DNA from: an uncultured Bacteroidales bacterium
GTDB taxonomy: Bacteria > Bacteroidota > Bacteroidia > Bacteroidales > UBA932
Length of the DNA: 64,000 bases
NCBI GenBank assembly: GCA_900316245.1
Contig: ONCE01000017.1
Span: 1-64,000, forward strand
Direction: 5' to 3'
Positions 1 to 64,000 of this stretch are shown here, piece by piece. The number at the start of each line of letters is the position of its first letter. Position 1 is the stretch's first letter. The notes below the pieces were generated by a model. The model saw only the letters and a list, made by a program, of their open reading frames with translations, did not search any database and was not told the DNA's origin. Both the position numbers and the translations under genes were made by a program.

Positions 1-151
1 TTGTAGTCCGAAAATTCCGTTTTTGATAACTTCTTTTATCAGACTAACTCTATCTTTTGCTTTACCTCTAATCTATTCTCTCAGTATTGTCAATGAACTC
101 TTTTCTTGGCCAAAAGGCCGTAAAAAATCCCGCTCGTTTCAAACGGGACTG
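1..151 (-). other. Leader of a probable rRNA operon running off the left edge
   Basis: Read leftward, this stretch follows a strong promoter and encodes no protein. It begins with a hairpin (TCCCG / CGGGA, 128-148) followed by six T, then a GGCC-TTTT-GGCC palindrome (106-117), then GTTCATTGACA at 98-88. That last motif resembles the boxA antitermination element that precedes 16S rRNA in Bacteroidota. The rest is A-rich, as usual for 16S leaders. The 16S gene itself would lie beyond base 1, so the assignment is an inference; a tRNA cluster or another stable RNA is the alternative. Confidence 0.6.
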
Positions 152-182
152 CAAAGGTAGACATTATTTTTTGAATCGCAAA
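152..182 (-). promoter_or_regulatory. Strong Bacteroidota promoter for the leftward stable-RNA operon
   Basis: On the minus strand TTTG (182-179), a 19-nt spacer, and TACCTTTG (159-152) match the Bacteroidota consensus TTTG-N19-21-TAnnTTTG exactly. The first transcribed bases, CAGTCCCGTTT, are the same as those behind the tRNA promoter at 25919-25949. The promoter starts only about 25 bp after the argB stop codon. Confidence 0.75.
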
Positions 183-206
183 TTTTTTTTGACTTTTTTC
201 GCAAGT

Positions 207-980
207 TTATCGGACAACCGTTCCCCCTCCCGTAAGAAGGGCGGAGCTGTGGCAGATCCGGACCTCGCGAGCGCCCTTGTCCAGCGCATCAAAAGCCTGG
301 TCCAGCTTGGGAATCATTCCGTCGGCCACTATCCCTTCGGCCTTCAACGCCTCGAACGTTTCCTTATTAATAATAGGGATGACGCTGGCGGGGTCTTCGC
401 GGTCCCGCAGGACGCCGGGCTGCTCGAAGCAGGTCACCAGGGCGGCCCCCAGGGCGGCAGCCACCGAAGAGGCTACCGTGTCGGCGTTGGTATTGAGCAA
501 ATGGCCGGCGCCGTCGTGGTTAATGGCGCAGAGCACCGGGGTGAGGCCCTGCTCCAACAAGAGGTTCAGGAAATCGGCCCGGACACTGGCGGGGGTCACG
601 TCTCCCACCCAGCCAAAATCCACCGTCCGGCCGTCGGACAGCGTGAGCGGAGCGCGCTTGGAGGCGGTGATTACCGAACCGTCGCACCCGGAAAGCCCTA
701 TGGCGTTGCAACCATCGGCCTGCAAAAGGGAAACCACGTGCTTGTTGCACCAGCCGGCGTACACCATGGTCACCACCTGCAGGGTGTCGGCGTCCGTTAC
801 CCTTCGGCCCTCAAACTTGACGGGCTCCATACCCAGGGCCTTCTGGAAACGGCCGGCCAGGGCTCCTCCGCCGTGGACCAGCACCTTGGGGCCTTCCAAA
901 GCGGCAAAATCCCGGCAGAACGCCTCCAGCAGGCGTTCGTCGTCCAGGACCTGTCCGCCACATTTGACTACGGTAATCAT
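207..980 (-). CDS. argB: Acetylglutamate (N-acylglutamate) kinase
   Basis: The 257-residue product is an amino-acid kinase family enzyme that phosphorylates the gamma-carboxyl of N-acetyl- or N-succinyl-glutamate, the second step of arginine synthesis. The Lys-Cys-Gly-Gly nucleotide loop (residues 6-9) and the His-Gly-Gly-Gly loop (36-39) are visible, and the length fits the family. It is the last gene of the leftward arginine operon and its start overlaps the argF' stop by 4 bp. Bacteroidota use succinylated intermediates at least in part, so the true substrate may be N-succinylglutamate; the sequence alone does not decide. No terminator is seen after it before the rRNA-type promoter. Confidence 0.93.
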   Translation of the reverse strand: MITVVKCGGQVLDDERLLEAFCRDFAALEGPKVLVHGGGALAGRFQKALGMEPVKFEGRRVTDADTLQVVTMVYAGWCNKHVVSLLQADGCNAIGLSGCDGSVITASKRAPLTLSDGRTVDFGWVGDVTPASVRADFLNLLLEQGLTPVLCAINHDGAGHLLNTNADTVASSVAAALGAALVTCFEQPGVLRDREDPASVIPIINKETFEALKAEGIVADGMIPKLDQAFDALDKGAREVRICHSSALLTGGGTVVR

Positions 981-1930
981 AGCGACTGAAGCAGCATCTT
1001 GAGAACGGTCTGGGCCGATATTTCCCGGTTGGCCGCCTCGGGGATCACCAGCGAACGGGGGCTTTCAATGACCTCGTCCGTCACGATCATATTGCGGCGC
1101 ACCGGCAGACAGTGCATAAAGAAGGCATCGTTGGTCAGGGCCATCTTCTCCTTGGTAACTGTCCAGCCCATATCATAGTTCACAACTTTTCCGTAAATGT
1201 CGGCCTGGTACGGGGCCCAGTTCTTGGCGTACACAAAATCGGCTCCGGCGAGGGCCTCGTCCTGGTTATGGCAGACCTTGGCATTGCCCACGAACTCGGG
1301 AGCCAGGTCGTAGCCCTCGGGGTTGGCAATCACAAAGTCATAATCCGTCATGGACATACCCTCGGCAAAGGAATTGGGAACGGCCTGGGGCAGGGCCTTG
1401 GGGTGCGGAGCCCAGGTCATCACCACCTTGGGACGGGCCTTGGTCTTGTGCTCCTCAATGGTAATGATGTCGGCAAAAGTCTGCAGGGGGTGGCGCGTGG
1501 CGGCCTCCATACTGAAGACCGGACGGCCGGAGTACTGGATGAACTGGTTCAGGATGACCTCGTTGTAGTCATCCTCGCGGGACTCGAAACGGGCAAACGA
1601 ACGGATGCCGATGACGTCGCAGTAGCTGCCCATCACCGGAATGGCTTCCAGCAGGTGCTCGCTCTTGTCTCCGTCCATCACCACGCCGTGGCCGGTTTCC
1701 AGCTTCCAGGCACCTTGGTTGACGTCCAGGACAATCACGTTCATACCCAGGTTGAGCGCAGCCTTCTGGGTGCTGAGGCGGGTGCGCAGGCTGTTGTTGA
1801 AGAAGACCAGCAGGGCGGTCTTGTTCTTGCCCAGCTGCTGGTCGGCAAAGCGGTTGGCCTTTACGGCGGCCGCTGCGGCCAGGGCTTCCTTGAGGTCGCC
1901 CAGCTGTTTTATACTGGTAAAATGCTTCAT
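977..1930 (-). CDS. argF': N-succinyl/N-acetyl-ornithine carbamoyltransferase
   Basis: This 317-residue transcarbamylase carbamoylates N-acylated ornithine to N-acylcitrulline. It has the carbamoyl-phosphate loop Ser-Leu-Arg-Thr-Arg (residues 47-51) and the HCLP motif (in FMHCLPVRRN), and it resembles the succinylornithine transcarbamylase of Bacteroides fragilis closely along its length. As I recall, residue 90 sets substrate choice in this family (Pro in the succinyl enzyme, Glu at the matching site of the acetyl enzyme). Here residue 90 is Ser, so specificity is open. It is coupled to argD and argB by 4-bp overlaps. Confidence 0.93.
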   Translation of the reverse strand: MKHFTSIKQLGDLKEALAAAAAVKANRFADQQLGKNKTALLVFFNNSLRTRLSTQKAALNLGMNVIVLDVNQGAWKLETGHGVVMDGDKSEHLLEAIPVMGSYCDVIGIRSFARFESREDDYNEVILNQFIQYSGRPVFSMEAATRHPLQTFADIITIEEHKTKARPKVVMTWAPHPKALPQAVPNSFAEGMSMTDYDFVIANPEGYDLAPEFVGNAKVCHNQDEALAGADFVYAKNWAPYQADIYGKVVNYDMGWTVTKEKMALTNDAFFMHCLPVRRNMIVTDEVIESPRSLVIPEAANREISAQTVLKMLLQSL

Positions 1931-3051
1931 TTGGTCAGGTCTTTCCAGGCTTCCACAAAAGTCCGGGCGCCTTCCTCGGGAAGGTTCAAGGCAGGGAGCA
2001 GGCGGATCACCCGCTCACCGGAGGCGCCGGTAAAGATATGTTTCTCCTGAAGGAGGCGGTCGCGAAGGCCCACCAGCTCAGGCTTGATTTCCAGGCCGAT
2101 CATAAGGCCTCTGCCGCGGTATTCCACCAGGGCGGGGTCTCCCTTGAGCTGCTGCTCGAACCAGGTTCCCAGTTTGGCGGCGTGCTCCACCAGCTTCTCC
2201 TCCTGAATCACCTCCAGCACGGCAATGGCCGCGGCGCAGGCAATGTGATTGCCGCCAAAGGTAGTTCCCAGCAGGCCGTAGGAAGCCTGAATCTCCGGGG
2301 AAATGAGGACGGCGCCAATGGGAATGCCGCCGGCCAGGCCTTTGGCCATGGTCACGAGGTGAGCCTCGACACCGGCATGCTGATGGGCGAAGAACTTACC
2401 CGTACGGCCGCAGCCGGACTGGATTTCGTCGGCCACCAGGAGCGTTCCGGTACGGTCGCAGAGGGCGCGGAGGTCCTTGAAGAAGGCGTCGGAGGGAACG
2501 CGGATGCCCGCTACGCCCTGGATGCCTTCGATGATGACGGCAGCGTAAGCCTTGGTGGACAGTTCCTTTTCAGCAGCCGCCAGGTCTCCCAGGGGAACGA
2601 AAGTCACCTTCTCGGTGGCATTGAAGGGAGCGCGGATCTTGGGGTTGTCCGTCACGCTCACGGCACCGCCGGTGCGTCCGTGGAAAGCCCCGCTGAAGGC
2701 GAGGACCTTGGATCGGCCCGTATGGAAGGAAGCCAGTTTGAGGGCATTCTCGTTGGCTTCGGCCCCGCTGTTGCAAAGGAAAAGATGATAGTTCTGGTAG
2801 CCGCTGATCTGACCCAGTTTCTGAGCCAGGGTGTCCTGCAGGCCGTTCTGCACGGCGTTGGAATAGAAGCCCAACTTGGCAATCTGCTGGGTAATGGCCT
2901 CTACATAATGCGGATGGCTGTGGCCGATGCTGATGACGGCGTGACCGCCGTAAAGGTCCAGGTATTCCTGTCCCTTGGCGTCCCACAGCTTGGAGCCGCT
3001 GCCGCGGACGGGCTCGATGTCCCATCTCTTATATACGTTGAATAAATCCAT
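1927..3051 (-). CDS. argD: Acylornithine aminotransferase
   Basis: A 374-residue class III PLP aminotransferase that converts N-acylglutamate semialdehyde to N-acylornithine. The Asp-Glu of the DEIQSG motif (208-209) and the PLP lysine in TMAKGLAGG (Lys237) are in place, as is the glycine-rich GSGSKLWD start typical of ArgD. It lies between argC and argF' on the minus strand; a palindromic repeat sits in the 43-bp gap before it. Ornithine or GABA aminotransferase is unlikely given the operon. Confidence 0.94.
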   Translation of the reverse strand: MDLFNVYKRWDIEPVRGSGSKLWDAKGQEYLDLYGGHAVISIGHSHPHYVEAITQQIAKLGFYSNAVQNGLQDTLAQKLGQISGYQNYHLFLCNSGAEANENALKLASFHTGRSKVLAFSGAFHGRTGGAVSVTDNPKIRAPFNATEKVTFVPLGDLAAAEKELSTKAYAAVIIEGIQGVAGIRVPSDAFFKDLRALCDRTGTLLVADEIQSGCGRTGKFFAHQHAGVEAHLVTMAKGLAGGIPIGAVLISPEIQASYGLLGTTFGGNHIACAAAIAVLEVIQEEKLVEHAAKLGTWFEQQLKGDPALVEYRGRGLMIGLEIKPELVGLRDRLLQEKHIFTGASGERVIRLLPALNLPEEGARTFVEAWKDLTK

Positions 3052-3066
3052 AACTTGTTAATTTAG

Positions 3067-3087
3067 ATTCCCGGTCGAGCCGGGAAT
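3067..3087. repeat. Dispersed palindromic element, intergenic copy
   Basis: A perfect palindrome ATTCCCGG-TCGAG-CCGGGAAT followed by GAC lies between argC and argD. The same design (8-bp arms, 5-6 bp loop, GAC on one side) recurs at 25404, 39366, 39478, 43804 and 43896, so it belongs to a dispersed family in this genome. Being inside an operon, it would form a hairpin in the mRNA. Confidence 0.75.
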
Positions 3088-3094
3088 GACGGCG

Positions 3095-4042
3095 CTAAAA
3101 AGCGGATGCCTTCAGGCGGAGACCGGTGGTCTGGGGGAGGGAGAACATCAGGTTCATATTCTCCACGGCCTGGCCGGAGGCGCCTTTGAGAAGATTGTCT
3201 ATGACACTGGTAACCACCAGCTGCCCCTGGTGCAGTTCCAGCGACAGCAGGCACTTGTTGGTATTGACCACCTGCTTGAGGTCGGCCGATCCGGGGAGCA
3301 CCCAGGTAAAGGGAGCCTCCGCATAATAGTTTTCATACAGGGCCCGCACCTCTTCGAGGGAAAGGGAGCAGGGCGTCTGGGCCACCGCAAAGATGCCGCG
3401 GGCAAAGTCCCCGCGCACGGGAATGAAGTGGAGGTTGTCTCCCACGCCCAGGTTGCGGCGAATCTCGGCCAGATGCTGGTGCGTCAGTACTTTATAGGCC
3501 GATAAGTTATTGCTGCGCCAACTGAAGTGCGTAGTTTCCGACGGCTTGACGCCGGCGCCGGTAGAACCGGTGACGGCCTGCACGTGGATATCTCCCTGCA
3601 GCAAACCGGCCTTAGCCAGCGGCAGAAGGGCCAGCTGCAGCGCCGTAGCAAAGCAGCCGGGATTGGCCACCTTGGTGGCGCCCTTGATGCGGTCCCGGTT
3701 GAGTTCCGTCAGACCATATACATAACCGGCCGACTCGTCCCGGAAATCCTGGGCCAGGTCAATGACCTTGAGGCCGGCGGGGCAGGTGTGCTCCTCCCAG
3801 AAAGACTGGCTCTTTCCGTGGGCGCCGCACATAAACAGGACATCGATGCCGTACAAATCCACTTGATCCGTAAAGACCAGGTCCGTGTCTCCCACCAGAC
3901 CGGGATGATGGCCGGCCACGGGTTTGCCGGCCTGGCTCTCGGAATGGATCCAGACAACAGAAGCCTCCGGATGGTTCACCAGAAGCCTCACCAGCTCTCC
4001 GGCCGTATAGCCGGCGCCGCCTATGATTCCTACTTTGATCAT
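3095..4042 (-). CDS. argC: N-acetyl-gamma-glutamyl-phosphate reductase
   Basis: This 315-residue NADPH-dependent reductase makes N-acylglutamate semialdehyde in arginine synthesis. It has an N-terminal Rossmann motif (GIIGGAGYTAGEL, residues 5-17) and the catalytic cysteine in NPGCFAT (Cys130). The frame is open upstream to 4108, but the start at 4042 is chosen because homology begins at MIKVGIIGG and its ATG overlaps the TGA of the GNAT gene by 4 bp. The length is normal for the short ArgC type. Confidence 0.94.
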   Translation of the reverse strand: MIKVGIIGGAGYTAGELVRLLVNHPEASVVWIHSESQAGKPVAGHHPGLVGDTDLVFTDQVDLYGIDVLFMCGAHGKSQSFWEEHTCPAGLKVIDLAQDFRDESAGYVYGLTELNRDRIKGATKVANPGCFATALQLALLPLAKAGLLQGDIHVQAVTGSTGAGVKPSETTHFSWRSNNLSAYKVLTHQHLAEIRRNLGVGDNLHFIPVRGDFARGIFAVAQTPCSLSLEEVRALYENYYAEAPFTWVLPGSADLKQVVNTNKCLLSLELHQGQLVVTSVIDNLLKGASGQAVENMNLMFSLPQTTGLRLKASAF

Positions 4043-4611
4043 GCTTCTCCGGGATGATGGATGGTCAGATGTTCCTTGGGGTCGTACAGGAGGCCGGTGC
4101 ACAGGCACATCTTGTAGTCGCGGTCCTTGAGGATGCCAAAGTGACGGCAGCCTTCACAGCCTTTCCAGAACTCAGGGTCGTCCGTGAGTTCTGCAAAGGG
4201 AACCGGGCGGAAACCGAACTCGTAGTTCATCTTCATCACGGCCGAACCGGTGGTGATGGAGAAAATCTTGGCGTCCGGGAAAAGCTTGCGGGACAGGATA
4301 AAGGTCTGCTCCTTGATGCGCTTGGCAATGCCCATTCCGCGGAACTTGTGGGCCACGATGAGACCGGAGTTGGCCACAAAGCTCTTGCCGCCCCACGATT
4401 CTATATAGGAGAAGCCGGCAAACTCGCCCTCGTCGGTGAGGGCGATCACCGCCTTGCCAGCCCGGATCTTTTCATTGATGTAGTCGGGCGTACGGTTGGC
4501 TATACCGGTCTTCCTCTCCAGGGAAGATATATAAATCTCTTCACAGATGGCCTCTGCATAGGCCGTGTGGCACTCCTGCGCCACCATCACTTCGAATTCC
4601 ATAAGGTCCAA
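4039..4611 (-). CDS. GNAT N-acyltransferase, probable first enzyme of arginine synthesis
   Basis: This 190-residue GNAT acyltransferase has the acyl-CoA-binding signature around HKFRGMGIAKRI (about 87-98). The C-terminal part carries an unusual cysteine cluster (CEGCRH and CLC, about 152-171). No classical argA or argJ is in the cluster, and this gene opens the leftward arginine operon. It probably acylates glutamate with acetyl- or succinyl-CoA. I recall that a gene at the same place in Bacteroides thetaiotaomicron was proposed for this step by mutant fitness data; that was not checked here. The cysteines could bind metal or sense redox state. Confidence 0.75.
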   Translation of the reverse strand: MDLMEFEVMVAQECHTAYAEAICEEIYISSLERKTGIANRTPDYINEKIRAGKAVIALTDEGEFAGFSYIESWGGKSFVANSGLIVAHKFRGMGIAKRIKEQTFILSRKLFPDAKIFSITTGSAVMKMNYEFGFRPVPFAELTDDPEFWKGCEGCRHFGILKDRDYKMCLCTGLLYDPKEHLTIHHPGEA

Positions 4612-4625
4612 TCAACTTTTCGGGC

Positions 4626-4633
4626 ACAAAAAT
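4626..4633 (-). promoter_or_regulatory. -7 element of the leftward arginine operon
   Basis: TATTTTTG on the minus strand matches TAnnTTTG, 15 nt ahead of the GNAT start at 4611. It faces away from the argR promoter 45 bp to the right, making a divergent control region. No clear -33 element is seen. Confidence 0.5.
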
Positions 4634-4639
4634 ACAAAA

Positions 4640-4677
4640 TATTTATTAAGATATGCAAGTTTTTTCGATAAATATTC
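4640..4677. promoter_or_regulatory. ARG-box-like operator sites between the divergent arginine operons
   Basis: TCGATAAATATTCA (4664-4677) matches 12 of 14 positions of the ArgR consensus TGAATwwwwATTCA. A second AT-rich stretch ending ATATGCAAG (about 4650-4658) resembles the right half of a Bacillus-type ARG box. They lie between the two -7 elements, where ArgR could act on both operons. Assignment is by motif and position only. Confidence 0.5.
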
Positions 4678-4685
4678 ATATATTT
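4678..4685 (+). promoter_or_regulatory. -7 element of argR-argG-argE-argH
   Basis: TATATTTG matches TAnnTTTG and ends 29 nt before the argR start codon at 4715. It overlaps the right edge of the ARG-box-like site, which would suit autorepression by ArgR. Confidence 0.55.
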
Positions 4686-4714
4686 GCCCCCGAATTGGAT
4701 ATTTATACCATAAA

Positions 4715-5170
4715 ATGCAGACAAGTACCAAAATCAGACAGCAGGCCATCCTGGAAATCATCCAGTCCGGACCGGTGTACAGCCAGGAAGAATTAGCCCG
4801 CCGGCTCCGCGAAGCCGGAATCTCTTCCACGCAGGCTACCCTTTCCCGCGACCTCAACTCCCTGAAAATCTCCAAGATACCCGGAGAAGGCTACGTTGTG
4901 CCTGTCAAGAGTCACCTCCCCACCACCGACCTGTCTTCCGGCGTGCTCCGGATCCAGTTCTCCGGCCAGATGGCCGTCCTCAAGACGCGCCCCGGCATGG
5001 CCAGCGCCGTGGCCGCCCTCATTGACACGCAGGTGCTCTCCCCCATCATCGGAACCCTGGCCGGAGACGACACCATCCTCCTGATTGGCCGTGTAGACGC
5101 CAGCCCGAGCGACATCCTGGATGCGCTGGTCCCCTTTTTCCCCGAAATTAAAAACAGAGTAATCATATGA
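4715..5170 (+). CDS. argR: Arginine repressor
   Basis: A 151-residue ArgR/AhrC family regulator. The N-terminal winged helix (about 1-70, including SSTQATLSRDLN) binds ARG boxes; the C-terminal domain (about 80-151, with LAGDDTILL) forms hexamers and binds arginine. The frame is open from 4565, but the start at 4715 is used because family homology begins there and the promoter lies just before it. The stop overlaps the argG ATG by 4 bp. It likely controls its own operon and the divergent one. Confidence 0.95.
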   Translation: MQTSTKIRQQAILEIIQSGPVYSQEELARRLREAGISSTQATLSRDLNSLKISKIPGEGYVVPVKSHLPTTDLSSGVLRIQFSGQMAVLKTRPGMASAVAALIDTQVLSPIIGTLAGDDTILLIGRVDASPSDILDALVPFFPEIKNRVII

Positions 5171-6357
5171 AAATAGTAGTTGCCTACAGCGGAGGTCTGG
5201 ATACCTCCTATACCGTTATGTACCTGGCCAACCAGGGTCACGAAGTGTATGCCGCCTGCGCAGACACCGGCGGTTTCTCCCCCGCCCAGCTGGCCCAGAA
5301 CGAGCAGAACGCCTACAAACTGGGTGCAAAGGGTTTCGTGGCCCTGGACGTGAAAGATGAATATTATGCCAAGAGCCTTAAATATATGGTATACGGCAAC
5401 GTCCTCCGCGGCGGAACCTATCCCATCTCCGTATCGTCCGAGCGTATCTTCCAGGCCATCGCCATCGCCCGCTACGCCAAGGAGATAGGGGCCGATGCCA
5501 TAGCCCACGGCTCCACCGGCGCCGGCAACGACCAGGTGCGCTTTGATATGACCTTCCAGGTAATGTGCCCGGAGATGGAAATCATCACCCTCACCCGCGA
5601 CAAGGCCCTCACCCGCCAGGAAGAGGTGGACTACCTGAACCAGCACGGTTTCCCGGCCGATTTTGCCAAACTCAAATATTCCTACAACGTGGGCCTCTGG
5701 GGCACCTCCATCTGCGGCGGCGAGCTGCTGGATTCGGCCCAGGGTCTGCCCGAATCGGCCTACCTCAAGCCCTGCACCAAGACGGGCAACCAGACCGTGA
5801 AGATTGGCTTTGAGAAAGGCCAGATTGTCTCCGTGAACGGAAAGACTTTTGCATCTCCCGTTGCCGCCATCCAGGCTCTGGAAGCCGCCGTGGAGGGTTA
5901 CGGCCTGGGCCGCGACATCCACGTGGGAGACACCATCATCGGTATCAAGGGCCGCGTGGGCTTCGAGGCCGCTGCGCCCATGCTCATCATTGCCGCCCAC
6001 AAATATCTGGAGAAATACACCCTGTCCAAGTGGCAGCAGTACTGGAAAGACCAGGTGGGTACCTGGTACGGCATGTTCCTGCACGAAAGCCAGTACCTGG
6101 AGCCCGTGATGCGCGACATCGAGGCCATGCTGGAAAGCAGCCAGCGAAACGTGACCGGTACCGTGATTGTGAACTACGGTCCCAAGCAGTTTGAGACTGT
6201 GGGCGTAGAAAGCGCCAACGACCTGGTCAAGACCAAGTTCGGAGAATACGGCGAAATGCAGAAAGGCTGGACGGCCGAAGACGCCAAGGGATTCATCAAG
6301 GTGCTGTCCACGCCGCTGCGCGTCTACTACAACCGGCACGAGGACGAGATCCTATGA
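5167..6357 (+). CDS. argG: Argininosuccinate synthase
   Basis: A 396-residue enzyme that joins citrulline and aspartate using ATP. The N-terminal PP-loop AYSGGLDTSY (about 5-14) identifies the family; GSTGAGNDQVRFD (about 118-130) is the aspartate/citrulline site. Length is normal. It follows argR and precedes argE, both through 4-bp overlaps, so the operon is translationally coupled. As it uses free citrulline, the acyl group must be removed first by the next gene product. Confidence 0.96.
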   Translation: MKIVVAYSGGLDTSYTVMYLANQGHEVYAACADTGGFSPAQLAQNEQNAYKLGAKGFVALDVKDEYYAKSLKYMVYGNVLRGGTYPISVSSERIFQAIAIARYAKEIGADAIAHGSTGAGNDQVRFDMTFQVMCPEMEIITLTRDKALTRQEEVDYLNQHGFPADFAKLKYSYNVGLWGTSICGGELLDSAQGLPESAYLKPCTKTGNQTVKIGFEKGQIVSVNGKTFASPVAAIQALEAAVEGYGLGRDIHVGDTIIGIKGRVGFEAAAPMLIIAAHKYLEKYTLSKWQQYWKDQVGTWYGMFLHESQYLEPVMRDIEAMLESSQRNVTGTVIVNYGPKQFETVGVESANDLVKTKFGEYGEMQKGWTAEDAKGFIKVLSTPLRVYYNRHEDEIL

Positions 6358-7388
6358 CCCAGCTCCTTCAGCAACTGATAGCCATTCCCTCCCTGAGCCG
6401 GGACGAGTCGGCCGTGGCCGATTTCCTGCAGTCCCTGCTCACGGAAGAAGGCCTGGCCCCCCACCGCTGCGGCAACAACCTCTGGTGTTGCCACGGCAGC
6501 GGGCCTGCCGTTCTCCTGGACGCCCATATTGACACCGTCAAGCCCGTGGCCGGCTGGACCCGGGATCCTTTCACCCCCACGGTGGAAGACGGCCGCCTGT
6601 ATGGCCTGGGCAGCAACGACGACGGCGCCTCGGTGGTAGCCCTCCTTGCCGCCTACAAAAAACTCATCGCCAAGCCGCAGCCCTATACCCTCATCCTTTC
6701 CCTTTCGGCCGAAGAAGAAACCAGCGGCCGCAAGGGACTGGAAATCTCCCTCGCGGAGATGGAGGCGGCCTGCGGGCCCATTGCCTTCGGGGTTTTCGGG
6801 GAGCCCACTTCCCTGGAAATGGCCGTGGCCGAAAAAGGCCTGATGGTGCTGGACTGCTCGGTGAAGGGAAAGGCCGGACACGCCGCCCGCAACACCGGCA
6901 TCAACGCCATCTACGAGGCTCTTCCGGCCATCGACTGGTTCCGGAACAAACAGTTCGAGAAGGTTTCCCCCTTGCTGGGGCCCGTCAAGATGACCGTGAC
7001 GCAGATCCAGGCCGGAACGCAGCACAACGTGATTCCCGACATCTGCACTTTTGTGGTGGACATCCGCTCCAACGGCCTGTACACCAACGAGGAACTGCTG
7101 GAGATTATCAAGGCCGAAGCCCCCTGCGAGCTGGAAGCCCGCTCTACCCGCCTCTGCGGCTCTTCCATAGCCGAAGACCACCCGCTGGTGCAGCGCGCCC
7201 GGCAGCTGGGCATCCCCACCGTGGGGTCGCCCACCCTTTCCAACCAGGCCCTCTGCCGCTTCCCCTCCGCCAAGATAGGACCCGGAGATTCGGTCCGCTC
7301 CCATACGGCCGACGAGTATGTGAACCTGGCAGACATTGACAGGGCCACCGACATTTATGTACAACTATTGGATGGACTCAAAGTATGA
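6354..7388 (+). CDS. argE: M20 deacylase, probable N-acylcitrulline/N-acylornithine deacylase
   Basis: This 344-residue zinc hydrolase of the M20 family has the metal and catalytic motifs DAHIDTV (about 60-66), GSNDDGAS (about 85-92) and SAEEETSG (about 120-127). Between argG and argH, and with a transcarbamylase that acts on acylated substrate, its likely job is to free citrulline from N-acylcitrulline. It is shorter than E. coli ArgE. A dipeptidase or DapE role cannot be excluded from sequence but fits the operon less well. Confidence 0.85.
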   Translation: MTQLLQQLIAIPSLSRDESAVADFLQSLLTEEGLAPHRCGNNLWCCHGSGPAVLLDAHIDTVKPVAGWTRDPFTPTVEDGRLYGLGSNDDGASVVALLAAYKKLIAKPQPYTLILSLSAEEETSGRKGLEISLAEMEAACGPIAFGVFGEPTSLEMAVAEKGLMVLDCSVKGKAGHAARNTGINAIYEALPAIDWFRNKQFEKVSPLLGPVKMTVTQIQAGTQHNVIPDICTFVVDIRSNGLYTNEELLEIIKAEAPCELEARSTRLCGSSIAEDHPLVQRARQLGIPTVGSPTLSNQALCRFPSAKIGPGDSVRSHTADEYVNLADIDRATDIYVQLLDGLKV

Positions 7389-8656
7389 AAATTTGGGATA
7401 AAGGATTTGACAACGCCCCGGAGGTAGATGCCTTCACCGTGGGAAAAGACCGCGAGCTGGACCTGCTGCTGGCCCCTTACGACATAGAGGGAACGCTGGC
7501 CCATATCACCATGCTCAAGGAGGTGGGGCTGCTGGCTCCGGAAGAGTACGACCAGCTCAAGCCCGCCCTGGAAAAACTCCATCAGGAGGCCCGGGAAGGC
7601 CGCTTTGAGATTCACGGAGAAGACGTGCATTCCGAGGTGGAAGCCCGCCTGGGACCCCTGGGCAAGAAGGTGCACACCGGCCGCTCCCGCAACGACCAGG
7701 TGGCCGTTGACATCAAACTGTTTACCCGCGCGCGCATCAACCGGACGCTGGAGAAGGTCTCCCGCCTCTTCGACCTCTTCATTGAGAGGGCCGATGAACT
7801 CAAGGACGTCCTGATGCCCGGCTATACGCATATGCAGGTGGCGATGCCCTCTTCCTTCGGCCTGTGGTTTGGCGCCTATGCCGAAAGCCTCTGCGACGAC
7901 CTGGTCCAGCTGAAGGCTGCCTGGGACGTGAACGGACGCAATCCGCTGGGTTCGGCGGCGGGGTATGGCTCATCGGCCCCCCTCAACCGCAAGCGCACCA
8001 CCAACCTGCTGGGATTCGAGAGCCTGGCCTACAACTCCATCTATGCCCAGATGGGTCGCGGCCGCTGCGAGAGGATGGTTGCCTTTGCCTATGCGTGCCT
8101 GGCCGAGACCGTGGGCAAGTTTGCCACGGACTGCTGCCTGTTCACCAGCCAGAACTTTGGCTTCATCCATCTGCCCGACGCCTATACCACCGGTTCCAGC
8201 ATTATGCCGCAGAAGAAGAATCCGGACGTGTTTGAACTCCTGAGGGCCCACTGCAACCGCCTGCAGGGTATCCCCAACGACATCCGCCTGATCACCGGCA
8301 ACCTGCCTTCCGGCTATGCCCGCGACATGCAGCTGCTGAAGGAACTGTACCTGCCCCTGTTTGACGAGATGGACAGTTGCCTGGACATCCTCATCTTTGC
8401 CCTTCCCGGCATCACCGTTACCAAGGACCTGATGAGCCGCCCGCTCTACGAAACCGCTTTCTGCGTGGAGGAAGTGAACCGCCTGGTGGCCGCCGGCGTT
8501 CCTTTCCGCGACGCCTACAAGCAGGTGGGACAGGCCGTCCAGAACGGCACCTTCCATTACAAAGGAACCCTCAAGCATACGCATGAGGGCTCCGTGAACA
8601 ATCTGTGCCTGGAACAAATCCGGCAACGCTTCTCTTCCGTCCTTGGCAGTTTCTAG
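7385..8656 (+). CDS. argH: Argininosuccinate lyase
   Basis: This 423-residue lyase of the fumarase/aspartase superfamily splits argininosuccinate into arginine and fumarate. The signature [12 protein letters not shown] lies at about 270-281 and contains the catalytic serine region. It is the last gene of the rightward arginine operon and its stop overlaps the convergent pepT stop by 4 bp. No hairpin terminator is seen between them. Confidence 0.95.
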
Positions 8657-9873
8657 TCTGCAAAGAGGGAAATAATGTTCAGAATAACCTGGGAAGCCTT
8701 TTCCATGCTTTCCAGGGGGACGAACTCCATCTTGCCGTGGAAGTTGAGACCGCCGGCGAAGATGTTGGGGCAAGGCAGGCCCTTGAAGGAGAGGTTGGCG
8801 CCGTCGGTTCCGCCGCGGATGGGCTGGATCTTGGGCTTGACGCCGGCCATCTCCATAGCCTTGATGGCCTTTTCGATGATGAAGTAGTGGGGCTCCACCT
8901 GCTCGCGCATATTGTAGTACTGGTCTTTTAGCACCAGCGTGGCGGTGCCTTCCCCGTACTTGGTGTTGATGAAATCCGTTACCTGCTGGATGAGTACCTT
9001 CTTGGCCTCGAACTTGGCGCGGTCGTGGTCGCGGATGATGTAGGCGAAATCGGCCTCCTCAACCGTTCCCTTGAAGGAGATGAGGTGGAAGAAGCCTTCA
9101 TAGCCTTCCGTATACTCCGGACGCTGCTCTACCGGCAGCAGGGAACCCAGTTCCTGGCCAATGAGGATGGCGTTTTTCATCTTGCCCTTGGCGCTGCCGG
9201 GATGCACGTTGCGGCCCTGGATATGGATCTTGGCGCTGGCAGCGTTGAAGTTCTCGAACTCCAGTTCTCCAATTTCTCCGCCGTCCATGGTGTAGGCGTA
9301 GTCTGCCCCAAAGCGGGGAACGTCAAACTTGACCACACCCCGACCAATCTCCTCGTCGGGGGTAAAGCCGATGCAGATTTTGCCGTGCTTCACCTCCGGA
9401 TGCTCCACCAGGTACTGCACGGCGGTCATAATCTCGGCCACACCGGCCTTGTCGTCGGCTCCCAGGAGGGTGGTACCGTCCGTAGTGATGAGGGTCTGGC
9501 CCACAAAATGCAGCATCTCCGGGAACTCTTCCGGCTTCAGTTGCAGGCCGGGAACGCCCTTGAGGTCGATGGCTTTTCCGTCGTAGTTCTCAATGATCTG
9601 GGGCTTCACGTTGGCTCCGCTGGCATCGGGGGCCGTATCCACGTGGGCGATGAAGCCCACGGCCGGCACTTCCTTGTCCAGGTTGGACGGGATGGAGGCC
9701 ATTACATAGCCATACTCATCCAGGGTTACCTCAACGCCCAGGTCCTTCAGTTCGGCCTCCAGCATTTTGAGAAGGTTCCACTCCTTGGCGGCCGAAGGCT
9801 GGGTCTCAGACTCTTCGTTGGACTGCGTGTCTACGCTGACGTAGCGCAAAAATCTATTTAACAGCTTTTCCAT
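8653..9873 (-). CDS. pepT: Peptidase T (tripeptidase)
   Basis: This 406-residue M20B aminopeptidase releases the N-terminal residue of tripeptides in the cytoplasm. Zinc ligands are visible at His77/Asp79 (IAHVDTAPD), Asp140-Asp141 (LGADDKAG) and Glu174-Glu175 (PDEEIGRG), followed by the [11 protein letters not shown] motif. Its start overlaps the end of the OPT transporter gene by 20 bp, which suggests that imported peptides are passed to PepT. Length and motifs are normal. Confidence 0.95.
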
Positions 9874-11836
9874 CTTTCATTGAAGCTAAAATCATATAAA
9901 CTATAATGCCGATGAAGGGCACAATGGCCACGGCCTCGCCGTAGTTGGCGGCCCAGTCCGTGAGATAGAGGTCCACGTTGGCGAACTTGAGAATGGCACT
10001 CACCACGCCCATCAGGGCACCTCCGGCGATGAAACCGGAAGCGATGAGGGTGCCTTTCTCCATACGGGCCGAATTGACAGCGGCATCCTTGGAGCGGGTG
10101 CTCACAAACCAGGAGATGGCACCACCTACCACCAGGGGCAGGTTGAGGTCGATGGGAATGAACATACCCAGGGCGAACGGCAGGGCCGGAACCTTGCAGA
10201 AATTGAGCACCAGGGCTATCACGGCGCCAATTCCGTACAGCAGCCAGGGAGCGCCGCCGCCGGAGAACATCGGCTGGATCACAGCCGCCATGGCGTTGGC
10301 CTGAGGGGCCACCAGGGCGTTGTCTCCGGTGAAACCGTAAGTCTTGTTGAGGACCAGCATCACGCCGCAGACCGTAACGGCACTTACCGCTACGCCCAGG
10401 AACTTCCAGCCTTCCTGCACCTTGGGGGTGGAGCCGATCCAGTAACCGATCTTGAGGTCCGTGATGAAGGAACCGGCCACCGACAGGGCGGTGCAGACCA
10501 CGCCGCCGATGATGAGGGCGGCGGCCATTCCGGTATTTCCCTTCAGGCCCACGGCCACCAGGATGAGGGACGCGATGATGAGGGTCATCAGCGTCATTCC
10601 GCTAACGGGGTTGGAACCCACGATGGCAATGGCGTTGGCGGCCACGGTTGTGAAGAGGAAGGACACGATGGCCACGATGACCAGACCCACCAGGGCCTGC
10701 CATACATTGTTCACCACGCCGCCGAAGGCAAAGAAGGCGAAGATGCAGAGGAGGGCGATGACCACACCGAAGACGATGGTCTTCATAGGGAGGTCTTCCT
10801 CCGTGCGGATGGCCTTTTCCGTAAGGGTGCCGGGCTTGCGCTTGAACTCCTTCACGGCCAGGCCGGCAGCGCTCTTGATGACGCCGAAGCTCTTCACGAT
10901 GCCGATGATACCGGCCGTAGCGATGCCGCCGATGCCGATATGGCGGGCGTAGGTCTTGAAGATCTCTTCCGGTGCCATCTCTCCGACGGTGGTGGTGATG
11001 CCGGTGCCCATCAGGTCAATGACATCGGCCCCCCAGATGAGGTTCATCAGGGGAATGATGACCAGCCAGACCAGCAGCGAGCCGCAGCAGATGATGAAGG
11101 AATATTTAAGGCCGATGATATAGCCCAGGCCCAGCACGGCTGCACCGGTATTCATCTTGAGCACCAGCTTGGCCTTGTCGGCCACGGCTGCGCCCCAGCC
11201 CATCACCGTAGTGGAAACCGTCTCGGCCCAGGTGCCGAAGGTGGCTACGGCAAAGTCGTACAGACCGCCGATGAGGCCGGCCGTGATGAGCGTCTTGGCG
11301 CTGGAGCCGCCGCCCTCGCCGCTGATGAGCACCTGCGTGGTGGCGGTAGCCTCCGGGAAGGGATACTTCCCGTGCATTTCCTTGACAAAGTATTTGCGGA
11401 AAGGAATGAGGAACAGGATGCCCAGCACGCCGCCCAGCAGCGAACTCAGCACCATCTGCCAGAACTGCACCTCAACGCCCAGGATGTAGATGGCGGGCAG
11501 GGTGAAAATGGCGCCGGCCACCACGGCGCCGGAGCAGCCGCCGATGGACTGGATGATCACGTTCTGGCTGAGGCCGTGCTTGAGGCCCAGGGCGCCGGTG
11601 AGACCCACGGCAATGATGGCAATGGGAATGGCCGCCTCGAACACCTGGCCCACTTTGAGGCCCAGGTAGGCAGCGGCAGCGCTGAAAAGAATCACCATAA
11701 GCAGGCCGATGGTAACCGAATAGGGCGTGGCCTCGGCGTACTTGGTGTGGGGATCCAGAAGGGGCTTATACTCCTCTCCCGGCTTTAGCTCCCGGTGTGC
11801 GTTTTCCGGCAGCTGGACTTGTTTTTTCTCTTCCAT
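9854..11836 (-). CDS. OPT family oligopeptide transporter
   Basis: A 660-residue inner-membrane protein with some 14-16 hydrophobic segments spread over its length and a short hydrophilic N-terminus. The early region ([27 protein letters not shown]) and the [12 protein letters not shown] stretch mark the bacterial OPT family, which imports oligopeptides or metal chelates with protons. Overlap with pepT favours peptides. It follows galE by 13 bp in the same leftward transcription unit. Confidence 0.9.
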
Positions 11837-11849
11837 ATAGCGTCAAGTT

Positions 11850-12878
11850 CTATTTTCCGGCCAGGTGGCACTCCCAAGCCCAGGCAGACTTGAGGGTTTC
11901 TTCAATGGTTCGGGTGGCCTTCCAGCCCATTTCGGTTTCGGCCAGGGTGGGATCGGCCCAGATGGCGGTGATGTCTCCGGCGCGGCGGGGGGCAAACTTG
12001 TAGTTGAGCTTGACTCCGTTCACCTTCTCGAAGGCATTGACCAGTTCCATCACGCTCAGCGGACGACCGGTGCCCACGTTGAAGACTTCGCAGTCCTGCT
12101 TCATCTTGCCTTCCACCATACGGGTGACGGCGTACACGTGTGCCTTGGCCAGGTCTACGATGTCAATGAAGTCTCTCTGGCAGGTTCCGTCCGGAGTGGG
12201 ATAGTCGTTGCCGAAGATGGACAGGCACTCGCGCTTGCCAATGGCCGTCTGGGTGATATAGGGAACCAGGTTGTTGGGAACGCCGCGGGGGAGTTCTCCG
12301 ATGAGGGCGCTGGGATGGGCGCCGATGGGATTGAAGTAGCGGAGGAGGATGCCCTTGATCTTGCCGCCGTTGGCCTTGACGGTGTCACGAAGGATGTCTT
12401 CGCACATAGTCTTGGTGTTGCCGTAAGGGGAAGTGGCAGGCTGACGAGGGGTCTTTTCCGTCACGGGAACCACGTCGGGCTCTCCGTAGACGGTGGCCGA
12501 AGAAGAGAACAGCACATTGCAGCCACCCTTGTTCTGGGCGGCCTCCAGCACGTTCAGGAAGCTGGAAAGGTTGTTCTTATAGTAACGTACCGGCTGCTCC
12601 ACCGACTCGCCTACGGCCTTGAAGGCGGCGAAGTGGATGACGGCGTCAATGGGATACTTGGCAAAGAGGGCGTTGGTGGCGGCCATATCGCAGAAATCCA
12701 CGATTTCCAGCGGAATATCCTCACGGCCGGTAATCTTTTTCACCCCTTCATAGCAAGTGCGGTCGCAGTTGGAGAAGTTGTCGGCTACCACAACGTCGTA
12801 GCCGGCATTGATGAGCTCTACGGTTACGTGGCTGCCAATGAAACCGGCACCACCCGATACAAGTACGGTCTTTTTCAT
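11850..12878 (-). CDS. galE: UDP-glucose 4-epimerase
   Basis: This 342-residue extended short-chain dehydrogenase interconverts UDP-glucose and UDP-galactose. It has the N-terminal NAD motif GGAGFIGSH (about 8-16) and the Tyr-x-x-x-Lys pair in YGNTKTMCED. The start at 12878 is chosen because homology begins at MKKTVLVSGG and it sits 1 bp after the stop of the OstA-like gene. In this operon it may supply sugars for surface polysaccharide. Confidence 0.94.
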   Translation of the reverse strand: MKKTVLVSGGAGFIGSHVTVELINAGYDVVVADNFSNCDRTCYEGVKKITGREDIPLEIVDFCDMAATNALFAKYPIDAVIHFAAFKAVGESVEQPVRYYKNNLSSFLNVLEAAQNKGGCNVLFSSSATVYGEPDVVPVTEKTPRQPATSPYGNTKTMCEDILRDTVKANGGKIKGILLRYFNPIGAHPSALIGELPRGVPNNLVPYITQTAIGKRECLSIFGNDYPTPDGTCQRDFIDIVDLAKAHVYAVTRMVEGKMKQDCEVFNVGTGRPLSVMELVNAFEKVNGVKLNYKFAPRRAGDITAIWADPTLAETEMGWKATRTIEETLKSAWAWECHLAGK

Positions 12879-12879
12879 A

Positions 12880-15384
12880 TCAGTTCTTTTGCTTGTTTTG
12901 TCTTCTTTGTTCCCGCTCCTGCTCCCGCTGGAGGTACTTCTCAAAGCGCTTCCTTTCTTTCTGCGCCTTCTTCTCCAGTTTCTGCAGGGCTTTCAGTTTC
13001 CGGGCCCGCTGCTTCTCCAGCTTCTTCTGCTCCTTGGCGGCCTTCCTCTCCGCATCGCGGCGGTCCAGTTCGGCCCAACGGGCCTTCCTCTCCTCTTCCT
13101 TCTTCTGCCTTATCCGGGCCTTCTCGGCCTCCTTGCGGGCCTTTTCGGCCTTGCGGAGTTCCTGGGGCGTAGGTTCTTTCTTGACCGGCGGAGCGGTGGT
13201 TACACTGTCCAGAGGGGCCTTGGAAAGGCTGTCCAGCGGGGTTGCCAGACTGTCCACAGCGGCTTTTAATGTATCGGCCGGGGCTACCAAGGTGGAATCG
13301 GCCCCTACCGCCAGCGTATCTACCGGCATCTCCTGGGCCTTCAGGGCTTCCAGTTCTTTCTCGCGCTCTTCCCTTTCTTTCTTTTCCCGCTGCCTTACCA
13401 CCGTGAGGGAATCGCGGATGGCGATGTCGCGGTACAGTTTGTTGATGTAGCCGGGGAAGTAAATCTCCGTCTGCACGAACTGGGCGTGCGGGTGGGACAG
13501 GTAGTCCAGGCGCTCACTGGGGCGCGGCTCCAGTTCCGTCACATCCAGCGGCGACGTGGGCCTTCTCTCCGGCTCCCAACGGAATCCCTTGAGGGTCTTG
13601 TCCTCTTCCGGCAGCTGCACCGTGGGGTAGCCGTCGTTCTTGGGATTGTCGTAGTAGTACATCTTGGAGAGGCTGTCGTTCTGGAAGGTGGCGTAAATCA
13701 TCTTGGCCTCCACCTTGTTCACCGTGGCCAGGGCGTTGTTCTCTTCCAGATAGAACAGGGAAGAGGCGCCGCCCAGGGCGTCGAAGCGCGTAAGGGCGTT
13801 GGTGGTGTCGAAATAGGCCACCATCTCGGTTCCCCGGATCTGGTCATAGGCGTGCGGGGCCTCCTCAATGGTGATGAAAGCATTGGACAGCAGGTGAGCC
13901 CGCTGCATCCGACGCTCCTTGATGACCATATAGATGCTGTCGGCCACATACTGGCGGTTGCCGGCGTTGAAGAGGATGGGGTCTTTGTAGAGACGGATGA
14001 GGGAATCCAGATCCGTATAGTAGAGGGAGTCTCCCGCCATCTGCATATCGCGGCGGAAAAGACGCACATTCTTGGAGCCCCAGATAATGTTCACTTTGGA
14101 CGTGTCCGGCGGCGGGGGAACCGTGTCCACCGGAGCCGTCACGGGAGGAGGCGCCGGTGCGGCAACCGTGTCTTTAGGTTCCGGAACGGATTCTTCCTGG
14201 GCCTTGCCCTTCTGGTTTTGCTCGCGCAGTTTGCGGGCGGCTTCTTCGGCCTGCTTGGCAGGGTCGTTCTTCAAGGCCTCGGCCGCTTTCTTGGCCGCTT
14301 CTTCCGCGGCTTTCCTGCGGTATTCCATCACCGGGTCTCCGGAGATGTCCGTCAGGCGCTTCTCGGCATCTTTCTTCCACTGCTCGGGGATGTCACAGCG
14401 CTTGTAGGCCCTCGAAAAGAGGATATCGCCCCCCACATAAACCGTATCGCGGCGGCCTTTATCGTCCGAGATGGACATCACGGCGGGGTCCCTTGTCATC
14501 CGGATTTGGGAGAGGGAGTCCGTATACTCGATGCGTCCGGCCAGGCCGAAGACGTTGCGGGTGGTGTCCATAATTTCCACGTGGCCCAGCATCTCCACGT
14601 CTCCGGGGATGCGGTGGTAATAGAGCGAATCGCTCCAGATTTCCTGGTCCTCGGTGAGAAGGTGGACCCGGCGGCGGAAGAAGTACAGTTCCTGGTTGCG
14701 GTCGTACCAGCCGTCGTCGGCGCTGAGCATCTGGTCGTCCTGCCACATATCGGTTCCGAAACCGAAATAGGCCGTGGACAGGTCACTCCTGTACTCCATA
14801 CGGGACGTCTTCACGAACGTGGTGTCCATATACATATTCACCTGGTCGTTGAAGACAAACAGATGTGCCTTGGCGTCATAGGTTCCAAACAGGCTCTCCA
14901 TCACCTGGCCGTCCTTGTCCCGCATAGCTGCGCCGTTCTGGAAAACGGCCACGGAGTCCTTGGTGTTGTAGTCCAGGTAACGGGTGCGGAGGATGTTGTG
15001 GTCGCTGTCTTCCAGCTGCACCAGGTCTCCGCGGAACTTGGCCATATTGTCGTCTACCACATACTGGAGCGTGGCGCTGGACAGTTTGGTGCGGTCCTGG
15101 ATGATCTGCACGTTGCCCGTGGCGTCAATGATGTTGGTGGTCACATTCCACAGGGCCGTATCGCAGAGGAGATACGTGTCGTTATGCAGGAATTTGGCGG
15201 GACCCACCACTTTGCGGTAGCTCTCGCCATCTTTTTCTATGAGTTGGGCGCTCTGGGCGCTGATGAGGTGGACGACGTCCTTTTCCTTGACCGGCTCCTG
15301 CGGGGGTTCATAAGCCAAAGCCGCCACTGCGAAAAGCAGTAGCAGCACGGGCATAAGCCATTTATGAGTCCGGAAAGGATGCAC
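12880..15384 (-). CDS. OstA/LptA-like outer-membrane LPS assembly protein
   Basis: The 834-residue product has a signal peptide (MPVLLLLFAVAALA near the N-terminus) and an OstA-like region in which short beta motifs repeat (for example AQSAQLIEKDGESYRKV, DATGNVQI). The last ~120 residues are almost pure Lys/Glu/Arg coiled coil, after a stretch of Asp-Ser-Leu and Pro-rich repeats. The start is GTG at 15384, 1 bp inside the preceding stop; ATG at residue 11 is an alternative. It is probably the periplasmic partner for LPS transport. Two PPIases just upstream support an envelope-assembly role. The charged tail is typical of low-complexity sequence and its role is unknown. Confidence 0.75.
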   Translation of the reverse strand: MHPFRTHKWLMPVLLLLFAVAALAYEPPQEPVKEKDVVHLISAQSAQLIEKDGESYRKVVGPAKFLHNDTYLLCDTALWNVTTNIIDATGNVQIIQDRTKLSSATLQYVVDDNMAKFRGDLVQLEDSDHNILRTRYLDYNTKDSVAVFQNGAAMRDKDGQVMESLFGTYDAKAHLFVFNDQVNMYMDTTFVKTSRMEYRSDLSTAYFGFGTDMWQDDQMLSADDGWYDRNQELYFFRRRVHLLTEDQEIWSDSLYYHRIPGDVEMLGHVEIMDTTRNVFGLAGRIEYTDSLSQIRMTRDPAVMSISDDKGRRDTVYVGGDILFSRAYKRCDIPEQWKKDAEKRLTDISGDPVMEYRRKAAEEAAKKAAEALKNDPAKQAEEAARKLREQNQKGKAQEESVPEPKDTVAAPAPPPVTAPVDTVPPPPDTSKVNIIWGSKNVRLFRRDMQMAGDSLYYTDLDSLIRLYKDPILFNAGNRQYVADSIYMVIKERRMQRAHLLSNAFITIEEAPHAYDQIRGTEMVAYFDTTNALTRFDALGGASSLFYLEENNALATVNKVEAKMIYATFQNDSLSKMYYYDNPKNDGYPTVQLPEEDKTLKGFRWEPERRPTSPLDVTELEPRPSERLDYLSHPHAQFVQTEIYFPGYINKLYRDIAIRDSLTVVRQREKKEREEREKELEALKAQEMPVDTLAVGADSTLVAPADTLKAAVDSLATPLDSLSKAPLDSVTTAPPVKKEPTPQELRKAEKARKEAEKARIRQKKEEERKARWAELDRRDAERKAAKEQKKLEKQRARKLKALQKLEKKAQKERKRFEKYLQREQEREQRRQNKQKN

Positions 15385-16763
15385 TATTTGCGGGCGTTCC
15401 AGGCTTCACGGGAAAAGTCGCACTCGGCAAACAAGGGGTCAATCACAATGTAAGTGCTCTTGACCTTTTTGTCCAGGAAGGCATCCACAGCCTCTTTCTG
15501 CTTGAGCATCTGAACGGTTTCCAGAATCTGGTTGTAGTCGTTCTCGAAGGTGGCGGTGTGGGCCGGAAGTATCTTGTCCACGCGGATGATCTTGTAAATC
15601 AGGTTGCCCTGACGGCCCTGCAGGTAGCCCTCGTTGTCCTGGGACTCCACGGGTTCGGAAATCTGGCCGGGCTCCAGGTCCTTGATGGCGGCATAGTCTG
15701 CCGGCTTGAGCTGGTCGATTTCGAAGTAGGAGGAACCGGTGGAAGGGTCTGCCATCTGACCGCCGTTGGTGCGGGTGGGCAGGTCTTCGGAGTAGAAGCG
15801 GGCGGCCAGTTCAAACGGAATCTCTTCGTTCTGGATGGCGTTCTTGAGGCTGTCCAGGCGGGCGAAGGCCTTTTCTTTGTCTTCCACCGTATACTGGGGC
15901 TTGAGAAGGATGTGGCGGGCGTTGAACATATCTCCCTTCTTCTCAATCACTTCAATGATGTGGAAGCCGTCCGGGGTCTCCACAATCTGGGAGATGGTGC
16001 CGGGCCTCAGGGCCATGGCGGCATCGGAGAAGGCCGGCCAGAAGATGGACTTGGATGCCATACCCAGTTCACCGCCGCGGCGGGCGCTGCCCGGGTCTTC
16101 GGAATAGATGCGGGCCAGGGTGGCGAACTTTTCTCCGTTCATAATTCTCTCGCGGAGGCTCAAGAGCTTCTCACGGACGGCGGTGGCGGCGGCCACGCGG
16201 TCCGGATAGAGGCAGATCTGGCTGAGCTGGTATTTCACGGGAACCACGGGAAGATCTTCGGGATCTGTAGCCTTGATGTACTCCTGAACGTCGTAGGGCG
16301 TTACCTCGGAAATCTTGCGGGCCACGTCGTAGCGGGCCTGCTCCGTAAGGCTCTGCTCTTCCAGGGCCTTGGTCCACTCCTGACGGAGTTTGTACAGGGG
16401 TTTTCCAAAGTATTTTTCCATTTCTTCGTCACCGCCCAGCTGGGTACGGAACCAGTCGATACGCTGGCTCAGGTTGTTCTCCACCATATCCATTCCCACG
16501 GTGAGGGAGTCGATGCGGGCCTGCATAAGGAAAATCTTGCTCTCCATCATAGCCTCCAGAATCTCGCAGCGAAGATCCCGGTCGCTGGAGCTGCCAGCGG
16601 CGCGCTGCTGCTGGACCTCGGCCTCCACATCGGACAGGAGAATGGTTTCTCCGCCCACCACGGCAACGGTTTTGTCCACTACGCCCTTGTACTTCTGGGC
16701 GCTTAGGGGAAGGCAGGCCAGAAGGAGTCCTGCCACGATGACGACACTATTTTTCATAATCAT
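15384..16763 (-). CDS. SurA-like peptidyl-prolyl isomerase with rotamase repeats
   Basis: This 459-residue secreted protein starts with a signal peptide (VVIVAGLLLACLPLSAQ) followed by a SurA N-like chaperone part and parvulin-type rotamase domains. The motifs ARIYSEDPGSARRGGELG and the later FYSEDLPTRTNGGQ are the two copies of the parvulin core. It probably chaperones unfolded outer-membrane proteins in the periplasm. The start may be ATG 16763 or 16757. It overlaps the next PPIase-like gene by 17 bp. Confidence 0.88.
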   Translation of the reverse strand: MIMKNSVVIVAGLLLACLPLSAQKYKGVVDKTVAVVGGETILLSDVEAEVQQQRAAGSSSDRDLRCEILEAMMESKIFLMQARIDSLTVGMDMVENNLSQRIDWFRTQLGGDEEMEKYFGKPLYKLRQEWTKALEEQSLTEQARYDVARKISEVTPYDVQEYIKATDPEDLPVVPVKYQLSQICLYPDRVAAATAVREKLLSLRERIMNGEKFATLARIYSEDPGSARRGGELGMASKSIFWPAFSDAAMALRPGTISQIVETPDGFHIIEVIEKKGDMFNARHILLKPQYTVEDKEKAFARLDSLKNAIQNEEIPFELAARFYSEDLPTRTNGGQMADPSTGSSYFEIDQLKPADYAAIKDLEPGQISEPVESQDNEGYLQGRQGNLIYKIIRVDKILPAHTATFENDYNQILETVQMLKQKEAVDAFLDKKVKSTYIVIDPLFAECDFSREAWNARK

Positions 16764-17631
16764 AGACTACAAACTTGTTATTCTTGCGGGCGTTCTCCAG
16801 CAAGTCTTGGGCCAGACCCTCTTCCAGGGCATGTTTTCTGGAACTCAAAATGAGATCCCTTATGCGCCCCTCGCAGTATTCGATGGGGGCGGTCCGGCCC
16901 TCGGGAACCATTTCCACTACGTATACCAGATGCAGGTTGCCGGCTTCGTCCGTCACCTCTATGAAGGGGTTCTTGAGGCCGCCCACCAGGGTGCGGTAGT
17001 CCACCTGGGCTTCGCGGGCCAGCACCAGGGCATCCATCCAGATGTCCGACGCGTCTGCGTACTTAAGCGCTACGGATGCTGCCAGACTGTCGGCCTCCAC
17101 TACCTCAATCTCGTCATCCGAGGACATCTTGGCCTTGATGAGCTTGAGGCTGCGGGCATCGGCCGGAATGACCATATAGCGAGACTTCACGATGGGGCGC
17201 TCCAGGCGGAAACGGTCCGGGTTGTCCCCATAGTAATGGACCACTTCCTCCTCGGTGACCAGGGTGTCCAGGCGCTGCTGGATGTAAAGCTGCTCGTAGC
17301 GGTATTTGATGAGGTTCTTGCGATAGGCTTCCAGTTCGGCCTTTACGTCTTTCTCCTGGGCCGACAGTTGGGTTTCGGCCATATCCATAAGCAGGAGATC
17401 CTCGGCCCAGCTCTGGATGTACTGGCGGGCCAGGGAGACGCTGTCCTCCGGCGATACGCCGGCGGGAATGTAGCTTTCCAGTTCGGCCCGGTGCAGACGG
17501 TGGTCTCCCACCTTGGCCACCACTTCTCCGCGGAAAAGCTCGGTGGCCGTATCCTGCAGGTGGTTTACGGTTTTGCAGGAAACCGCGGCCAGAAGGACCA
17601 GCAGACAGATATGAATCTTTGTTTTAATCAT
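16747..17631 (-). CDS. SurA-like PPIase lipoprotein
   Basis: This 294-residue product has a lipoprotein signal (ICLLVLLAAVSC, Cys at about 19). The body resembles the SurA N-terminal chaperone domain plus a weak rotamase-like region; the parvulin core is degenerate, so it may be a chaperone without isomerase activity. Start at 17631 is chosen because the -7 element at 17636-17643 leaves no room for an earlier start. It opens the operon SurA-like, SurA-like, OstA-like, galE, OPT, pepT. Confidence 0.75.
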   Translation of the reverse strand: MIKTKIHICLLVLLAAVSCKTVNHLQDTATELFRGEVVAKVGDHRLHRAELESYIPAGVSPEDSVSLARQYIQSWAEDLLLMDMAETQLSAQEKDVKAELEAYRKNLIKYRYEQLYIQQRLDTLVTEEEVVHYYGDNPDRFRLERPIVKSRYMVIPADARSLKLIKAKMSSDDEIEVVEADSLAASVALKYADASDIWMDALVLAREAQVDYRTLVGGLKNPFIEVTDEAGNLHLVYVVEMVPEGRTAPIEYCEGRIRDLILSSRKHALEEGLAQDLLENARKNNKFVVYDYEK

Positions 17632-17635
17632 CTTA

Positions 17636-17643
17636 CAAAGATA
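17636..17643 (-). promoter_or_regulatory. -7 element of the SurA-like/OstA operon
   Basis: TATCTTTG on the minus strand lies only 4 nt before the ATG at 17631, so the mRNA would be leaderless or nearly so. No good -33 match is seen. Confidence 0.6.
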
Positions 17644-17654
17644 CAAATTTTTCT

Positions 17655-19124
17655 CTATTGGACCATCTGCCGGATGAGCTGAACCAGCACCGAACGCACT
17701 TCCGAAGTGCCGGCCAGAGAGTTGTTGGTCAGGATGGAGAACGTTACGGCCGGCTTGCCGCTGGCATCCAGGATATAGCCAGAGTAGCAGAGGGCACCGG
17801 TGATGGAGCCGCTCTTCATACGCACACGGTCACTGCCGGGGAAACGGATCATACTCAGCGTGCCCTCGCCGGGCTGCGGGATGGAAGCCAGGAAGGCGGG
17901 GAAGGCGGGGCTCTTCTGAATGGCCTGCAAGTAGCTCACCAGCCACTCCGGCGTTACAAAATTCATCGAAGACAGGCCGCTGCCGTCGGCAAAACTGACC
18001 TGGTCCAGTTGGAGGCCCAAATCCCGGAGCACCACGCTCTCGGCCACCAGGCAACTGTCGTACTCGGCCGTGCCGGTAGCGGTCTCGCCCATCGCGCGAA
18101 GCAGGGCCTCGGCGTAGAAATTATCGCTTCGGACATTGGTCAGGCGGGCGATATCGGCCAGACGAGGGCCTTCCGTGTAACCCAGCACCACAGGCTGGCC
18201 GGCCTTTTCCATTTCCACGAAATCGGAGCCCTGGATATGGCCGCCACGGTTTACGTGGGCGTAGCCGCCGGTCACTTCCCAGCCGGTGTCCCGGAGGTTT
18301 TTCCAGAAGTAATAGGCACAGGTGAGGTCTCCGTATTTGTTGGAGGTGCTTTCAATCTTGGGGCGGCGGTCCACTCCAAAGTAGCCTCTCATTTCGGCCT
18401 TTTCCGAAAAGTCCGTTGTGAACAGGAAGAGGCTGTTGCCGCTGCCCACCGGACCGGTAACGCCGTAATTGACCACATTGAGCCAGGGGGTCTCGGGGTA
18501 AATGCGGGTGAGGTTGATGGGCTGCCCTACGCGGGTGGCGCTTACCTGCATATCAATGGCGTTCTCGTAAAAACAGAGGGCGTTGCCGCCGGTGCCGTAG
18601 TACGTGCCCGAGTCGTTGTAATCCCAGGAGGCGTGCTCCAAATCTCCTTCATAGGAGCTTCCGTCTCCGATGATGCGGCCGTGGATGCGTTCTATGCCCT
18701 TTTCCCGTAGGAGGGTCTTCCATTTCCAGAAGAGGGCATCGGCCTTGAGGACATAAGCCGTGTCGGCCGATCCTAAAGTAGGGTCTCCCCCGCCGATGAT
18801 GTAAAGGTCTCCATTGAGGGTGCCGTCGGGTTCGATGGTGCCGGTATAGCCCAGGGAGGTCCGGAAACGGTAATCCGGGCCGAAGGCGTGCAGGGCCACG
18901 CCGGTGGTCACCAGCTTGCGGTTGGAGGCCGGCAGCAGGCGGGTTCCGGCGTTGTGGCTGGCCAAAACTTTACCGGAGGCATCGACGGCATAAATACCCC
19001 AGGCCGAACCTTTCAAAGGTTCCTGGGTGGCCTGGCGGTCTACAAGTTGCTGGAGGGATGTCTGGGCCAGAACGGCACTTGCAGACAGGGCCAGCAAGCA
19101 AAGGGTAGTGAAGATTTTTCGCAT
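17655..19124 (-). CDS. dacB: D-alanyl-D-alanine carboxypeptidase/endopeptidase (PBP4, S13 family)
   Basis: This 489-residue secreted enzyme trims or cleaves peptidoglycan cross-links. It has a signal peptide (residues 1-20), the Ser-x-x-Lys motif at Ser67-Lys70 (PASNRK) and a KSG-type third motif in RMKSGSITG. Start at 19124 is chosen because the signal peptide begins there; it lies 11 bp after the stop of the PP2C gene, which suggests cotranscription. Confidence 0.93.
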   Translation of the reverse strand: MRKIFTTLCLLALSASAVLAQTSLQQLVDRQATQEPLKGSAWGIYAVDASGKVLASHNAGTRLLPASNRKLVTTGVALHAFGPDYRFRTSLGYTGTIEPDGTLNGDLYIIGGGDPTLGSADTAYVLKADALFWKWKTLLREKGIERIHGRIIGDGSSYEGDLEHASWDYNDSGTYYGTGGNALCFYENAIDMQVSATRVGQPINLTRIYPETPWLNVVNYGVTGPVGSGNSLFLFTTDFSEKAEMRGYFGVDRRPKIESTSNKYGDLTCAYYFWKNLRDTGWEVTGGYAHVNRGGHIQGSDFVEMEKAGQPVVLGYTEGPRLADIARLTNVRSDNFYAEALLRAMGETATGTAEYDSCLVAESVVLRDLGLQLDQVSFADGSGLSSMNFVTPEWLVSYLQAIQKSPAFPAFLASIPQPGEGTLSMIRFPGSDRVRMKSGSITGALCYSGYILDASGKPAVTFSILTNNSLAGTSEVRSVLVQLIRQMVQ

Positions 19125-19135
19125 TAGTATTAAGT

Positions 19136-21061
19136 CTAACTTACTCGCAGACACATCATGGTTAAGTCATCGTTGGGATCTGCGCCGTCCCTGTGCTTCT
19201 CAATGCACTCGCTGAGGGTTTCCACCACCTGGCGGGCCGAATTGAAGCGGGTATTGCGCAGGATGTCCAGCAGGCGGTCGTCTCCAAACTGTTCGTGGGC
19301 ACGGTTTTCGGCCTCGTTGAGACCGTCCGTATAAATGAACAGGGGACGGTTCTTGATGGACTCGACTTCCTCTCCCTGGAACTCCAGGCCGGGCAGCACG
19401 CCCACGGGGAAGTTGGACAGCATCTTGAGGAACTCGCCGCCGCTCTCTCCTCCGCCAATCACGGGCGGGTTGTGGCCTGCGTTGCAGAAGGAAAGGTGAC
19501 CGGTGGTCAGGTCTACCAAGCCCACGAAGAGGGTTACGAACATATCGGTCTGGTTTTCCTCTCCGGAGAGGGCGTCGTTCAGTTGGCGGCAGATTTCTGC
19601 GGGCAGCAGATGCTGGCCGGCCAGCGTACGGAACAGGCGCGTGACCTGGGCCATGAACAGGGAAGCCGGAACACCCTTGCCGCTAACGTCACCCACGCAG
19701 AAATACAGGGAGTTCTCGGCGAGGAGGTAGCCGTACAGGTCTCCGCCCACTTCCTTGGCCGGGGACATGGAGGCGTACATATCCAGGCCTTCACGCTCCG
19801 GGAACACGCTGGGCAGCATGGACATCTGGATGCTGCTGGCCACGTTGAGCTCACTCTCCAGCGAGGCCTTCTGGGCCGTGGTGGTCTTGAGCTCGTTGAT
19901 ATAGTTCACCAGGGAATGCTGCATATTGCCGAACGACTGGCTCAGCTGGCCAATTTCATCAATTCGGCCAAAGTCCGGCAACTGCGTCTGGAACTGTCCC
20001 GAGGCTATGGTTTCGGCCTCGTCGGCCAGGCGGCGCAGCGGCTGCAGTTCCCGCGTGATGATGCGGATGAAGAAGAACAGCATCAGCAACAGGCCCACGG
20101 CCACAATGATCAAGGCCGTAGTACGAAGGCGGGTGAAGCCCTGGAAGATATCGCTTTCCGGGCACACGATGGCCATACTCCAGCCGGTAACGCCCAGGGG
20201 CTTGTAGAACACATAGCAGTGCTGGCCGTCCACGCTGAGCTCCGTCATCCCTTCTTCTCCCCGCTGCATGGCGTGGCCCAAGGAGTCGAGGGCCGAATCG
20301 GGCTTCTCCATAGTGGGCGTAAAGATGGTCTGCTTGAGGAGCTTCTTTTCGTCGGGATGGACAAAGTAAGTTCCGCCTTTACCTATCATCACACTGTAGG
20401 AGTGCGGATAAGGCTTGACGGCCGATATGGTCTGGGACAGCCAGTTAAGCGAAAGGCCGGTATTGAGGGTTCCCACATAGTCTCCCTTGCTGTTGAGAAT
20501 GGGCCGGCTGTAGGAAGTCACCATCTCCTGATGGCCCGAGGCTGCATCCAGCTCCATATAGGGCTCGGTCCACGTGGCGCGGTCCAGCAGCTTGGGCATC
20601 AGATACCAGTCCATATAGAAATACTGGTAGGCATCCGAACCGCCCTGGGATGTGCGGAGGGTATCGGCGTCGTATCGGGTATAGGCCGAAAAATACCGCC
20701 CGTACTCCTTGAAATAATAGGGTTCGAAAGCAATGGAACAGGAGGAGAAATCCGGATTGTTTTCCAGCATGCTCCGGCTGTACAGAAGCATCGATTCCGG
20801 GTTGTCGATATGGCGGTTCACCAGCCATTCGGTCATTTTGGAAGCCACCTCCACCCGGTTGAGAATACCGGTTACACGGAGGGAGGTCTTGTCCAGGATT
20901 TCCGTAGCGTGGCTGATGGCCTCCTGGCGGACGGCCGTACGGGACTGCACAAACAGGAAGCTGAGGGCTGCCAGGAAAATGACGGCGGCAAACAATACCA
21001 CCCACAAACTCACTCGGACCGAGAGTTTTTTGCGAACAAATCCTTGAATATCGTTTTGCAT
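19136..21061 (-). CDS. Membrane sensor phosphatase: Cache-HAMP-PP2C (SpoIIE/RsbU type)
   Basis: The 641-residue product has a transmembrane helix at about 20-42, a periplasmic dCache-like sensor domain to about 310, a second helix (about 314-336), HAMP (about 337-395), a short coiled coil and a C-terminal PP2C domain. The metal and catalytic motifs GGDLYGY, GDVSGKGVPASL, FCNAGHNPP and YTDGLNEAE are intact. Such enzymes dephosphorylate anti-sigma-factor antagonists or similar proteins. No kinase or anti-anti-sigma partner is nearby. It starts 11 bp after an orphan solute-binding protein that may feed it a signal. Confidence 0.88.
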   Translation of the reverse strand: MQNDIQGFVRKKLSVRVSLWVVLFAAVIFLAALSFLFVQSRTAVRQEAISHATEILDKTSLRVTGILNRVEVASKMTEWLVNRHIDNPESMLLYSRSMLENNPDFSSCSIAFEPYYFKEYGRYFSAYTRYDADTLRTSQGGSDAYQYFYMDWYLMPKLLDRATWTEPYMELDAASGHQEMVTSYSRPILNSKGDYVGTLNTGLSLNWLSQTISAVKPYPHSYSVMIGKGGTYFVHPDEKKLLKQTIFTPTMEKPDSALDSLGHAMQRGEEGMTELSVDGQHCYVFYKPLGVTGWSMAIVCPESDIFQGFTRLRTTALIIVAVGLLLMLFFFIRIITRELQPLRRLADEAETIASGQFQTQLPDFGRIDEIGQLSQSFGNMQHSLVNYINELKTTTAQKASLESELNVASSIQMSMLPSVFPEREGLDMYASMSPAKEVGGDLYGYLLAENSLYFCVGDVSGKGVPASLFMAQVTRLFRTLAGQHLLPAEICRQLNDALSGEENQTDMFVTLFVGLVDLTTGHLSFCNAGHNPPVIGGGESGGEFLKMLSNFPVGVLPGLEFQGEEVESIKNRPLFIYTDGLNEAENRAHEQFGDDRLLDILRNTRFNSARQVVETLSECIEKHRDGADPNDDLTMMCLRVS

Positions 21062-21072
21062 ACGCTCCCCTC

Positions 21073-22026
21073 CTATTGTTCAACCAGTTCTTCGTAAGCG
21101 ATTTCCCGGCCCAGCATAAAGTTCTCCACCATAAGGCTGCTGGCCAGTTTCACCATATCGGGACGGAGGCGGAATTCGCGCTCTCCGGATTCGCGGTCTA
21201 CCTGAAGACGGAGCACCTCTGCCAGCATCAGGCGCTGCATGGTGCGGTTGGTGGCAATCTGGGCCTGGTCCACATACTTCATCACAATATCCAGCGTCTC
21301 TTCCGGATGTTCGGCCGCCCACTCCCAGCCGCGACGGCTGGCCTGGGCAAAGCGATGGGCCTCGTCCTTGTGCTTGTTAAAGTACTCGCGGGTCATATAC
21401 AGGCCGTCTTCCTGCACGTTATAGCCGTGGTCGCAGAAACGGTATACACTCTTTTCAGGGATTTGCATACCGGCCTGCAACAGCTGATAAAACTCGTTGT
21501 AACTCATGGCCAGGGTAGCGTCCAACGCCCCCGCCACAAAGAGATTCACGTTGGAGGCAAAGCGGACCCATTCGTAGTTCAACTGCTCCTTCACGCTCAT
21601 ACAGATGGCCATCTGGCCGAATCCCACACTCCAGATTCCCACGCGGGCTCCCTTCTGGGTGAGAGGATCCACGCCGCGCGAACTGGCTATGACCATTCCG
21701 TTGTTCATGGAGGTCTGCAGGATATTCACGATGGGCGTTCCGGAATCCACTACGTCCAGGGCCTGGCACAGCTGAAGGGTGGTGGCCTGGCACTCGCCGT
21801 TGAGCACGCGGTCCATGGCGGGCTGGGCAATGGAAGGGTGGACAATCTCTACATCCAGACCGGCATCTTTGTAGAAGCCCAGGTCCTCGGCCACATAATA
21901 ACCGGCAAATTGAGCCTGCGCAGTCCACTGTGGCACAAAGGTTATCTTTTGCGCTGCGGCGGTTCCTGAGAAAAAAACCGCTGTGAGGAGAACGGCGCAA
22001 AAGATTTTAGCGTTTGTTCTGTTCAT
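21073..22026 (-). CDS. NMT1/THI5-like periplasmic solute-binding protein without transporter
   Basis: This 317-residue secreted protein has a signal peptide (VLLTAVFFSGTAAAQ) and an NMT1-like fold: FVPQWTAQAQFAGYYVA at the mature N-terminus is typical of the family that binds pyrimidine precursors of thiamine, sulfonates or related small molecules. The frame is open far upstream, but the start at 22026 is chosen for the signal peptide. No ABC ATPase or permease is nearby; instead the next gene is a Cache-HAMP-PP2C phosphatase. It may act as a ligand receptor for signalling rather than for import. Confidence 0.85.
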   Translation of the reverse strand: MNRTNAKIFCAVLLTAVFFSGTAAAQKITFVPQWTAQAQFAGYYVAEDLGFYKDAGLDVEIVHPSIAQPAMDRVLNGECQATTLQLCQALDVVDSGTPIVNILQTSMNNGMVIASSRGVDPLTQKGARVGIWSVGFGQMAICMSVKEQLNYEWVRFASNVNLFVAGALDATLAMSYNEFYQLLQAGMQIPEKSVYRFCDHGYNVQEDGLYMTREYFNKHKDEAHRFAQASRRGWEWAAEHPEETLDIVMKYVDQAQIATNRTMQRLMLAEVLRLQVDRESGEREFRLRPDMVKLASSLMVENFMLGREIAYEELVEQ

Positions 22027-22052
22027 CGGACAATCTATCTTTGTGGTACTCG

Positions 22053-22060
22053 CAAAGATA
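22053..22060 (-). promoter_or_regulatory. -7 element of the NMT1-like/PP2C/dacB operon
   Basis: TATCTTTG on the minus strand, 26 nt before the start at 22026. It faces away from the capA-like promoter at 22069-22100. Confidence 0.55.
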
Positions 22061-22068
22061 CACAAATA

Positions 22069-22100
22069 TTTGAAATAAATCTGTAAGTTACGTATCTTTG
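22069..22100 (+). promoter_or_regulatory. Promoter of the CapA-like gene
   Basis: TTTG (22069-22072), a 20-nt spacer and TATCTTTG (22093-22100) match the Bacteroidota consensus. The GTG start is only 7 nt further, which implies a leaderless or near-leaderless mRNA. Confidence 0.7.
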
Positions 22101-22107
22101 TGCCCCT

Positions 22108-23199
22108 GTGAAACACTTTGTGCGGCATATTGTTACGCTTCTTCTGTGGCTCGCGCTCCCGCTGGCGGGAGCAGCCCAGGGAATCCGCTTCCCCATGGAG
22201 TTCTGGAAGGCTCCGGCCCCGCAGTCGGACACCGTCCGCATTTTCATCGTGGGAGACGTCCTCAGCCACGGCCGGGTTATGGAAAGTTCGGCCCAATATG
22301 GCTACCGCAGTTTCTTCAAATACGTAGAAGAGGATATCCAAGGGGCCGATCTGTCCATCTGCAATATGGAATTCCCCCTGGCCGGCAAGCCTTACTCCGG
22401 CTATCCGGTCTTCTCCGGTCCGGAATCTTTCCCTGAATATCTTGCCGAGGTAGGTTTCGGTGTATTCCTTTTGGGCAACAACCACGTTCTGGACAAAGGC
22501 TCCGCAGGCCTCAGCCGCACCATCGAGCAAATGGAACTCCGGGGGCTCCGGTACACCGGCGTGGCCGCCAACGAAGCCGCCGACACCCTCCTCAACCCCC
22601 TCTTTGTCAACGTGAAAGGCCTTCGGCTGGCCATTGTGAATTTCACCTACGGCACCAACCAGGGAGCCACGGCCCGCTGGCCCAAGGTGCAGCGGATGAA
22701 CAAGGCCGCCCTGGCGCCCATCATGGCCCGCGCCCGGGAACAGGCCGATATTGTTCTGGTCTGCCCCCACTGGGGTGTAGAATATGCCCTGAACCATAAC
22801 GCCGAGCAGGAAGAGATGGCCCATTGGCTGGTCCAGCAGGGTGCACACGTGATTGTGGGTTCCCACCCCCACGTGGTGCAGGATATGGAGTATATCAACG
22901 GCGTGCCCGTCTACTACTCCCTGGGCAACGCCCTCTCCAACCAGAACGACCTCCCGGCCCGCCTGGAAGGCGTTGTCACCCTCAATTTCTTCACCCGCCT
23001 GGGAGAGCGTCCGCACCTGGCCGGAATCCGCTTCAAATATCTCTGGTGCACCAAACCCGGTATGATTGAAGACTCCTACGCCGCCGTGCCCGTCACCCTC
23101 CCCGCCTCCTACTGGCGGGACCCCGCCGACTACGAGACCATGCAGGCCACGCTGAAAAAATACACCGCCTCCTTCGCCATGAAACGGGTGGCGGAATAA
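22108..23199 (+). CDS. CapA-family metallophosphatase-like protein
   Basis: This 363-residue protein starts with GTG and a signal peptide (VTLLLWLALPLAGAAQG). The PGA_cap/CapA motifs GDVLSHG, NMEFPLAG, GNNHVLDKG, CPHWGVEY and GSHPHVVQ are all present and form a calcineurin-like metal site. CapA proteins take part in poly-gamma-glutamate capsule synthesis in Bacillus, but in Bacteroidota stand-alone copies are common and their role is unclear. No other pga genes are here. A strong terminator follows. Confidence 0.85.
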   Translation: MKHFVRHIVTLLLWLALPLAGAAQGIRFPMEFWKAPAPQSDTVRIFIVGDVLSHGRVMESSAQYGYRSFFKYVEEDIQGADLSICNMEFPLAGKPYSGYPVFSGPESFPEYLAEVGFGVFLLGNNHVLDKGSAGLSRTIEQMELRGLRYTGVAANEAADTLLNPLFVNVKGLRLAIVNFTYGTNQGATARWPKVQRMNKAALAPIMARAREQADIVLVCPHWGVEYALNHNAEQEEMAHWLVQQGAHVIVGSHPHVVQDMEYINGVPVYYSLGNALSNQNDLPARLEGVVTLNFFTRLGERPHLAGIRFKYLWCTKPGMIEDSYAAVPVTLPASYWRDPADYETMQATLKKYTASFAMKRVAE

Positions 23200-23219
23200 C
23201 CACCAGAACCTGAAGACAG

Positions 23220-23260
23220 AGACCCCTGTACGTCTGACCATTCAGCGCACAGGGGTCTTT
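23220..23260 (+). terminator. Rho-independent terminator after the CapA-like gene
   Basis: Perfect 10-bp stem AGACCCCTGT (23220-23229) / ACAGGGGTCT (23249-23258) followed by TT; it ends the capA-like unit. Confidence 0.75.
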
Positions 23261-23306
23261 CGTCTGTGCCGGGGCTTTCTCCGTTGGAATATTGCAAACA
23301 ATTAAT

Positions 23307-23314
23307 TAATTTTG
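23307..23314 (+). promoter_or_regulatory. -7 element before the YD-repeat-like lipoprotein
   Basis: TAATTTTG matches TAnnTTTG; a TTG at 23284-23286 lies 20 nt upstream. The start codon at 23349 follows after a 34-nt leader. Confidence 0.55.
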
Positions 23315-23348
23315 CGCCCCAAAATTGAATTAATTTAAACTATTGACT

Positions 23349-24233
23349 ATGGATTACAGAAAGATTGCGGCCATGTTCCTGGCCCTGACCATACTTCTCC
23401 TGTCTGCATGCAACAAAGACAATAACAATAAGAATTATCCAGGCACGCTCCCCGATCAGAAGATCACAAACATCTACGAGACCTCTACCTTCAAGACGGA
23501 AATGCTGAATCCTGTCACCCATGAATGGAAGGTCATAGCAGAAAAAAACAATGCCCGCCACCTGGCGCATGAATTCACCTGGGTCGGAGACCGCCTGGAA
23601 AGCATGGAGGACCACAATCTCGGCCGTTTCTATTCGTTCAACTACGACGAATACGGCCGTGTGATCCGCATCATATGCGACAGCGACGCGGATTACAGCC
23701 GGACCCTGACCTACGACGAAGAAGGTTTGCTTGCGCGCTGCGAAGGCACGCTGAAGGATAACAACGGGAAGCTGATTTCCTCCCAGGCGCTCATCTATAC
23801 CTGGGAGAACGGTCTGCTGAAGCGCATTGAAGAGGATTATTGGAGCCAACTCCCCGACGAGGAGGAGATCTCCCGGAAGACCGATCGCGTCTATACTTGG
23901 CAAGACGGCAACGTCGTCAGAACCATCCGTACAGAGCACACAGGCGACAAGGTGGTAGAGACGCAGTATGACTACGAATACGGCACGGCCGTCAACCCGC
24001 TCCATGGCTTCGTTTTCCTCGTTCTTCCGGAAAAAGGCATTATCTTCGACTACGAAGGGATTGACGGCCTGAGCAAGAACCTGCCGACGCGCATTACCTC
24101 GCCGACAAGCACCCGATACGAATTCAGCTACACGGGCACTCCCCTCACCTCCTTCCAAAAGCACATCATCGGCGACAACCCGACACTGCGCGTGAATACG
24201 GACTACTTCGTAGAACTGGAGTACGCGAAGTAG
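23349..24233 (+). CDS. Lipoprotein with YD/RHS-like repeats, function unknown
   Basis: This 294-residue protein has a lipobox (LTILLLSAC, Cys at about 19) and a body with degenerate YD-type repeats such as NYDEYGRV and TYDEEGLL. Bacteroidota surface lipoproteins of this kind are common and of unknown function. The ATG at 23349 is preferred; an in-frame TTG two codons earlier is not needed. It stands alone, with its own promoter and after a terminator. Confidence 0.65.
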   Translation: MDYRKIAAMFLALTILLLSACNKDNNNKNYPGTLPDQKITNIYETSTFKTEMLNPVTHEWKVIAEKNNARHLAHEFTWVGDRLESMEDHNLGRFYSFNYDEYGRVIRIICDSDADYSRTLTYDEEGLLARCEGTLKDNNGKLISSQALIYTWENGLLKRIEEDYWSQLPDEEEISRKTDRVYTWQDGNVVRTIRTEHTGDKVVETQYDYEYGTAVNPLHGFVFLVLPEKGIIFDYEGIDGLSKNLPTRITSPTSTRYEFSYTGTPLTSFQKHIIGDNPTLRVNTDYFVELEYAK

Positions 24234-24275
24234 TAACGGACCTGGAAGGCCCCTCGGAGCCTACTCCACACCCGC

Positions 24276-24306
24276 GCACAAAAAAACCGCCGCTAAGCAT
24301 AGCGCC
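24276..24306 (-). terminator. Terminator of the retropepsin-like gene (copy 1 of a 31-bp repeat)
   Basis: On the minus strand a small hairpin CGCTA-TGCT-TAGCG leads into GGCGG and seven T, just after the stop at 24310. The same 31 bp occur at 25680-25710 behind the tRNA genes, and a CTCGGAGCCT(A/G)CTCCA block lies next to both copies. Confidence 0.6.
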
Positions 24307-24309
24307 AAA

Positions 24310-25203
24310 TCACAGGTTCTCCCTAAGGTATAAAACGGACTTGCTCAAATCGAGGATGAGAGTAAGATGTTGCCAGATGCCATTTCCTATGACGGCAATA
24401 TAATCCTCGCTTGCCATAGCTCCGGCATTGTCTGTACTGTATCGAGCCTTGCCTTGGGAGAGCAGGATGTTACCTGCCGTCACTTTGTCTATACCAAACT
24501 CGAAACCGGCTGATTCTCCACCTACGCCACCGTGCTCATAGTGGAAACGGACTTTGTCTTCAATCTTGTCCAACCCATATTTGGTGGCCGCTTTGCTGGT
24601 AAATTCGAGGCCCTGACCCGATCCGGTATCCAGTAACGCCTTGCCGGAAATGACCTTGCCCGGAGAAACGGTAACCTCAATGGGGATGAGGATTTGCCCC
24701 GGATGGTTCGGACTGGTCTGTATCGGAATACGAGTGAAGCCCTCTGTCTGGGCCGACGTAACCTTATCTGACTGCGTTAGCTTACGATTCTTGTAATCCA
24801 CGGTGATGACTTTCCCCTTCAGGTCCCTGAGGCCAAAAATGCCGTCAGCAGCATCCCCAAGGATGGCACGCAGGTCAATAACAGGCACCATCTGGGGAGC
24901 GAATTGTTTTCCGCCCATTGAGATGCTGACTCCAGAGAAAACAATCGTTGTTTTCCTGGCTTCATTTCCTGCACCACGTACCATGGCTTTACCCATCTGT
25001 GGATACTTGATACCGCTTTTAGCAAGCCATGTACTATCCAAATACACATCGGCGGAACCTGTATCGAAAACCAGATGCGCAGGCTTCCCATTAACGTCCG
25101 CTTTCAGGTAAATGTGATTGGAAATAAACTCGATGTCGTGCTCCTGGGCATACAAGAAAGTGCCCATAAGCAGAACGATGAAAGTAGAGAACAAGTGCTT
25201 CAT
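24310..25203 (-). CDS. Retropepsin-like aspartyl protease, secreted
   Basis: This 297-residue protein has a signal peptide (about 1-20) and two copies of the aspartyl protease motif: FDTGSADV (Asp47) and LLDTGSGQG (Asp192). Two motifs in one chain suggest that it forms the active site as a pseudo-dimer, like pepsins but with retropepsin-type halves. Bacteroidota encode many such periplasmic proteins; substrates are mostly unknown. It has its own promoter and terminator. Confidence 0.8.
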   Translation of the reverse strand: MKHLFSTFIVLLMGTFLYAQEHDIEFISNHIYLKADVNGKPAHLVFDTGSADVYLDSTWLAKSGIKYPQMGKAMVRGAGNEARKTTIVFSGVSISMGGKQFAPQMVPVIDLRAILGDAADGIFGLRDLKGKVITVDYKNRKLTQSDKVTSAQTEGFTRIPIQTSPNHPGQILIPIEVTVSPGKVISGKALLDTGSGQGLEFTSKAATKYGLDKIEDKVRFHYEHGGVGGESAGFEFGIDKVTAGNILLSQGKARYSTDNAGAMASEDYIAVIGNGIWQHLTLILDLSKSVLYLRENL

Positions 25204-25227
25204 GTGTTAAAAGTTCGTTTTACAGAC

Positions 25228-25235
25228 CAAAGATA
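25228..25235 (-). promoter_or_regulatory. -7 element of the retropepsin-like gene
   Basis: TATCTTTG on the minus strand, 24 nt before the ATG at 25203. Confidence 0.55.
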
Positions 25236-25255
25236 GCACTATTTTTCGGCATAGT

Positions 25256-25393
25256 GCCGCCTCGACATCCAGAATGCCTTCTAGAGGGGATTTTTTGTCA
25301 AGGCGGCCAGGAAATGGGCCGATTTTCCCACTTTCGCTGCCGCCTCGACAGCTAGGGTGCCTCCAGAGGCCGATTTTCCGTCAAGGCGGCCAG
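25256..25393. repeat. Two 55-bp direct repeats, each able to fold back
   Basis: Copies at 25256-25310 and 25339-25393 begin with GCCGCCTCGAC and end with GTCAAGGCGGCCAG; the middle has diverged. In each copy GCCGCCT..GAC and GTC..AGGCGGC are near-perfect inverted repeats, so each can form a long hairpin. They lie in the 534-bp gap (25204-25737), which has no convincing gene on either strand. Confidence 0.7.
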
Positions 25394-25403
25394 TCGGCAG
25401 AAT

Positions 25404-25425
25404 ATCCCGGGTCAAAGCCCGGGAT
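25404..25425. repeat. Dispersed palindromic element, intergenic copy
   Basis: ATCCCGGG-TCAAAG-CCCGGGAT, a perfect palindrome followed by GAG, is of the same type as those at 3067, 39366, 39478, 43804 and 43896. Confidence 0.65.
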
Positions 25426-25452
25426 GAGGGGGATGGAGTAGGCGGAGAAGGA

Positions 25453-25646
25453 GGCAGGGGGTGCTCCGAAGCGACTTTGACAAAAAAGGGTCCGCGCGTG
25501 GGGTTGTGCAGGGAGCGGTGCTTGCATGACGGCGTGTGTTTGACGACCGTTAGACGCGCCGAAGGCGTGGCTAAAAGGGAGGAGTTAGCCGTCAAGCGAC
25601 CGGGTGAGCCCCTTTTTTGGCATCCGAGCGAGGAGTACCCCCTGCC
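25453..25646. mobile_element. MITE-like element with 38-bp imperfect terminal inverted repeats
   Basis: The left end (25453-25490) starts GGCAGGGGGTGCTCC and ends CAAAAAAGGG; the reverse complement of the right end (25609-25646) starts GGCAGGGGGTACTCC and has CAAAAAAGGG at the same distance. The 194-bp unit contains smaller inverted repeats (GCGCC-GAA-GGCG near 25556; TTGACG / CGTCAA) and no plausible gene. It may be a non-autonomous transposable element or a structured RNA. Target-site duplications are not obvious. Confidence 0.5.
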
Positions 25647-25679
25647 CCTCGGAGCCTGCTCCATCTATGTCGTAATAGG

Positions 25680-25710
25680 GCACAAAAAAACCGCCGCTAA
25701 GCATAGCGCC
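25680..25710 (-). terminator. Terminator of the tRNA operon (copy 2 of a 31-bp repeat)
   Basis: Identical over 31 bp to 24276-24306. On the minus strand it lies 28 nt past the tRNA-Met 3' end and has a short hairpin followed by GGCGG and seven T. Confidence 0.55.
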
Positions 25711-25737
25711 GGAAGCATATAGTGAGTTAAATTGGTG

Positions 25738-25814
25738 TGGTAGCGGGAGTGGGTCACGATCCCACGACCTCCGGATTATGAATCCGACGCTCTAACCAGC
25801 TGAGCTACCCCGCC
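25738..25814 (-). tRNA. tRNA-Met (CAT)
   Basis: A complete cloverleaf on the minus strand: acceptor GGCGGGG / TCCCGCT, D-arm GCTCAGCTGGTTAGAGC, anticodon loop TTCATAA (anticodon CAT), T-stem GTGGG / CCCAC, discriminator A and an encoded CCA. The T-loop reads ATCGTGA in place of the usual TTCRANN. Elongator Met is the likely identity, though a CAT anticodon can also be tRNA-Ile with modified C34. It follows tRNA-Gln by 9 bp. Confidence 0.9.
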
Positions 25815-25823
25815 AAAATTTAG

Positions 25824-25894
25824 TTGAGATAGAAGGACTCGAACCCTCACTGACAGAGCCAGAATCTGTAGTGCTACCATTACACCATATCTCA
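25824..25894 (-). tRNA. tRNA-Gln (CTG)
   Basis: A complete cloverleaf on the minus strand: acceptor TGAGATA / TATCTCA, anticodon loop TTCTGGC (anticodon CTG), T-arm GAGGGTTCGAGTCCTTC, discriminator A; CCA is not encoded. It is the first gene of a two-tRNA unit with tRNA-Met. A hairpin AGTCCCG-TTTT-CGGGACT (25900-25917) directly precedes it in the transcript. Confidence 0.9.
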
Positions 25895-25918
25895 ATGATA
25901 GTCCCGAAAACGGGACTG

Positions 25919-25949
25919 CAAATGTACGACTTTTTTCTGAATCCGCAAG
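25919..25949 (-). promoter_or_regulatory. Promoter of the tRNA-Gln/tRNA-Met operon
   Basis: On the minus strand CTTG (25949-25946), a 19-nt spacer and TACATTTG (25926-25919). The next bases, CAGTCCCGTTT, are the same as behind the promoter at 152-182, and begin a 7-bp hairpin. Confidence 0.75.
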
Positions 25950-25972
25950 TACTTAACTAAAAAACTTGCAAA

Positions 25973-27931
25973 TTATTCTTCAAAGACGTATCCGGCACCA
26001 CGGGTGACCAAAGCCTCGCCATAGGGACCCAACTTGCGGCGGATGCGGGTAACGGCGGCATCTACCGTGCGGGAAGTGGCCAGGGCATCATCGGGCCAGA
26101 GGGCCTCCAGGAAATCGCGGCGGGCCCACTCCTTGTTGGGATTCTCCATAAACAGGCGGAGCATCTCGAACTCGGGCTTGGTGAAGGGAATGGTTTCACC
26201 GTCCACCATCACGCGCTTGCCGTCCGTATCCAGCTGGACACCCTTGAAGCGCAGGCTGTTCCTGACCAGGCCCAGACGGGCTTCCACCACGTTGATGACG
26301 TAGTCTCCGGTCTTTTCGAACTCAGAGATGAGGTCCATATAGACGGTACCGTTCTCGTAATCGTACGTATGGTTGTCCAGATCCACGATGTTCTGGCGCT
26401 TGAGCTGGTTGCGCAGACCGTTGATCCTGAGCTCGATTTCTTCGGACTTGGAGAAGTTGTTTTCTTCGCGGGGACCCTTGAGAACCACGTTCATCTGGGT
26501 CAGAGCTTCATCTACCAGAGCATACATCTGGATGATGTTCTGCTCCTGCTGCTCAGTGAAGGTTACCTTGTTCTCCCGCTTGCGGGCCAGGATGCGGGCC
26601 AGGTTGAAGCAGCTGTCACCCACAGACTCCAGTTCTCCAATCTGACGGAGCATGGCGCGGAGTTTTTCCTTGGAATCGTCCGAGAGGTGGGCGTCTCCCA
26701 CCTGTCCCAGGTACAGACCAATCTCCTTCTCCATACGGTCGCTCAGGTCTTCGTTCTTCTCTATGCGGTCGAAAATCTTCTTGAAGTCTTCATCCTCCTG
26801 GGCCTGCGAAAGGTCCTTGACCAGGCCGAAGGTAAGCTGCATCTTTTCGCCAAAGACATCAATTTCCTTCTGCGCCTGCAGGATGGAGATTTCCGGCGTC
26901 TTCATAATACCGCTCTTGATAAACTGCAGACGGAACTCGTCCTCCTTCTCTTCCTTGCGGGGAGGGATGAGGAAGCACACCAGCTTCTCTATCTGAGGAA
27001 TGAACCAGACCAGAATGGCGGTGTTGATGAGGTTGAAGGCCGTATGGAAGGCCGCCAGCGCAAACGAAAGCTGGACGGGCGACTGGCTCTCGGCGTTGGG
27101 ATCCAGCCCCACGAGGCCGCAGACCATTCTTACGAAGGGGAAGAAGAAAATGAGAACCCAGATAACACCGAATACGTTGAACACCAGGTGGGCCAGAGCC
27201 GTACGGCGGGCCTGCACATTGGCATTCATAGCAGCCAGGTTGGCGGTAAGGGTGGTACCGATGTTCTCACCCATCACCAAGGCGATACCCTGATAGATGG
27301 AGATGGCGCCCGTAGAGCAAAGCACCATGGTAATGGCCATCAGGGCGGCCGAAGACTGAACCATGGCGGTAAGGATGGAACCTATGAGCAGGAACAGCAG
27401 GATGGTTCCGTAATTGGTCTTGAAGCTGGCGAAGAAGTCTACCACGGCCTGGTTGCTGGCCAAATCCATTTCCGTTCCCGTCTGTTTGAGCATTCCCAGT
27501 GCAAAGAGCAGGAAGGACAGGCCGAAGAGGAAGTCTCCAATATAGCGGTGCTTTCCCGTCTGGATAAGGATGATGGCTATCAGGAAGGCGGGCCAGACCA
27601 GGTTGGTCACGTTGAAGGAGAAGCCGGCCGACATGATCCAGGCGCTCATGGTGGTGCCGATATTGGCACCCATAATGATGGAAATTGCTTGTTGTAACGT
27701 TAAGAGGGCGGCATTGACGAAGGAAACTGTCATCACCGTGGTGGCGGCCGAAGACTGGACGGCGACGGTAACCAGGGCACCTGTAAGAATACCGGAAAAA
27801 CGGTTGGTGGTCATAGCTCCCAGCAAGTGACGGAGTTGCGGGCCGGCCATCTTCTGCAGGGCCTCACTCATCACCTTCATGCCATATATCAGGAGGGCGA
27901 TGGAGCCCAGAAGTTTCAGAACGATTAACAT
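25973..27931 (-). CDS. Na/Pi cotransporter fused to PhoU-like and OmpR-type DNA-binding domains
   Basis: This 652-residue protein has three parts. Residues about 1-325 are a sodium/phosphate cotransporter (NptA/YjbB type) with two inverted halves, each with QSSA (about 59 and 192) and a GANIGTT or GENIGTT motif (88-94 and 221-227). Residues about 340-555 form a PhoU-like helical region. Residues about 560-652 are a full OmpR/PhoB winged helix: FTKPEFEMLRLF, SRTVDAAVTRIRRKLG, TRGAGYVFEE. Usual relatives end after PhoU, so the fusion is unusual. The frame is unbroken. The start at 27931 is set by the promoter 20 nt upstream. Inferred: phosphate transport or PhoU state may control gene expression from the membrane. 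Confidence 0.9.
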   Translation of the reverse strand: MLIVLKLLGSIALLIYGMKVMSEALQKMAGPQLRHLLGAMTTNRFSGILTGALVTVAVQSSAATTVMTVSFVNAALLTLQQAISIIMGANIGTTMSAWIMSAGFSFNVTNLVWPAFLIAIILIQTGKHRYIGDFLFGLSFLLFALGMLKQTGTEMDLASNQAVVDFFASFKTNYGTILLFLLIGSILTAMVQSSAALMAITMVLCSTGAISIYQGIALVMGENIGTTLTANLAAMNANVQARRTALAHLVFNVFGVIWVLIFFFPFVRMVCGLVGLDPNAESQSPVQLSFALAAFHTAFNLINTAILVWFIPQIEKLVCFLIPPRKEEKEDEFRLQFIKSGIMKTPEISILQAQKEIDVFGEKMQLTFGLVKDLSQAQEDEDFKKIFDRIEKNEDLSDRMEKEIGLYLGQVGDAHLSDDSKEKLRAMLRQIGELESVGDSCFNLARILARKRENKVTFTEQQEQNIIQMYALVDEALTQMNVVLKGPREENNFSKSEEIELRINGLRNQLKRQNIVDLDNHTYDYENGTVYMDLISEFEKTGDYVINVVEARLGLVRNSLRFKGVQLDTDGKRVMVDGETIPFTKPEFEMLRLFMENPNKEWARRDFLEALWPDDALATSRTVDAAVTRIRRKLGPYGEALVTRGAGYVFEE

Positions 27932-27950
27932 AAGCAATTTTTTACCAATA

Positions 27951-27981
27951 CAAAGATAATTTTTTTTGGCCAATCGGCAAA
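27951..27981 (-). promoter_or_regulatory. Promoter of the cotransporter-regulator fusion gene
   Basis: On the minus strand TTTG (27981-27978), a 19-nt spacer and TATCTTTG (27958-27951), an exact consensus match, 19 nt before the ATG. Confidence 0.75.
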
Positions 27982-28017
27982 ATCTGAACAAAATCGACGG
28001 CAATGGCAAATAATTTG

Positions 28018-28025
28018 TAACTTTG
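28018..28025 (+). promoter_or_regulatory. -7 element of the 28033 gene
   Basis: TAACTTTG, 7 nt before the ATG at 28033, implying a near-leaderless mRNA; it diverges from the cotransporter promoter. Confidence 0.55.
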
Positions 28026-28032
28026 CTGCGAT

Positions 28033-28440
28033 ATGAAACGCTTTATTATATTGACTGCAGCCGCTTTGCTGCTCATTCCTGCCGCCTTCGCCCAGGAGCA
28101 GGAAACCCCGAAAATGGACAAGAGAAACCTGGTGGTCAAGGAATGGAATACGGACGCCAAGGGCAACCGCAAAGTGCTGGACCACGTCACCACTTTCAAC
28201 GCCGAAGGAAAGAAAGTGGAAGAAATCGAATACACCACCGACGGCCAGAAGTGGCGCAAGCGCTTTGAGTATGACCAGAACGGCAAAGTGTCCCGCGAAC
28301 TGGTGTACGATTACCGCAACCGCCTCCAGACCTACAAGAAGTTCGAGTTCAACGAACTGGGCAAAAAGAAAATCCAGTATACGTACAATGCCAAAGGTAA
28401 ACTGATTGGCATCAAACAGTACGAATACATAGCCCAATAG
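28033..28440 (+). CDS. Small secreted protein with YD-like repeats
   Basis: A 135-residue protein with a signal peptide (ILTAAALLLIPAAFAQ) and tandem short beta motifs (TTFNAEGKKV, FEYDQNGKV, YTYNAKGKLI) that resemble YD/RHS repeats. I do not recognise a function. It is cotranscribed with the acid phosphatase 11 bp downstream and divergent from the phosphate cotransporter fusion. Confidence 0.65.
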   Translation: MKRFIILTAAALLLIPAAFAQEQETPKMDKRNLVVKEWNTDAKGNRKVLDHVTTFNAEGKKVEEIEYTTDGQKWRKRFEYDQNGKVSRELVYDYRNRLQTYKKFEFNELGKKKIQYTYNAKGKLIGIKQYEYIAQ

Positions 28441-28451
28441 GAGACTCCCCC

Positions 28452-29180
28452 ATGAAAAAGATTCTGATTCTTACCCTCCTGCTGTGCCTGCAACTGGGCA
28501 CCTTTGCGCAGGACAAGATTATCCCCTATCTCGCAGAAGAAGAACTGCCCGACGCCGTTCTCTGCGTTCCCGCCCCGCCGCAGGACCCCAGTACCGAGTT
28601 TGACCACGACATCCTCCGCTATATGTGGGGAAAGCAGCAGCGCAAGGACTCCCTCCGCCTGGAAATGGCCATCCGGGATGCCGTCTGGAATCTGGACTCC
28701 ACCTTGGTCATCCTGGGAGAGCCCTTCGGCCTTAAGATTTCCAAAGAGGGAACTCCGGCCATTTACGAAGTCCTGACCCGTGGCGTCACCACCATCGAGG
28801 CCATCCGCGTCAAGCCCAAGGCCCACTACTTCCGCACCCGCCCCTTCGCGTATTTCAAGGAGCCTTCCATCTTCCCGCAGGACGATGACTGGCTGGCCAA
28901 AGAGGGTTCCTATCCCTCCGGTCACACCATCCGCGCCTGGGCCTGTGCCCTCCTGATGGCCCAGATCCATCCCGGCACGGCCGAGGCCGTCTATGCCCGG
29001 GCTTGGGAATCCGGCGTGAGCCGCGTCATCTCCGGCTGCCACTGGCAAAGCGACGTGGACGCCAGCCGTCCCATAGCCAGCATGGGTTATGCCCGGCTGC
29101 AAATCTCACAGGAGTTCCAGAAACAAATGGCCAAGGCACAGGCCGAATACATCCGGATAAAAAATAAGGAGGGTAAGTAA
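28452..29180 (+). CDS. Class A acid phosphatase (PAP2 family), periplasmic
   Basis: This 242-residue secreted phosphatase (signal peptide 1-20) carries all three parts of the PAP2 signature: Lys123..Arg130-Pro131 (KAHYFRTRP), PSGH at 155-158 and SRVISGCHWQSD with Ser190-Arg191, His197 and Asp201. Class A enzymes of the PhoN type release phosphate from many organic esters in the periplasm. Its stop codon lies inside a bidirectional terminator. The nearby phosphate cotransporter fits a phosphate-scavenging role. Confidence 0.9.
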   Translation: MKKILILTLLLCLQLGTFAQDKIIPYLAEEELPDAVLCVPAPPQDPSTEFDHDILRYMWGKQQRKDSLRLEMAIRDAVWNLDSTLVILGEPFGLKISKEGTPAIYEVLTRGVTTIEAIRVKPKAHYFRTRPFAYFKEPSIFPQDDDWLAKEGSYPSGHTIRAWACALLMAQIHPGTAEAVYARAWESGVSRVISGCHWQSDVDASRPIASMGYARLQISQEFQKQMAKAQAEYIRIKNKEGK

Positions 29181-29195
29181 CCCTCCTTTATTTTT
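29166..29195. terminator. Bidirectional terminator between the acid phosphatase and ispF
   Basis: A 9-bp perfect stem AAGGAGGGT / ACCCTCCTT (29166-29174, 29180-29188) with T-rich runs on both sides; it includes the phosphatase stop and reaches the ispF stop. Confidence 0.75.
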
Positions 29196-29667
29196 GCATT
29201 ATCAGAGCCGAGGCCCAGACCTCGCAGCCCTCGCATCGGCCCACAAAACCCAGTTTTTCGGTGGTGGTGGCCTTCACGGACACCCGGTCTTCCGAGATTC
29301 CGAGGATGGGCGCCAAGGTGGCACTCATAGTATTGATGTGGGGGGCCAGTTTGGGCTTCTGCAGGGCAATGGTAATGTCTACATTGCCCACCTGGTAGCC
29401 GTGCCGGTGCACCAGGTCCACCACTTTGGCCAGCAGCAGTTTGCTGTCCACACCCTTCCACTCGTCCGAGGTGTCGGGGAAGAGATGGCCGATGTCTCCC
29501 AGCGCCAGGCAGCCCAGCAGGGCGTCGCACAGGGCGTGGATGGCCACATCTCCGTCCGAGTGGGCCACAAAGCCCGTTTCAGAGGGAATCTGTATGCCTC
29601 CCAGCCACATAGGAAGGCCGGGAGCTATGGCGTGAACGTCGTATCCGTTACCGATTCTGATATCCAT
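29188..29667 (-). CDS. ispF: 2-C-methyl-D-erythritol 2,4-cyclodiphosphate synthase
   Basis: This 159-residue enzyme of the MEP isoprenoid pathway has the zinc ligands Asp10 and His12 (YDVHA) and the HSDGDVAIHALCDALLG motif. Length is normal. It is the last gene of a leftward unit with the DUF2490, DUF4956 and VTC genes; the 5-bp gap to the DUF2490 gene suggests cotranscription but not shared function. Confidence 0.95.
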   Translation of the reverse strand: MDIRIGNGYDVHAIAPGLPMWLGGIQIPSETGFVAHSDGDVAIHALCDALLGCLALGDIGHLFPDTSDEWKGVDSKLLLAKVVDLVHRHGYQVGNVDITIALQKPKLAPHINTMSATLAPILGISEDRVSVKATTTEKLGFVGRCEGCEVWASALIMQK

Positions 29668-29672
29668 ATTGT

Positions 29673-30467
29673 TTAGAACTTGAAGGTGTAGCTGATGCCG
29701 ATGCTTATCTTGAAGTGATCGTCATATTCGGCCTGGAAAAGGCGCGTTCCCTCGCTGTTGGTATCTATCACATAGTCCGTAATATAGTCAACGAGGGCAT
29801 AGGGCTGCAGGACATGGTGGCTGCTCAGCTTGATATCTGTGCGGAAGATGCCACGGTAACGGTTGTTGTACACATGCGTATAGCCGGTGTGCGTATAGTT
29901 GTAGTACGTGGTACCGTCGTCCTTGTAGTGCATGGTCCCGTCCACTACTCCCCAGGGGTCATTGAAGGCGGTACGCATCTCGAAAAACACGCCGGGTTCA
30001 AAGTAGGTCCAGCCTTTGTACTCCACACCCACGCGGGATTTCAGCTCCAGCTTGTTGGGCGTGGTCTGGTATGTGTTGAAGGTACCGGTGCGGTGCGTCA
30101 TCTGTAAGCGCTCCTTGATGGAGAAGGAGAAGCCGTAGTAGTTGTAATGCGCACCGGCGTCAAAGAATACACGGTGGCGGGGATTCTTGAAATTCAAGCT
30201 GCTATAGCCGTAAGGATTGATAAGACTATAGCCCAACCCCAGTTTCATCCACTTCACGGGTTTGTATTCCAACTCCACATTGGTCTGGAAACGGTCCAGG
30301 CTCTTGAACGCACCATCCATACGGACTTCCTCCTCCACGCTCAGGTGAAGGCCTTTCCGGATTTTCACTTCCACCCCGGCAGAGGCGCGGGCGCCCCCTT
30401 CCGTAGTGCTTTGTGCCGCGGCGGCCAGAGGCAGCAGCAAGGTCAGGGCAATGAGAATCTTTTTCAT
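29673..30467 (-). CDS. DUF2490-like outer-membrane beta-barrel protein
   Basis: This 264-residue protein has a signal peptide (about 1-19) and alternating aromatic beta strands, ending in a phenylalanine (ISYTFKF) as outer-membrane barrels do. It resembles the DUF2490 family. Its start abuts the DUF4956 gene, whose start in turn overlaps the VTC gene, so the three are probably one functional unit with the barrel in the outer membrane. Function is unknown. Confidence 0.75.
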   Translation of the reverse strand: MKKILIALTLLLPLAAAAQSTTEGGARASAGVEVKIRKGLHLSVEEEVRMDGAFKSLDRFQTNVELEYKPVKWMKLGLGYSLINPYGYSSLNFKNPRHRVFFDAGAHYNYYGFSFSIKERLQMTHRTGTFNTYQTTPNKLELKSRVGVEYKGWTYFEPGVFFEMRTAFNDPWGVVDGTMHYKDDGTTYYNYTHTGYTHVYNNRYRGIFRTDIKLSSHHVLQPYALVDYITDYVIDTNSEGTRLFQAEYDDHFKISIGISYTFKF

Positions 30468-31255
30468 TATTCAACGTAGTCTTTGGCCCGGGTAATCATA
30501 TTGACGGAATTGCTTTCCCCCTTGGGCAGGTGATAATATACTTTGATAAAGGCGGAATCCTTGAGGAAATCCACATGGCCTATTTCCAGATTCTCGATGG
30601 TGAAGCCCAGGCGCTTTTCCAAATCGGCCTTCAACTCTTCCCGCTTTTCCGGGACAATGAGGGCGATGTTGTCATAAAGCACCAGCTTGGTGGCGGTATG
30701 GGCCACCAGTTTTTCGCTCTCCAGGACGGCCACCAGGGCCACCACCAGCAGGTTGACCAGCACCATCACGCCCACGTTGCCCCAATTGATGGCGTAGTGC
30801 GGCGCAGTGCTTACATCCACGACTTCATAGATGGGAGCCAGGCCGTTGGCCGCAGCCAGGGCAATGATGACGAAGAGGTAGGTCATTTCCCGGATGGGGA
30901 CGGTCTCGGTGCGGTAACGGATCACGCCAAAGATGGCAAACAGACCCAGGGTGAGTCCCACGCCCACTTCCACGTTGCCCATAATATAGAGCAGGGTAAG
31001 CATGGCCGAGGAGAACACCATAAAAGTGAAATAGTAGTCACGGCGCCGGCTCTTCTTGTAATAGAAGCAGTGCACCAGAATCCAGCACACCAGCAGGTTC
31101 AGGGCAAAGCGAATGCCCAGTTCCGCCACCTTCTGTGCCGTGGTCATCATGGCATCCGTAATGGTCTGGACATCCAGGAGAAGATCGTCTCCGGCATCCA
31201 GGTCCCCAAAGGAGGCCAGGTCATCCTGAACAAAACGGAAGAGTTTGTCAATCAT
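30467..31255 (-). CDS. DUF4956 membrane protein
   Basis: This 262-residue protein has three or four transmembrane helices in residues about 40-170 (including TLGLFAIFGVIRYR, the most conserved DUF4956 stretch) and a soluble C-terminal domain of about 90 residues. DUF4956 genes are often next to VTC-domain polyphosphate polymerase genes, as here, with a 4-bp overlap. It may export or anchor the VTC product. Confidence 0.85.
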   Translation of the reverse strand: MIDKLFRFVQDDLASFGDLDAGDDLLLDVQTITDAMMTTAQKVAELGIRFALNLLVCWILVHCFYYKKSRRRDYYFTFMVFSSAMLTLLYIMGNVEVGVGLTLGLFAIFGVIRYRTETVPIREMTYLFVIIALAAANGLAPIYEVVDVSTAPHYAINWGNVGVMVLVNLLVVALVAVLESEKLVAHTATKLVLYDNIALIVPEKREELKADLEKRLGFTIENLEIGHVDFLKDSAFIKVYYHLPKGESNSVNMITRAKDYVE

Positions 31256-32049
31256 ATGGTTGCTATTTTATTTCCAATGGTTTTTTCAAGCACTCTCACC
31301 TTTTCCTTGAAGCGTCCGGGACGGGCCTCGGCGTCGGTGAGGGTGATGGCTGTACAGTATTTGCTCACGCGGAGGGGCTTGATCCGGTGCTGCAGGAAAA
31401 TGTCCCGCATCCGGCTTTGGGTTCGGCCGTCCTGCTTGAGTTCGATGATGACGGCGTCCAGCAGGTTGGCATCCCGGCCCGTCCGGAAGTTCTTGAAACG
31501 GACGTCGGTGTCAATGGTGAGCCGCTCCGTCAGGCTGGGATTCACCAGCGTGATGCGCGTAAACAGGGTCTCCAATACGGGCCGAAGGTCACCTGCGGTG
31601 AACCAGGAGTGCCTGGCCAGGTATTCGCAGGCCTCCGGGTTACCGGCAAACTCCATCAGCTCGAAGGGACGGATTCCGATCCTTTTCTTGCTGGTACGGC
31701 CGTGATTGTTCTTGCGCTTGATTTCCAAGTAAGCCTCCTGCGACCGCACGTAGCAGCGGGTACGCACCTTCTGGCGCACCAGGTGCTTGTTGCGGTGGTC
31801 GTAGAAGTTCTTGAGCTGAGGGGTGTCAAAATAGACCGAGTCGTACGGGCTCTGCCTTTCCCCTTCCGTAACCAGCACCCTGTATCCGGCTGCAGCAGCA
31901 TCCGAAAGGACACTGCGCAGCGTGGCTTCATTGGTCAGGTATTTGGCGTCTATGCGGTTCATCAGCTTGACGGATTTCATCTCTTCCAGCGTGACAGGCT
32001 GCATATGGGCCAAATCCTCCGCAAATGAAATATGGGCGAAATCCGGCAT
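31252..32049 (-). CDS. VTC-domain protein, probable polyphosphate polymerase
   Basis: This 265-residue protein matches the catalytic tunnel domain of the yeast VTC complex. Basic and acidic tunnel motifs are visible: RIDAKYL (about 32-38), YFDTP, KVRTRCYV, YLEIKRKN, IELKQDG and the SKYCTA motif near the end. VTC4 makes polyphosphate from ATP; bacterial homologues are less studied and the domain also belongs to the CYTH/triphosphate tunnel group. With DUF4956 and DUF2490 genes it forms a three-gene leftward operon. The ATG lies 6 nt after a -7 element. Confidence 0.8.
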   Translation of the reverse strand: MPDFAHISFAEDLAHMQPVTLEEMKSVKLMNRIDAKYLTNEATLRSVLSDAAAAGYRVLVTEGERQSPYDSVYFDTPQLKNFYDHRNKHLVRQKVRTRCYVRSQEAYLEIKRKNNHGRTSKKRIGIRPFELMEFAGNPEACEYLARHSWFTAGDLRPVLETLFTRITLVNPSLTERLTIDTDVRFKNFRTGRDANLLDAVIIELKQDGRTQSRMRDIFLQHRIKPLRVSKYCTAITLTDAEARPGRFKEKVRVLEKTIGNKIATI

Positions 32050-32055
32050 ATTTTA

Positions 32056-32063
32056 CAAAGTTA
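32056..32063 (-). promoter_or_regulatory. -7 element of the VTC operon
   Basis: TAACTTTG on the minus strand with the start codon 6 nt away, again a near-leaderless arrangement. Confidence 0.55.
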
Positions 32064-32087
32064 GTGATTTTTCGTGAGATACTCTTA

Positions 32088-32330
32088 TCACCGGCCGGGG
32101 AAGCCGCCGCCGGGGCCTCCGTTGCCGCCGGAGTAGGTGCTCAGGGAGACATTACTGCCGCCGCTCACCGTTCCGCCTACAACGCCCATTCCATTAAAGA
32201 TCTGGTTGCCACCGCTCACCGTTACGTTGGATTTTACCGTGGGCTGCGTGGCTCCGGATACCACCAGGCCGCTGCCGCCCTTCGGCCCGGGCCCGGGAGG
32301 TCCTCCCAAACGGATTCTTCCTCCGGAAGT
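32088..32330 (-). pseudogene. 3' remnant of a glycine-rich, carbohydrate-binding-like protein gene
   Basis: Read on the minus strand, the frame ending at 32088 gives a Gly/Ser/Thr/Val-rich stretch with repeats such as NVTVSGGNQIF, GGTVSGGSNV and a GGNGGPGGGFPGR tail. This is the style of the C-terminus of Bacteroidota DUF4353 carbohydrate-binding surface proteins. There is no signal peptide or body upstream: the frame runs straight into antisense of the LytTR gene. It is probably a 3' remnant left by a deletion. The right border (about 32310-32335) is an estimate. Confidence 0.5.
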
Positions 32331-32793
32331 GGTTAGGATACTGGTGGGATTCCTGGTTCTTCTCGTTAATCTGGGGATCAAATCTTACTTCGAGGCCCTG
32401 CGCCGCGGGCAGGAGATAGCCGCCCTGCAGGCCCGCAGCCGGGTTCTGAAGGCCGAAGCCCCTCAGGAGGTCCCTACCGTCCTTCACTTCAAGACAGACT
32501 ACAAGACCGCTCCGGTAAAGCTGGCCGAAATCCGCTACATCGAGAGTATGAGCGAATACGTGAAAGTGTATCTTGACAGTCAGCCGCAGCCCCTGGTGGT
32601 CCTGTACAGCCTGAAAAAACTGGTGGAACAGCTCCCGGCCGGCCAGTTCATGCGCATCCACCGCTCCTATATCATCTCCCTCTCGCACATCAAGGAAGCC
32701 AACCGCAGCGAGGTCATCTTGGACAACGACACCCGCCTTCCTGTGGGGGAAGTCTATCGGCCCGCTTTCAAGGAATATCTGTCTGGCAGATAA
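32329..32793 (+). pseudogene. 5'-truncated LytTR-type transcription regulator
   Basis: The C-terminal ~100 residues are a LytTR DNA-binding domain (IRYIESMSEYVKVYL, GQFMRIHRSYIIS, LPVGEVYRPAF). Ahead of it are one transmembrane helix (VVRILVGFLVLLVNLG) and a short coiled coil. Relatives have several membrane helices before this point, and no ATG or promoter is near the helix: the frame is open from 32137 but that part reads as antisense of the glycine-rich remnant. GTG at 32329 could start a 154-residue protein, but truncation is more likely. Confidence 0.6.
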
Positions 32794-32821
32794 CCTCCTG
32801 ACTGGCTGCGGGTTAAATAAA

Positions 32822-32855
32822 GAGACGGGTACCGAACCGGTATCCGTCTCCTTCG
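32822..32855. terminator. Bidirectional terminator between the LytTR remnant and the 95-residue gene
   Basis: A 12-bp stem GAGACGGGTACC / GGTATCCGTCTC with one wobble pair; the minus-strand side ends in TTTATTT, so it mainly serves the 32895 gene. Confidence 0.7.
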
Positions 32856-32894
32856 TTATCTCTTTGAATGAGAGTCTCTTAAGTGCCAGGGGTA

Positions 32895-33182
32895 TTAGTC
32901 TCCGAGGACTTTCTTCACCGTGGCGGCCAGCTCGTCGTAGAGGGCGTCCGTCTTTTCCAGAAGCTCTTTGCGGATGCTGGTGAAGCAGACCTTGGGTTTT
33001 TCTGCTCCGGCGCTCTTGACTACCTTCTCACGGAGGTCGTTGTATACGTCTACGGCCTTGTCAATGAGGTTGGTGATGTCGTCGGCCTGCTTGCCGGGAT
33101 GGGTATTGAGGAACAGGGTGCAGTCGTCAATGAACGAACCCACTACATACTCAATGTCTTTCTTAATGTCTCTAAGATTCAT
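32895..33182 (-). CDS. Conserved 95-residue helical protein
   Basis: This small, mostly helical, soluble protein starts MNLRDIKKDIEYVVG and has alternating acidic and basic helices; no membrane segment or signal peptide. I recall near-identical proteins across Bacteroidota, with no known function. The start at 33182 is preferred to 33215 because conservation begins there and the -7 element (33205-33212) lies between the two. A strong terminator follows. Confidence 0.75.
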   Translation of the reverse strand: MNLRDIKKDIEYVVGSFIDDCTLFLNTHPGKQADDITNLIDKAVDVYNDLREKVVKSAGAEKPKVCFTSIRKELLEKTDALYDELAATVKKVLGD

Positions 33183-33204
33183 ATCGCTTTGAATTAATTC
33201 GATG

Positions 33205-33212
33205 CAAAGATA
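33205..33212 (-). promoter_or_regulatory. -7 element of the 95-residue gene
   Basis: TATCTTTG on the minus strand, 22 nt before the ATG at 33182. Confidence 0.55.
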
Positions 33213-33256
33213 CAATTTTTTTTAGTTATCTTTACATTGTTCTTAGGACTGTAACT

Positions 33257-34540
33257 ATGAAAAAAGTATTTCTTGTATTGGCTTCGGCCCTGGTACTTTG
33301 GGGCTGTTATAAAGATAATACCCCCGAACGGCAGGCCGATTGGCTGGAGCGCACGGAGGGCTTCCAGGACAAGTACGAGCTGGAGCAGCTGGTGGTGTTA
33401 AGCCGCCACAACATCCGTACGCCTATGGTTGGAAAGGGCTCTGTCCTTACACGGCTCACCAATCCGGCATACCAGTGGTTCCCGTGGGAAGACCCTGCCA
33501 GCCATCTTACTGCCAAGGGTGAACGGCTGGAGGCCCATATGGGCGCCTTCTTCCACGAGTGGCTCCAGAATGAAGATTTCATTGGCCGATACAGTGCCAA
33601 CCCGGCCTCGTATCGCTTTTATGCCAACGCCAAACAGCGCTGCCAGAAAACAGCCCGCACTTTTGCCGATGCCTTGCTGCCCGGATCCCATCCGGAAGTG
33701 GAAATGAAGGTGGAATATGACACCATGGACCCCGTATTCAATCCGCAGATTACTAAAATATCGGCCGGATTTGAAGAAAAAGCACAGCGGGAAATCTTCT
33801 CCATGATTGGGGACCTCAACGCCGGTGCCTCCTACCAGTTTGGCCTCATCGAAAACATTATAGATATCACCCACTCTCCGGCCTATCCGGACACCACTTC
33901 CTTCTCCCAGTTCCCTTCGGCCATTGGATTTAAGGTGAATGCCGAGCCGTATATGACCGGCGGCCTCAAGATGGCCTGCTCGGTGGCCGACGCCCTGGTT
34001 CTTCAGTATTACGAGGAACCGGACGTGCGCAAAGCCGCCTTCGGACACGAACTCCAAGAAGTGGATTGGACAGATGTCGCTCTCGTCGTGGCACGTTATC
34101 AGGATGCGCTGTTCTCGAGCTATCCGGTAGCCGTCAACGTGGCCCATCCGCTGCTGCAGACCATGCTCTCCGAACTGCAGATGAAAGACCGCTGCTTCTC
34201 CTTCCTCTGCGGCCACGATTCCAATATAGGCAGCGTACTGGCCTCCTTGGAAGCCAGACCCTACGAGCTTCCTCAATCCATTGAGAAGAAGGTTCCCATT
34301 GGCTCCAAGATCATTGTGGAGAAGTTCAAGGCAAAAGACGGAACCGAATATGCAGACCTTTGGTTTGTCTATGCTTCTACCACGCAGCTTCGCGAAGAGC
34401 GCAAGATGTCTTACTCCTATCCGCCTATGGCCGTCCGCCTGCGGCTGAACGGTTTGAAGGAAAATGCCGACGGACTCTACCTCCTCTCAGACGTAGAGCA
34501 GCGTTTCTCCAAAGCCATCAAGGCCTACGACGCTATTTAA
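33257..34540 (+). CDS. Histidine acid phosphatase-family lipoprotein
   Basis: This 427-residue protein has a lipobox (LVLWGC, Cys17) and belongs to the histidine acid phosphatase branch 2 family that includes phytases, MINPP and glucose-1-phosphatase. The N-terminal motif reads Arg50-His51-Asn-Ile-Arg54-Thr-Pro56 where most members have RHGxRxP; the proton donor His-Asp is in CGHDSN (about 318). Catalytic Arg, His, Arg and His-Asp are kept, so activity is likely. The substrate may be an organic phosphate such as inositol phosphate. It sits next to other phosphate genes but convergent with radA. Confidence 0.82.
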   Translation: MKKVFLVLASALVLWGCYKDNTPERQADWLERTEGFQDKYELEQLVVLSRHNIRTPMVGKGSVLTRLTNPAYQWFPWEDPASHLTAKGERLEAHMGAFFHEWLQNEDFIGRYSANPASYRFYANAKQRCQKTARTFADALLPGSHPEVEMKVEYDTMDPVFNPQITKISAGFEEKAQREIFSMIGDLNAGASYQFGLIENIIDITHSPAYPDTTSFSQFPSAIGFKVNAEPYMTGGLKMACSVADALVLQYYEEPDVRKAAFGHELQEVDWTDVALVVARYQDALFSSYPVAVNVAHPLLQTMLSELQMKDRCFSFLCGHDSNIGSVLASLEARPYELPQSIEKKVPIGSKIIVEKFKAKDGTEYADLWFVYASTTQLREERKMSYSYPPMAVRLRLNGLKENADGLYLLSDVEQRFSKAIKAYDAI

Positions 34541-35903
34541 ATAAGGCTCTTACCAGGGCCGGGATATCGGCCACCTTTACTACTTCTATGCCCTCCGGCT
34601 TTTGGTCGAAGTGGGTGTAGGAGCTTACGAAGATGCGTTTGAAGCCCACACGGGCAGCCTCCACAGCGCGGCGCGCGGCCTGGGATACGGGCCGAATTTC
34701 CCCGCTCAGACCCACCTCACCGGCGAAGCAGACGTCGGAGGGGATGGCGTAGTCGAAGGTGGAGGAAAGCACGGCACAGATGACGGCGAGGTCGCAGGCG
34801 GGGTCCGTAATGCGAAGGCCGCCGGCCATATTGAGGAACACGTCCTTCTGACCCAACTTGAAACCGGCCCGGCGCTCCAGCACAGCCAGCAGCATATTCA
34901 GGCGACGGACGTCGAAGCCCGTGGCGCTGCGCTGCGCGGTACCGTACACGGCACTGGAAACCAGCGCCTGCACCTCGAAGAGGAAAGGCCGGTTGCCGTC
35001 CAGCATAGCGCTGATGGCCGTTCCGGACAGGCCTGCCTCGTGCATAGGGATGAGCATTTCGGAAGGGTTGGCCACCTCCCTCAGGCCGGTTCCCGTCATC
35101 TCGAAAACGGCCAGTTCGGAGGTGGAACCAAAACGGTTCTTGATGCTGCGGAGCACGCGGTAGGCTCCGCGGTTCTCTCCTTCAAACTGCAGCACCACGT
35201 CCACGATATGCTCCAGAATCTTGGGGCCGGCGATGGTGCCTTCCTTGGTGATATGGCCGATGAGGATGACCGGGATACCGGAAGACTTGGCAAAACGCAA
35301 CAGCTGCGCCGCCACCTCCTTGATCTGGCTCACGCTGCCGGCCGTGGAATCCACGTGCTGGCAATACATAGTCTGGACGGAGTCCACGATCATCAGGTCG
35401 GGGGCCACTTCTTCGGCTTCGGCCAGGATGGAGCTCATATCCGTCTCGCTGAAGATAAGGCAGTTGTCGCAGGAACCGCCCAGGCGGTCGGCCCTCATCT
35501 TTACCTGCTTGACGGACTCTTCTCCGGTGACGTACAGCGTCTTTAATTCGGGTCTGTGCAACGGCAACTGCAGCGAGAGGGTACTCTTTCCTATGCCGGG
35601 CTCACCGCCCATCAGCACCAGGGAGCCCTTCACGATGCCGCCGCCCAGCAGGCGGTCTACCTCGGCCGAGCCCAGCGACACGCGGTCTTCCACGGTGGTG
35701 GACACCTCCTTGAGCGGCATAGGCTTGCGGGAGGCGCCGGGAACGGAAATGGCGCCGGACTTGGGACTGCCCGTCACCACTTCCTTTTCTACCATGGTGT
35801 TCCACTCCCCGCAGGCGGGGCAGCGTCCCATCCACTTGGAGTACTCGTTGCCGCAGTGGGAACAGAACCACACGGACTTGGTTTTCTTGACCGCCGTTGC
35901 CAT
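34533..35903 (-). CDS. radA: DNA repair protein RadA
   Basis: This 456-residue RecA-like ATPase helps branch migration in recombination. It has a four-cysteine zinc finger (CSHCGNEY...CPACGEW) at the N-terminus, Walker A (GGEPGIGKST), the RadA-specific KNRFG motif and a C-terminal Lon-like domain. Length is normal. It is the last gene of a long leftward operon and overlaps the histidine phosphatase end by 8 bp. Confidence 0.95.
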   Translation of the reverse strand: MATAVKKTKSVWFCSHCGNEYSKWMGRCPACGEWNTMVEKEVVTGSPKSGAISVPGASRKPMPLKEVSTTVEDRVSLGSAEVDRLLGGGIVKGSLVLMGGEPGIGKSTLSLQLPLHRPELKTLYVTGEESVKQVKMRADRLGGSCDNCLIFSETDMSSILAEAEEVAPDLMIVDSVQTMYCQHVDSTAGSVSQIKEVAAQLLRFAKSSGIPVILIGHITKEGTIAGPKILEHIVDVVLQFEGENRGAYRVLRSIKNRFGSTSELAVFEMTGTGLREVANPSEMLIPMHEAGLSGTAISAMLDGNRPFLFEVQALVSSAVYGTAQRSATGFDVRRLNMLLAVLERRAGFKLGQKDVFLNMAGGLRITDPACDLAVICAVLSSTFDYAIPSDVCFAGEVGLSGEIRPVSQAARRAVEAARVGFKRIFVSSYTHFDQKPEGIEVVKVADIPALVRALFK

Positions 35904-35904
35904 T

Positions 35905-36399
35905 TTACTTAAGAGCCTTGGCTACTTTGTCCAGCACAACCGTGCCCAGAACCACCTTTCCGTCCGGTCCAATCACATACTGGGAAGGAATCCACTTCAC
36001 GTGGTAGTCTTCGCTTACCTTGGATTTGTCCCTGTACAGCTGAACGCCTTTCAGGTCGTTTTCGGCCACATATTTCTTCCAAGCCTCAACGGTGCGGTCG
36101 GAGGAGATGGAGACAAAAACCACTTTATTAGGATCGGTCTTGGCCTGGAGTTCCTTCAGGGCGGGAACTTCGGCGCGGCAGTCCGGGCACCAGGAGGCCC
36201 AGAAAATGAGCACCACGGTCTTTCCGCGGAACTGGCTCATCTTTACGGTGTTGCCGTTGATGTCGTTCAGAACGAATTCAGGGGCGGCCGTACCGGGTTT
36301 CAGGAGGTCGGCTGCATACTTGGCATCCAAATCTTCCTCCTGTGCAAAGAGGCTCACGGCCATAAGAAGGCCCAGGGAAATAGCTAAAAGTCGTTTCAT
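35905..36399 (-). CDS. TlpA-like periplasmic thioredoxin
   Basis: This 164-residue protein has a signal peptide (LAISLGLLMAVSLFAQ) and a thioredoxin fold of the TlpA/ResA type with the redox motif Cys71-Pro-Asp-Cys74 in FWASWCPDC. It probably reduces disulfides in the periplasm. It starts 5 bp after the tsaC stop. Confidence 0.88.
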   Translation of the reverse strand: MKRLLAISLGLLMAVSLFAQEEDLDAKYAADLLKPGTAAPEFVLNDINGNTVKMSQFRGKTVVLIFWASWCPDCRAEVPALKELQAKTDPNKVVFVSISSDRTVEAWKKYVAENDLKGVQLYRDKSKVSEDYHVKWIPSQYVIGPDGKVVLGTVVLDKVAKALK

Positions 36400-36404
36400 A
36401 TCTG

Positions 36405-37007
36405 TTATTTTCTAATGATTTCAATTTCTCCACGGAGGCCCACCTTCAGGATCTGGGAGGCCTTTCCGGTACTTTGGGTATCGATGGACGGCGGAACCAC
36501 AAAATCCACGGCGTCCTTGATTTCCTGAGGGATATCGGTAAAGCGCTGCGGAGTGGGTTCGCCGGAAATGTTGGCCGATGTGCTCACGATGGGCCGGCCC
36601 AGTTTGAACACCAGGTCCTTGCACCAGTCCATCAGAGGGATGCGGATGCCCACCGATCCGTCTTCGGCCACGGTATTGTGGGCCAGGTGCCAGCGGTCTC
36701 CGGGGGCACCGGCCTCTCCGCAGATGGCCTGAGGGTAGATGATGGTCATAGGGGCGTCGTTCACCTCCACCAGGTCCACGGCAATGGAGGGGACCTCCTT
36801 CACGTACTTGGCCACCATATCCAGGTCACAGGCCAGGAGGACCAGGGACTTGGAATCGGCCCTTTTCTTGATCTCGAAGATGCGGGCCACGGCCTCGGGG
36901 TTGGTGGCGTCACAGCCCAGGCCCCAGACGGTGTCCGTGGGGTACAGGATGGTTCCGCCTTCGCGCAGGACGCGCAGGGCCTCACTTTGTATCTCTTGCG
37001 GCTTCAT
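36405..37007 (-). CDS. tsaC: L-threonylcarbamoyladenylate synthase
   Basis: This 200-residue YrdC/Sua5 domain protein makes threonylcarbamoyl-AMP for t6A tRNA modification. Substrate-binding motifs EIKKRADSKSL (about 46-56) and PTDTVWGLGCDA (about 22-33) are present, and the STSANISGEPT motif near 142-152. It overlaps the EEP gene by 26 bp. It lacks the Sua5 C-terminal domain, so it is the short TsaC form. Confidence 0.92.
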   Translation of the reverse strand: MKPQEIQSEALRVLREGGTILYPTDTVWGLGCDATNPEAVARIFEIKKRADSKSLVLLACDLDMVAKYVKEVPSIAVDLVEVNDAPMTIIYPQAICGEAGAPGDRWHLAHNTVAEDGSVGIRIPLMDWCKDLVFKLGRPIVSTSANISGEPTPQRFTDIPQEIKDAVDFVVPPSIDTQSTGKASQILKVGLRGEIEIIRK

Positions 37008-38064
37008 AATACGTGGATATTACAGGGTAATGGTCTGAATACTTTACATCTCCCACCGTGTAGGAAACGGCACTCAGGTCCTTGGGGTAAAGGATATAGT
37101 CTATTCGGAGGAGCGGCCAGAGGGCGCGGAACGTGGCACCAAAGCCCTTCCCCGCCTTCACAAACGAGTCCTGGCGGCCGCGCAGCAGGCGGAAGTAGGT
37201 ATAGGAGAGCGGCGTGTCGTTGAAGTCTCCCACGGCCAGCGAGCGCATGGAGGCTTTGTTCATACTCTGCAGCACGTGGGCCACCTGGCGCGGCCGCTCC
37301 CGGATGGAGCGACGCATCTTGAGGCCGGTCTCTTCCAGAAATACCTCGTCCCTGGCGCCTTTGACCAGGGCGCGGAGGGAAATGTTGTAGCTTTCGAAAT
37401 GGCAGTTGTAAATGCGCACCGTACCGCTGTCCAGCTTGACGTCGGTCCAGATGGCCATATTGGTGGACTTTTCAAAGACCTCCTTGCCGCGGGAGACCAC
37501 GGGCCGGCGGCTCAGGGTGAGATTGCCGGCGCTGCCGGTTTTGCCGGTGAGGACATAGTACTCTGCCTTGTAGCCCGGGAAATGCTCCTTGAGCCAGCGG
37601 TCCATCTTGACCTTGGAAGGCAGGTAGAACTCCTGCAGGCAGATGATGTCGGCGTCCTGCTTCAGGAGGTAGGCGCAGATGGAATCGGCCACTTCCAGAC
37701 GGTCCTTCCCGGCATCGTCGGCGTGGGCGAACAGGCCCACGTTGTAAGAAATCACCTTGAGGGTGGGCGTTCCCTCAACGGTTCTCCAGGGGAACTGGTA
37801 GTATCGGCCCGCAAAAAAGAAGGAAGGCAGCAGGACCAGCAGCAGGCCCCGCATCGAGGAACGGCGGGACAGGGACCAGACGAAAAGGACCAGCGCAATG
37901 AGCAGAAAAACGGGATACAACAGGCCGAAGAGGGTGAAAAACCACGCCTTGGCGGGGTCTACCACCACGGACAGATAGCTGAGCACCAGCAGCCCCGACA
38001 CCGCCAGCGAGACGGTGCCGAAGGAGAGGCGCGACAGCCAATGCCGTTTCTTGTTGTCGGTCAT
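36982..38064 (-). CDS. Membrane-anchored endonuclease/exonuclease/phosphatase family protein
   Basis: This 360-residue protein has three transmembrane helices in residues about 15-95, then an EEP domain with ISYNVGLF, CLQEFYLP, VGDFNDTPLS and the final SDHYPV motif. The catalytic Glu, Asp-Asn and His-Asp pairs are kept. The substrate may be a phospholipid, nucleic acid or inositol phosphate. It abuts the rhomboid gene (no gap) and is part of the operon with mutL. Confidence 0.85.
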   Translation of the reverse strand: MTDNKKRHWLSRLSFGTVSLAVSGLLVLSYLSVVVDPAKAWFFTLFGLLYPVFLLIALVLFVWSLSRRSSMRGLLLVLLPSFFFAGRYYQFPWRTVEGTPTLKVISYNVGLFAHADDAGKDRLEVADSICAYLLKQDADIICLQEFYLPSKVKMDRWLKEHFPGYKAEYYVLTGKTGSAGNLTLSRRPVVSRGKEVFEKSTNMAIWTDVKLDSGTVRIYNCHFESYNISLRALVKGARDEVFLEETGLKMRRSIRERPRQVAHVLQSMNKASMRSLAVGDFNDTPLSYTYFRLLRGRQDSFVKAGKGFGATFRALWPLLRIDYILYPKDLSAVSYTVGDVKYSDHYPVISTYYEAARDTK

Positions 38065-38733
38065 TTACCAGCTTCTGTACAGTTGTCCTTTCTTTTGCCA
38101 ATAACGGATGAGGAGCCAGCCAAACAGGGCTCCGCCCAGGTGGGCAAAATGAGCCACACCCATCTGCGTACCGGTAATGCCGGTAACCAGTTCAATGCCG
38201 ATGAAGATGATGACCCACCATTTGGCATTGAGCGTGATGGGCGGGAAGATGAGCGTAAGCTTGGCCTCGGGATACAGCATGGCAAAAGCCACCAGTACGC
38301 CATAGATGGCACCGGAAGCGCCCAGCACACCAGGGATGCTGTTGTAGATGGCCTGCGGCTGAACCTGCGGATATTTCTGGAGGAGTTCGTGTACCTGCCA
38401 GAATTCTACACCGGTGTGCAGGGCCACGGCGCCGAAGCCCGTGATGAAGTAGAACCACAGGAACCGCTTGGAGCCCAGCACGCGCTCCACCACCATACCG
38501 AACATGACCAGGGTGTACATGTTGAAGAAGATGTGGAAGAAGCCGTCGTGCATAAACATATGCGTGAGGGGCTGCCACCAGCGGAACTCCGTAGACAGCG
38601 GGAAGGCCATCGAGAAGGTTCCTTTCATAAAAACAGGATTGATGAGCGTGGCTATAAACATAATCACGTTCACAATCAGGAGGTTCCGGGTTACGGGAGG
38701 GATATTCTGCAAAAATCCGTTATTGCCAGTCAT
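38065..38733 (-). CDS. Rhomboid family intramembrane serine protease
   Basis: A 222-residue inner-membrane protein with six transmembrane helices. The catalytic dyad is visible: Ser140 in GASGAIYG and His198 in AHLGGALFG, with the supporting HIFFNMY in helix 2. The length fits a minimal six-helix rhomboid. It lies 3 bp after the mutL stop in a conserved Bacteroidota gene order. Confidence 0.92.
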   Translation of the reverse strand: MTGNNGFLQNIPPVTRNLLIVNVIMFIATLINPVFMKGTFSMAFPLSTEFRWWQPLTHMFMHDGFFHIFFNMYTLVMFGMVVERVLGSKRFLWFYFITGFGAVALHTGVEFWQVHELLQKYPQVQPQAIYNSIPGVLGASGAIYGVLVAFAMLYPEAKLTLIFPPITLNAKWWVIIFIGIELVTGITGTQMGVAHFAHLGGALFGWLLIRYWQKKGQLYRSW

Positions 38734-39365
38734 AAGTTAAAATCTTTTTTCCAGGTCTTCGACCGGGATAATGGCTATGATTCTTTTTCCGGCCGATGTA
38801 AATTCGGGGTTCTCGCTCTGCAGGAGGGCATCCAGCAGGCGCTGGGCTTCCAGCGGGGAGGTAATGGGGCTGGCACTGCAGGCGCCCAGCACCGCAAACT
38901 GCTGCGCCAGGTTCTGCTCCATCACGCCCGGGAGGGCGGAATGCTCGTCCTTGAGGATGAGCAGAAGATCCGCCACAAGGCCTTCCACCACGCCCTGCTG
39001 GGCGCTGTAGCCTTCGGGCACGCCGCTCACCACCACCGTGTCGTTGCCGAAGGGGGCTATGTCAAAGCCCAGGCTCCGCAGCAGCTCTGCGTGCTCCTCT
39101 ATGAGCAGCCGGCCTTCCACGCCCACGGGCACCTGTACCGGGAACAGCGCAGCCTGCGAGACGTGTGCGTTGGCCGTCAGGGCCTTGAGGAAACGGTCGT
39201 GCAGCAGGCGCTCCTGCGCACGGCGGATGTTCACGGCCATAACGCCTCCCGCACTCTGCGAGAGGATGTATTTGCCCTGAACGATGAGGATCTGAGTGGT
39301 AGGAAGGGTCCGGTCCTCAAACAGGGCTCCGTAGTTGTCGTTCTTGTCAACAAAAGACGCATAAG

Positions 39366-39386
39366 ATGGCCGATCAGGTCGGCCAT
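39366..39386. repeat. Dispersed palindromic element inside mutL (copy 1)
   Basis: ATGGCCGA-TCAGG-TCGGCCAT followed by GAC; same design as the element at 3067. It is translated as part of the MutL linker. Confidence 0.7.
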
Positions 39387-39419
39387 GACGGGACTCCTGA
39401 CCCCAGACTTGATCGGATC

Positions 39420-39482
39420 CGGCCCACTCTTCATCATGCCCGGCCCACTCCTCGTCATGCCCGGCCCACTTTTCGTCATGCC
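39420..39482. repeat. Three 21-bp tandem repeats inside mutL
   Basis: Units at 39420-39440, 39441-39461 and 39462-39482 (CGGCCCACTC..TCGTCATGCC) encode Ala-Gly-His-Asp-Glu-Glu/Lys-Trp heptads on the minus strand. Each unit contains the arm of the palindromic element, so the array seems to have grown from it. The array stays in frame. Confidence 0.75.
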
Positions 39483-39498
39483 CGGCTTGACCGGGCAT
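39478..39498. repeat. Dispersed palindromic element inside mutL (copy 2)
   Basis: ATGCCCGG-CTTGA-CCGGGCAT preceded by GTC, i.e. the same oriented element as at 3067 in reverse; it is in frame in the MutL linker next to the 21-bp array. Confidence 0.75.
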
Positions 39499-40615
39499 CT
39501 GGTCAAACGGGTTGAAGGTGAGGTCCACGCCCCCGGAAGGAACGCTGGAGGGACGGTAGTCCTCGAAGCGGGTTCCCATCACGGGGATATCCCGGGCCTC
39601 GGGGTTGTCAAACTCTATGGAGCCGGCCACGCCCACCTTGCCCAGCACCTCCTTCACGGCGGCAAACACCGTCTGGAAGAGGATCTGGTCTTCTTCGAAC
39701 TTGATCTCCGCCTTGGTGGGGTGAATGTTTACGTCTACCGTGGCAGGATCCACATCCAGATAGATGAAATAGGACGGGGTGTAGCCTTCCGGAATCAGGT
39801 TTTCGTAGGCTTTCATCACGGCCTTGTGCAGCAGCGGGCTGCGGAAGTAGCGGCCGTTCACGAAGAAGAACTGGTTGCCCAGGGCCTTGCGGGCGCTCTC
39901 GGGCTTGCCCACATAGCCCTGCACCTGGGCCAGCGTGGTGCTGGCTTCAATGTCCACCAACTCCCCTACCACCGCGGGACCCAGGAGGTCCTGGATGCGG
40001 AACTTGAAGCTGGGGGCCGGTTTCACCACGTGGATGTCTTTTCCGTTATGGGTAAGGGTGAAGGCCACATCCGGCCGGGTAAGCGCCACGCGCTGGAACT
40101 CTTCCACGATGTGCCTCAACTCTACGTTGTCGCTCTTGAGGAACTTGCGGCGGGCCGGGATGTTGTAAAACAGGTTGCGAACGGCGATGTTGGTGCCCAC
40201 CGGACAGGATATTTCCCGCGTGCCCTTGTTTTCCGAAGCCGCCACAGTCACTTCCACGCCCAGTTCGGCATCGGCCTGCCGGGTGCGGAGGGTTACCTCG
40301 GCCACGGCGACGATGGAAGCCAGGGCCTCTCCGCGGAAGCCGAAGGTAAGGATGTGGTGCAGGTCTTCGGCCGATGCGAGTTTGCTGGTGGCGTGCCGCT
40401 CAAAGCACAGGACGGCGTCGTCCGGATTCATTCCGCAGCCGTTGTCGATGACTTGGATCAACGTGCGGCCGGCATCGGCCACCACTACCTTCACATCCGT
40501 GCGCCCGCATCTACCGCATTTTCCATCAGCTCTTTCACCACGGAGGCAGGTCTCTGAACAACCTCCCCCGCAGCAATCATATCTGCAATATTTTTAGGTA
40601 GTATCTTTAATTCCA

Positions 40616-40899
40616 TTACAGCATCTCAAAGAATTTGGTCATGTAGACCAGGACCACTACGATGAGGATCAGGGTTACCAGGGTGATGATGCCGTGGGCC
40701 TTGCCCATCGAGGAGCGGGTTTTCTGGTAGTTGCCGTTGCGGAAGGCGCCTCGCAGGCGCGGGCCTTTTCGTTGGTGCCGTCCACGTCTCCGAACATCTG
40801 GCGCCGCTTTTCCTCTTCAGGATCGTAATAGCGGGGCTTGTAGTTGAACACGCGGTGCGGCTGGTTGCCGAAAAACCCAAAATTGAACAAACTGGCCAT
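40616..40899 (-). pseudogene. Small conserved membrane protein, frameshifted
   Basis: From ATG 40899 the frame reads MASLFNFGFFGNQPHRV and on through YYDPEEEKRRQMFGDVDG; family homology then continues in another frame with GAFRNGNYQK and a C-terminal membrane helix (ITLVTLILIVVVLVYM) to the TAA at 40618-40616. A single missing base near 40745-40760 links the two. I recall an uncharacterised Bacteroidota family of about 95 residues of this design in front of mutL. The break lies in a GC-rich inverted repeat (GCGCCT-GCG-AGGCGC), where sequencing errors are also likely. Confidence 0.75.
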
Positions 40900-40918
40900 G
40901 GCTCTATTCTTTAACTCA

Positions 40919-40950
40919 CAAAAGTACCAAATAATTGTCAACTTCGCAAC
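40919..40950 (-). promoter_or_regulatory. Promoter of the mutL-radA operon
   Basis: On the minus strand GTTG (40950-40947), about 20 nt, and TACTTTTG (40926-40919); the start at 40899 follows after 19 nt. It diverges from the ATPase promoter. Confidence 0.65.
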
Positions 40951-40971
40951 CCAGTTGCACGCGCCGGTCCG

Positions 40972-40979
40972 TACCTTTG
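40972..40979 (+). promoter_or_regulatory. -7 element of the metal ATPase gene
   Basis: TACCTTTG, 10 nt before the ATG at 40990 and 22 nt before the ATG at 41002. No -33 TTG at the usual distance, which may mean control by an activator. Confidence 0.6.
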
Positions 40980-40989
40980 CACCAGTAAA

Positions 40990-42954
40990 ATGTTAAAGAC
41001 TATGGAAAAACATAACCATTCCAACGAGTGCGAGCACTGCCATGAGCACCACGAGCATCATGGGCACGAGCACAAGCACGAACATAATCACGGAGAAGAA
41101 GGAGAAAGCCGCGAAAGGCTGATCAAAATCATCGTCGCCGCCGTCCTTCTGGGCGTTGCCGTCATCATTGAGAAAAAGACCAACTGGGCCACCTGGCAGT
41201 ATCTGCTGATGTTCCTGGTTCCCTATCTGATCGTGGGCTGGGAAACGTTGAAGGAAGCTGTCGAAGGCCTGTTTGAAGGCGAAGCCCTCAGCGAAGATTT
41301 CCTGATGAGCATTGCCACGCTGGGTGCGCTGGGCATCGGCTTTATGCCGGGCGCCGAGACGCAGTTCCCCGAGGCCGTCTTCGTAATGCTTTTCTTCCAG
41401 GTGGGCGAACTCTTTGAAGAGCTGGCCGAAGGACGCTCCCGCAAGAGCATCTCGCACCTGATGGACATCCGGCCTGACGCCGCCCACGTAGAGCGGGACG
41501 GCAAGCTGGAGACGGTCAAGCCCGAAGAGGTGGCCGTAGGTGAGATTATCCTCATCCAGCCCGGCGAGAAAGTGCCTATGGACGGCATTGTACTGGATGG
41601 CAAATCCAGCCTGGATACCGTAGCCCTTACCGGAGAAAGCGTTCCCCGCAGTGTCCACGAGGGGGATGAAATCCTGTCCGGCTGCGTAAACCAGAGCGGT
41701 GTCCTCAAAGTGAAGACCACCAAGGCCTTCGGCGAATCCACGGCTTCCAAGATCCTGGACCTGGTGGAGAATGCCGCATCGGCCAAATCCAAGAGCGAAA
41801 GCTTCATTACCAAGTTTGCCCGCATTTACACCCCTATCGTAGTGGCCCTGGCCGTGCTGGTGGCGGTGATTCCCAGCCTCATTACCGGCGAGTGGGTCAC
41901 CTGGATCTACAGAGGCCTCCTCTTCCTGGTGGTCAGCTGCCCTTGCGCCCTGGTCATCTCCGTTCCGCTGACCTTCTTCGGCGGTCTGGGCGGAGCCTCC
42001 CGCAAAGGTATCCTGGTCAAGGGTTCCAACCTGCTGGACAAACTTTCCCAGGTCAAGACCGTGGTCTTTGACAAGACCGGCACCCTCACCGAGGGCGTGT
42101 TCGAGGTAACCGCCGTCCATCCGGAGGTGATTGACCAGAACGAACTGCTGCACCTGGCCGCCCACGTGGAGCGCCACTCCACGCACCCCATCGCCATGGC
42201 CCTCCGAAACGCCTACCCCAACGAGGCCGATGACTGCCAGGTGGAAGGCATCGAGGAGACCGCCGGTCACGGCATCATTGCCACCGTGAACGGAAAGAAA
42301 GTGGCCGTGGGCAACAGCAAACTGATGGAAAAAGTGGGCGCCCAATGGCGCCCCTGCGAGCAGAGCGGCACCATCATCCACATAGCCATTGATGGAGAAT
42401 ATGCTGGCCACATCGTGATCAGCGACCGCATCAAGGCCGATGCCGCCGAAGGCATCCAGGCCCTCAAGGCCGCCGGCGTGAACAAGACCGTGATGCTCAC
42501 CGGAGACCAGGAAAGCGTGGCTGCCGCCGTGGCCCAAACGCTGCAGGTGGACGAATACCACGCCCAGCTCCTCCCGGCCGACAAGGTGAAAGAGGTGGAA
42601 AAACTCCTGGCTCAGGGAACCCTGGCCTTTGTGGGAGACGGCATCAACGACGCCCCGGTCCTTACCCGTTCCGATATAGGTATTGCTATGGGTGCCCTGG
42701 GTTCTGACGCCGCCATCGAGGCCGCCGACGTGGTGCTGATGGACGACAAGCCCTCCAAGATTGCCACCGCCGTGCGCATCGCCCGCCGCACCATCCGCAT
42801 CGCCAAGGAGAACATCGGCCTGGCCATCGGTATCAAAGTGCTGGTGCTGGTGCTGGCCGTACTGGGCCTGGCCACTATGTGGATGGCTGTCTTCGCAGAT
42901 GTAGGTGTGACGGTTCTGGCCGTTCTCAACGCTATGCGCGCCCTGAAAGCCTAG
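40990..42954 (+). CDS. Heavy-metal P1B-type ATPase, probable Zn/Cd exporter
   Basis: This 654-residue ATPase starts with a 40-residue His/Glu-rich tail (HEHHEHHGHEHKHEHNH) instead of a folded HMA domain. It has the metal-site CPC motif (about 317-319), the phosphorylation motif DKTGTLT (Asp at about 361) and GDGINDAPVL. CPC plus the His-rich tail fits Zn2+, Cd2+ or Co2+ export. A start at 41002 (MEKHNH) is an alternative. It stands alone between divergent and convergent neighbours. Confidence 0.93.
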   Translation: MLKTMEKHNHSNECEHCHEHHEHHGHEHKHEHNHGEEGESRERLIKIIVAAVLLGVAVIIEKKTNWATWQYLLMFLVPYLIVGWETLKEAVEGLFEGEALSEDFLMSIATLGALGIGFMPGAETQFPEAVFVMLFFQVGELFEELAEGRSRKSISHLMDIRPDAAHVERDGKLETVKPEEVAVGEIILIQPGEKVPMDGIVLDGKSSLDTVALTGESVPRSVHEGDEILSGCVNQSGVLKVKTTKAFGESTASKILDLVENAASAKSKSESFITKFARIYTPIVVALAVLVAVIPSLITGEWVTWIYRGLLFLVVSCPCALVISVPLTFFGGLGGASRKGILVKGSNLLDKLSQVKTVVFDKTGTLTEGVFEVTAVHPEVIDQNELLHLAAHVERHSTHPIAMALRNAYPNEADDCQVEGIEETAGHGIIATVNGKKVAVGNSKLMEKVGAQWRPCEQSGTIIHIAIDGEYAGHIVISDRIKADAAEGIQALKAAGVNKTVMLTGDQESVAAAVAQTLQVDEYHAQLLPADKVKEVEKLLAQGTLAFVGDGINDAPVLTRSDIGIAMGALGSDAAIEAADVVLMDDKPSKIATAVRIARRTIRIAKENIGLAIGIKVLVLVLAVLGLATMWMAVFADVGVTVLAVLNAMRALKA

Positions 42955-42958
42955 CCGG

Positions 42959-43633
42959 TTATTTCTTCCGGCAGAGGCGGAGGGCGCCGATAGCCAGCAG
43001 CGACTGGGCCAGCAGATAAGTGACCATAATCGCAAAACCCAACTGCTCGAACTGGACCACCTTGAAGGTTCCGGCGGCAATGAGACAGTCAGAGAAGGTA
43101 AACAGCACGGCGCCTATAAAGAGCAGCGTCCAGGTCAGTTTCTGGCGGAAGCGCAGCAGTCCGCACAAGGTGCTGAAGATGAGCAGCATCAACGTCATCC
43201 CATAAACGGCCATAGGCGCCAGCAGGGCCCCTTCAATCTTGAGGAAGCGCACCAGGAGGAACACCAGTCCTCCCATCACGATCAGGCTCAGAATCCAGCC
43301 CATAGGATTGATGCCCTTCAGGGACTGCCGTCCGAAAAGGGAGATATAGAAGAGATGGCCTATGAGGAAGGCGGCTATTCCTGCAGCGAAAAACACAAAC
43401 TCATCCCGGAGCAGGAAGGTATCTCCCGCGCAGCCGAAGAGTTCGGCGGCAATCAGAAGGTACAGTTGATGGCGGTTGGCACCGTTCTCAACGGCGGCCG
43501 TCAGGACGGCGACAGCCAACAGGGGCATCAGAGCCGGCTTTACGATGCTGGCCAGTTCCGGATTCCAGATGAGGCCGGCCAGGTTGAGCAGGCAGGCTAC
43601 AATGAAAAAGAGGATAGGGAGTCTTTTTGTCAT
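42959..43633 (-). CDS. Lysoplasmalogenase (YhhN/TMEM86 family)
   Basis: This 224-residue protein has about eight hydrophobic helices and the YhhN family motifs GDTFLL (about 71-76) and FTFSDCLIA (about 179-187) with conserved acidic residues. Family members cleave the vinyl ether bond of lysoplasmalogens; whether this organism makes plasmalogens cannot be seen here. It overlaps rsmE by 4 bp. Confidence 0.85.
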   Translation of the reverse strand: MTKRLPILFFIVACLLNLAGLIWNPELASIVKPALMPLLAVAVLTAAVENGANRHQLYLLIAAELFGCAGDTFLLRDEFVFFAAGIAAFLIGHLFYISLFGRQSLKGINPMGWILSLIVMGGLVFLLVRFLKIEGALLAPMAVYGMTLMLLIFSTLCGLLRFRQKLTWTLLFIGAVLFTFSDCLIAAGTFKVVQFEQLGFAIMVTYLLAQSLLAIGALRLCRKK

Positions 43634-44373
43634 AGCGTGTATAAATAGACCGCCTCCACGGAGGTGACGGCAGCGGTTTCCGTACGCAGGCGGGACGGGC
43701 CCAGATGGATGGGCTGATACCCGTTCTTAAGGGCCAGAGCGGCCTCCTCTTGAGAAAAATCCCCTTCCGGGCCGATGAGGATGGTGATGTCGGGCTCTCC
43801 GTCATGGCCGGCCTGACCGGCCATCTTAAGCACATCCATGATGCTCTGGCGGGGGATGGAAGGATCCTCGAAGCAGTAAGCGATGAGTTTCAGAGATGCC
43901 CGATCGGAGTCGGGCATGACGAGAAAGTCCTTCACGCTCATAGGCTCTACAATCTCCGGAATGCGGGCCTTCAGGGACTGTTTGGTGGCCGAAAGGGCTA
44001 TTCGCTGCGCCCGCTCGGTCTTGTAGACCTTGCGCTCCGAGTGCTCCCCTATGAGCGGAACAATACGGTCTACGCCCAGTTCGGTGGCCTTTTCTACAAA
44101 CCACTCGAACCGTTCGTTGTTCTTGGTGGGGCAGCAGCCTATGGTGAGATGATAGGGATGGGCTCCCCAGCCAGCCTCTTCCGAGAGAATTTCGGCCTCG
44201 GCCCCTTTGGGACTGTCCTCTGTAAGGCGGCAGTGGTACAGCGTTCCCAGCCCGTCAATCACGTCCACGGCATCCCCGGTACGGTGCCTGAGCACCCGCA
44301 CACAGTGGCTGCTTTCTTCCGCGTCCAGCCGGCAGAACCGCCCGCTAACCTCATATGCATAAAACAGTTCCAT
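43630..44373 (-). CDS. rsmE: 16S rRNA (uracil1498-N3)-methyltransferase
   Basis: This 247-residue SPOUT methyltransferase methylates U1498 of 16S rRNA. The knotted C-terminal part has ILIGPEGDFSQEEA and LGPSRLRTETAAV, which bind SAM. Two palindromic elements (43804-43824 and 43896-43917) lie inside the gene in frame and add short surface segments (MAGQAGHDGE, VMPDSDRAS). The start codon lies 5 nt after a -7 element. Confidence 0.93.
   Translation of the reverse strand: MELFYAYEVSGRFCRLDAEESSHCVRVLRHRTGDAVDVIDGLGTLYHCRLTEDSPKGAEAEILSEEAGWGAHPYHLTIGCCPTKNNERFEWFVEKATELGVDRIVPLIGEHSERKVYKTERAQRIALSATKQSLKARIPEIVEPMSVKDFLVMPDSDRASLKLIAYCFEDPSIPRQSIMDVLKMAGQAGHDGEPDITILIGPEGDFSQEEAALALKNGYQPIHLGPSRLRTETAAVTSVEAVYLYTL
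43804..43824. repeat. Dispersed palindromic element inside rsmE (copy 1)
   Basis: ATGGCCGG-CCTGA-CCGGCCAT preceded by GTC; translated as part of RsmE without breaking the frame. Confidence 0.75.
43896..43917. repeat. Dispersed palindromic element inside rsmE (copy 2)
   Basis: ATGCCCGA-TCGGAG-TCGGGCAT followed by GAC; in frame in RsmE, in the opposite orientation to copy 1. Confidence 0.72.
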
Positions 44374-44378
44374 CCCTA

Positions 44379-44386
44379 CAAATATA
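44379..44386 (-). promoter_or_regulatory. -7 element of rsmE
   Basis: TATATTTG on the minus strand, 5 nt before the ATG at 44373, implying a near-leaderless mRNA. Confidence 0.6.
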
Positions 44387-44403
44387 ACAATTTTACAGAA
44401 TAG

Positions 44404-45120
44404 TTAGGCCTCCACCACGGCCAAAGTGGCTATGGAGATGCGTACGGAAGGGTCCAGGACGCTGCGAAGAAGCATCAGGCAGGAAGCCAGCGTGGCCCCG
44501 GTGGTAAAGGTATCGTCCACCAAAAGGATATGCCGGGCCGATGAAGGGATGTGCTTCAGGGAAAAGACGCCCGAGACATTGTGGAGGCGTTCTTCGGCCG
44601 AAAGGGAGGTCTGGCTTGGGGTGCGGCGGGTGCGGCGGAGGACATCGGTCCTCAAAGAGGCATCCAATGCCCGAGCCAGTTCGGACGCTATTACCTCGGC
44701 CTGGTTATAACCCCTTCTCCAATGGCGAAGCCAGTGAAGCGGAACGGGAATGACGGTATCCACATCGGAGAAAGGGGCCGATGCTGCCAGGAATCGGCCC
44801 AACCGGGCACTAAAAAAGCGCCCCGCCCGGAGATTGCGCTTGTACTTGAGCTCCTGGGGGATGCGCTTATAGGGGTTTTCGTGATGATAGAAAAGGAGGG
44901 CAGCGGCGTAGGCGTAGTCCAAGTGCCCCTCAGCGGGACGCAGACGCTCCAGCACGGAGTTGAACTCGTCGGCCATAGGGTTGTGAGCCTGTTCCCAGTA
45001 GTAGGTAAGGGGTAAATCGGACTCGCACCAGATGCAGAGATGCTGTTCCTGCGCACCCAACTTTTTTCCGCACACCAGGCAGGTGCGCGGCATCACCACA
45101 TCGGCCAATTCCTTCCACAT
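44404..45120 (-). CDS. comF: ComF-family phosphoribosyltransferase-like protein
   Basis: This 238-residue protein has a four-cysteine zinc motif at the N-terminus (CLVCGKK and CIWC) and a C-terminal PRTase domain with the PRPP loop LLVDDTFTTGATL. ComF helps single-stranded DNA uptake in competent bacteria; in Bacteroidota the role is unproven. Start at 45120 is chosen because it lies 8 bp after the preceding stop and just before the zinc motif. Confidence 0.88.
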   Translation of the reverse strand: MWKELADVVMPRTCLVCGKKLGAQEQHLCIWCESDLPLTYYWEQAHNPMADEFNSVLERLRPAEGHLDYAYAAALLFYHHENPYKRIPQELKYKRNLRAGRFFSARLGRFLAASAPFSDVDTVIPVPLHWLRHWRRGYNQAEVIASELARALDASLRTDVLRRTRRTPSQTSLSAEERLHNVSGVFSLKHIPSSARHILLVDDTFTTGATLASCLMLLRSVLDPSVRISIATLAVVEA

Positions 45121-45128
45121 AGGAAGGA

Positions 45129-45371
45129 CTAGTCTCCGTAAGGGTTCTGTTCCTTCCACTCACGGAGTTCGTCTCCGTGGGCAACTACGCAATGCTGGTA
45201 GATAAACTCTTTCCGGGCTTCTTCCAGGCCGTTCCACCAGACGGTGCAGGCGGGATACTGGGCCTTGGATTCATCCTTGTCACCGGCCTTGGCCAGACCC
45301 TTGCGGGCAATGCGCTCTTTCTCGCTTACGGGAAGAGACGACCACCAAACTTCCAGATCTACGTTTTCCAT
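45129..45371 (-). CDS. Conserved 80-residue protein
   Basis: A small soluble protein rich in Trp, Glu and Lys, with the stretch VWWSSLPVSEKERIARKG and a CTVWWNGL motif. I recall close relatives across Bacteroidota but no function. It has its own -7 element and lies 8 bp ahead of comF, so the two are probably cotranscribed. Confidence 0.75.
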   Translation of the reverse strand: MENVDLEVWWSSLPVSEKERIARKGLAKAGDKDESKAQYPACTVWWNGLEEARKEFIYQHCVVAHGDELREWKEQNPYGD

Positions 45372-45388
45372 ATCGCGGTCCTTTTTTG

Positions 45389-45396
45389 CAAATATA
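45389..45396 (-). promoter_or_regulatory. -7 element of the 80-residue gene and comF
   Basis: TATATTTG on the minus strand, 17 nt before the ATG at 45371; no -33 element at the usual distance. Confidence 0.5.
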
Positions 45397-45407
45397 ACAA
45401 ATTATCT

Positions 45408-46154
45408 TTAGCAATACATACCGCCATTGACGGCAATTACCTGACCAGACACATAGGAAGAGAGGTCGGAACCCAAGTAGAGAGCCGTATTGGCAATTTC
45501 CTCCACGGTGGCTCCGCGCTTGAGCGGAATGAGTTTGATGAACTCGTCCTTGACGGCCTGGGGCAGGACCTCGGTCATTTCCGTGATCACGTAGCCGGGG
45601 GCGATGGCGTTGGCGCGGATGCCGCGGGGACCCATCTCCTTGGCCACGGACTTGGCCATGGCAATGAGGCCGGCCTTGGAGGCGGAGTAGTTCACCTGGC
45701 CCGGGTTGCCGGTCTGGCCGGCGATGGAGGCCATATTGATGATGCTGCCGCTCTTCTGGCGGGCCATCACGGGAACTACGGCGTGCAGGAAGTTGAAGGC
45801 GCTCTTCATATTCACGTCAATGACGGCGTCCCACTGCTGTTCGCTCATACGCATCACCAGACCGTCCTTGGTGATGCCGGCGTTATTTACCAGAATATCA
45901 ATGCGGCCGAACTCTTTCTCAATCTCAGCCACTACCGTCTGGGTCTGTTCGAAATCGGCGGCGTTGGAGGCATAGGCCTTCACTTTGTGGCCGAATGCGG
46001 CAATCTCGGAGACCGTCTGCTCGGCGGCTTCGTTGATTACCAGGTCCGTAAAGGCTACATCGGCCCCTTCCGCGGCGAATTTAAGGGCAATGGCCTTGCC
46101 GATTCCGCGGGCTGCGCCCGTAATGAGCGCGACTTTTCCGTCTAAAAGTCCCAT
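45408..46154 (-). CDS. fabG: 3-oxoacyl-[acyl-carrier-protein] reductase
   Basis: This 248-residue short-chain dehydrogenase reduces 3-oxoacyl-ACP with NADPH in fatty acid elongation. It has TGAARGIGKA (about 12-21), NNAG (about 88-91), and the catalytic Ser, Tyr and Lys in SIAGQTGNPGQVNYSASKAG. The GPRGIRANAIAPG loop is typical for FabG. It lies 1 bp from nhaA; the pairing has no obvious metabolic meaning. Confidence 0.93.
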   Translation of the reverse strand: MGLLDGKVALITGAARGIGKAIALKFAAEGADVAFTDLVINEAAEQTVSEIAAFGHKVKAYASNAADFEQTQTVVAEIEKEFGRIDILVNNAGITKDGLVMRMSEQQWDAVIDVNMKSAFNFLHAVVPVMARQKSGSIINMASIAGQTGNPGQVNYSASKAGLIAMAKSVAKEMGPRGIRANAIAPGYVITEMTEVLPQAVKDEFIKLIPLKRGATVEEIANTALYLGSDLSSYVSGQVIAVNGGMYC

Positions 46155-46155
46155 T

Positions 46156-47574
46156 TTAGAATTTCTTTTGAATTGAGTCTACAATTGTGATAAGGAGCGA
46201 ACCCAGTACACCGGCGGTAAGGGATCCCAGGAGGATGGCAATCTTGCCGGCGTCACGCAGGTGCTGCGTTACCTCCGGAGCAATTTCCGGACCAGCGAAG
46301 GACAAAGTATCCACAAAAATGCTCATAGTAAAGCCGATACCGCCCAAGCAGGCCACGGCAAAGAGCATGGGCCAGGTGGCGCGGGAAGGCATGGCTCCCA
46401 CCTTGAGTTTGATGGCCGCCCAGGATGCCAGGGTAATGCCCAGGGGTTTACCCAGCACCAGACCCAGGAAGATTCCTAGGCCCACGCTGCCCAGCACCGG
46501 ATCAATGGCCTTGAAGATGTTGAAATACGAAGGGTCCGTGATTTCCACACCGGCATTGGCCAGGGCAAAGATGGGCATGATGGCAAAGTTCACGATGGGG
46601 TTGAGCTTGTGCTCCAGCCGGTAAGACGGCGGGATGGTCTTCTTGGTAAGGCTGCTCAGGCGGCGCAGGTGATGACGCTCGGGTCCGTTGGGGAACTCCT
46701 CGTAGGTGTGCACCTCTTCGGCCTCCAGCAGGCCGTCCCACAGAATCTTGGCGCGGCGGTGGAACTTGGCCTTGTTGTAGCGGGCCTCCATGGGGATGAG
46801 CATGGCCATCACAACGCCAGACATGGTGGCATGAATGCCGCTGTAGTAGAACAGCACCCATACGATGATGGCCGGGACGAAATAATAACCAAGACGTTTT
46901 TCTCCCAGTTTTTTCATGAGGGCCACAAACATGATGACCACAATGGCAATGGCCAGCAGCGGCAGGTTGATGTTGCCGCCGTAGAAGAGGGCCACCACCA
47001 GGATGGCTATGAGGTCGTCGGCAATGGCGAGGGCCGTCAGGAATACCTTGAGCGAAACGGGCACCTTGTCTCCCAGGATGGAGAGGATACCCACGGCAAA
47101 GGCAATATCCGTAGCGGTGGGGATGCCCCAGCCGGAAGAGGCTTCGGTACCGTGATTGATCAGGGTGAAAATAACGGCCGGCATCACCACGCCGCCCACG
47201 GCGGCAATCACCGGCAGGATGGCCTTCTTGAAGGAAGAAAGCTCACCGCAAACGACTTCCCGCTTGATTTCCAGACCCACGGTAAAGAAGAAGACCACCA
47301 TCAGGATATCGTTGATAAACTTCTCCATGGTCATATCCTTGGGGAAGAACCAGTCTATGAACCCGTCCGGAGAGGCCACGTGGATGGTGAGCTCCGTGTG
47401 CAGGAAGTTGTGATAAATCTCTTTGGTAAAGGGCAGGTTGGCCAGCAACATGGCCAGGGCCACGCAGCCCAGCAGAATCACACCGTTGGCCCAGGGCTGC
47501 TTTCTAAAGCTGTCTTGTGAAATCTTGAAGTTGCGGACTTCTTTGTTCCACCAGTAAATAGGAATAAGTGCCAT
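46156..47574 (-). CDS. nhaA: Na+/H+ antiporter NhaA
   Basis: A 472-residue inner-membrane antiporter with about 12 transmembrane helices. The Na+-binding aspartate pair is in LAIADDLIAI, and the unwound-helix region PTATDIAFAVG is intact. A hydrophilic insert of about 50 residues after GMLIPMEARY (WDGLLEAEEVHTYEEF) makes it longer than E. coli NhaA. It begins directly after the ahcY stop. Confidence 0.94.
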   Translation of the reverse strand: MALIPIYWWNKEVRNFKISQDSFRKQPWANGVILLGCVALAMLLANLPFTKEIYHNFLHTELTIHVASPDGFIDWFFPKDMTMEKFINDILMVVFFFTVGLEIKREVVCGELSSFKKAILPVIAAVGGVVMPAVIFTLINHGTEASSGWGIPTATDIAFAVGILSILGDKVPVSLKVFLTALAIADDLIAILVVALFYGGNINLPLLAIAIVVIMFVALMKKLGEKRLGYYFVPAIIVWVLFYYSGIHATMSGVVMAMLIPMEARYNKAKFHRRAKILWDGLLEAEEVHTYEEFPNGPERHHLRRLSSLTKKTIPPSYRLEHKLNPIVNFAIMPIFALANAGVEITDPSYFNIFKAIDPVLGSVGLGIFLGLVLGKPLGITLASWAAIKLKVGAMPSRATWPMLFAVACLGGIGFTMSIFVDTLSFAGPEIAPEVTQHLRDAGKIAILLGSLTAGVLGSLLITIVDSIQKKF

Positions 47575-48816
47575 TTATTCTCCGAATAGATAATGATGCT
47601 GTTCCTTGGTGAGCGTGTCGATACGGATACCCCAGTCGGCCAGTTTGCGGTGGGCCACTTCCATATCCACGGCACGGGGAACATTGTTAAGTTTATAGGT
47701 AAGTTTGTTCTTGTTTTCTACCAGGTAGCGGGCGCTGAGGGCCTGGATGGCGAAGGACATATCCATAATCTCGGCGGGATGTCCGTCTCCGGCGGCCAGG
47801 TTCACCAGACGGCCTTCGGCAATGATATAAATTGTTTTTCCGTTTTCCAGGGTATAGCCCTCGATGTTGTTGCGGGCGGGCTTGTGGCTAACGGCCATCT
47901 CCTTGAGCTTGGCCACCGCCACTTCCACGTCAAAGTGTCCGGCGTTGCAGCAGATGGCGCCGTCCTTCATCCGGAGGAAATCTTCCGGACCGATGACGTC
48001 TTCACAGCCGGTAACGGTAATGAAGAAGTCTCCCTCTGCGGCGGCCTGGCGCATAGGCATCACCTTGAAACCGTCCATCACGGCCTCCATAGCCTTGATG
48101 GGGTCTACCTCGGTTACGATTACCTCGGCCCCCAAACCCTTGGCACGCATGGCCACGCCCTTGCCGCACCAGCCGTAACCGGCCACCACCACGTTCTTGC
48201 CGGCCACGATGAGGTTGGTGGTACGGTTGATTCCGTCCCACACGCTCTGGCCCGTGCCGTAGCGGTTGTCAAAGAGGTGCTTGCAGTCTGCGTCGTTCAC
48301 CAGCATCATAGGGAACTTCAGCTTGCCGGCGGCGTCCATGGCCTTGAGGCGCAGGATGCCGGTAGTGGTTTCCTCGCAGCCGCCAATTACGTTGGGAAGC
48401 AACTGGGGATATTCGTTGTGCAGGGTGGTAACCAGGTCTCCGCCATCGTCAATGATGATGTTGGGACCTACTTCCAACACTTTTCTGATGTCTTCAAAAT
48501 AGTCTTTCTCGTTGCAGCCGTGGATGGCAAACACATTGAGTCCTTCGTGAACCAAGGCGGCGGCCACGTCGTCCTGGGTGCTCAGCGGGTTGGAACCCGT
48601 GATATACATCTCTGCACCGCCGGCGGCCATAACCTCGCAGAGGTGGGCCGTCTTGGCCTCCAGGTGCACGCTCAGAGCCACCTTGAGACCCTTGAAAGGC
48701 TGCGTTTTCTCGAAATCTTTCTGGATGCCGTCCAGAAGCGGCATATGGGAGCGTACCCAGCTCAGTTTGAGCTCACCGCTTTCCCATAAGTTGATGTCCT
48801 TGATATGACTGGCCAT
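47575..48816 (-). CDS. ahcY: Adenosylhomocysteinase
   Basis: This 413-residue enzyme splits S-adenosylhomocysteine into adenosine and homocysteine and so relieves inhibition of methyltransferases. The NAD site GYGWCGKGVAMRAKG and the substrate region NRYGTGQSVWDGI are present. It is of the short type without the 40-residue insert found in many homologues. A -7 element lies within an inverted repeat just upstream. nhaA and fabG follow with no gap. Confidence 0.95.
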   Translation of the reverse strand: MASHIKDINLWESGELKLSWVRSHMPLLDGIQKDFEKTQPFKGLKVALSVHLEAKTAHLCEVMAAGGAEMYITGSNPLSTQDDVAAALVHEGLNVFAIHGCNEKDYFEDIRKVLEVGPNIIIDDGGDLVTTLHNEYPQLLPNVIGGCEETTTGILRLKAMDAAGKLKFPMMLVNDADCKHLFDNRYGTGQSVWDGINRTTNLIVAGKNVVVAGYGWCGKGVAMRAKGLGAEVIVTEVDPIKAMEAVMDGFKVMPMRQAAAEGDFFITVTGCEDVIGPEDFLRMKDGAICCNAGHFDVEVAVAKLKEMAVSHKPARNNIEGYTLENGKTIYIIAEGRLVNLAAGDGHPAEIMDMSFAIQALSARYLVENKNKLTYKLNNVPRAVDMEVAHRKLADWGIRIDTLTKEQHHYLFGE

Positions 48817-48830
48817 ACTAACTAAAAATG

Positions 48831-48862
48831 AAAGCGCAAAGTTAGTAAAAACCTTGCGCTTT
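48831..48862. promoter_or_regulatory. Inverted repeat enclosing the ahcY -7 element
   Basis: AAAGCGCAA (48831-48839) and TTGCGCTTT (48854-48862) are 9-bp perfect inverted repeats. The ahcY -7 element TAACTTTG (minus strand, 48844-48837) overlaps the left arm. The same hairpin followed by T-rich sequence could end transcription from the lipoprotein gene at 48884. It may be a terminator, an operator for ahcY, or both. Confidence 0.55.
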
Positions 48863-48883
48863 TCCTAAAAGGAAACCAGTTCC

Positions 48884-49639
48884 CTACTTGTACTTTTTCT
48901 CTATCTCATCTTCCCGTTTCTCCACGTAAGAGACAAAGCTCTTGCGGAGGTCTTTGGGGAGGGACTCGTCTGCTTTGACCTTCTTTTCGATGGCCCACAT
49001 TTGATCTTCCACCTTCTTGGCGGCATCCTTATCCTTGTTCTTGATAAGGGTCTCGTACTTGGACATCATCCCGTAAATACCATATTTCCGGCACAGGTCT
49101 TCTACCGTGCGGGGCGTCTGGGGAACGATGGCGGCCTTCTTGGTGGGCAGGGCTTCTTCCTTCACCATCTCCACGGCGTTGAAATCGATTCTTACACCCT
49201 TGGTCCTGGCAATGATGGCATCGGCCTCTTTCTTGGAGAAGTACTTCTTTCCGTCTTCGGCGGAGAATACCACCGTGCGCTCCACGCCATTTCCGGCATT
49301 GTAAACGGGAAGGAGGCTCTGGAGGTCTTCACCCACCAGCACGAAGCCGTCCCGCACGCGGATGTTGTGGTCGTCCAACGGAACCAGGCTGATCTGGAGG
49401 TCTTCCAGCTGGGCATCGGTTTCCTTGCGGACCGGCACCACGGCCTGAACGGTCCACTCGGAGGAGTTGGAGGGGGAAGGAACGGTGTAAAGCTTCACAT
49501 CTGCGCCCAGGCTGAAGGAAGAGAAAGCGTTTCCGGCAAACTCTACCGTGCCCTTAGGGACATAGAGCTCGGAGGGTTGGTTGTTCTCGCAGGCGGCAAA
49601 CAGGGCTGCGGCGGCCACCAGAATAAGGATTCGTTTCAT
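48884..49639 (-). CDS. Lipoprotein with a C-terminal domain shared with the gene at 51601
   Basis: This 251-residue protein has a lipobox (AAAALFAAC, Cys17), a beta-rich middle and a helical, charged C-terminal domain (about 177-251). The C-terminal 75 residues align without gaps with those of the lipoprotein at 51601-52059: TVEDLC, GIY, NKDKDAA, SLPKDLR, YVE and a lysine end. Function is unknown. Acidic and basic helices suggest protein binding at the periplasmic face. Confidence 0.7.
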   Translation of the reverse strand: MKRILILVAAAALFAACENNQPSELYVPKGTVEFAGNAFSSFSLGADVKLYTVPSPSNSSEWTVQAVVPVRKETDAQLEDLQISLVPLDDHNIRVRDGFVLVGEDLQSLLPVYNAGNGVERTVVFSAEDGKKYFSKKEADAIIARTKGVRIDFNAVEMVKEEALPTKKAAIVPQTPRTVEDLCRKYGIYGMMSKYETLIKNKDKDAAKKVEDQMWAIEKKVKADESLPKDLRKSFVSYVEKREDEIEKKYK

Positions 49640-49677
49640 AATATGGACAATTGGTTAGTTTTGGGTAGTTTCAGGGA

Positions 49678-51054
49678 TTACATAGCGGCTTCTACATCGT
49701 CGGGGGCGATGGGCAGGCGGGCGTGGCCCAGACGGCGGGCGCCTTCGGGCGTTACCAGCACGTCGTCTTCCAGACGGATGCCTCCGAAATCGTAGTAGGT
49801 TTCCAGCTTGGCAAAGTTGATGAACTCGGCCCCGGTTCCCTCTTTCTTGAACTTCTCGATGAGGGCGGGAATGAAGTAAATGCCAGGTTCGTCCGTTATC
49901 ACGTGGCCGGGCACCAGGCGGCGGGCCATACGGAGGGAGCCCAGGCCCAGCTGCTTGGCGCGGGTCTGGTCCGGGTCATAACCCACCAGGTTTTCTCCCA
50001 GGTCTTCCATATCGTGCACGTCCAGGCCCATATTGTGGCCCAGTCCGTGCGGCTGGAACAGGCCGGCCAGGCCGATGGCCATCATATCATCGATGTTGCC
50101 GTGCACCAGGTCCAGGGCACTCAGGCATTCCAGCATATGACGGGCTACGGCCAGGTGCACTTCCCGGTAAGTGGTGCCGGGCTTGGTAAGGCTGAAGGCC
50201 AGTTCGTTGCACTCGTAGACAATCTGGTAGATATCCCGCTGCTTGGGGGTGAACTTGCCCGAGGTGGGATACGTGCGGGTGAAGTCCGAGGCATAGTGCT
50301 CGTTGCTCTCCACGCCGGCATCGATGACCATCAGTTTGCCGGGCTCGATGACTTTGTCGTGCAGATGGTTGTGCAGGGTTTCTCCGTGCTGGGTGAGGAT
50401 GGTGGGGAAAGATACGCCCCAGCCCTTGGCCAGCGCAATGCCTTCCATTTTGCCCACGATATCCTGCTCTATGATGCCCAGGGTAATGCAGTTGCGGGCT
50501 ACGGAGTGCATGGCCACACCCAGGTCGCAGGCTTCGTCCAGGGCTTTGATCTCTACCGGCTCCTTGATCAGGCGCATGGAGATGACGGCCTTGATGAGGG
50601 CCTCGGACGGCTTGCCGCCGGGAACCAGTTCCTGCAGTTTGAGGGTATTGTAATAGCGGGACGGGGGCAGGAAGTGAACCGGACGTCCTTTGACGCGCTC
50701 CTCAAGCCAGGAGGCGATTTGACCGTAAGGCCTGTGGCGGGAAACGCCCACCGAAGCGGCCTTGGACTCTACGCTGGGCTGGGGACCCATCCAGATGATG
50801 TCGTCAATTTCCACATCATCGGCAAAGAGAATCTCCTCCCCCGAATCGATGCTCATAACGGCGGCCATCAGGGGCTCGTCCAGGCCCCAATAATACAGCC
50901 AGGAGCTGTCCTGACGCCATTTGTAGCAGTTGTCTTTATATTGGGCCGGGGCTTCCGCGTTTCCAACGAACAGAATGAGACCGCTCTGTCCGGCCTCCCT
51001 CATTTTGGCCAGCAGCGTGGCCCTTCGGCTTACATATACTTCCTTTGCAAACAT
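49678..51054 (-). CDS. pepP: Xaa-Pro aminopeptidase (M24B)
   Basis: This 458-residue cytoplasmic aminopeptidase P family protein removes N-terminal residues next to proline. The five metal ligands can be placed: DAGVESNEHYASDFTR (two Asp), HGLGHNMGLDVHD (His), ITDEPGIY (Glu) and GGIRLEDDVLV (Glu). The N-terminal creatinase-like domain is complete. It has a good promoter of its own. Confidence 0.92.
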   Translation of the reverse strand: MFAKEVYVSRRATLLAKMREAGQSGLILFVGNAEAPAQYKDNCYKWRQDSSWLYYWGLDEPLMAAVMSIDSGEEILFADDVEIDDIIWMGPQPSVESKAASVGVSRHRPYGQIASWLEERVKGRPVHFLPPSRYYNTLKLQELVPGGKPSEALIKAVISMRLIKEPVEIKALDEACDLGVAMHSVARNCITLGIIEQDIVGKMEGIALAKGWGVSFPTILTQHGETLHNHLHDKVIEPGKLMVIDAGVESNEHYASDFTRTYPTSGKFTPKQRDIYQIVYECNELAFSLTKPGTTYREVHLAVARHMLECLSALDLVHGNIDDMMAIGLAGLFQPHGLGHNMGLDVHDMEDLGENLVGYDPDQTRAKQLGLGSLRMARRLVPGHVITDEPGIYFIPALIEKFKKEGTGAEFINFAKLETYYDFGGIRLEDDVLVTPEGARRLGHARLPIAPDDVEAAM

Positions 51055-51077
51055 CTCTGTGCTTATTTTAATTCCCT

Positions 51078-51107
51078 CAAAGATAAGTATTTTTTTGCGG
51101 AATCAAA
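51078..51107 (-). promoter_or_regulatory. Promoter of pepP
   Basis: On the minus strand TTTG (51107-51104), an 18-nt spacer and TATCTTTG (51085-51078), 23 nt before the ATG. Confidence 0.6.
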
Positions 51108-51597
51108 AAGCATAGATAATTACGTAAAACAACATCACGGCCGAACAGATGAGTTTGAGGCCAGTGCCAAACATAAAGCCCAGGAAAGCCCCAAAGGCCG
51201 ATTTCAATGAAGTTGTCGTGTCTTTTTGGGCAAAGAGAAGCTCTCCGGCAAAAGCACCCAGCAGGGAACCCAGGATCATCCCTACCGGAGGAAAGACCAG
51301 GCCGATGAAAAGGCCCACGATGGCTCCCCGGCTGCCCCATTTGCTGCCGCCGGTGAGTTTGGTGAAGTACGCCGGGACAAAATAGTCCAGTACACTTACC
51401 ACAATCACAATACCCAGCCACACCAACAGGAACGTGGTGGACAGGGGCTCCCCTGCGCCATTGGCTCCGGTGCCCCAGATATACAGAACCAACATCCCCA
51501 GCCAGCTCAGAGGCGGGCCGGGGAGGCCGGGAGCTATGCTTCCGATGATTCCAACCACACCCAAGACAATGGCGAGGATGGCTATAAAGGTTTCCAT
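51103..51597 (-). CDS. DUF456 membrane protein
   Basis: This 164-residue protein has four or five transmembrane helices and glycine-rich loops (GIIGSIAPGLPGPPLSW at 16-32, and KWGSRGAIVGLFIG) as in the DUF456 family. Its function is unknown; some members have glycine-zipper motifs. It lies 3 bp after the lipoprotein at 51601, with which it is probably cotranscribed. Confidence 0.85.
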   Translation of the reverse strand: METFIAILAIVLGVVGIIGSIAPGLPGPPLSWLGMLVLYIWGTGANGAGEPLSTTFLLVWLGIVIVVSVLDYFVPAYFTKLTGGSKWGSRGAIVGLFIGLVFPPVGMILGSLLGAFAGELLFAQKDTTTSLKSAFGAFLGFMFGTGLKLICSAVMLFYVIIYAF

Positions 51598-51600
51598 AGA

Positions 51601-52059
51601 TTATTTGAAACGCTCCTTGATCTCTTCCTCCTTGTCCTCCACGTAGGTCTTGAAGTTGTCGCGGAGGCTCTGGGGAAGGGACTGGTCGGTCCTGACCTGC
51701 CTCTTAAGGGCGTTCAGCTGGGTTTGAGCCTCCCTGGCGGCCTTCCTGTCCTTGTTCTGGACACCCTGCTTGTACTGGTCCAGCAGGTCATAGACGCCAA
51801 GCTGGTTACAGAGACCGTCTACCGTCAGGGTATTGACATCGGCCTCCTCCGGCTGGGCTTCGGCCTTCTTCTCTTCCCGGACCGGCTGAGCCTCCTTCAA
51901 CGGAGCAGGGGCGGGCGACGGGGCGGCTTCCTGGGCCGGAGCCTCCACGGCGGGCTGCTCTCCAGCAGGGCCTTCGGGCTCGGCCTTGGGTTTCTTGTTG
52001 GTATTCACGCAGGCGGCGGCCACCAGGACCACCAGGGTCAAAGTAACAAACCTTTTCAT
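51601..52059 (-). CDS. Lipoprotein with a C-terminal domain shared with the gene at 48884
   Basis: This 152-residue protein has a lipobox (VLVAAAC, Cys17), a 60-residue Pro/Ala/Glu linker and a helical C-terminal domain (78-152). That domain aligns without gaps with the C-terminus of the larger lipoprotein at 48884 (TVDGLC, GVY, NKDRKAA, SLPQSLR, YVEDKEEEI). The linker would let the domain reach away from the membrane. Function unknown. Confidence 0.7.
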   Translation of the reverse strand: MKRFVTLTLVVLVAAACVNTNKKPKAEPEGPAGEQPAVEAPAQEAAPSPAPAPLKEAQPVREEKKAEAQPEEADVNTLTVDGLCNQLGVYDLLDQYKQGVQNKDRKAAREAQTQLNALKRQVRTDQSLPQSLRDNFKTYVEDKEEEIKERFK

Positions 52060-52095
52060 AGTATCAAGACAGGGATTAAACTTCAGGGGTATCCA

Positions 52096-55147
<3,052 letters not shown>

Positions 55148-55171
55148 TCAGTTTTTTAAGGTTATTCTTCT

Positions 55172-55179
55172 TATATTTG
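55172..55179 (+). promoter_or_regulatory. -7 element of the 55187 gene
   Basis: TATATTTG, 7 nt before the ATG at 55187; near-leaderless. Confidence 0.6.
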
Positions 55180-55186
55180 CATCTGT

Positions 55187-55666
55187 ATGCGTAAACTTCT
55201 ACTACTCCTGTTGCTCGCCCTGGGAGCGCTCTCCGGCGCCCAAACCCGAACTTATTCGGACAACGCCGCCGGCAGTTTCGTCTTTGGCCTGGACAGCTAC
55301 TTCTACGGCGAATCCGGCACCCTGGACTTCTCCGTGGGCGGCTCTCCCGTCCGGGCCCAGCTCTCCGGCGGCTCCGTCCGCGTGGGGAACACACTTCTGG
55401 AAAGCGGCAGCGGAGATACGCTCATCGGCATCCACGATTTCACGGGAGACAAGGCTCCCGAACTGGTGGTGGCCCGCAGGAACAACTCCTCCGTCTGGGC
55501 AAAAATCTATACTTGTTCCGCCGGGACCTGGCGTCCCATTGGAGAAATCAGGGCCGATGGAAAAGAGATCCGGGTATTCCGGCAGGTTCTCTCTATCCGC
55601 AGCGGCGAGGTCCTTCACTCGTGGACCTGGCACGACAGCCAGTTTGACTACAAGCGGTCCAACTAG
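55187..55666 (+). CDS. Small secreted protein, function unknown
   Basis: A 159-residue protein with a signal peptide (LLLLLLLALGALSGAQ) and a beta-rich body, including DFTGDKAPELVVARRN, which looks like an FG-GAP/VCBS-type calcium-binding blade. One such blade alone does not make a propeller. It is convergent with apt, overlapping it by 4 bp. Confidence 0.65.
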   Translation: MRKLLLLLLLALGALSGAQTRTYSDNAAGSFVFGLDSYFYGESGTLDFSVGGSPVRAQLSGGSVRVGNTLLESGSGDTLIGIHDFTGDKAPELVVARRNNSSVWAKIYTCSAGTWRPIGEIRADGKEIRVFRQVLSIRSGEVLHSWTWHDSQFDYKRSN

Positions 55667-56235
55667 CCTTCCGTCACGTGGATCAGGGACTTCACGGGAG
55701 CGATGCCTTCCAGGCGCTCGCGGCCGGGCAAGTCGTCAATCTCTACCAGGAACACAAAGTCTTTCACTTTAACCTTGTACTCCTTGCCGTCAATGTTGAC
55801 CTTGAGGGCGTTCATGGCGTTGACCACACCGCTGGAAGTTCCGCCGGTGGCCAGGATGTCGTCAAAGAACGTGAGCTCGATGGTGTCTCCGTTGGGCTTG
55901 GAAGCCGCAATGTCCGAGCGACGGAAATAAATATGGTCCGGACCGTACTCTTTCATAATCTCCACCTGCACCAGGTCTCCCTCGGAGAAGGGCAGCTTGC
56001 CTTTCTTACGCAGCGTAATCACATTCTCCACCTTCTGGGCGTAAAGCATAGGGGTGGCAAACAGAAAACCGCGGGCCTCGGGGGCGGCAATGTTGGGGGT
56101 GTCGCATAAAGCCATCAGGTCATCTACCAGGTGGCGGAACAGTTCCTTGTTCTGGATGAGTGGAATGATGTCCACAAAGTTGACACCCTTTTTGGGGAAG
56201 TTGGGATAGTACTTGAGGTAAGATCTGTAATCCAT
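55663..56235 (-). CDS. apt: Adenine phosphoribosyltransferase-like protein
   Basis: This 190-residue type I PRTase has the PRPP-binding motif FFDDILATGGTSSG and the N-terminal YPNFPKKGVNFVDI, which is characteristic of APRT. It converts adenine and PRPP to AMP for purine salvage. Neighbouring guaA and guaB fit a purine theme. Xanthine PRTase is a less likely alternative. Confidence 0.88.
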   Translation of the reverse strand: MDYRSYLKYYPNFPKKGVNFVDIIPLIQNKELFRHLVDDLMALCDTPNIAAPEARGFLFATPMLYAQKVENVITLRKKGKLPFSEGDLVQVEIMKEYGPDHIYFRRSDIAASKPNGDTIELTFFDDILATGGTSSGVVNAMNALKVNIDGKEYKVKVKDFVFLVEIDDLPGRERLEGIAPVKSLIHVTEG

Positions 56236-56239
56236 ATTA

Positions 56240-57169
56240 CTATTCTACTGAATTCATGTCAATGAGGTTGTTGAGGAGGGCATATACGGTAAGGCCGGCC
56301 ACCGTTTTGATGCCGGTCTTGCGCGTAATGTTCTTGCGGTGGGTGATCACCGTATAGATGGAGATGTTATACTCGTCTGCAATCTCCTTGTTGAGCTTGC
56401 CCTTAGCCACGCTCACCAGGATCTCCTTCTCGCGGGCGCTGAGTTCCTCCCCTTCCGGACGGGCGGCGGCCACCACCTCTTCCATCCGCACCACCATAGG
56501 AACCAGGATTTCGTCTTCTATGAGGGTATGTTTGGCCAGGTCCTGCCGGAGGCTGGAAAGGTAGAAGAGCACCTTGTAAGCTTCCGTCTGCTGGCAGGGG
56601 GCCGGCAGGAACATCGTCACCAGGTTCTTGAGGTCTACCAGCTTTTCCTCCACGTTGGAGTGGTTCTGCTCGTACTCCCCGATGGTGAAGGCGTTGTCGT
56701 CCTGGGAGTTGAGCATCTCCTCCACATAGGGGAACACCGTTTCTTCCTCGTAGGCGAAATGGGTCAGGAGTTCCTGGCGATAATCAAAAAAGAAGCGACG
56801 GATTACGCGCTTCTGCTGGTCCTCACAGGGGACAATCAATTCTTCCAGGGCCGTCTCAAGGTTGGGGAGCAATACCTTCGTGTAGTAGCTGTGGGAATTG
56901 CGGAGGTATCCCAGGATGGCGGAAAGATCCGCGTTTTGGAGGGCCTCCCGGGAGGGCCGATAGCCGTCCATCAGATGGACCCGGCAGATGAGAAGGAAGG
57001 TTTCTGCATCCAGGCCCGCTTTTTCACAGACTTCCTCCACGCTTTCTTCTCCGAAGCCCAGGGAAAGTCCCATCCGATAGAAAACCCCCAGGAGAGAGAA
57101 GTCCGCGTCCAGAAGGTCCGCCATCTTCATAGCGGGGCTCATTCCGTTGCGTTCATGGGTGCCTCTCAT
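56240..57169 (-). CDS. Hemerythrin-like (RIC type) domain fused to a LuxR DNA-binding domain
   Basis: The 309-residue product has a short N-terminal helical domain (about 18-60, similar to ScdA_N), a hemerythrin-like four-helix domain (about 85-235) and a C-terminal LuxR/GerE helix-turn-helix (about 243-305). Likely di-iron ligands are His93, His137 and Glu141 (HFAYE), His170 and His214 with Glu218 (HTLIE), the His-x3-Glu pattern of YtfE/RIC proteins. It may sense oxygen, nitric oxide or iron and regulate genes. The start at 57169 is chosen since an earlier ATG at 57178 falls inside the -7 element. It is divergent from queH. Confidence 0.85.
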   Translation of the reverse strand: MRGTHERNGMSPAMKMADLLDADFSLLGVFYRMGLSLGFGEESVEEVCEKAGLDAETFLLICRVHLMDGYRPSREALQNADLSAILGYLRNSHSYYTKVLLPNLETALEELIVPCEDQQKRVIRRFFFDYRQELLTHFAYEEETVFPYVEEMLNSQDDNAFTIGEYEQNHSNVEEKLVDLKNLVTMFLPAPCQQTEAYKVLFYLSSLRQDLAKHTLIEDEILVPMVVRMEEVVAAARPEGEELSAREKEILVSVAKGKLNKEIADEYNISIYTVITHRKNITRKTGIKTVAGLTVYALLNNLIDMNSVE

Positions 57170-57175
57170 AGCCTG

Positions 57176-57183
57176 CAAAGTTA
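57176..57183 (-). promoter_or_regulatory. -7 element of the hemerythrin-LuxR gene
   Basis: TAACTTTG on the minus strand, 6 nt before the ATG at 57169; divergent from the queH element only 13 bp away. Confidence 0.6.
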
Positions 57184-57196
57184 GTAATTTTTTGCG

Positions 57197-57204
57197 TATC
57201 TTTG
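57197..57204 (+). promoter_or_regulatory. -7 element of queH
   Basis: TATCTTTG, 6 nt before the ATG at 57211. The two divergent -7 elements share a 29-bp stretch, so the -33 regions overlap the opposite gene; binding at one promoter would hinder the other. Confidence 0.6.
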
Positions 57205-57210
57205 CATAGA

Positions 57211-57786
57211 ATGTCAGGCAATTTTCACATTGAGATTCCCGGGGGCGCCACGCGCGTGCTCCTGCACGCCTGCTGTGCCCCGTGCTCCAGCGCCATTGTG
57301 GAATGCCTTATGCAGAACGGAATTGAGCCTGTCATTTTCTATTCCAATTCCAACATCTATCCCCTGGAGGAATACGAGCACCGCCTGAGCGAATGCATCC
57401 GGTATGCCCGCAAGTGGGGGCTGGAAATCGTGGACGACGTCTACGACCACGCCGCCTGGGGCGGCTGCGCCGTAGGGCTGGAAAACGAACCCGAGCGCGG
57501 CGGCCGCTGCCTGCAGTGCTTCAAGTTCCGCCTGCTGCGGGCCGCAGAGTATGCATCGGCCCACGGGTTTGAAGTGCTCACCACCACGCTGGCCTCTTCC
57601 CGCTGGAAGAGCCTGGACCAGGTGAATGCCGCAGGCCAGTGGGCCTGTGAACAAGTTTCCGGCGTTACCTGGTGGCCCCAAAACTGGCGTAAAGGTGGCC
57701 TTCAGGAACGCCGGAATCAAATTATCCGGGAAGAGAACTTCTACAACCAGCTCTACTGCGGCTGCGAGTTCTCCCAGCGGGATTAG
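57211..57786 (+). CDS. queH: Epoxyqueuosine reductase QueH
   Basis: This 191-residue protein reduces epoxyqueuosine to queuosine in tRNA modification. The family cysteines are present: LHACCAPCS (about 20-28), GGRCLQCFKFRL (about 106-117) and YCGCEFS near the end, which bind an iron-sulfur cluster and a second metal. The start at 57211 follows the -7 element by 6 nt. It replaces the unrelated QueG. Confidence 0.92.
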   Translation: MSGNFHIEIPGGATRVLLHACCAPCSSAIVECLMQNGIEPVIFYSNSNIYPLEEYEHRLSECIRYARKWGLEIVDDVYDHAAWGGCAVGLENEPERGGRCLQCFKFRLLRAAEYASAHGFEVLTTTLASSRWKSLDQVNAAGQWACEQVSGVTWWPQNWRKGGLQERRNQIIREENFYNQLYCGCEFSQRD

Positions 57787-58430
57787 AATGCGAAGTTGAC
57801 TCCCACTTTGATCTGGTTGCGGTTGGTCTTCCAACCCTCGGTCTTGTCAACATTGAGGAGGTTGTGGTCGTAACCCACGGTGAGCAGGATGTCACCAATC
57901 TGGAAACCGAGACCGCCGCCCAGATAGATGTTGAAACGGTTCATGTCTCCGTTCTCGGAGTTGTAGTGGTTGTAGGCTTCGCCTTCGTTGATGTGGATGG
58001 GACCAAAGTCAATGCGGCCGTTGTAAGTGGAACGGGCTACCAGGCCCACCTGGAACACGGGACCGGCAAAGGCATAAATGGAGGCGTTGTCGCTGATCTC
58101 AAACTGGTAGTTCAGGTTGACGGGCAGATTGAGGGCCAGCTCGGTGTAGTGCTCGGTGAAGGTAACGATCTCACGGACAGTGGCTGCACCATTATAGAAA
58201 AGCATATCGGCATACAGGCCGGGAGCAACACCCAGACCGCCTACCAGCGGAATGTTATAGCTGGCACCGACATAGAAACCATTCAGCTTGATAGCATCCA
58301 GGGCAGAATTCTCGGACTTGCTCTTTTCAATGGAAAGGAGATAACCGGCACCGGGCACCAGCTGGGCAAAAGCCTCGGTACCCATCAGCAGCATCGCAGC
58401 TGCGAAAACGCTTGCAATAATTTTTTTCAT
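57783..58430 (-). CDS. Outer-membrane beta-barrel protein (PorT/OprF-like fold)
   Basis: This 215-residue protein has a signal peptide (VFAAAMLLMGTEAFAQ) and about eight amphipathic beta strands ending in Phe (VGVNFAF), typical of small outer-membrane barrels. It is a distant paralogue of the gene at 58631; both share the N-terminal layout and the ELALNLP motif. Function unknown. Confidence 0.75.
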   Translation of the reverse strand: MKKIIASVFAAAMLLMGTEAFAQLVPGAGYLLSIEKSKSENSALDAIKLNGFYVGASYNIPLVGGLGVAPGLYADMLFYNGAATVREIVTFTEHYTELALNLPVNLNYQFEISDNASIYAFAGPVFQVGLVARSTYNGRIDFGPIHINEGEAYNHYNSENGDMNRFNIYLGGGLGFQIGDILLTVGYDHNLLNVDKTEGWKTNRNQIKVGVNFAF

Positions 58431-58460
58431 AGTATAGAACAATTGATGTATTTCCGCCTA

Positions 58461-58468
58461 CAAAGTTA
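58461..58468 (-). promoter_or_regulatory. -7 element of the 57783 barrel gene
   Basis: TAACTTTG on the minus strand, 30 nt before the ATG at 58430. Confidence 0.5.
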
Positions 58469-58498
58469 GTAAATATTTAAAATACCAACATCTTGGTA

Positions 58499-58529
58499 TT
58501 GCCCGCCGTTCCAAATTCTTCTACCTTTG
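58499..58529 (+). promoter_or_regulatory. Promoter of a possible small RNA
   Basis: TTG (58499-58501), a 20-nt spacer and TACCTTTG (58522-58529) match the consensus. No protein frame follows; a terminator comes about 50 bp later. Confidence 0.6.
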
Positions 58530-58534
58530 CGACA

Positions 58535-58611
58535 GAAAATTAGCCATATAGTTTAGGTAGTTTTATCCTTTTTATTGTTGAAAAAGCCAACCCGTGAGGG
58601 CTGGCTTTTTA
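58535..58611 (+). ncRNA. Candidate small RNA of about 75 nt
   Basis: A promoter with both elements (58499-58529) is followed within 85 bp by a strong hairpin and T-run (58581-58610). The transcript between them has no start codon with a useful frame and is A/T-rich up to the hairpin. It would be an independent small RNA between two paralogous outer-membrane protein genes. The 5' end is an estimate. Confidence 0.45.
58581..58610. terminator. Bidirectional terminator
   Basis: AAAAAGCCAACCC / GGGCTGGCTTTTT, a 13-bp stem with one mismatch and a GTGA loop, T-runs on both sides. It serves the barrel gene at 58631 on the minus strand and the candidate RNA on the plus strand. Confidence 0.8.
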
Positions 58612-58630
58612 GTTTTCTGTGCTGTCTCCG

Positions 58631-59269
58631 CTAGAAGAGATAACCTACGCCGATGTGCAGGAAGTTGCGTTTGATGGACTTGAGGTAGTCGTAATCTTCA
58701 ACCCTTCTGTTAAGATTGAAAAAGCCCAGATCAAAACCAACCTCGATGCGGAGCATATCGATGACCTCTACGCCGGCAGCGAATCCCCAGTACATATTGA
58801 AGGGGTTGCGGGCACGGTGAGAATCATTCTTTTTGCTGAGCAGCGGATAGGTGGTGCCGTTGTCGTTGATCATTTTATGGGAAAGGGCAAACTGCAGGGT
58901 GGGACCGGTCTGGCCAAACACCTTGAGGCTTTCGTTGATCTCATAGGTGTAGCAGGACTGCAGGGGCAGATTGAGGGCCAGTTCGCGCACTCTGTAATCG
59001 TCGTTGGCCCAATAGCGGCCAAACAGCATGGAGAGGTTGGCACCGGGCATGGCGGCCAGGCCGTCCAGTACGCTGTCCAGATTCAGATAATAGTTGGCAC
59101 CGGCAAAGAAGCCGTCCAGGGAAGCGTGGTCATAGTCGAAGCCTTCGGTAAGGTAGTTGGCCGATTTCATGGTCTCAAATGCGTGTACGTAACCGGCATT
59201 GGCTACGACCTGAGCACGGGCCTGCCATCCCAGAAGAAGGGCGGCGGCAAGAACAATAATCTTTTTCAT
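58631..59269 (-). CDS. Outer-membrane beta-barrel protein, paralogue of the gene at 57783
   Basis: This 212-residue protein has a signal peptide (VLAAALLLGWQARAQ) and the same barrel layout as the gene at 57783, with ELALNLP at a matching place and a C-terminal Phe (GVGYLF). The two have diverged a lot in the loops. Function unknown. A start at 59278 is also possible. Confidence 0.72.
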   Translation of the reverse strand: MKKIIVLAAALLLGWQARAQVVANAGYVHAFETMKSANYLTEGFDYDHASLDGFFAGANYYLNLDSVLDGLAAMPGANLSMLFGRYWANDDYRVRELALNLPLQSCYTYEINESLKVFGQTGPTLQFALSHKMINDNGTTYPLLSKKNDSHRARNPFNMYWGFAAGVEVIDMLRIEVGFDLGFFNLNRRVEDYDYLKSIKRNFLHIGVGYLF

Positions 59270-59307
59270 ATTGGACATAAATATTATAATTCGTCTCTAA
59301 ATCCGTG

Positions 59308-59315
59308 CAAAGTTA
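59308..59315 (-). promoter_or_regulatory. -7 element of the 58631 barrel gene
   Basis: TAACTTTG on the minus strand, 38 nt before the ATG at 59269. Confidence 0.5.
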
Positions 59316-59347
59316 CGATTTTTTTACAATATAACCACAAATGGGGA

Positions 59348-59378
59348 TTGACTGGTTGCGATTTGAGCCGTATCTTTG
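59348..59378 (+). promoter_or_regulatory. Promoter of feoAB
   Basis: TTG (59348-59350), a 20-nt spacer and TATCTTTG (59371-59378); the start follows after 24 nt. No clear Fur box was recognised. Confidence 0.6.
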
Positions 59379-59402
59379 CGCCCAGCGCAAAAGACATAAA
59401 CT

Positions 59403-61796
59403 ATGATACTGGCAGATTTGAAAACCGGTGAGACAGCGGTGGTTGTCCGGGTCCACGGACACGGCAGTTTCCGCAAGCGCCTCATCGAGATGGGTTTTAT
59501 CAACGGGAAAGAGGTGCGGGTGGTGCTCAACGCTCCGCTCAGGGACCCCATTGTCTATGAGATCATAGGCTACAAGGTATCTCTCCGCAGGGAAGAGGCC
59601 CGGCAGATAGAGGTGGTGACGGAAGAGGAGGCCCGCGAAGCCCTGGTAACCGACGAGCACCTGCAGGCTCTCCCCGGAGACCTGGCCGAAAAGGAACGCC
59701 TGGATAAAGCCCTTGCGCATCTGGCCCAGGAACGCCATCACAACATCCGCGTAGCCCTGGTGGGCAACCCCAACTGTGGAAAGACCTCCCTGTTCAACAT
59801 TGCTTCCGGCAGCCACGAGCACGTGGGCAACTACTCCGGCGTAACCGTGGATGCCAAGGAAGGCCATCTGAAATACAAGGACTACGACATTACCCTTGTG
59901 GACCTGCCGGGCACCTATTCTTTAAGCGCTTATTCCCCGGAAGAACTCTACGTCAGAAAGAACATCCTGGAAACCATGCCGGACGTGGTGGTCAACGTGG
60001 TGGACGCCTCCAATATCGAGCGGAACCTCTACCTCACCACCCAGCTCATTGATATGAACCTCCGGATGGTGATGGCCCTCAATATGTACGACGAGCTGCA
60101 GCACAAGGGGGACAAGCTGGATGTCAAGCAGCTGGGATACCTGCTGGGCGTACCGGTGTGCCCCACGGTAAGCCGCGACGGCCAGGGCATCCCCGAACTC
60201 TTTGACACCATCATCAAGATCTACGAGCAGTCGGACCCTCAGCTGGGCCGTCATATCCATATCAACCACGGAAAGGAACTGGAGCAGAGCATCCGGCACA
60301 TCCAACCCTTCATTGCCCACAACGAGTCCCTCAAGGCCCATTACTCTACCCGTTACCTCACCATCAAGTACCTGGAGGGGGACAAGGACGTGGAGCAGAT
60401 CCTGTCCACGATGCCCAACATCCAGGACATCTCCGACGCCCGGGCCGATGAGCGGCAGCGCATCCGGAAAATCCTGGGCATATCGGCCGAAAGCGCCATC
60501 GTGGATGCCAAGTACGCCTTTATTCAGGGCGCCCTGGCCGAAACGTATGAAAAATACCAGGCCGAACGCCCCCGGCGCACCCTGACCGACAAGATTGACG
60601 CCCTGGTCACCAACCAGTGGGCGGCTTTTCCCATCTTCATCCTGCTGCTGTGGTTCATCTTCTGGGCCACCTTCACCCTCGGCCAGTATCCTATGGACTG
60701 GATCGATGCCGGGGTGGCCTGGCTGGGTGAAAAAGTGGGGACGCTGCTAAGTGACGGCTGGTTCAAGGACCTGCTGGTAGACGGTGTCATTGCCGGCGTG
60801 GGCAGCGTGCTGGTGTTCCTGCCCAACATCCTGATCCTGTATTTCTTCATCTCCATTTTGGAAGACAGCGGATACATGGCGCGCGCAGCCTTCATTACGG
60901 ACAAGCTGATGCACAAGATAGGCCTGCACGGCAAGAGCTTCATCCCCATGGTGATGGGCTTTGGCTGCAACGTACCCGCCATTATGGCCACCCGCAGCAT
61001 TGAGAGCCGCAAGAGCCGCCTGGTTACCATAGCCATCATTCCGTTTATGTCCTGTGCGGGACGCCTGCCCATCTTCGTGCTCTTTGCGGGAGCCTTCTTC
61101 CCGCACCAGCCCGCGGCGCTGCTGGGCATCTACCTGCTGGGCATTCTGCTGGCCATCCTGTCGGCCCTTCTGATTGGCAAATTTGTAAAGGATGACGACC
61201 TTCCCTTTGTGATGGAACTGCCGCCGTACCGTGTCCCCACGGCCAAAGCCATCGGCCGGCATACCTGGGAGAAAGGCCGCCAGTACCTGGAGAAGATGGC
61301 CACCACCATCCTCATTTTCTCCATCGCTCTCTGGGCCCTGGGTTACTTCCCCCGCCACGAAGGCGCCTCCAAGGCCTATCAGCTGGAACATTCGTACGTG
61401 GGCACCATCGGCAAGGCCATCGAGCCGGCCATGGCCCCTATGGGCTTCAACTGGAAGATGGACGTGGGCCTTCTGGCCGGCGTAGGAGCCAAGGAGCTGG
61501 TCATCAGTTCCCTGGGCGTGACCTATGCGCAGGAGGGAGACGAGTTCCTGGCCGAAGATGATTCCGAAGAGACCGCCCTGCAGCGGGCCCTCACGGACTC
61601 CATTCCCACCGCCGCCGCCCTGGCCTTCATGGTCTTCGTGCTGCTGTACTTCCCCTGCATCGCCACCTTCGTGGCCATCAAAAACGAAACAGGAAAATGG
61701 CGCTGGGCCATTCTCCTGTGTGCGTATACCATTTTGGTGGCTTGGGTCTGTGCCTTTGCAGCCTACCGCCTGGGGCTTCTGATCTGGCCGGCTTAG
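59403..61796 (+). CDS. feoAB: Ferrous iron transporter FeoA-FeoB fusion
   Basis: This 797-residue protein joins FeoA (about 1-75, an SH3-like domain) to FeoB. The G-domain has GNPNCGKTSL (about 121-130), the DLPGTYSLS motif and NMYDE; membrane segments with the Gate motifs follow from about 405. It imports Fe2+ across the inner membrane. The FeoA-FeoB fusion is usual in Bacteroidota. The start overlaps nothing upstream; a response regulator follows convergently. Confidence 0.95.
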   Translation: MILADLKTGETAVVVRVHGHGSFRKRLIEMGFINGKEVRVVLNAPLRDPIVYEIIGYKVSLRREEARQIEVVTEEEAREALVTDEHLQALPGDLAEKERLDKALAHLAQERHHNIRVALVGNPNCGKTSLFNIASGSHEHVGNYSGVTVDAKEGHLKYKDYDITLVDLPGTYSLSAYSPEELYVRKNILETMPDVVVNVVDASNIERNLYLTTQLIDMNLRMVMALNMYDELQHKGDKLDVKQLGYLLGVPVCPTVSRDGQGIPELFDTIIKIYEQSDPQLGRHIHINHGKELEQSIRHIQPFIAHNESLKAHYSTRYLTIKYLEGDKDVEQILSTMPNIQDISDARADERQRIRKILGISAESAIVDAKYAFIQGALAETYEKYQAERPRRTLTDKIDALVTNQWAAFPIFILLLWFIFWATFTLGQYPMDWIDAGVAWLGEKVGTLLSDGWFKDLLVDGVIAGVGSVLVFLPNILILYFFISILEDSGYMARAAFITDKLMHKIGLHGKSFIPMVMGFGCNVPAIMATRSIESRKSRLVTIAIIPFMSCAGRLPIFVLFAGAFFPHQPAALLGIYLLGILLAILSALLIGKFVKDDDLPFVMELPPYRVPTAKAIGRHTWEKGRQYLEKMATTILIFSIALWALGYFPRHEGASKAYQLEHSYVGTIGKAIEPAMAPMGFNWKMDVGLLAGVGAKELVISSLGVTYAQEGDEFLAEDDSEETALQRALTDSIPTAAALAFMVFVLLYFPCIATFVAIKNETGKWRWAILLCAYTILVAWVCAFAAYRLGLLIWPA

Positions 61797-61799
61797 CTG

Positions 61800-62453
61800 C
61801 TACACACTCACGAGCCCATCGGCCACCGCATGGGCAATACACTCTACAATGCTGTCCAGACCGAATTTGGTCTTGATTCTTTCTTTGTAGCTGTCAACGG
61901 TATTAAGGGAGATTTCTAATGCAGAGGCTATCTGGGCATTACTGTAACCGGACGTGGTGAGCTGAAGGACGTCCAGTTCACGGGGTGTAAGTCCCTGGGG
62001 TTTACGGGTTTCAAGGTTCTCTTCTCCTCCGAACAGCCGGATAATCCGGGCCGAATCGAGGGTCTCGCCAAAGAAAAGGCACTTACCGGCTGCTACATCA
62101 GTTATGGCTTTCACGATGGATTCGGGAGAAGAGTCTTTGGCCAGATAGGCGCATGCTCCGGAAGAAATGGCCTTCATGATAAAGGCCGGCTTCTTATAAT
62201 GAGAGAGGACCAATGTGCGCACAGCGGGAAAAGCTTCCCGGATGATACCCAGGAGAGTGAGTCCATCCGTGTCCGACTCCAACGTGATATCCACAACTGC
62301 CACATCTGTCTGGGGATGGGCGTTCAGAAAGGCCACGGCCGATCCAGGCGAGGCTACGGATTCTACAGACGCAAATTCCTTTTGGGCCGTAAGGGCCAAT
62401 TTGAGCCCCATTACAAAGACGGCAGAGTCTTCTATCAGCAGTACATTTATCAT
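61800..62453 (-). CDS. NarL/LuxR-type response regulator
   Basis: This 217-residue regulator has a receiver domain with IED (about 8-10) and the phospho-acceptor Asp in VAVVDITLES, and a C-terminal LuxR helix-turn-helix (LTPRELDVLQLTTSGYSNAQIA). The start at 62453 is chosen because homology starts at MINVLLIED and its ATG overlaps the stop of the kinase gene by 4 bp. The two form a two-component system. Confidence 0.93.
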   Translation of the reverse strand: MINVLLIEDSAVFVMGLKLALTAQKEFASVESVASPGSAVAFLNAHPQTDVAVVDITLESDTDGLTLLGIIREAFPAVRTLVLSHYKKPAFIMKAISSGACAYLAKDSSPESIVKAITDVAAGKCLFFGETLDSARIIRLFGGEENLETRKPQGLTPRELDVLQLTTSGYSNAQIASALEISLNTVDSYKERIKTKFGLDSIVECIAHAVADGLVSV

Positions 62454-64000
62454 AGGTCGATTCTTATTTCCAGTCCTCCTTGGGGCCGATTGTCCATCTG
62501 CAGGGAGGCTCCCATCTTTTCCAATAATTCCCGGGTAATCACAAGACCCAGTCCGTGCCCCCAACCCCCGGTCCCATCTTTCATCCCAGGGCCTTCGTCG
62601 GTTATGACGATGCTACGTCCTCGGGCTTTCAGAATTACTTTTCCTCCCGGAGGCGTCACTTTTACGGCGTTGTCCAGCAGGTTCCTTAAACAGGTCAGCA
62701 GCATATTGCGGTCGGTCAGAACGATGAGTCCCTCCGGAATATCCACTTGGATGACGTTGCCGCCCTGGATGCCGCCTCTGGCTTCCTCCGTCAGCAAGGT
62801 CAGGTCCTCTTCCCGTTTTACCGGTTTCAGCATCCCTTTCTGGTCCAGGGACCAAAGCAGCAGGTTTTCCAGAAGCGAAGAGGCCTTGTCGGCCGACTCT
62901 GAGAGCGCCTGGAGGCCCTCTTTAAGCTGCTCCGGTGTAAGATGGTCGGCCTGCCGAAGCAACTCCCTGGCGAGCATTCTGTTGCCAATGACTGGATTTC
63001 TGAGGTCGTGCGAAATGATGGAGAAGAAACGGTTGCGCTTGTCCAGCTCGGCCACAAGCAGACGACGTTCACGAAGGCGGACAAACGTCCACAGGATGGC
63101 ACCAACAAGCAGCATGTACAGCAGCAGAAAGGGCCAGCGGAGCCAAAGGGGCGGGGGCACGCGGAGGATCCGGACAGAGGCTCCTCCACAACCCCAACGG
63201 CCAAAGAGGTCGGAGGCCTGCTCTTCCAGAGTATACCGACCGGCCCGCATATTTTCCGGCAATCCCGTAAAGAGCCTGTCTGTCCACTCGCCGCCGTTGA
63301 GGCGGTAGCGGTGCCGAACCCACTTTTCCAGCGGCAGGTTTCCTTGTGCCGATAGGGCCAGCAAACTGTCCGGATGGAAGGCCACTGCGCCGACGGAACC
63401 GCCAAAGGCCAGAGAACCATCCCTTAAGCGGCAGGAGACATGCTCGCCATAGATGTTCGAGGGAAATCCCAGTTCTTCGGGGACCCGGCCTACGCTGCCA
63501 TCGGTGTCAATGAAATACAAGCCGTCTTCCGTGCCCGCCCAGAGGCGGCCTTTCGCATCGGCCTCCACCGACTGCACCAGCATACCGTCCAGGAAATGCG
63601 CGCCGAAGAGGCTCCACAGCCCGCTGCGGGTGGCTGCCCAGACACTGCCGTCCGGGGCAAGGCAGAGGTCCGTGACATAATCGTCCGGGATGGAGGAATT
63701 CCCCCGGTAGTATTTGGTTACCAGTCCTGTATCCTTGTCTATAACATTGATTCCGGCCTGCGTGGTGGCATAGACCAGGTTTCCCTTGGCATCTTCGATG
63801 AGGCGGCTGCCCAGACGGGAACTCAGGTAAATGTTGGTATCGGTTTGCAGGGAGGGATAGCGGAAGGGGCTGAGCCAGCGGGGCGGAAGGCTCTTTCGGG
63901 CGTAGCGATCCCATTCATTGAGGCCAACACCTTCCCAAGTGACCACCCAGAAACGGCCTTCTCCGTCTTCCAGAAAGTCCGAGATCCAGTTTGCGCCGTC
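62450..64000 (-). CDS. Two-component propeller histidine kinase (5' part outside the window)
   Basis: The visible 516 codons cover the end of a beta-propeller sensor (repeats such as DFLEDGEGRFWVVTWEG), a Y_Y_Y domain (about the RYRLNGGEWTD stretch), a transmembrane helix (WPFLLLYMLLVGAILWTF), HisKA with SHDLRNP and a HATPase domain (NLLDNAVK, DEGPGM, GLGLVI). It resembles the sensor half of Bacteroidota hybrid two-component systems but lacks fused receiver and AraC domains; the response regulator is a separate gene. The frame is open to base 64000. Confidence 0.93.
   Translation of the reverse strand, partial: DGANWISDFLEDGEGRFWVVTWEGVGLNEWDRYARKSLPPRWLSPFRYPSLQTDTNIYLSSRLGSRLIEDAKGNLVYATTQAGINVIDKDTGLVTKYYRGNSSIPDDYVTDLCLAPDGSVWAATRSGLWSLFGAHFLDGMLVQSVEADAKGRLWAGTEDGLYFIDTDGSVGRVPEELGFPSNIYGEHVSCRLRDGSLAFGGSVGAVAFHPDSLLALSAQGNLPLEKWVRHRYRLNGGEWTDRLFTGLPENMRAGRYTLEEQASDLFGRWGCGGASVRILRVPPPLWLRWPFLLLYMLLVGAILWTFVRLRERRLLVAELDKRNRFFSIISHDLRNPVIGNRMLARELLRQADHLTPEQLKEGLQALSESADKASSLLENLLLWSLDQKGMLKPVKREEDLTLLTEEARGGIQGGNVIQVDIPEGLIVLTDRNMLLTCLRNLLDNAVKVTPPGGKVILKARGRSIVITDEGPGMKDGTGGWGHGLGLVITRELLEKMGASLQMDNRPQGGLEIRIDL

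Follow-up and report, generated by a model that had tools for sequence, protein, structure and literature searches.

A Na/Pi cotransporter-PhoU protein that ends in a predicted PhoB-type DNA-binding domain: a candidate one-component Pho switch in uncultured Bacteroidales

How a phosphate transporter signals a shortage of Pi to PhoU, and PhoU to the transcription machinery, is a long-standing question. In the classic Pho system, the signal passes from the transporter to PhoU and then to PhoR, which phosphorylates PhoB. The locus that is described here raises the question of whether a transporter, PhoU and a DNA-binding domain could work together in one protein, because a single open frame of 652 residues encodes all three. 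The gene is located in the window, by which we mean the whole stretch of 64,000 nucleotides that was analysed (contig ONCE01000017.1), and belongs to a 2.24-Mb draft genome of an uncultured Bacteroidales bacterium (35 contigs, 92.8% complete). Its features are collected in Table 1.

Table 1. Positions of the fusion gene, its parts and nearby elements in the window
Feature	Position	Strand	Remarks
Whole fusion gene	25973..27931	-	ATG at 27931, stop 25973-25975
First Na_Pi_cotrans repeat	27485..27895	-	Residues 13-149
Second Na_Pi_cotrans repeat	27161..27487	-	Pfam
PhoU-like helical domain	26273..26896	-	About residues 346-553; Pfam PhoU best stretch 369-447; helices in the model; Foldseek match PhoU 2i0m
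PhoB/OmpR-type winged-helix DNA-binding domain (predicted)	25982..26257	-	Residues 559-650
Recognition helix SRTVDAAVTRIRRKLG	26027..26074	-	Residues 620-635; diverged from ...RTVDVNITRIRKK... of PhoB-like relatives
Wing and C-terminus TRGAGYVFEE	25976..26005	-	Residues 643-652; strands in the model
Candidate Bacteroidota -7 promoter element TATCTTTG	27951..27958	-	Pho box absent from its usual upstream place
PAP2-family phosphatase gene	28452..29180	+	Pfam PAP2 1.6e-12; divergent from the fusion gene, one gene between

An earlier, sequence-only reading had described one unbroken frame with a Na/Pi cotransporter containing two QSSA repeats, a PhoU part and, at the end, a complete OmpR/PhoB winged helix, and the domain search that it proposed bore out each of these parts. 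No frameshift or stop was found at the junction between PhoU and the winged helix. Pfam detected Na_Pi_cotrans in two stretches (E 2.8e-54), PhoU (E 1e-8; PF01895 at 35.8 bits against a cut-off of 23.5) and a full-length Trans_reg_C (residues 578-650, profile positions 1-77 of 77, E 7.3e-15), and the recognition helix and the wing were as described. Residues 1-325 passed the cut-off of TIGR00704 (219 against 210.1 bits) and include both QSSA motifs, whereas the protein lacks the identity of a stand-alone PhoU (27.9 bits with TIGR02135, cut-off 130). The best NCBIfam match of the C-terminus was the Bacteroidetes PhoB model NF053854 (residues 558-651, profile positions 131-225 of 225), and its 87.5 bits are under the model cut-off of 270, as half a PhoB would be expected to score. 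Neither Response_reg (Pfam, E up to 1) nor HisKA or HATPase (Pfam) was detected in the protein. A membrane part, assigned as such by its family, and a DNA-binding domain are thus placed in one chain.

The predicted structure agrees with this assignment. Among solved sequences, the best match of the last 100 residues was the effector domain of E. coli PhoB (1qqi, 5.7e-12), and the first five Foldseek rows were PhoB effector domains, including PhoB on pho box DNA (1gxp), followed by PhoU 2i0m in row six. The AlphaFold2 model, which was built from 52 sequences, has a mean pLDDT of 76 and a pTM of 0.43, with about 77-90 in the DNA-binding domain and mostly 45-85 in the membrane part; the individual domains of this model are credible and their mutual arrangement is not. 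Residues 559-650 were modelled as four strands, three helices and a two-stranded wing, starting about five residues after the last PhoU helix. The structure prediction of the C-terminus, also proposed by the sequence-only reading, therefore returned a PhoB-like fold, and the PhoB-like nature of the domain is supported by both its sequence and its predicted fold.

Because the assembly behind the window is a draft in 35 contigs, an assembly artefact or a frameshift that fused two genes has to be considered, although it is hardly conceivable given the relatives. The identical in-frame fusion is carried by at least 48 of the 300 sampled genomes of the genus, among the matches listed. This number consists of 46 genomes with a match from residue 5 or earlier to the end of the domain and two partial ones (G117 and G320), and as the genus matches extend down to about 433 bits, weaker fusions may add to it. 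About eight genomes have two fused genes or one for each of the two clades described below (e.g., G003, G088, G109, G173 and G081). Moreover, 37 of the 80 loci that were kept from named records are fused, one of which is labelled Prevotellaceae (L262, 56% identity); the named records closest to the query are metagenome genomes of Bacteroidales, most of whose titles mention ruminants. Relatives in other genomes match over the full length at 59-93% identity, hence the fusion is neither chance nor misassembly, and both of the joined parts are under purifying selection. The architecture is real and not an artefact.

Outside its genus, the fusion is rare. Among the matches listed, it was found at full length in the window genome and in G685, a member of another family, in the sample of the order (393 genomes), and in the window's own genome and none other in the sample of the phylum (395 genomes); both searches retained matches with E <= 1e-100 and scored no more than three candidates from any one genome. 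The survey of this architecture in Bacteroidales thus revealed a fusion that is conserved in the genus and, among the matches listed, rare elsewhere. The earlier statement that the usual relatives end after PhoU also held, as the unfused ones among the matches listed stop near query residue 555.

Compared with known systems, the protein shares parts with several families. Na/Pi-cotransporter II-related proteins with PhoU (TIGR00704, NF037997), whose unfused representatives are common, have the same cotransporter followed by PhoU and end there, whereas the fusion continues into a DNA-binding domain. With the PhoB response regulator (OmpR/PhoB; NF053854, TIGR02154, 1gxp/1qqi), it shares the winged-helix effector domain, and relatives of the window protein keep the recognition helix of the genus PhoB together with a box of 11-bp period just upstream of the promoter. 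However, the receiver is absent, which places the fusion outside the PhoB response regulators; it would not be phosphorylated by PhoR, and its input would be the transporter and PhoU in the same chain. The fusion fits, by its sequence, within the broad class of membrane one-component regulators. ToxR and CadC, as treated in parts of a survey of transmembrane transcription regulators (PMC10269533), likewise have a membrane part and a winged helix in one chain, but in the fusion the membrane part is a whole carrier, and the passages of that survey considered here mention no transporter-type member. A transporter domain acts as the sensor in Ks-Amt5 (PMC5764959) and CbrA (PMC7096432), which signal via a histidine kinase and a separate regulator, while the fusion joins the transporter directly to the DNA-binding domain. 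The sequence-only reading knew of no regulator with a phosphate transporter as its sensor; in the open-licence literature, we found none either, nor any description of a transporter that is joined straight to a DNA-binding domain.

The origin of the fusion was analysed using a tree of the transporter part with 131 rows, i.e., 53 fused, 73 unfused and five with phoB directly downstream. In this tree, the fused state has to change 16 times; supported branches force at least nine of these changes, and the tree carries long-branch warnings. The fused rows form two groups, A (32 rows, including the window) and B (21 rows). In the tree of the DNA-binding domains, which had the genus PhoB as comparison and no wider outgroup, the fused domains lie among those of the genus PhoB. 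The first tree of the domains split clades A and B, but A and B together scored higher (p-AU 0.554 with 33 rows and 0.729 with 31 rows); a single origin was not rejected, and we discarded two independent fusions as an explanation. The arrangement that was found in L117, L118, L119, L120 and L121, where an unfused transporter-PhoU gene has phoB directly downstream, is a plausible source of the fusion. Likely deletion scars were recognised in three of the 78 rows without the fused domain. L045 and L046 end in ...VAEARLG-YSFQE, where the end of PhoU is joined to the last residues of the fused domain (...GFGYSFQE), while L011 ends in ...VVEAR-IRRKLSP..., a junction within the recognition helix whose reading is less certain. 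These scars suggest that those lineages once had the fused form and later lost the domain by deletion. Judged from the sequences, losses of the domain have been repeated within the genus.

Many fused genes are preceded by a direct repeat whose period is 11 bp, TTAARATTNTGTTACAAT. When counted without a consensus, a 6-of-7 repeat of period 11 was present in 28 of 57 upstream regions (mean of 9.6 in shuffled sequences); period 9 was also raised (25/57, shuffled 8.8), while periods 10 and 12 were raised little, at 18/57 against 10.5 and 12/57 against 9.4. The box at up to four mismatches, with a consensus derived from those very upstream regions, was found in 28 of 70 fused, two of four operon-type and none of 98 unfused genes (rates in shuffled sequences: 0.8%, 0% and 0.9%, respectively). 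Its presence followed the recognition helix. VDVNI, a string that is common to five operon PhoB sequences, defined a class that was set, like the consensus, after inspecting the upstream regions and tails, and the box was found in 27 of the 31 fused genes of this class, one of the 37 with other helices and none of the 94 unfused genes, once two fused, four operon and four unfused rows under 50% identity had been dropped. A strict 12-position core gave a similar picture (26/31, 0/37 and 3/94, or 4/98 in the fuller set), whereas a looser threshold weakened the contrast (28/31 against 11/37 for other helices). Seven independent pairs could be drawn from the tree, of which typically five pointed the same way, none against and two showed no difference (median p 0.0625); the fused rows alone gave six pairs (p 0.125). 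The association between helix and box is therefore strong in counts and weaker, only suggestive, after correction for kinship.

For the -7 element we take the consensus TAnnTT[TC]G as that of the Bacteroidota promoter. Such an element was not found for one of the 27 boxed genes, and in the 26 that could be measured the distance from the start of the box was 53 bp in 21, 52 bp in two and 54 bp in three. Four of these 26 genes belong to clade B, and their box is located at about -68 from the start codon compared to -79 to -83 otherwise. As the distance to the start codon varies while that to the -7 element is fixed, the box appears to be tied to the promoter, as an activator site would be.

A scan of 36 genomes (12 fused with VDVNI, 12 fused with another helix and 12 unfused without PhoB) yielded 22 matches at up to two mismatches compared to 15 for the reversed pattern. 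Thirteen of them have at most one mismatch. Ten of these precede a fused gene by 78-79 bp, another precedes a 158-residue frame that belongs to the same family in G107, and the remaining two are at other places and have no evident target gene. Strong boxes are thus nearly confined to the fused gene, and weaker sites could escape the scan. The G107 site (L288, G107:C3:5612) is a strong box 79 bp before the short frame, and the fused gene of that genome has a diverged helix and no box. The strong boxes that are not before a transporter are L278 (G028:C55:25620-25637) and L293 (G003:C28:17928-17945), with zero and one mismatch, respectively. Around phoB of the PhoB-bearing genomes, 40 loci, some of which overlap, contained 14 sites at up to three mismatches compared to two with the reversed pattern, which makes it very likely that the consensus is the PhoB site of the genus. 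The pst operons of PhoB-bearing genomes were rejected as support, since their six loci had no clear box; of the three sites that were detected, all weak, two overlap the end of a coding frame from within. Also rejected was a match in the window at 59313-59330 (+), which has two mismatches, as do nine of the 22 matches, and is at chance level given the 22 compared to 15 for the reversed pattern. It lies about 90 bp before a frame that presumably resembles FeoA/FeoB. Passages of a study on B. fragilis (PMC3547664) place ferrous iron transport among the PhoB-dependent genes.

The window genome has exactly one Trans_reg_C, the one in the fusion, which is the only OmpR/PhoB-type domain of that draft; it also has eight receiver domains, all outside the fusion protein, and seven HisKA domains. 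A full-length PhoB orthologue (236 bits or more, the next match having 168) was present in four of the 48 fused genomes compared to 85 of the 252 others (Fisher 2e-4, uncorrected for kinship), and among hand-picked high-quality genomes in 2/26 compared to 45/92. The fusion would stand in for PhoB in its genomes; in the four that also have PhoB, the latter could use the box. PstB above its cut-off was found in four of 48 genomes, all within the 12 that were PhoB-bearing, and in none of the 24 fused or 12 unfused genomes, which were separate groups. The window genome (a draft, 92.8% complete) likewise has no PstB above the cut-off and its PHO4 match is weak, hence the fusion protein may be its main Pi carrier. 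In G316 (G316:C26:46963-48813) and G279 (G279:C10:57738-59588), which represent the L316/L279-type genomes, phoB adjoins a PHO4-type gene of about 768 codons, i.e., about twice the 350-position PHO4 profile.

The reading that we favour, and consider fairly probable, is that the single chain of transporter, PhoU and DNA-binding domain works as a one-component Pho switch and activates the gene that encodes it. The cytoplasmic PhoU of a Na/Pi cotransporter would be followed directly by what was once the DNA-binding domain of a PhoB, and neither the PhoR kinase nor the PhoB receiver would take part. Pi or the state of transport would change PhoU, thereby freeing or pairing the DNA-binding domains, and at low Pi two domains together would occupy a pair of 7-bp half-sites immediately upstream of the promoter, activating transcription without the protein leaving the membrane. 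In the relatives with a PhoB helix, the main target would be the fused gene itself, so that the carrier would set its own dose. In the window lineage, where the helix is altered and there is no longer a Pho box, the target of the domain would probably be another one. The architecture, its conservation, the kinship with PhoB, purifying selection and the geometry of box and promoter in the relatives can all be read from the genomes, whereas we infer that the protein binds DNA, that it activates and does not repress, that Pi is its signal and that it acts in the membrane, with activation at low Pi taken from the parallel with PhoB and the place of the site. The broader proposal, that the carrier became its own transcription activator, that the Pho regulon shrank to about one operator, the one before the fused gene itself, and that offshoots, the window's included, were re-aimed or are losing the domain, has in our estimate an even chance of being right.

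The helix of the window's own copy, SRTVDAAVTRIRRKLG, is identical in G000, G146 and G239, and the gene of the window and those of its two nearest relatives, G146 and G239, have the -7 element and no Pho box; altogether, 37 of 68 fused genes do not have a PhoB-like helix. Presumably, by E. coli PhoB numbering, the window helix keeps R193, T194, D196, R201 and R203, while V197 and H198 are alanines, and these substitutions suggest a changed specificity rather than a loss of DNA binding. In the window clade, the dN/dS of the domain (0.074-0.083) resembles that of the transporter part (0.069-0.130), which argues that the domain is kept by selection. The domain of this lineage therefore looks functional and its target is probably altered. 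The direct link from phosphate to promoter that the sequence-only reading proposed stands in part: as judged from sequence, canonical autoregulation through the Pho box is well supported for the VDVNI relatives, with their box at a fixed place in the promoter, and unsupported for the window gene, with its changed helix and no box.

It is possible, if short of likely, that in the window lineage the fusion controls other genes, with the changed helix having a new operator and regulon, a reading that is compatible with the one-component Pho switch. The constancy of the helix and the constraint on the domain speak for it, as does a different block that L113 and L114 share at the position of the box, although the DNA surrounding this block is equally alike; the block is not in the promoter of the window gene, and no operator was found. 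That the domain was once a regulator, has little effect today in lineages like that of the window and is a passenger being lost from a protein that works as a transporter seems unlikely to us. The diverged helices, the repeated losses with their deletion scars, the missing box in the window clade and the weaker constraint in a few diverged pairs (L115-L032 0.47, L095-L098 0.27) would agree with it, but the dN/dS of the domain was below 1 in each of 27 pairs (0.023-0.473), in the window clade it is like that of the transporter part, and the fold is intact in the model. We regard it as rather improbable that the domain represses transcription or that proteolysis sets it free from the membrane, because the box is located at a fixed distance upstream of the -33/-7 region, the usual place of an activator, and the short stretch after the last PhoU helix leaves little linker for a protease. 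Among the genomes with two fused genes, G003, G088 and G173 (L108, L109 and L110) have one copy with a PhoB-like helix and another that is diverged and without the box, and these pairs look as if they were specialised.

The surroundings of the gene were less informative. Two tRNA genes follow the fusion gene in the window. Clustering of the flanking frames gave no shared partner gene across 57 fused loci, and a conserved neighbourhood was therefore rejected; the largest clusters cover 8-10 of the 57 loci, several of them being reverse-frame shadows and others ABC-F or unrelated genes. A homologue of the PAP2 phosphatase (about 61% identical) is the next gene upstream, with the same orientation, in L028, L031, L189 and L201 of clade A and L094 of clade B, and the PAP2 phosphatase is a possible functional partner of the fusion. 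Its recurrence as a neighbour is in keeping with a role in Pi scavenging. In L172, a PAP2 homologue lies downstream of an unfused gene.

As far as we found, this would be the first carrier that is itself a predicted DNA-binding regulator, and it is also new that fused genes with a PhoB helix have a Pho box of 11-bp period before them. With the kinase and the receiver removed, the step from transporter to PhoU to DNA could be studied in a single protein, for which the unfused relatives are natural controls. In these uncultured gut bacteria, the import of phosphate and the switching of genes may be combined in one protein.
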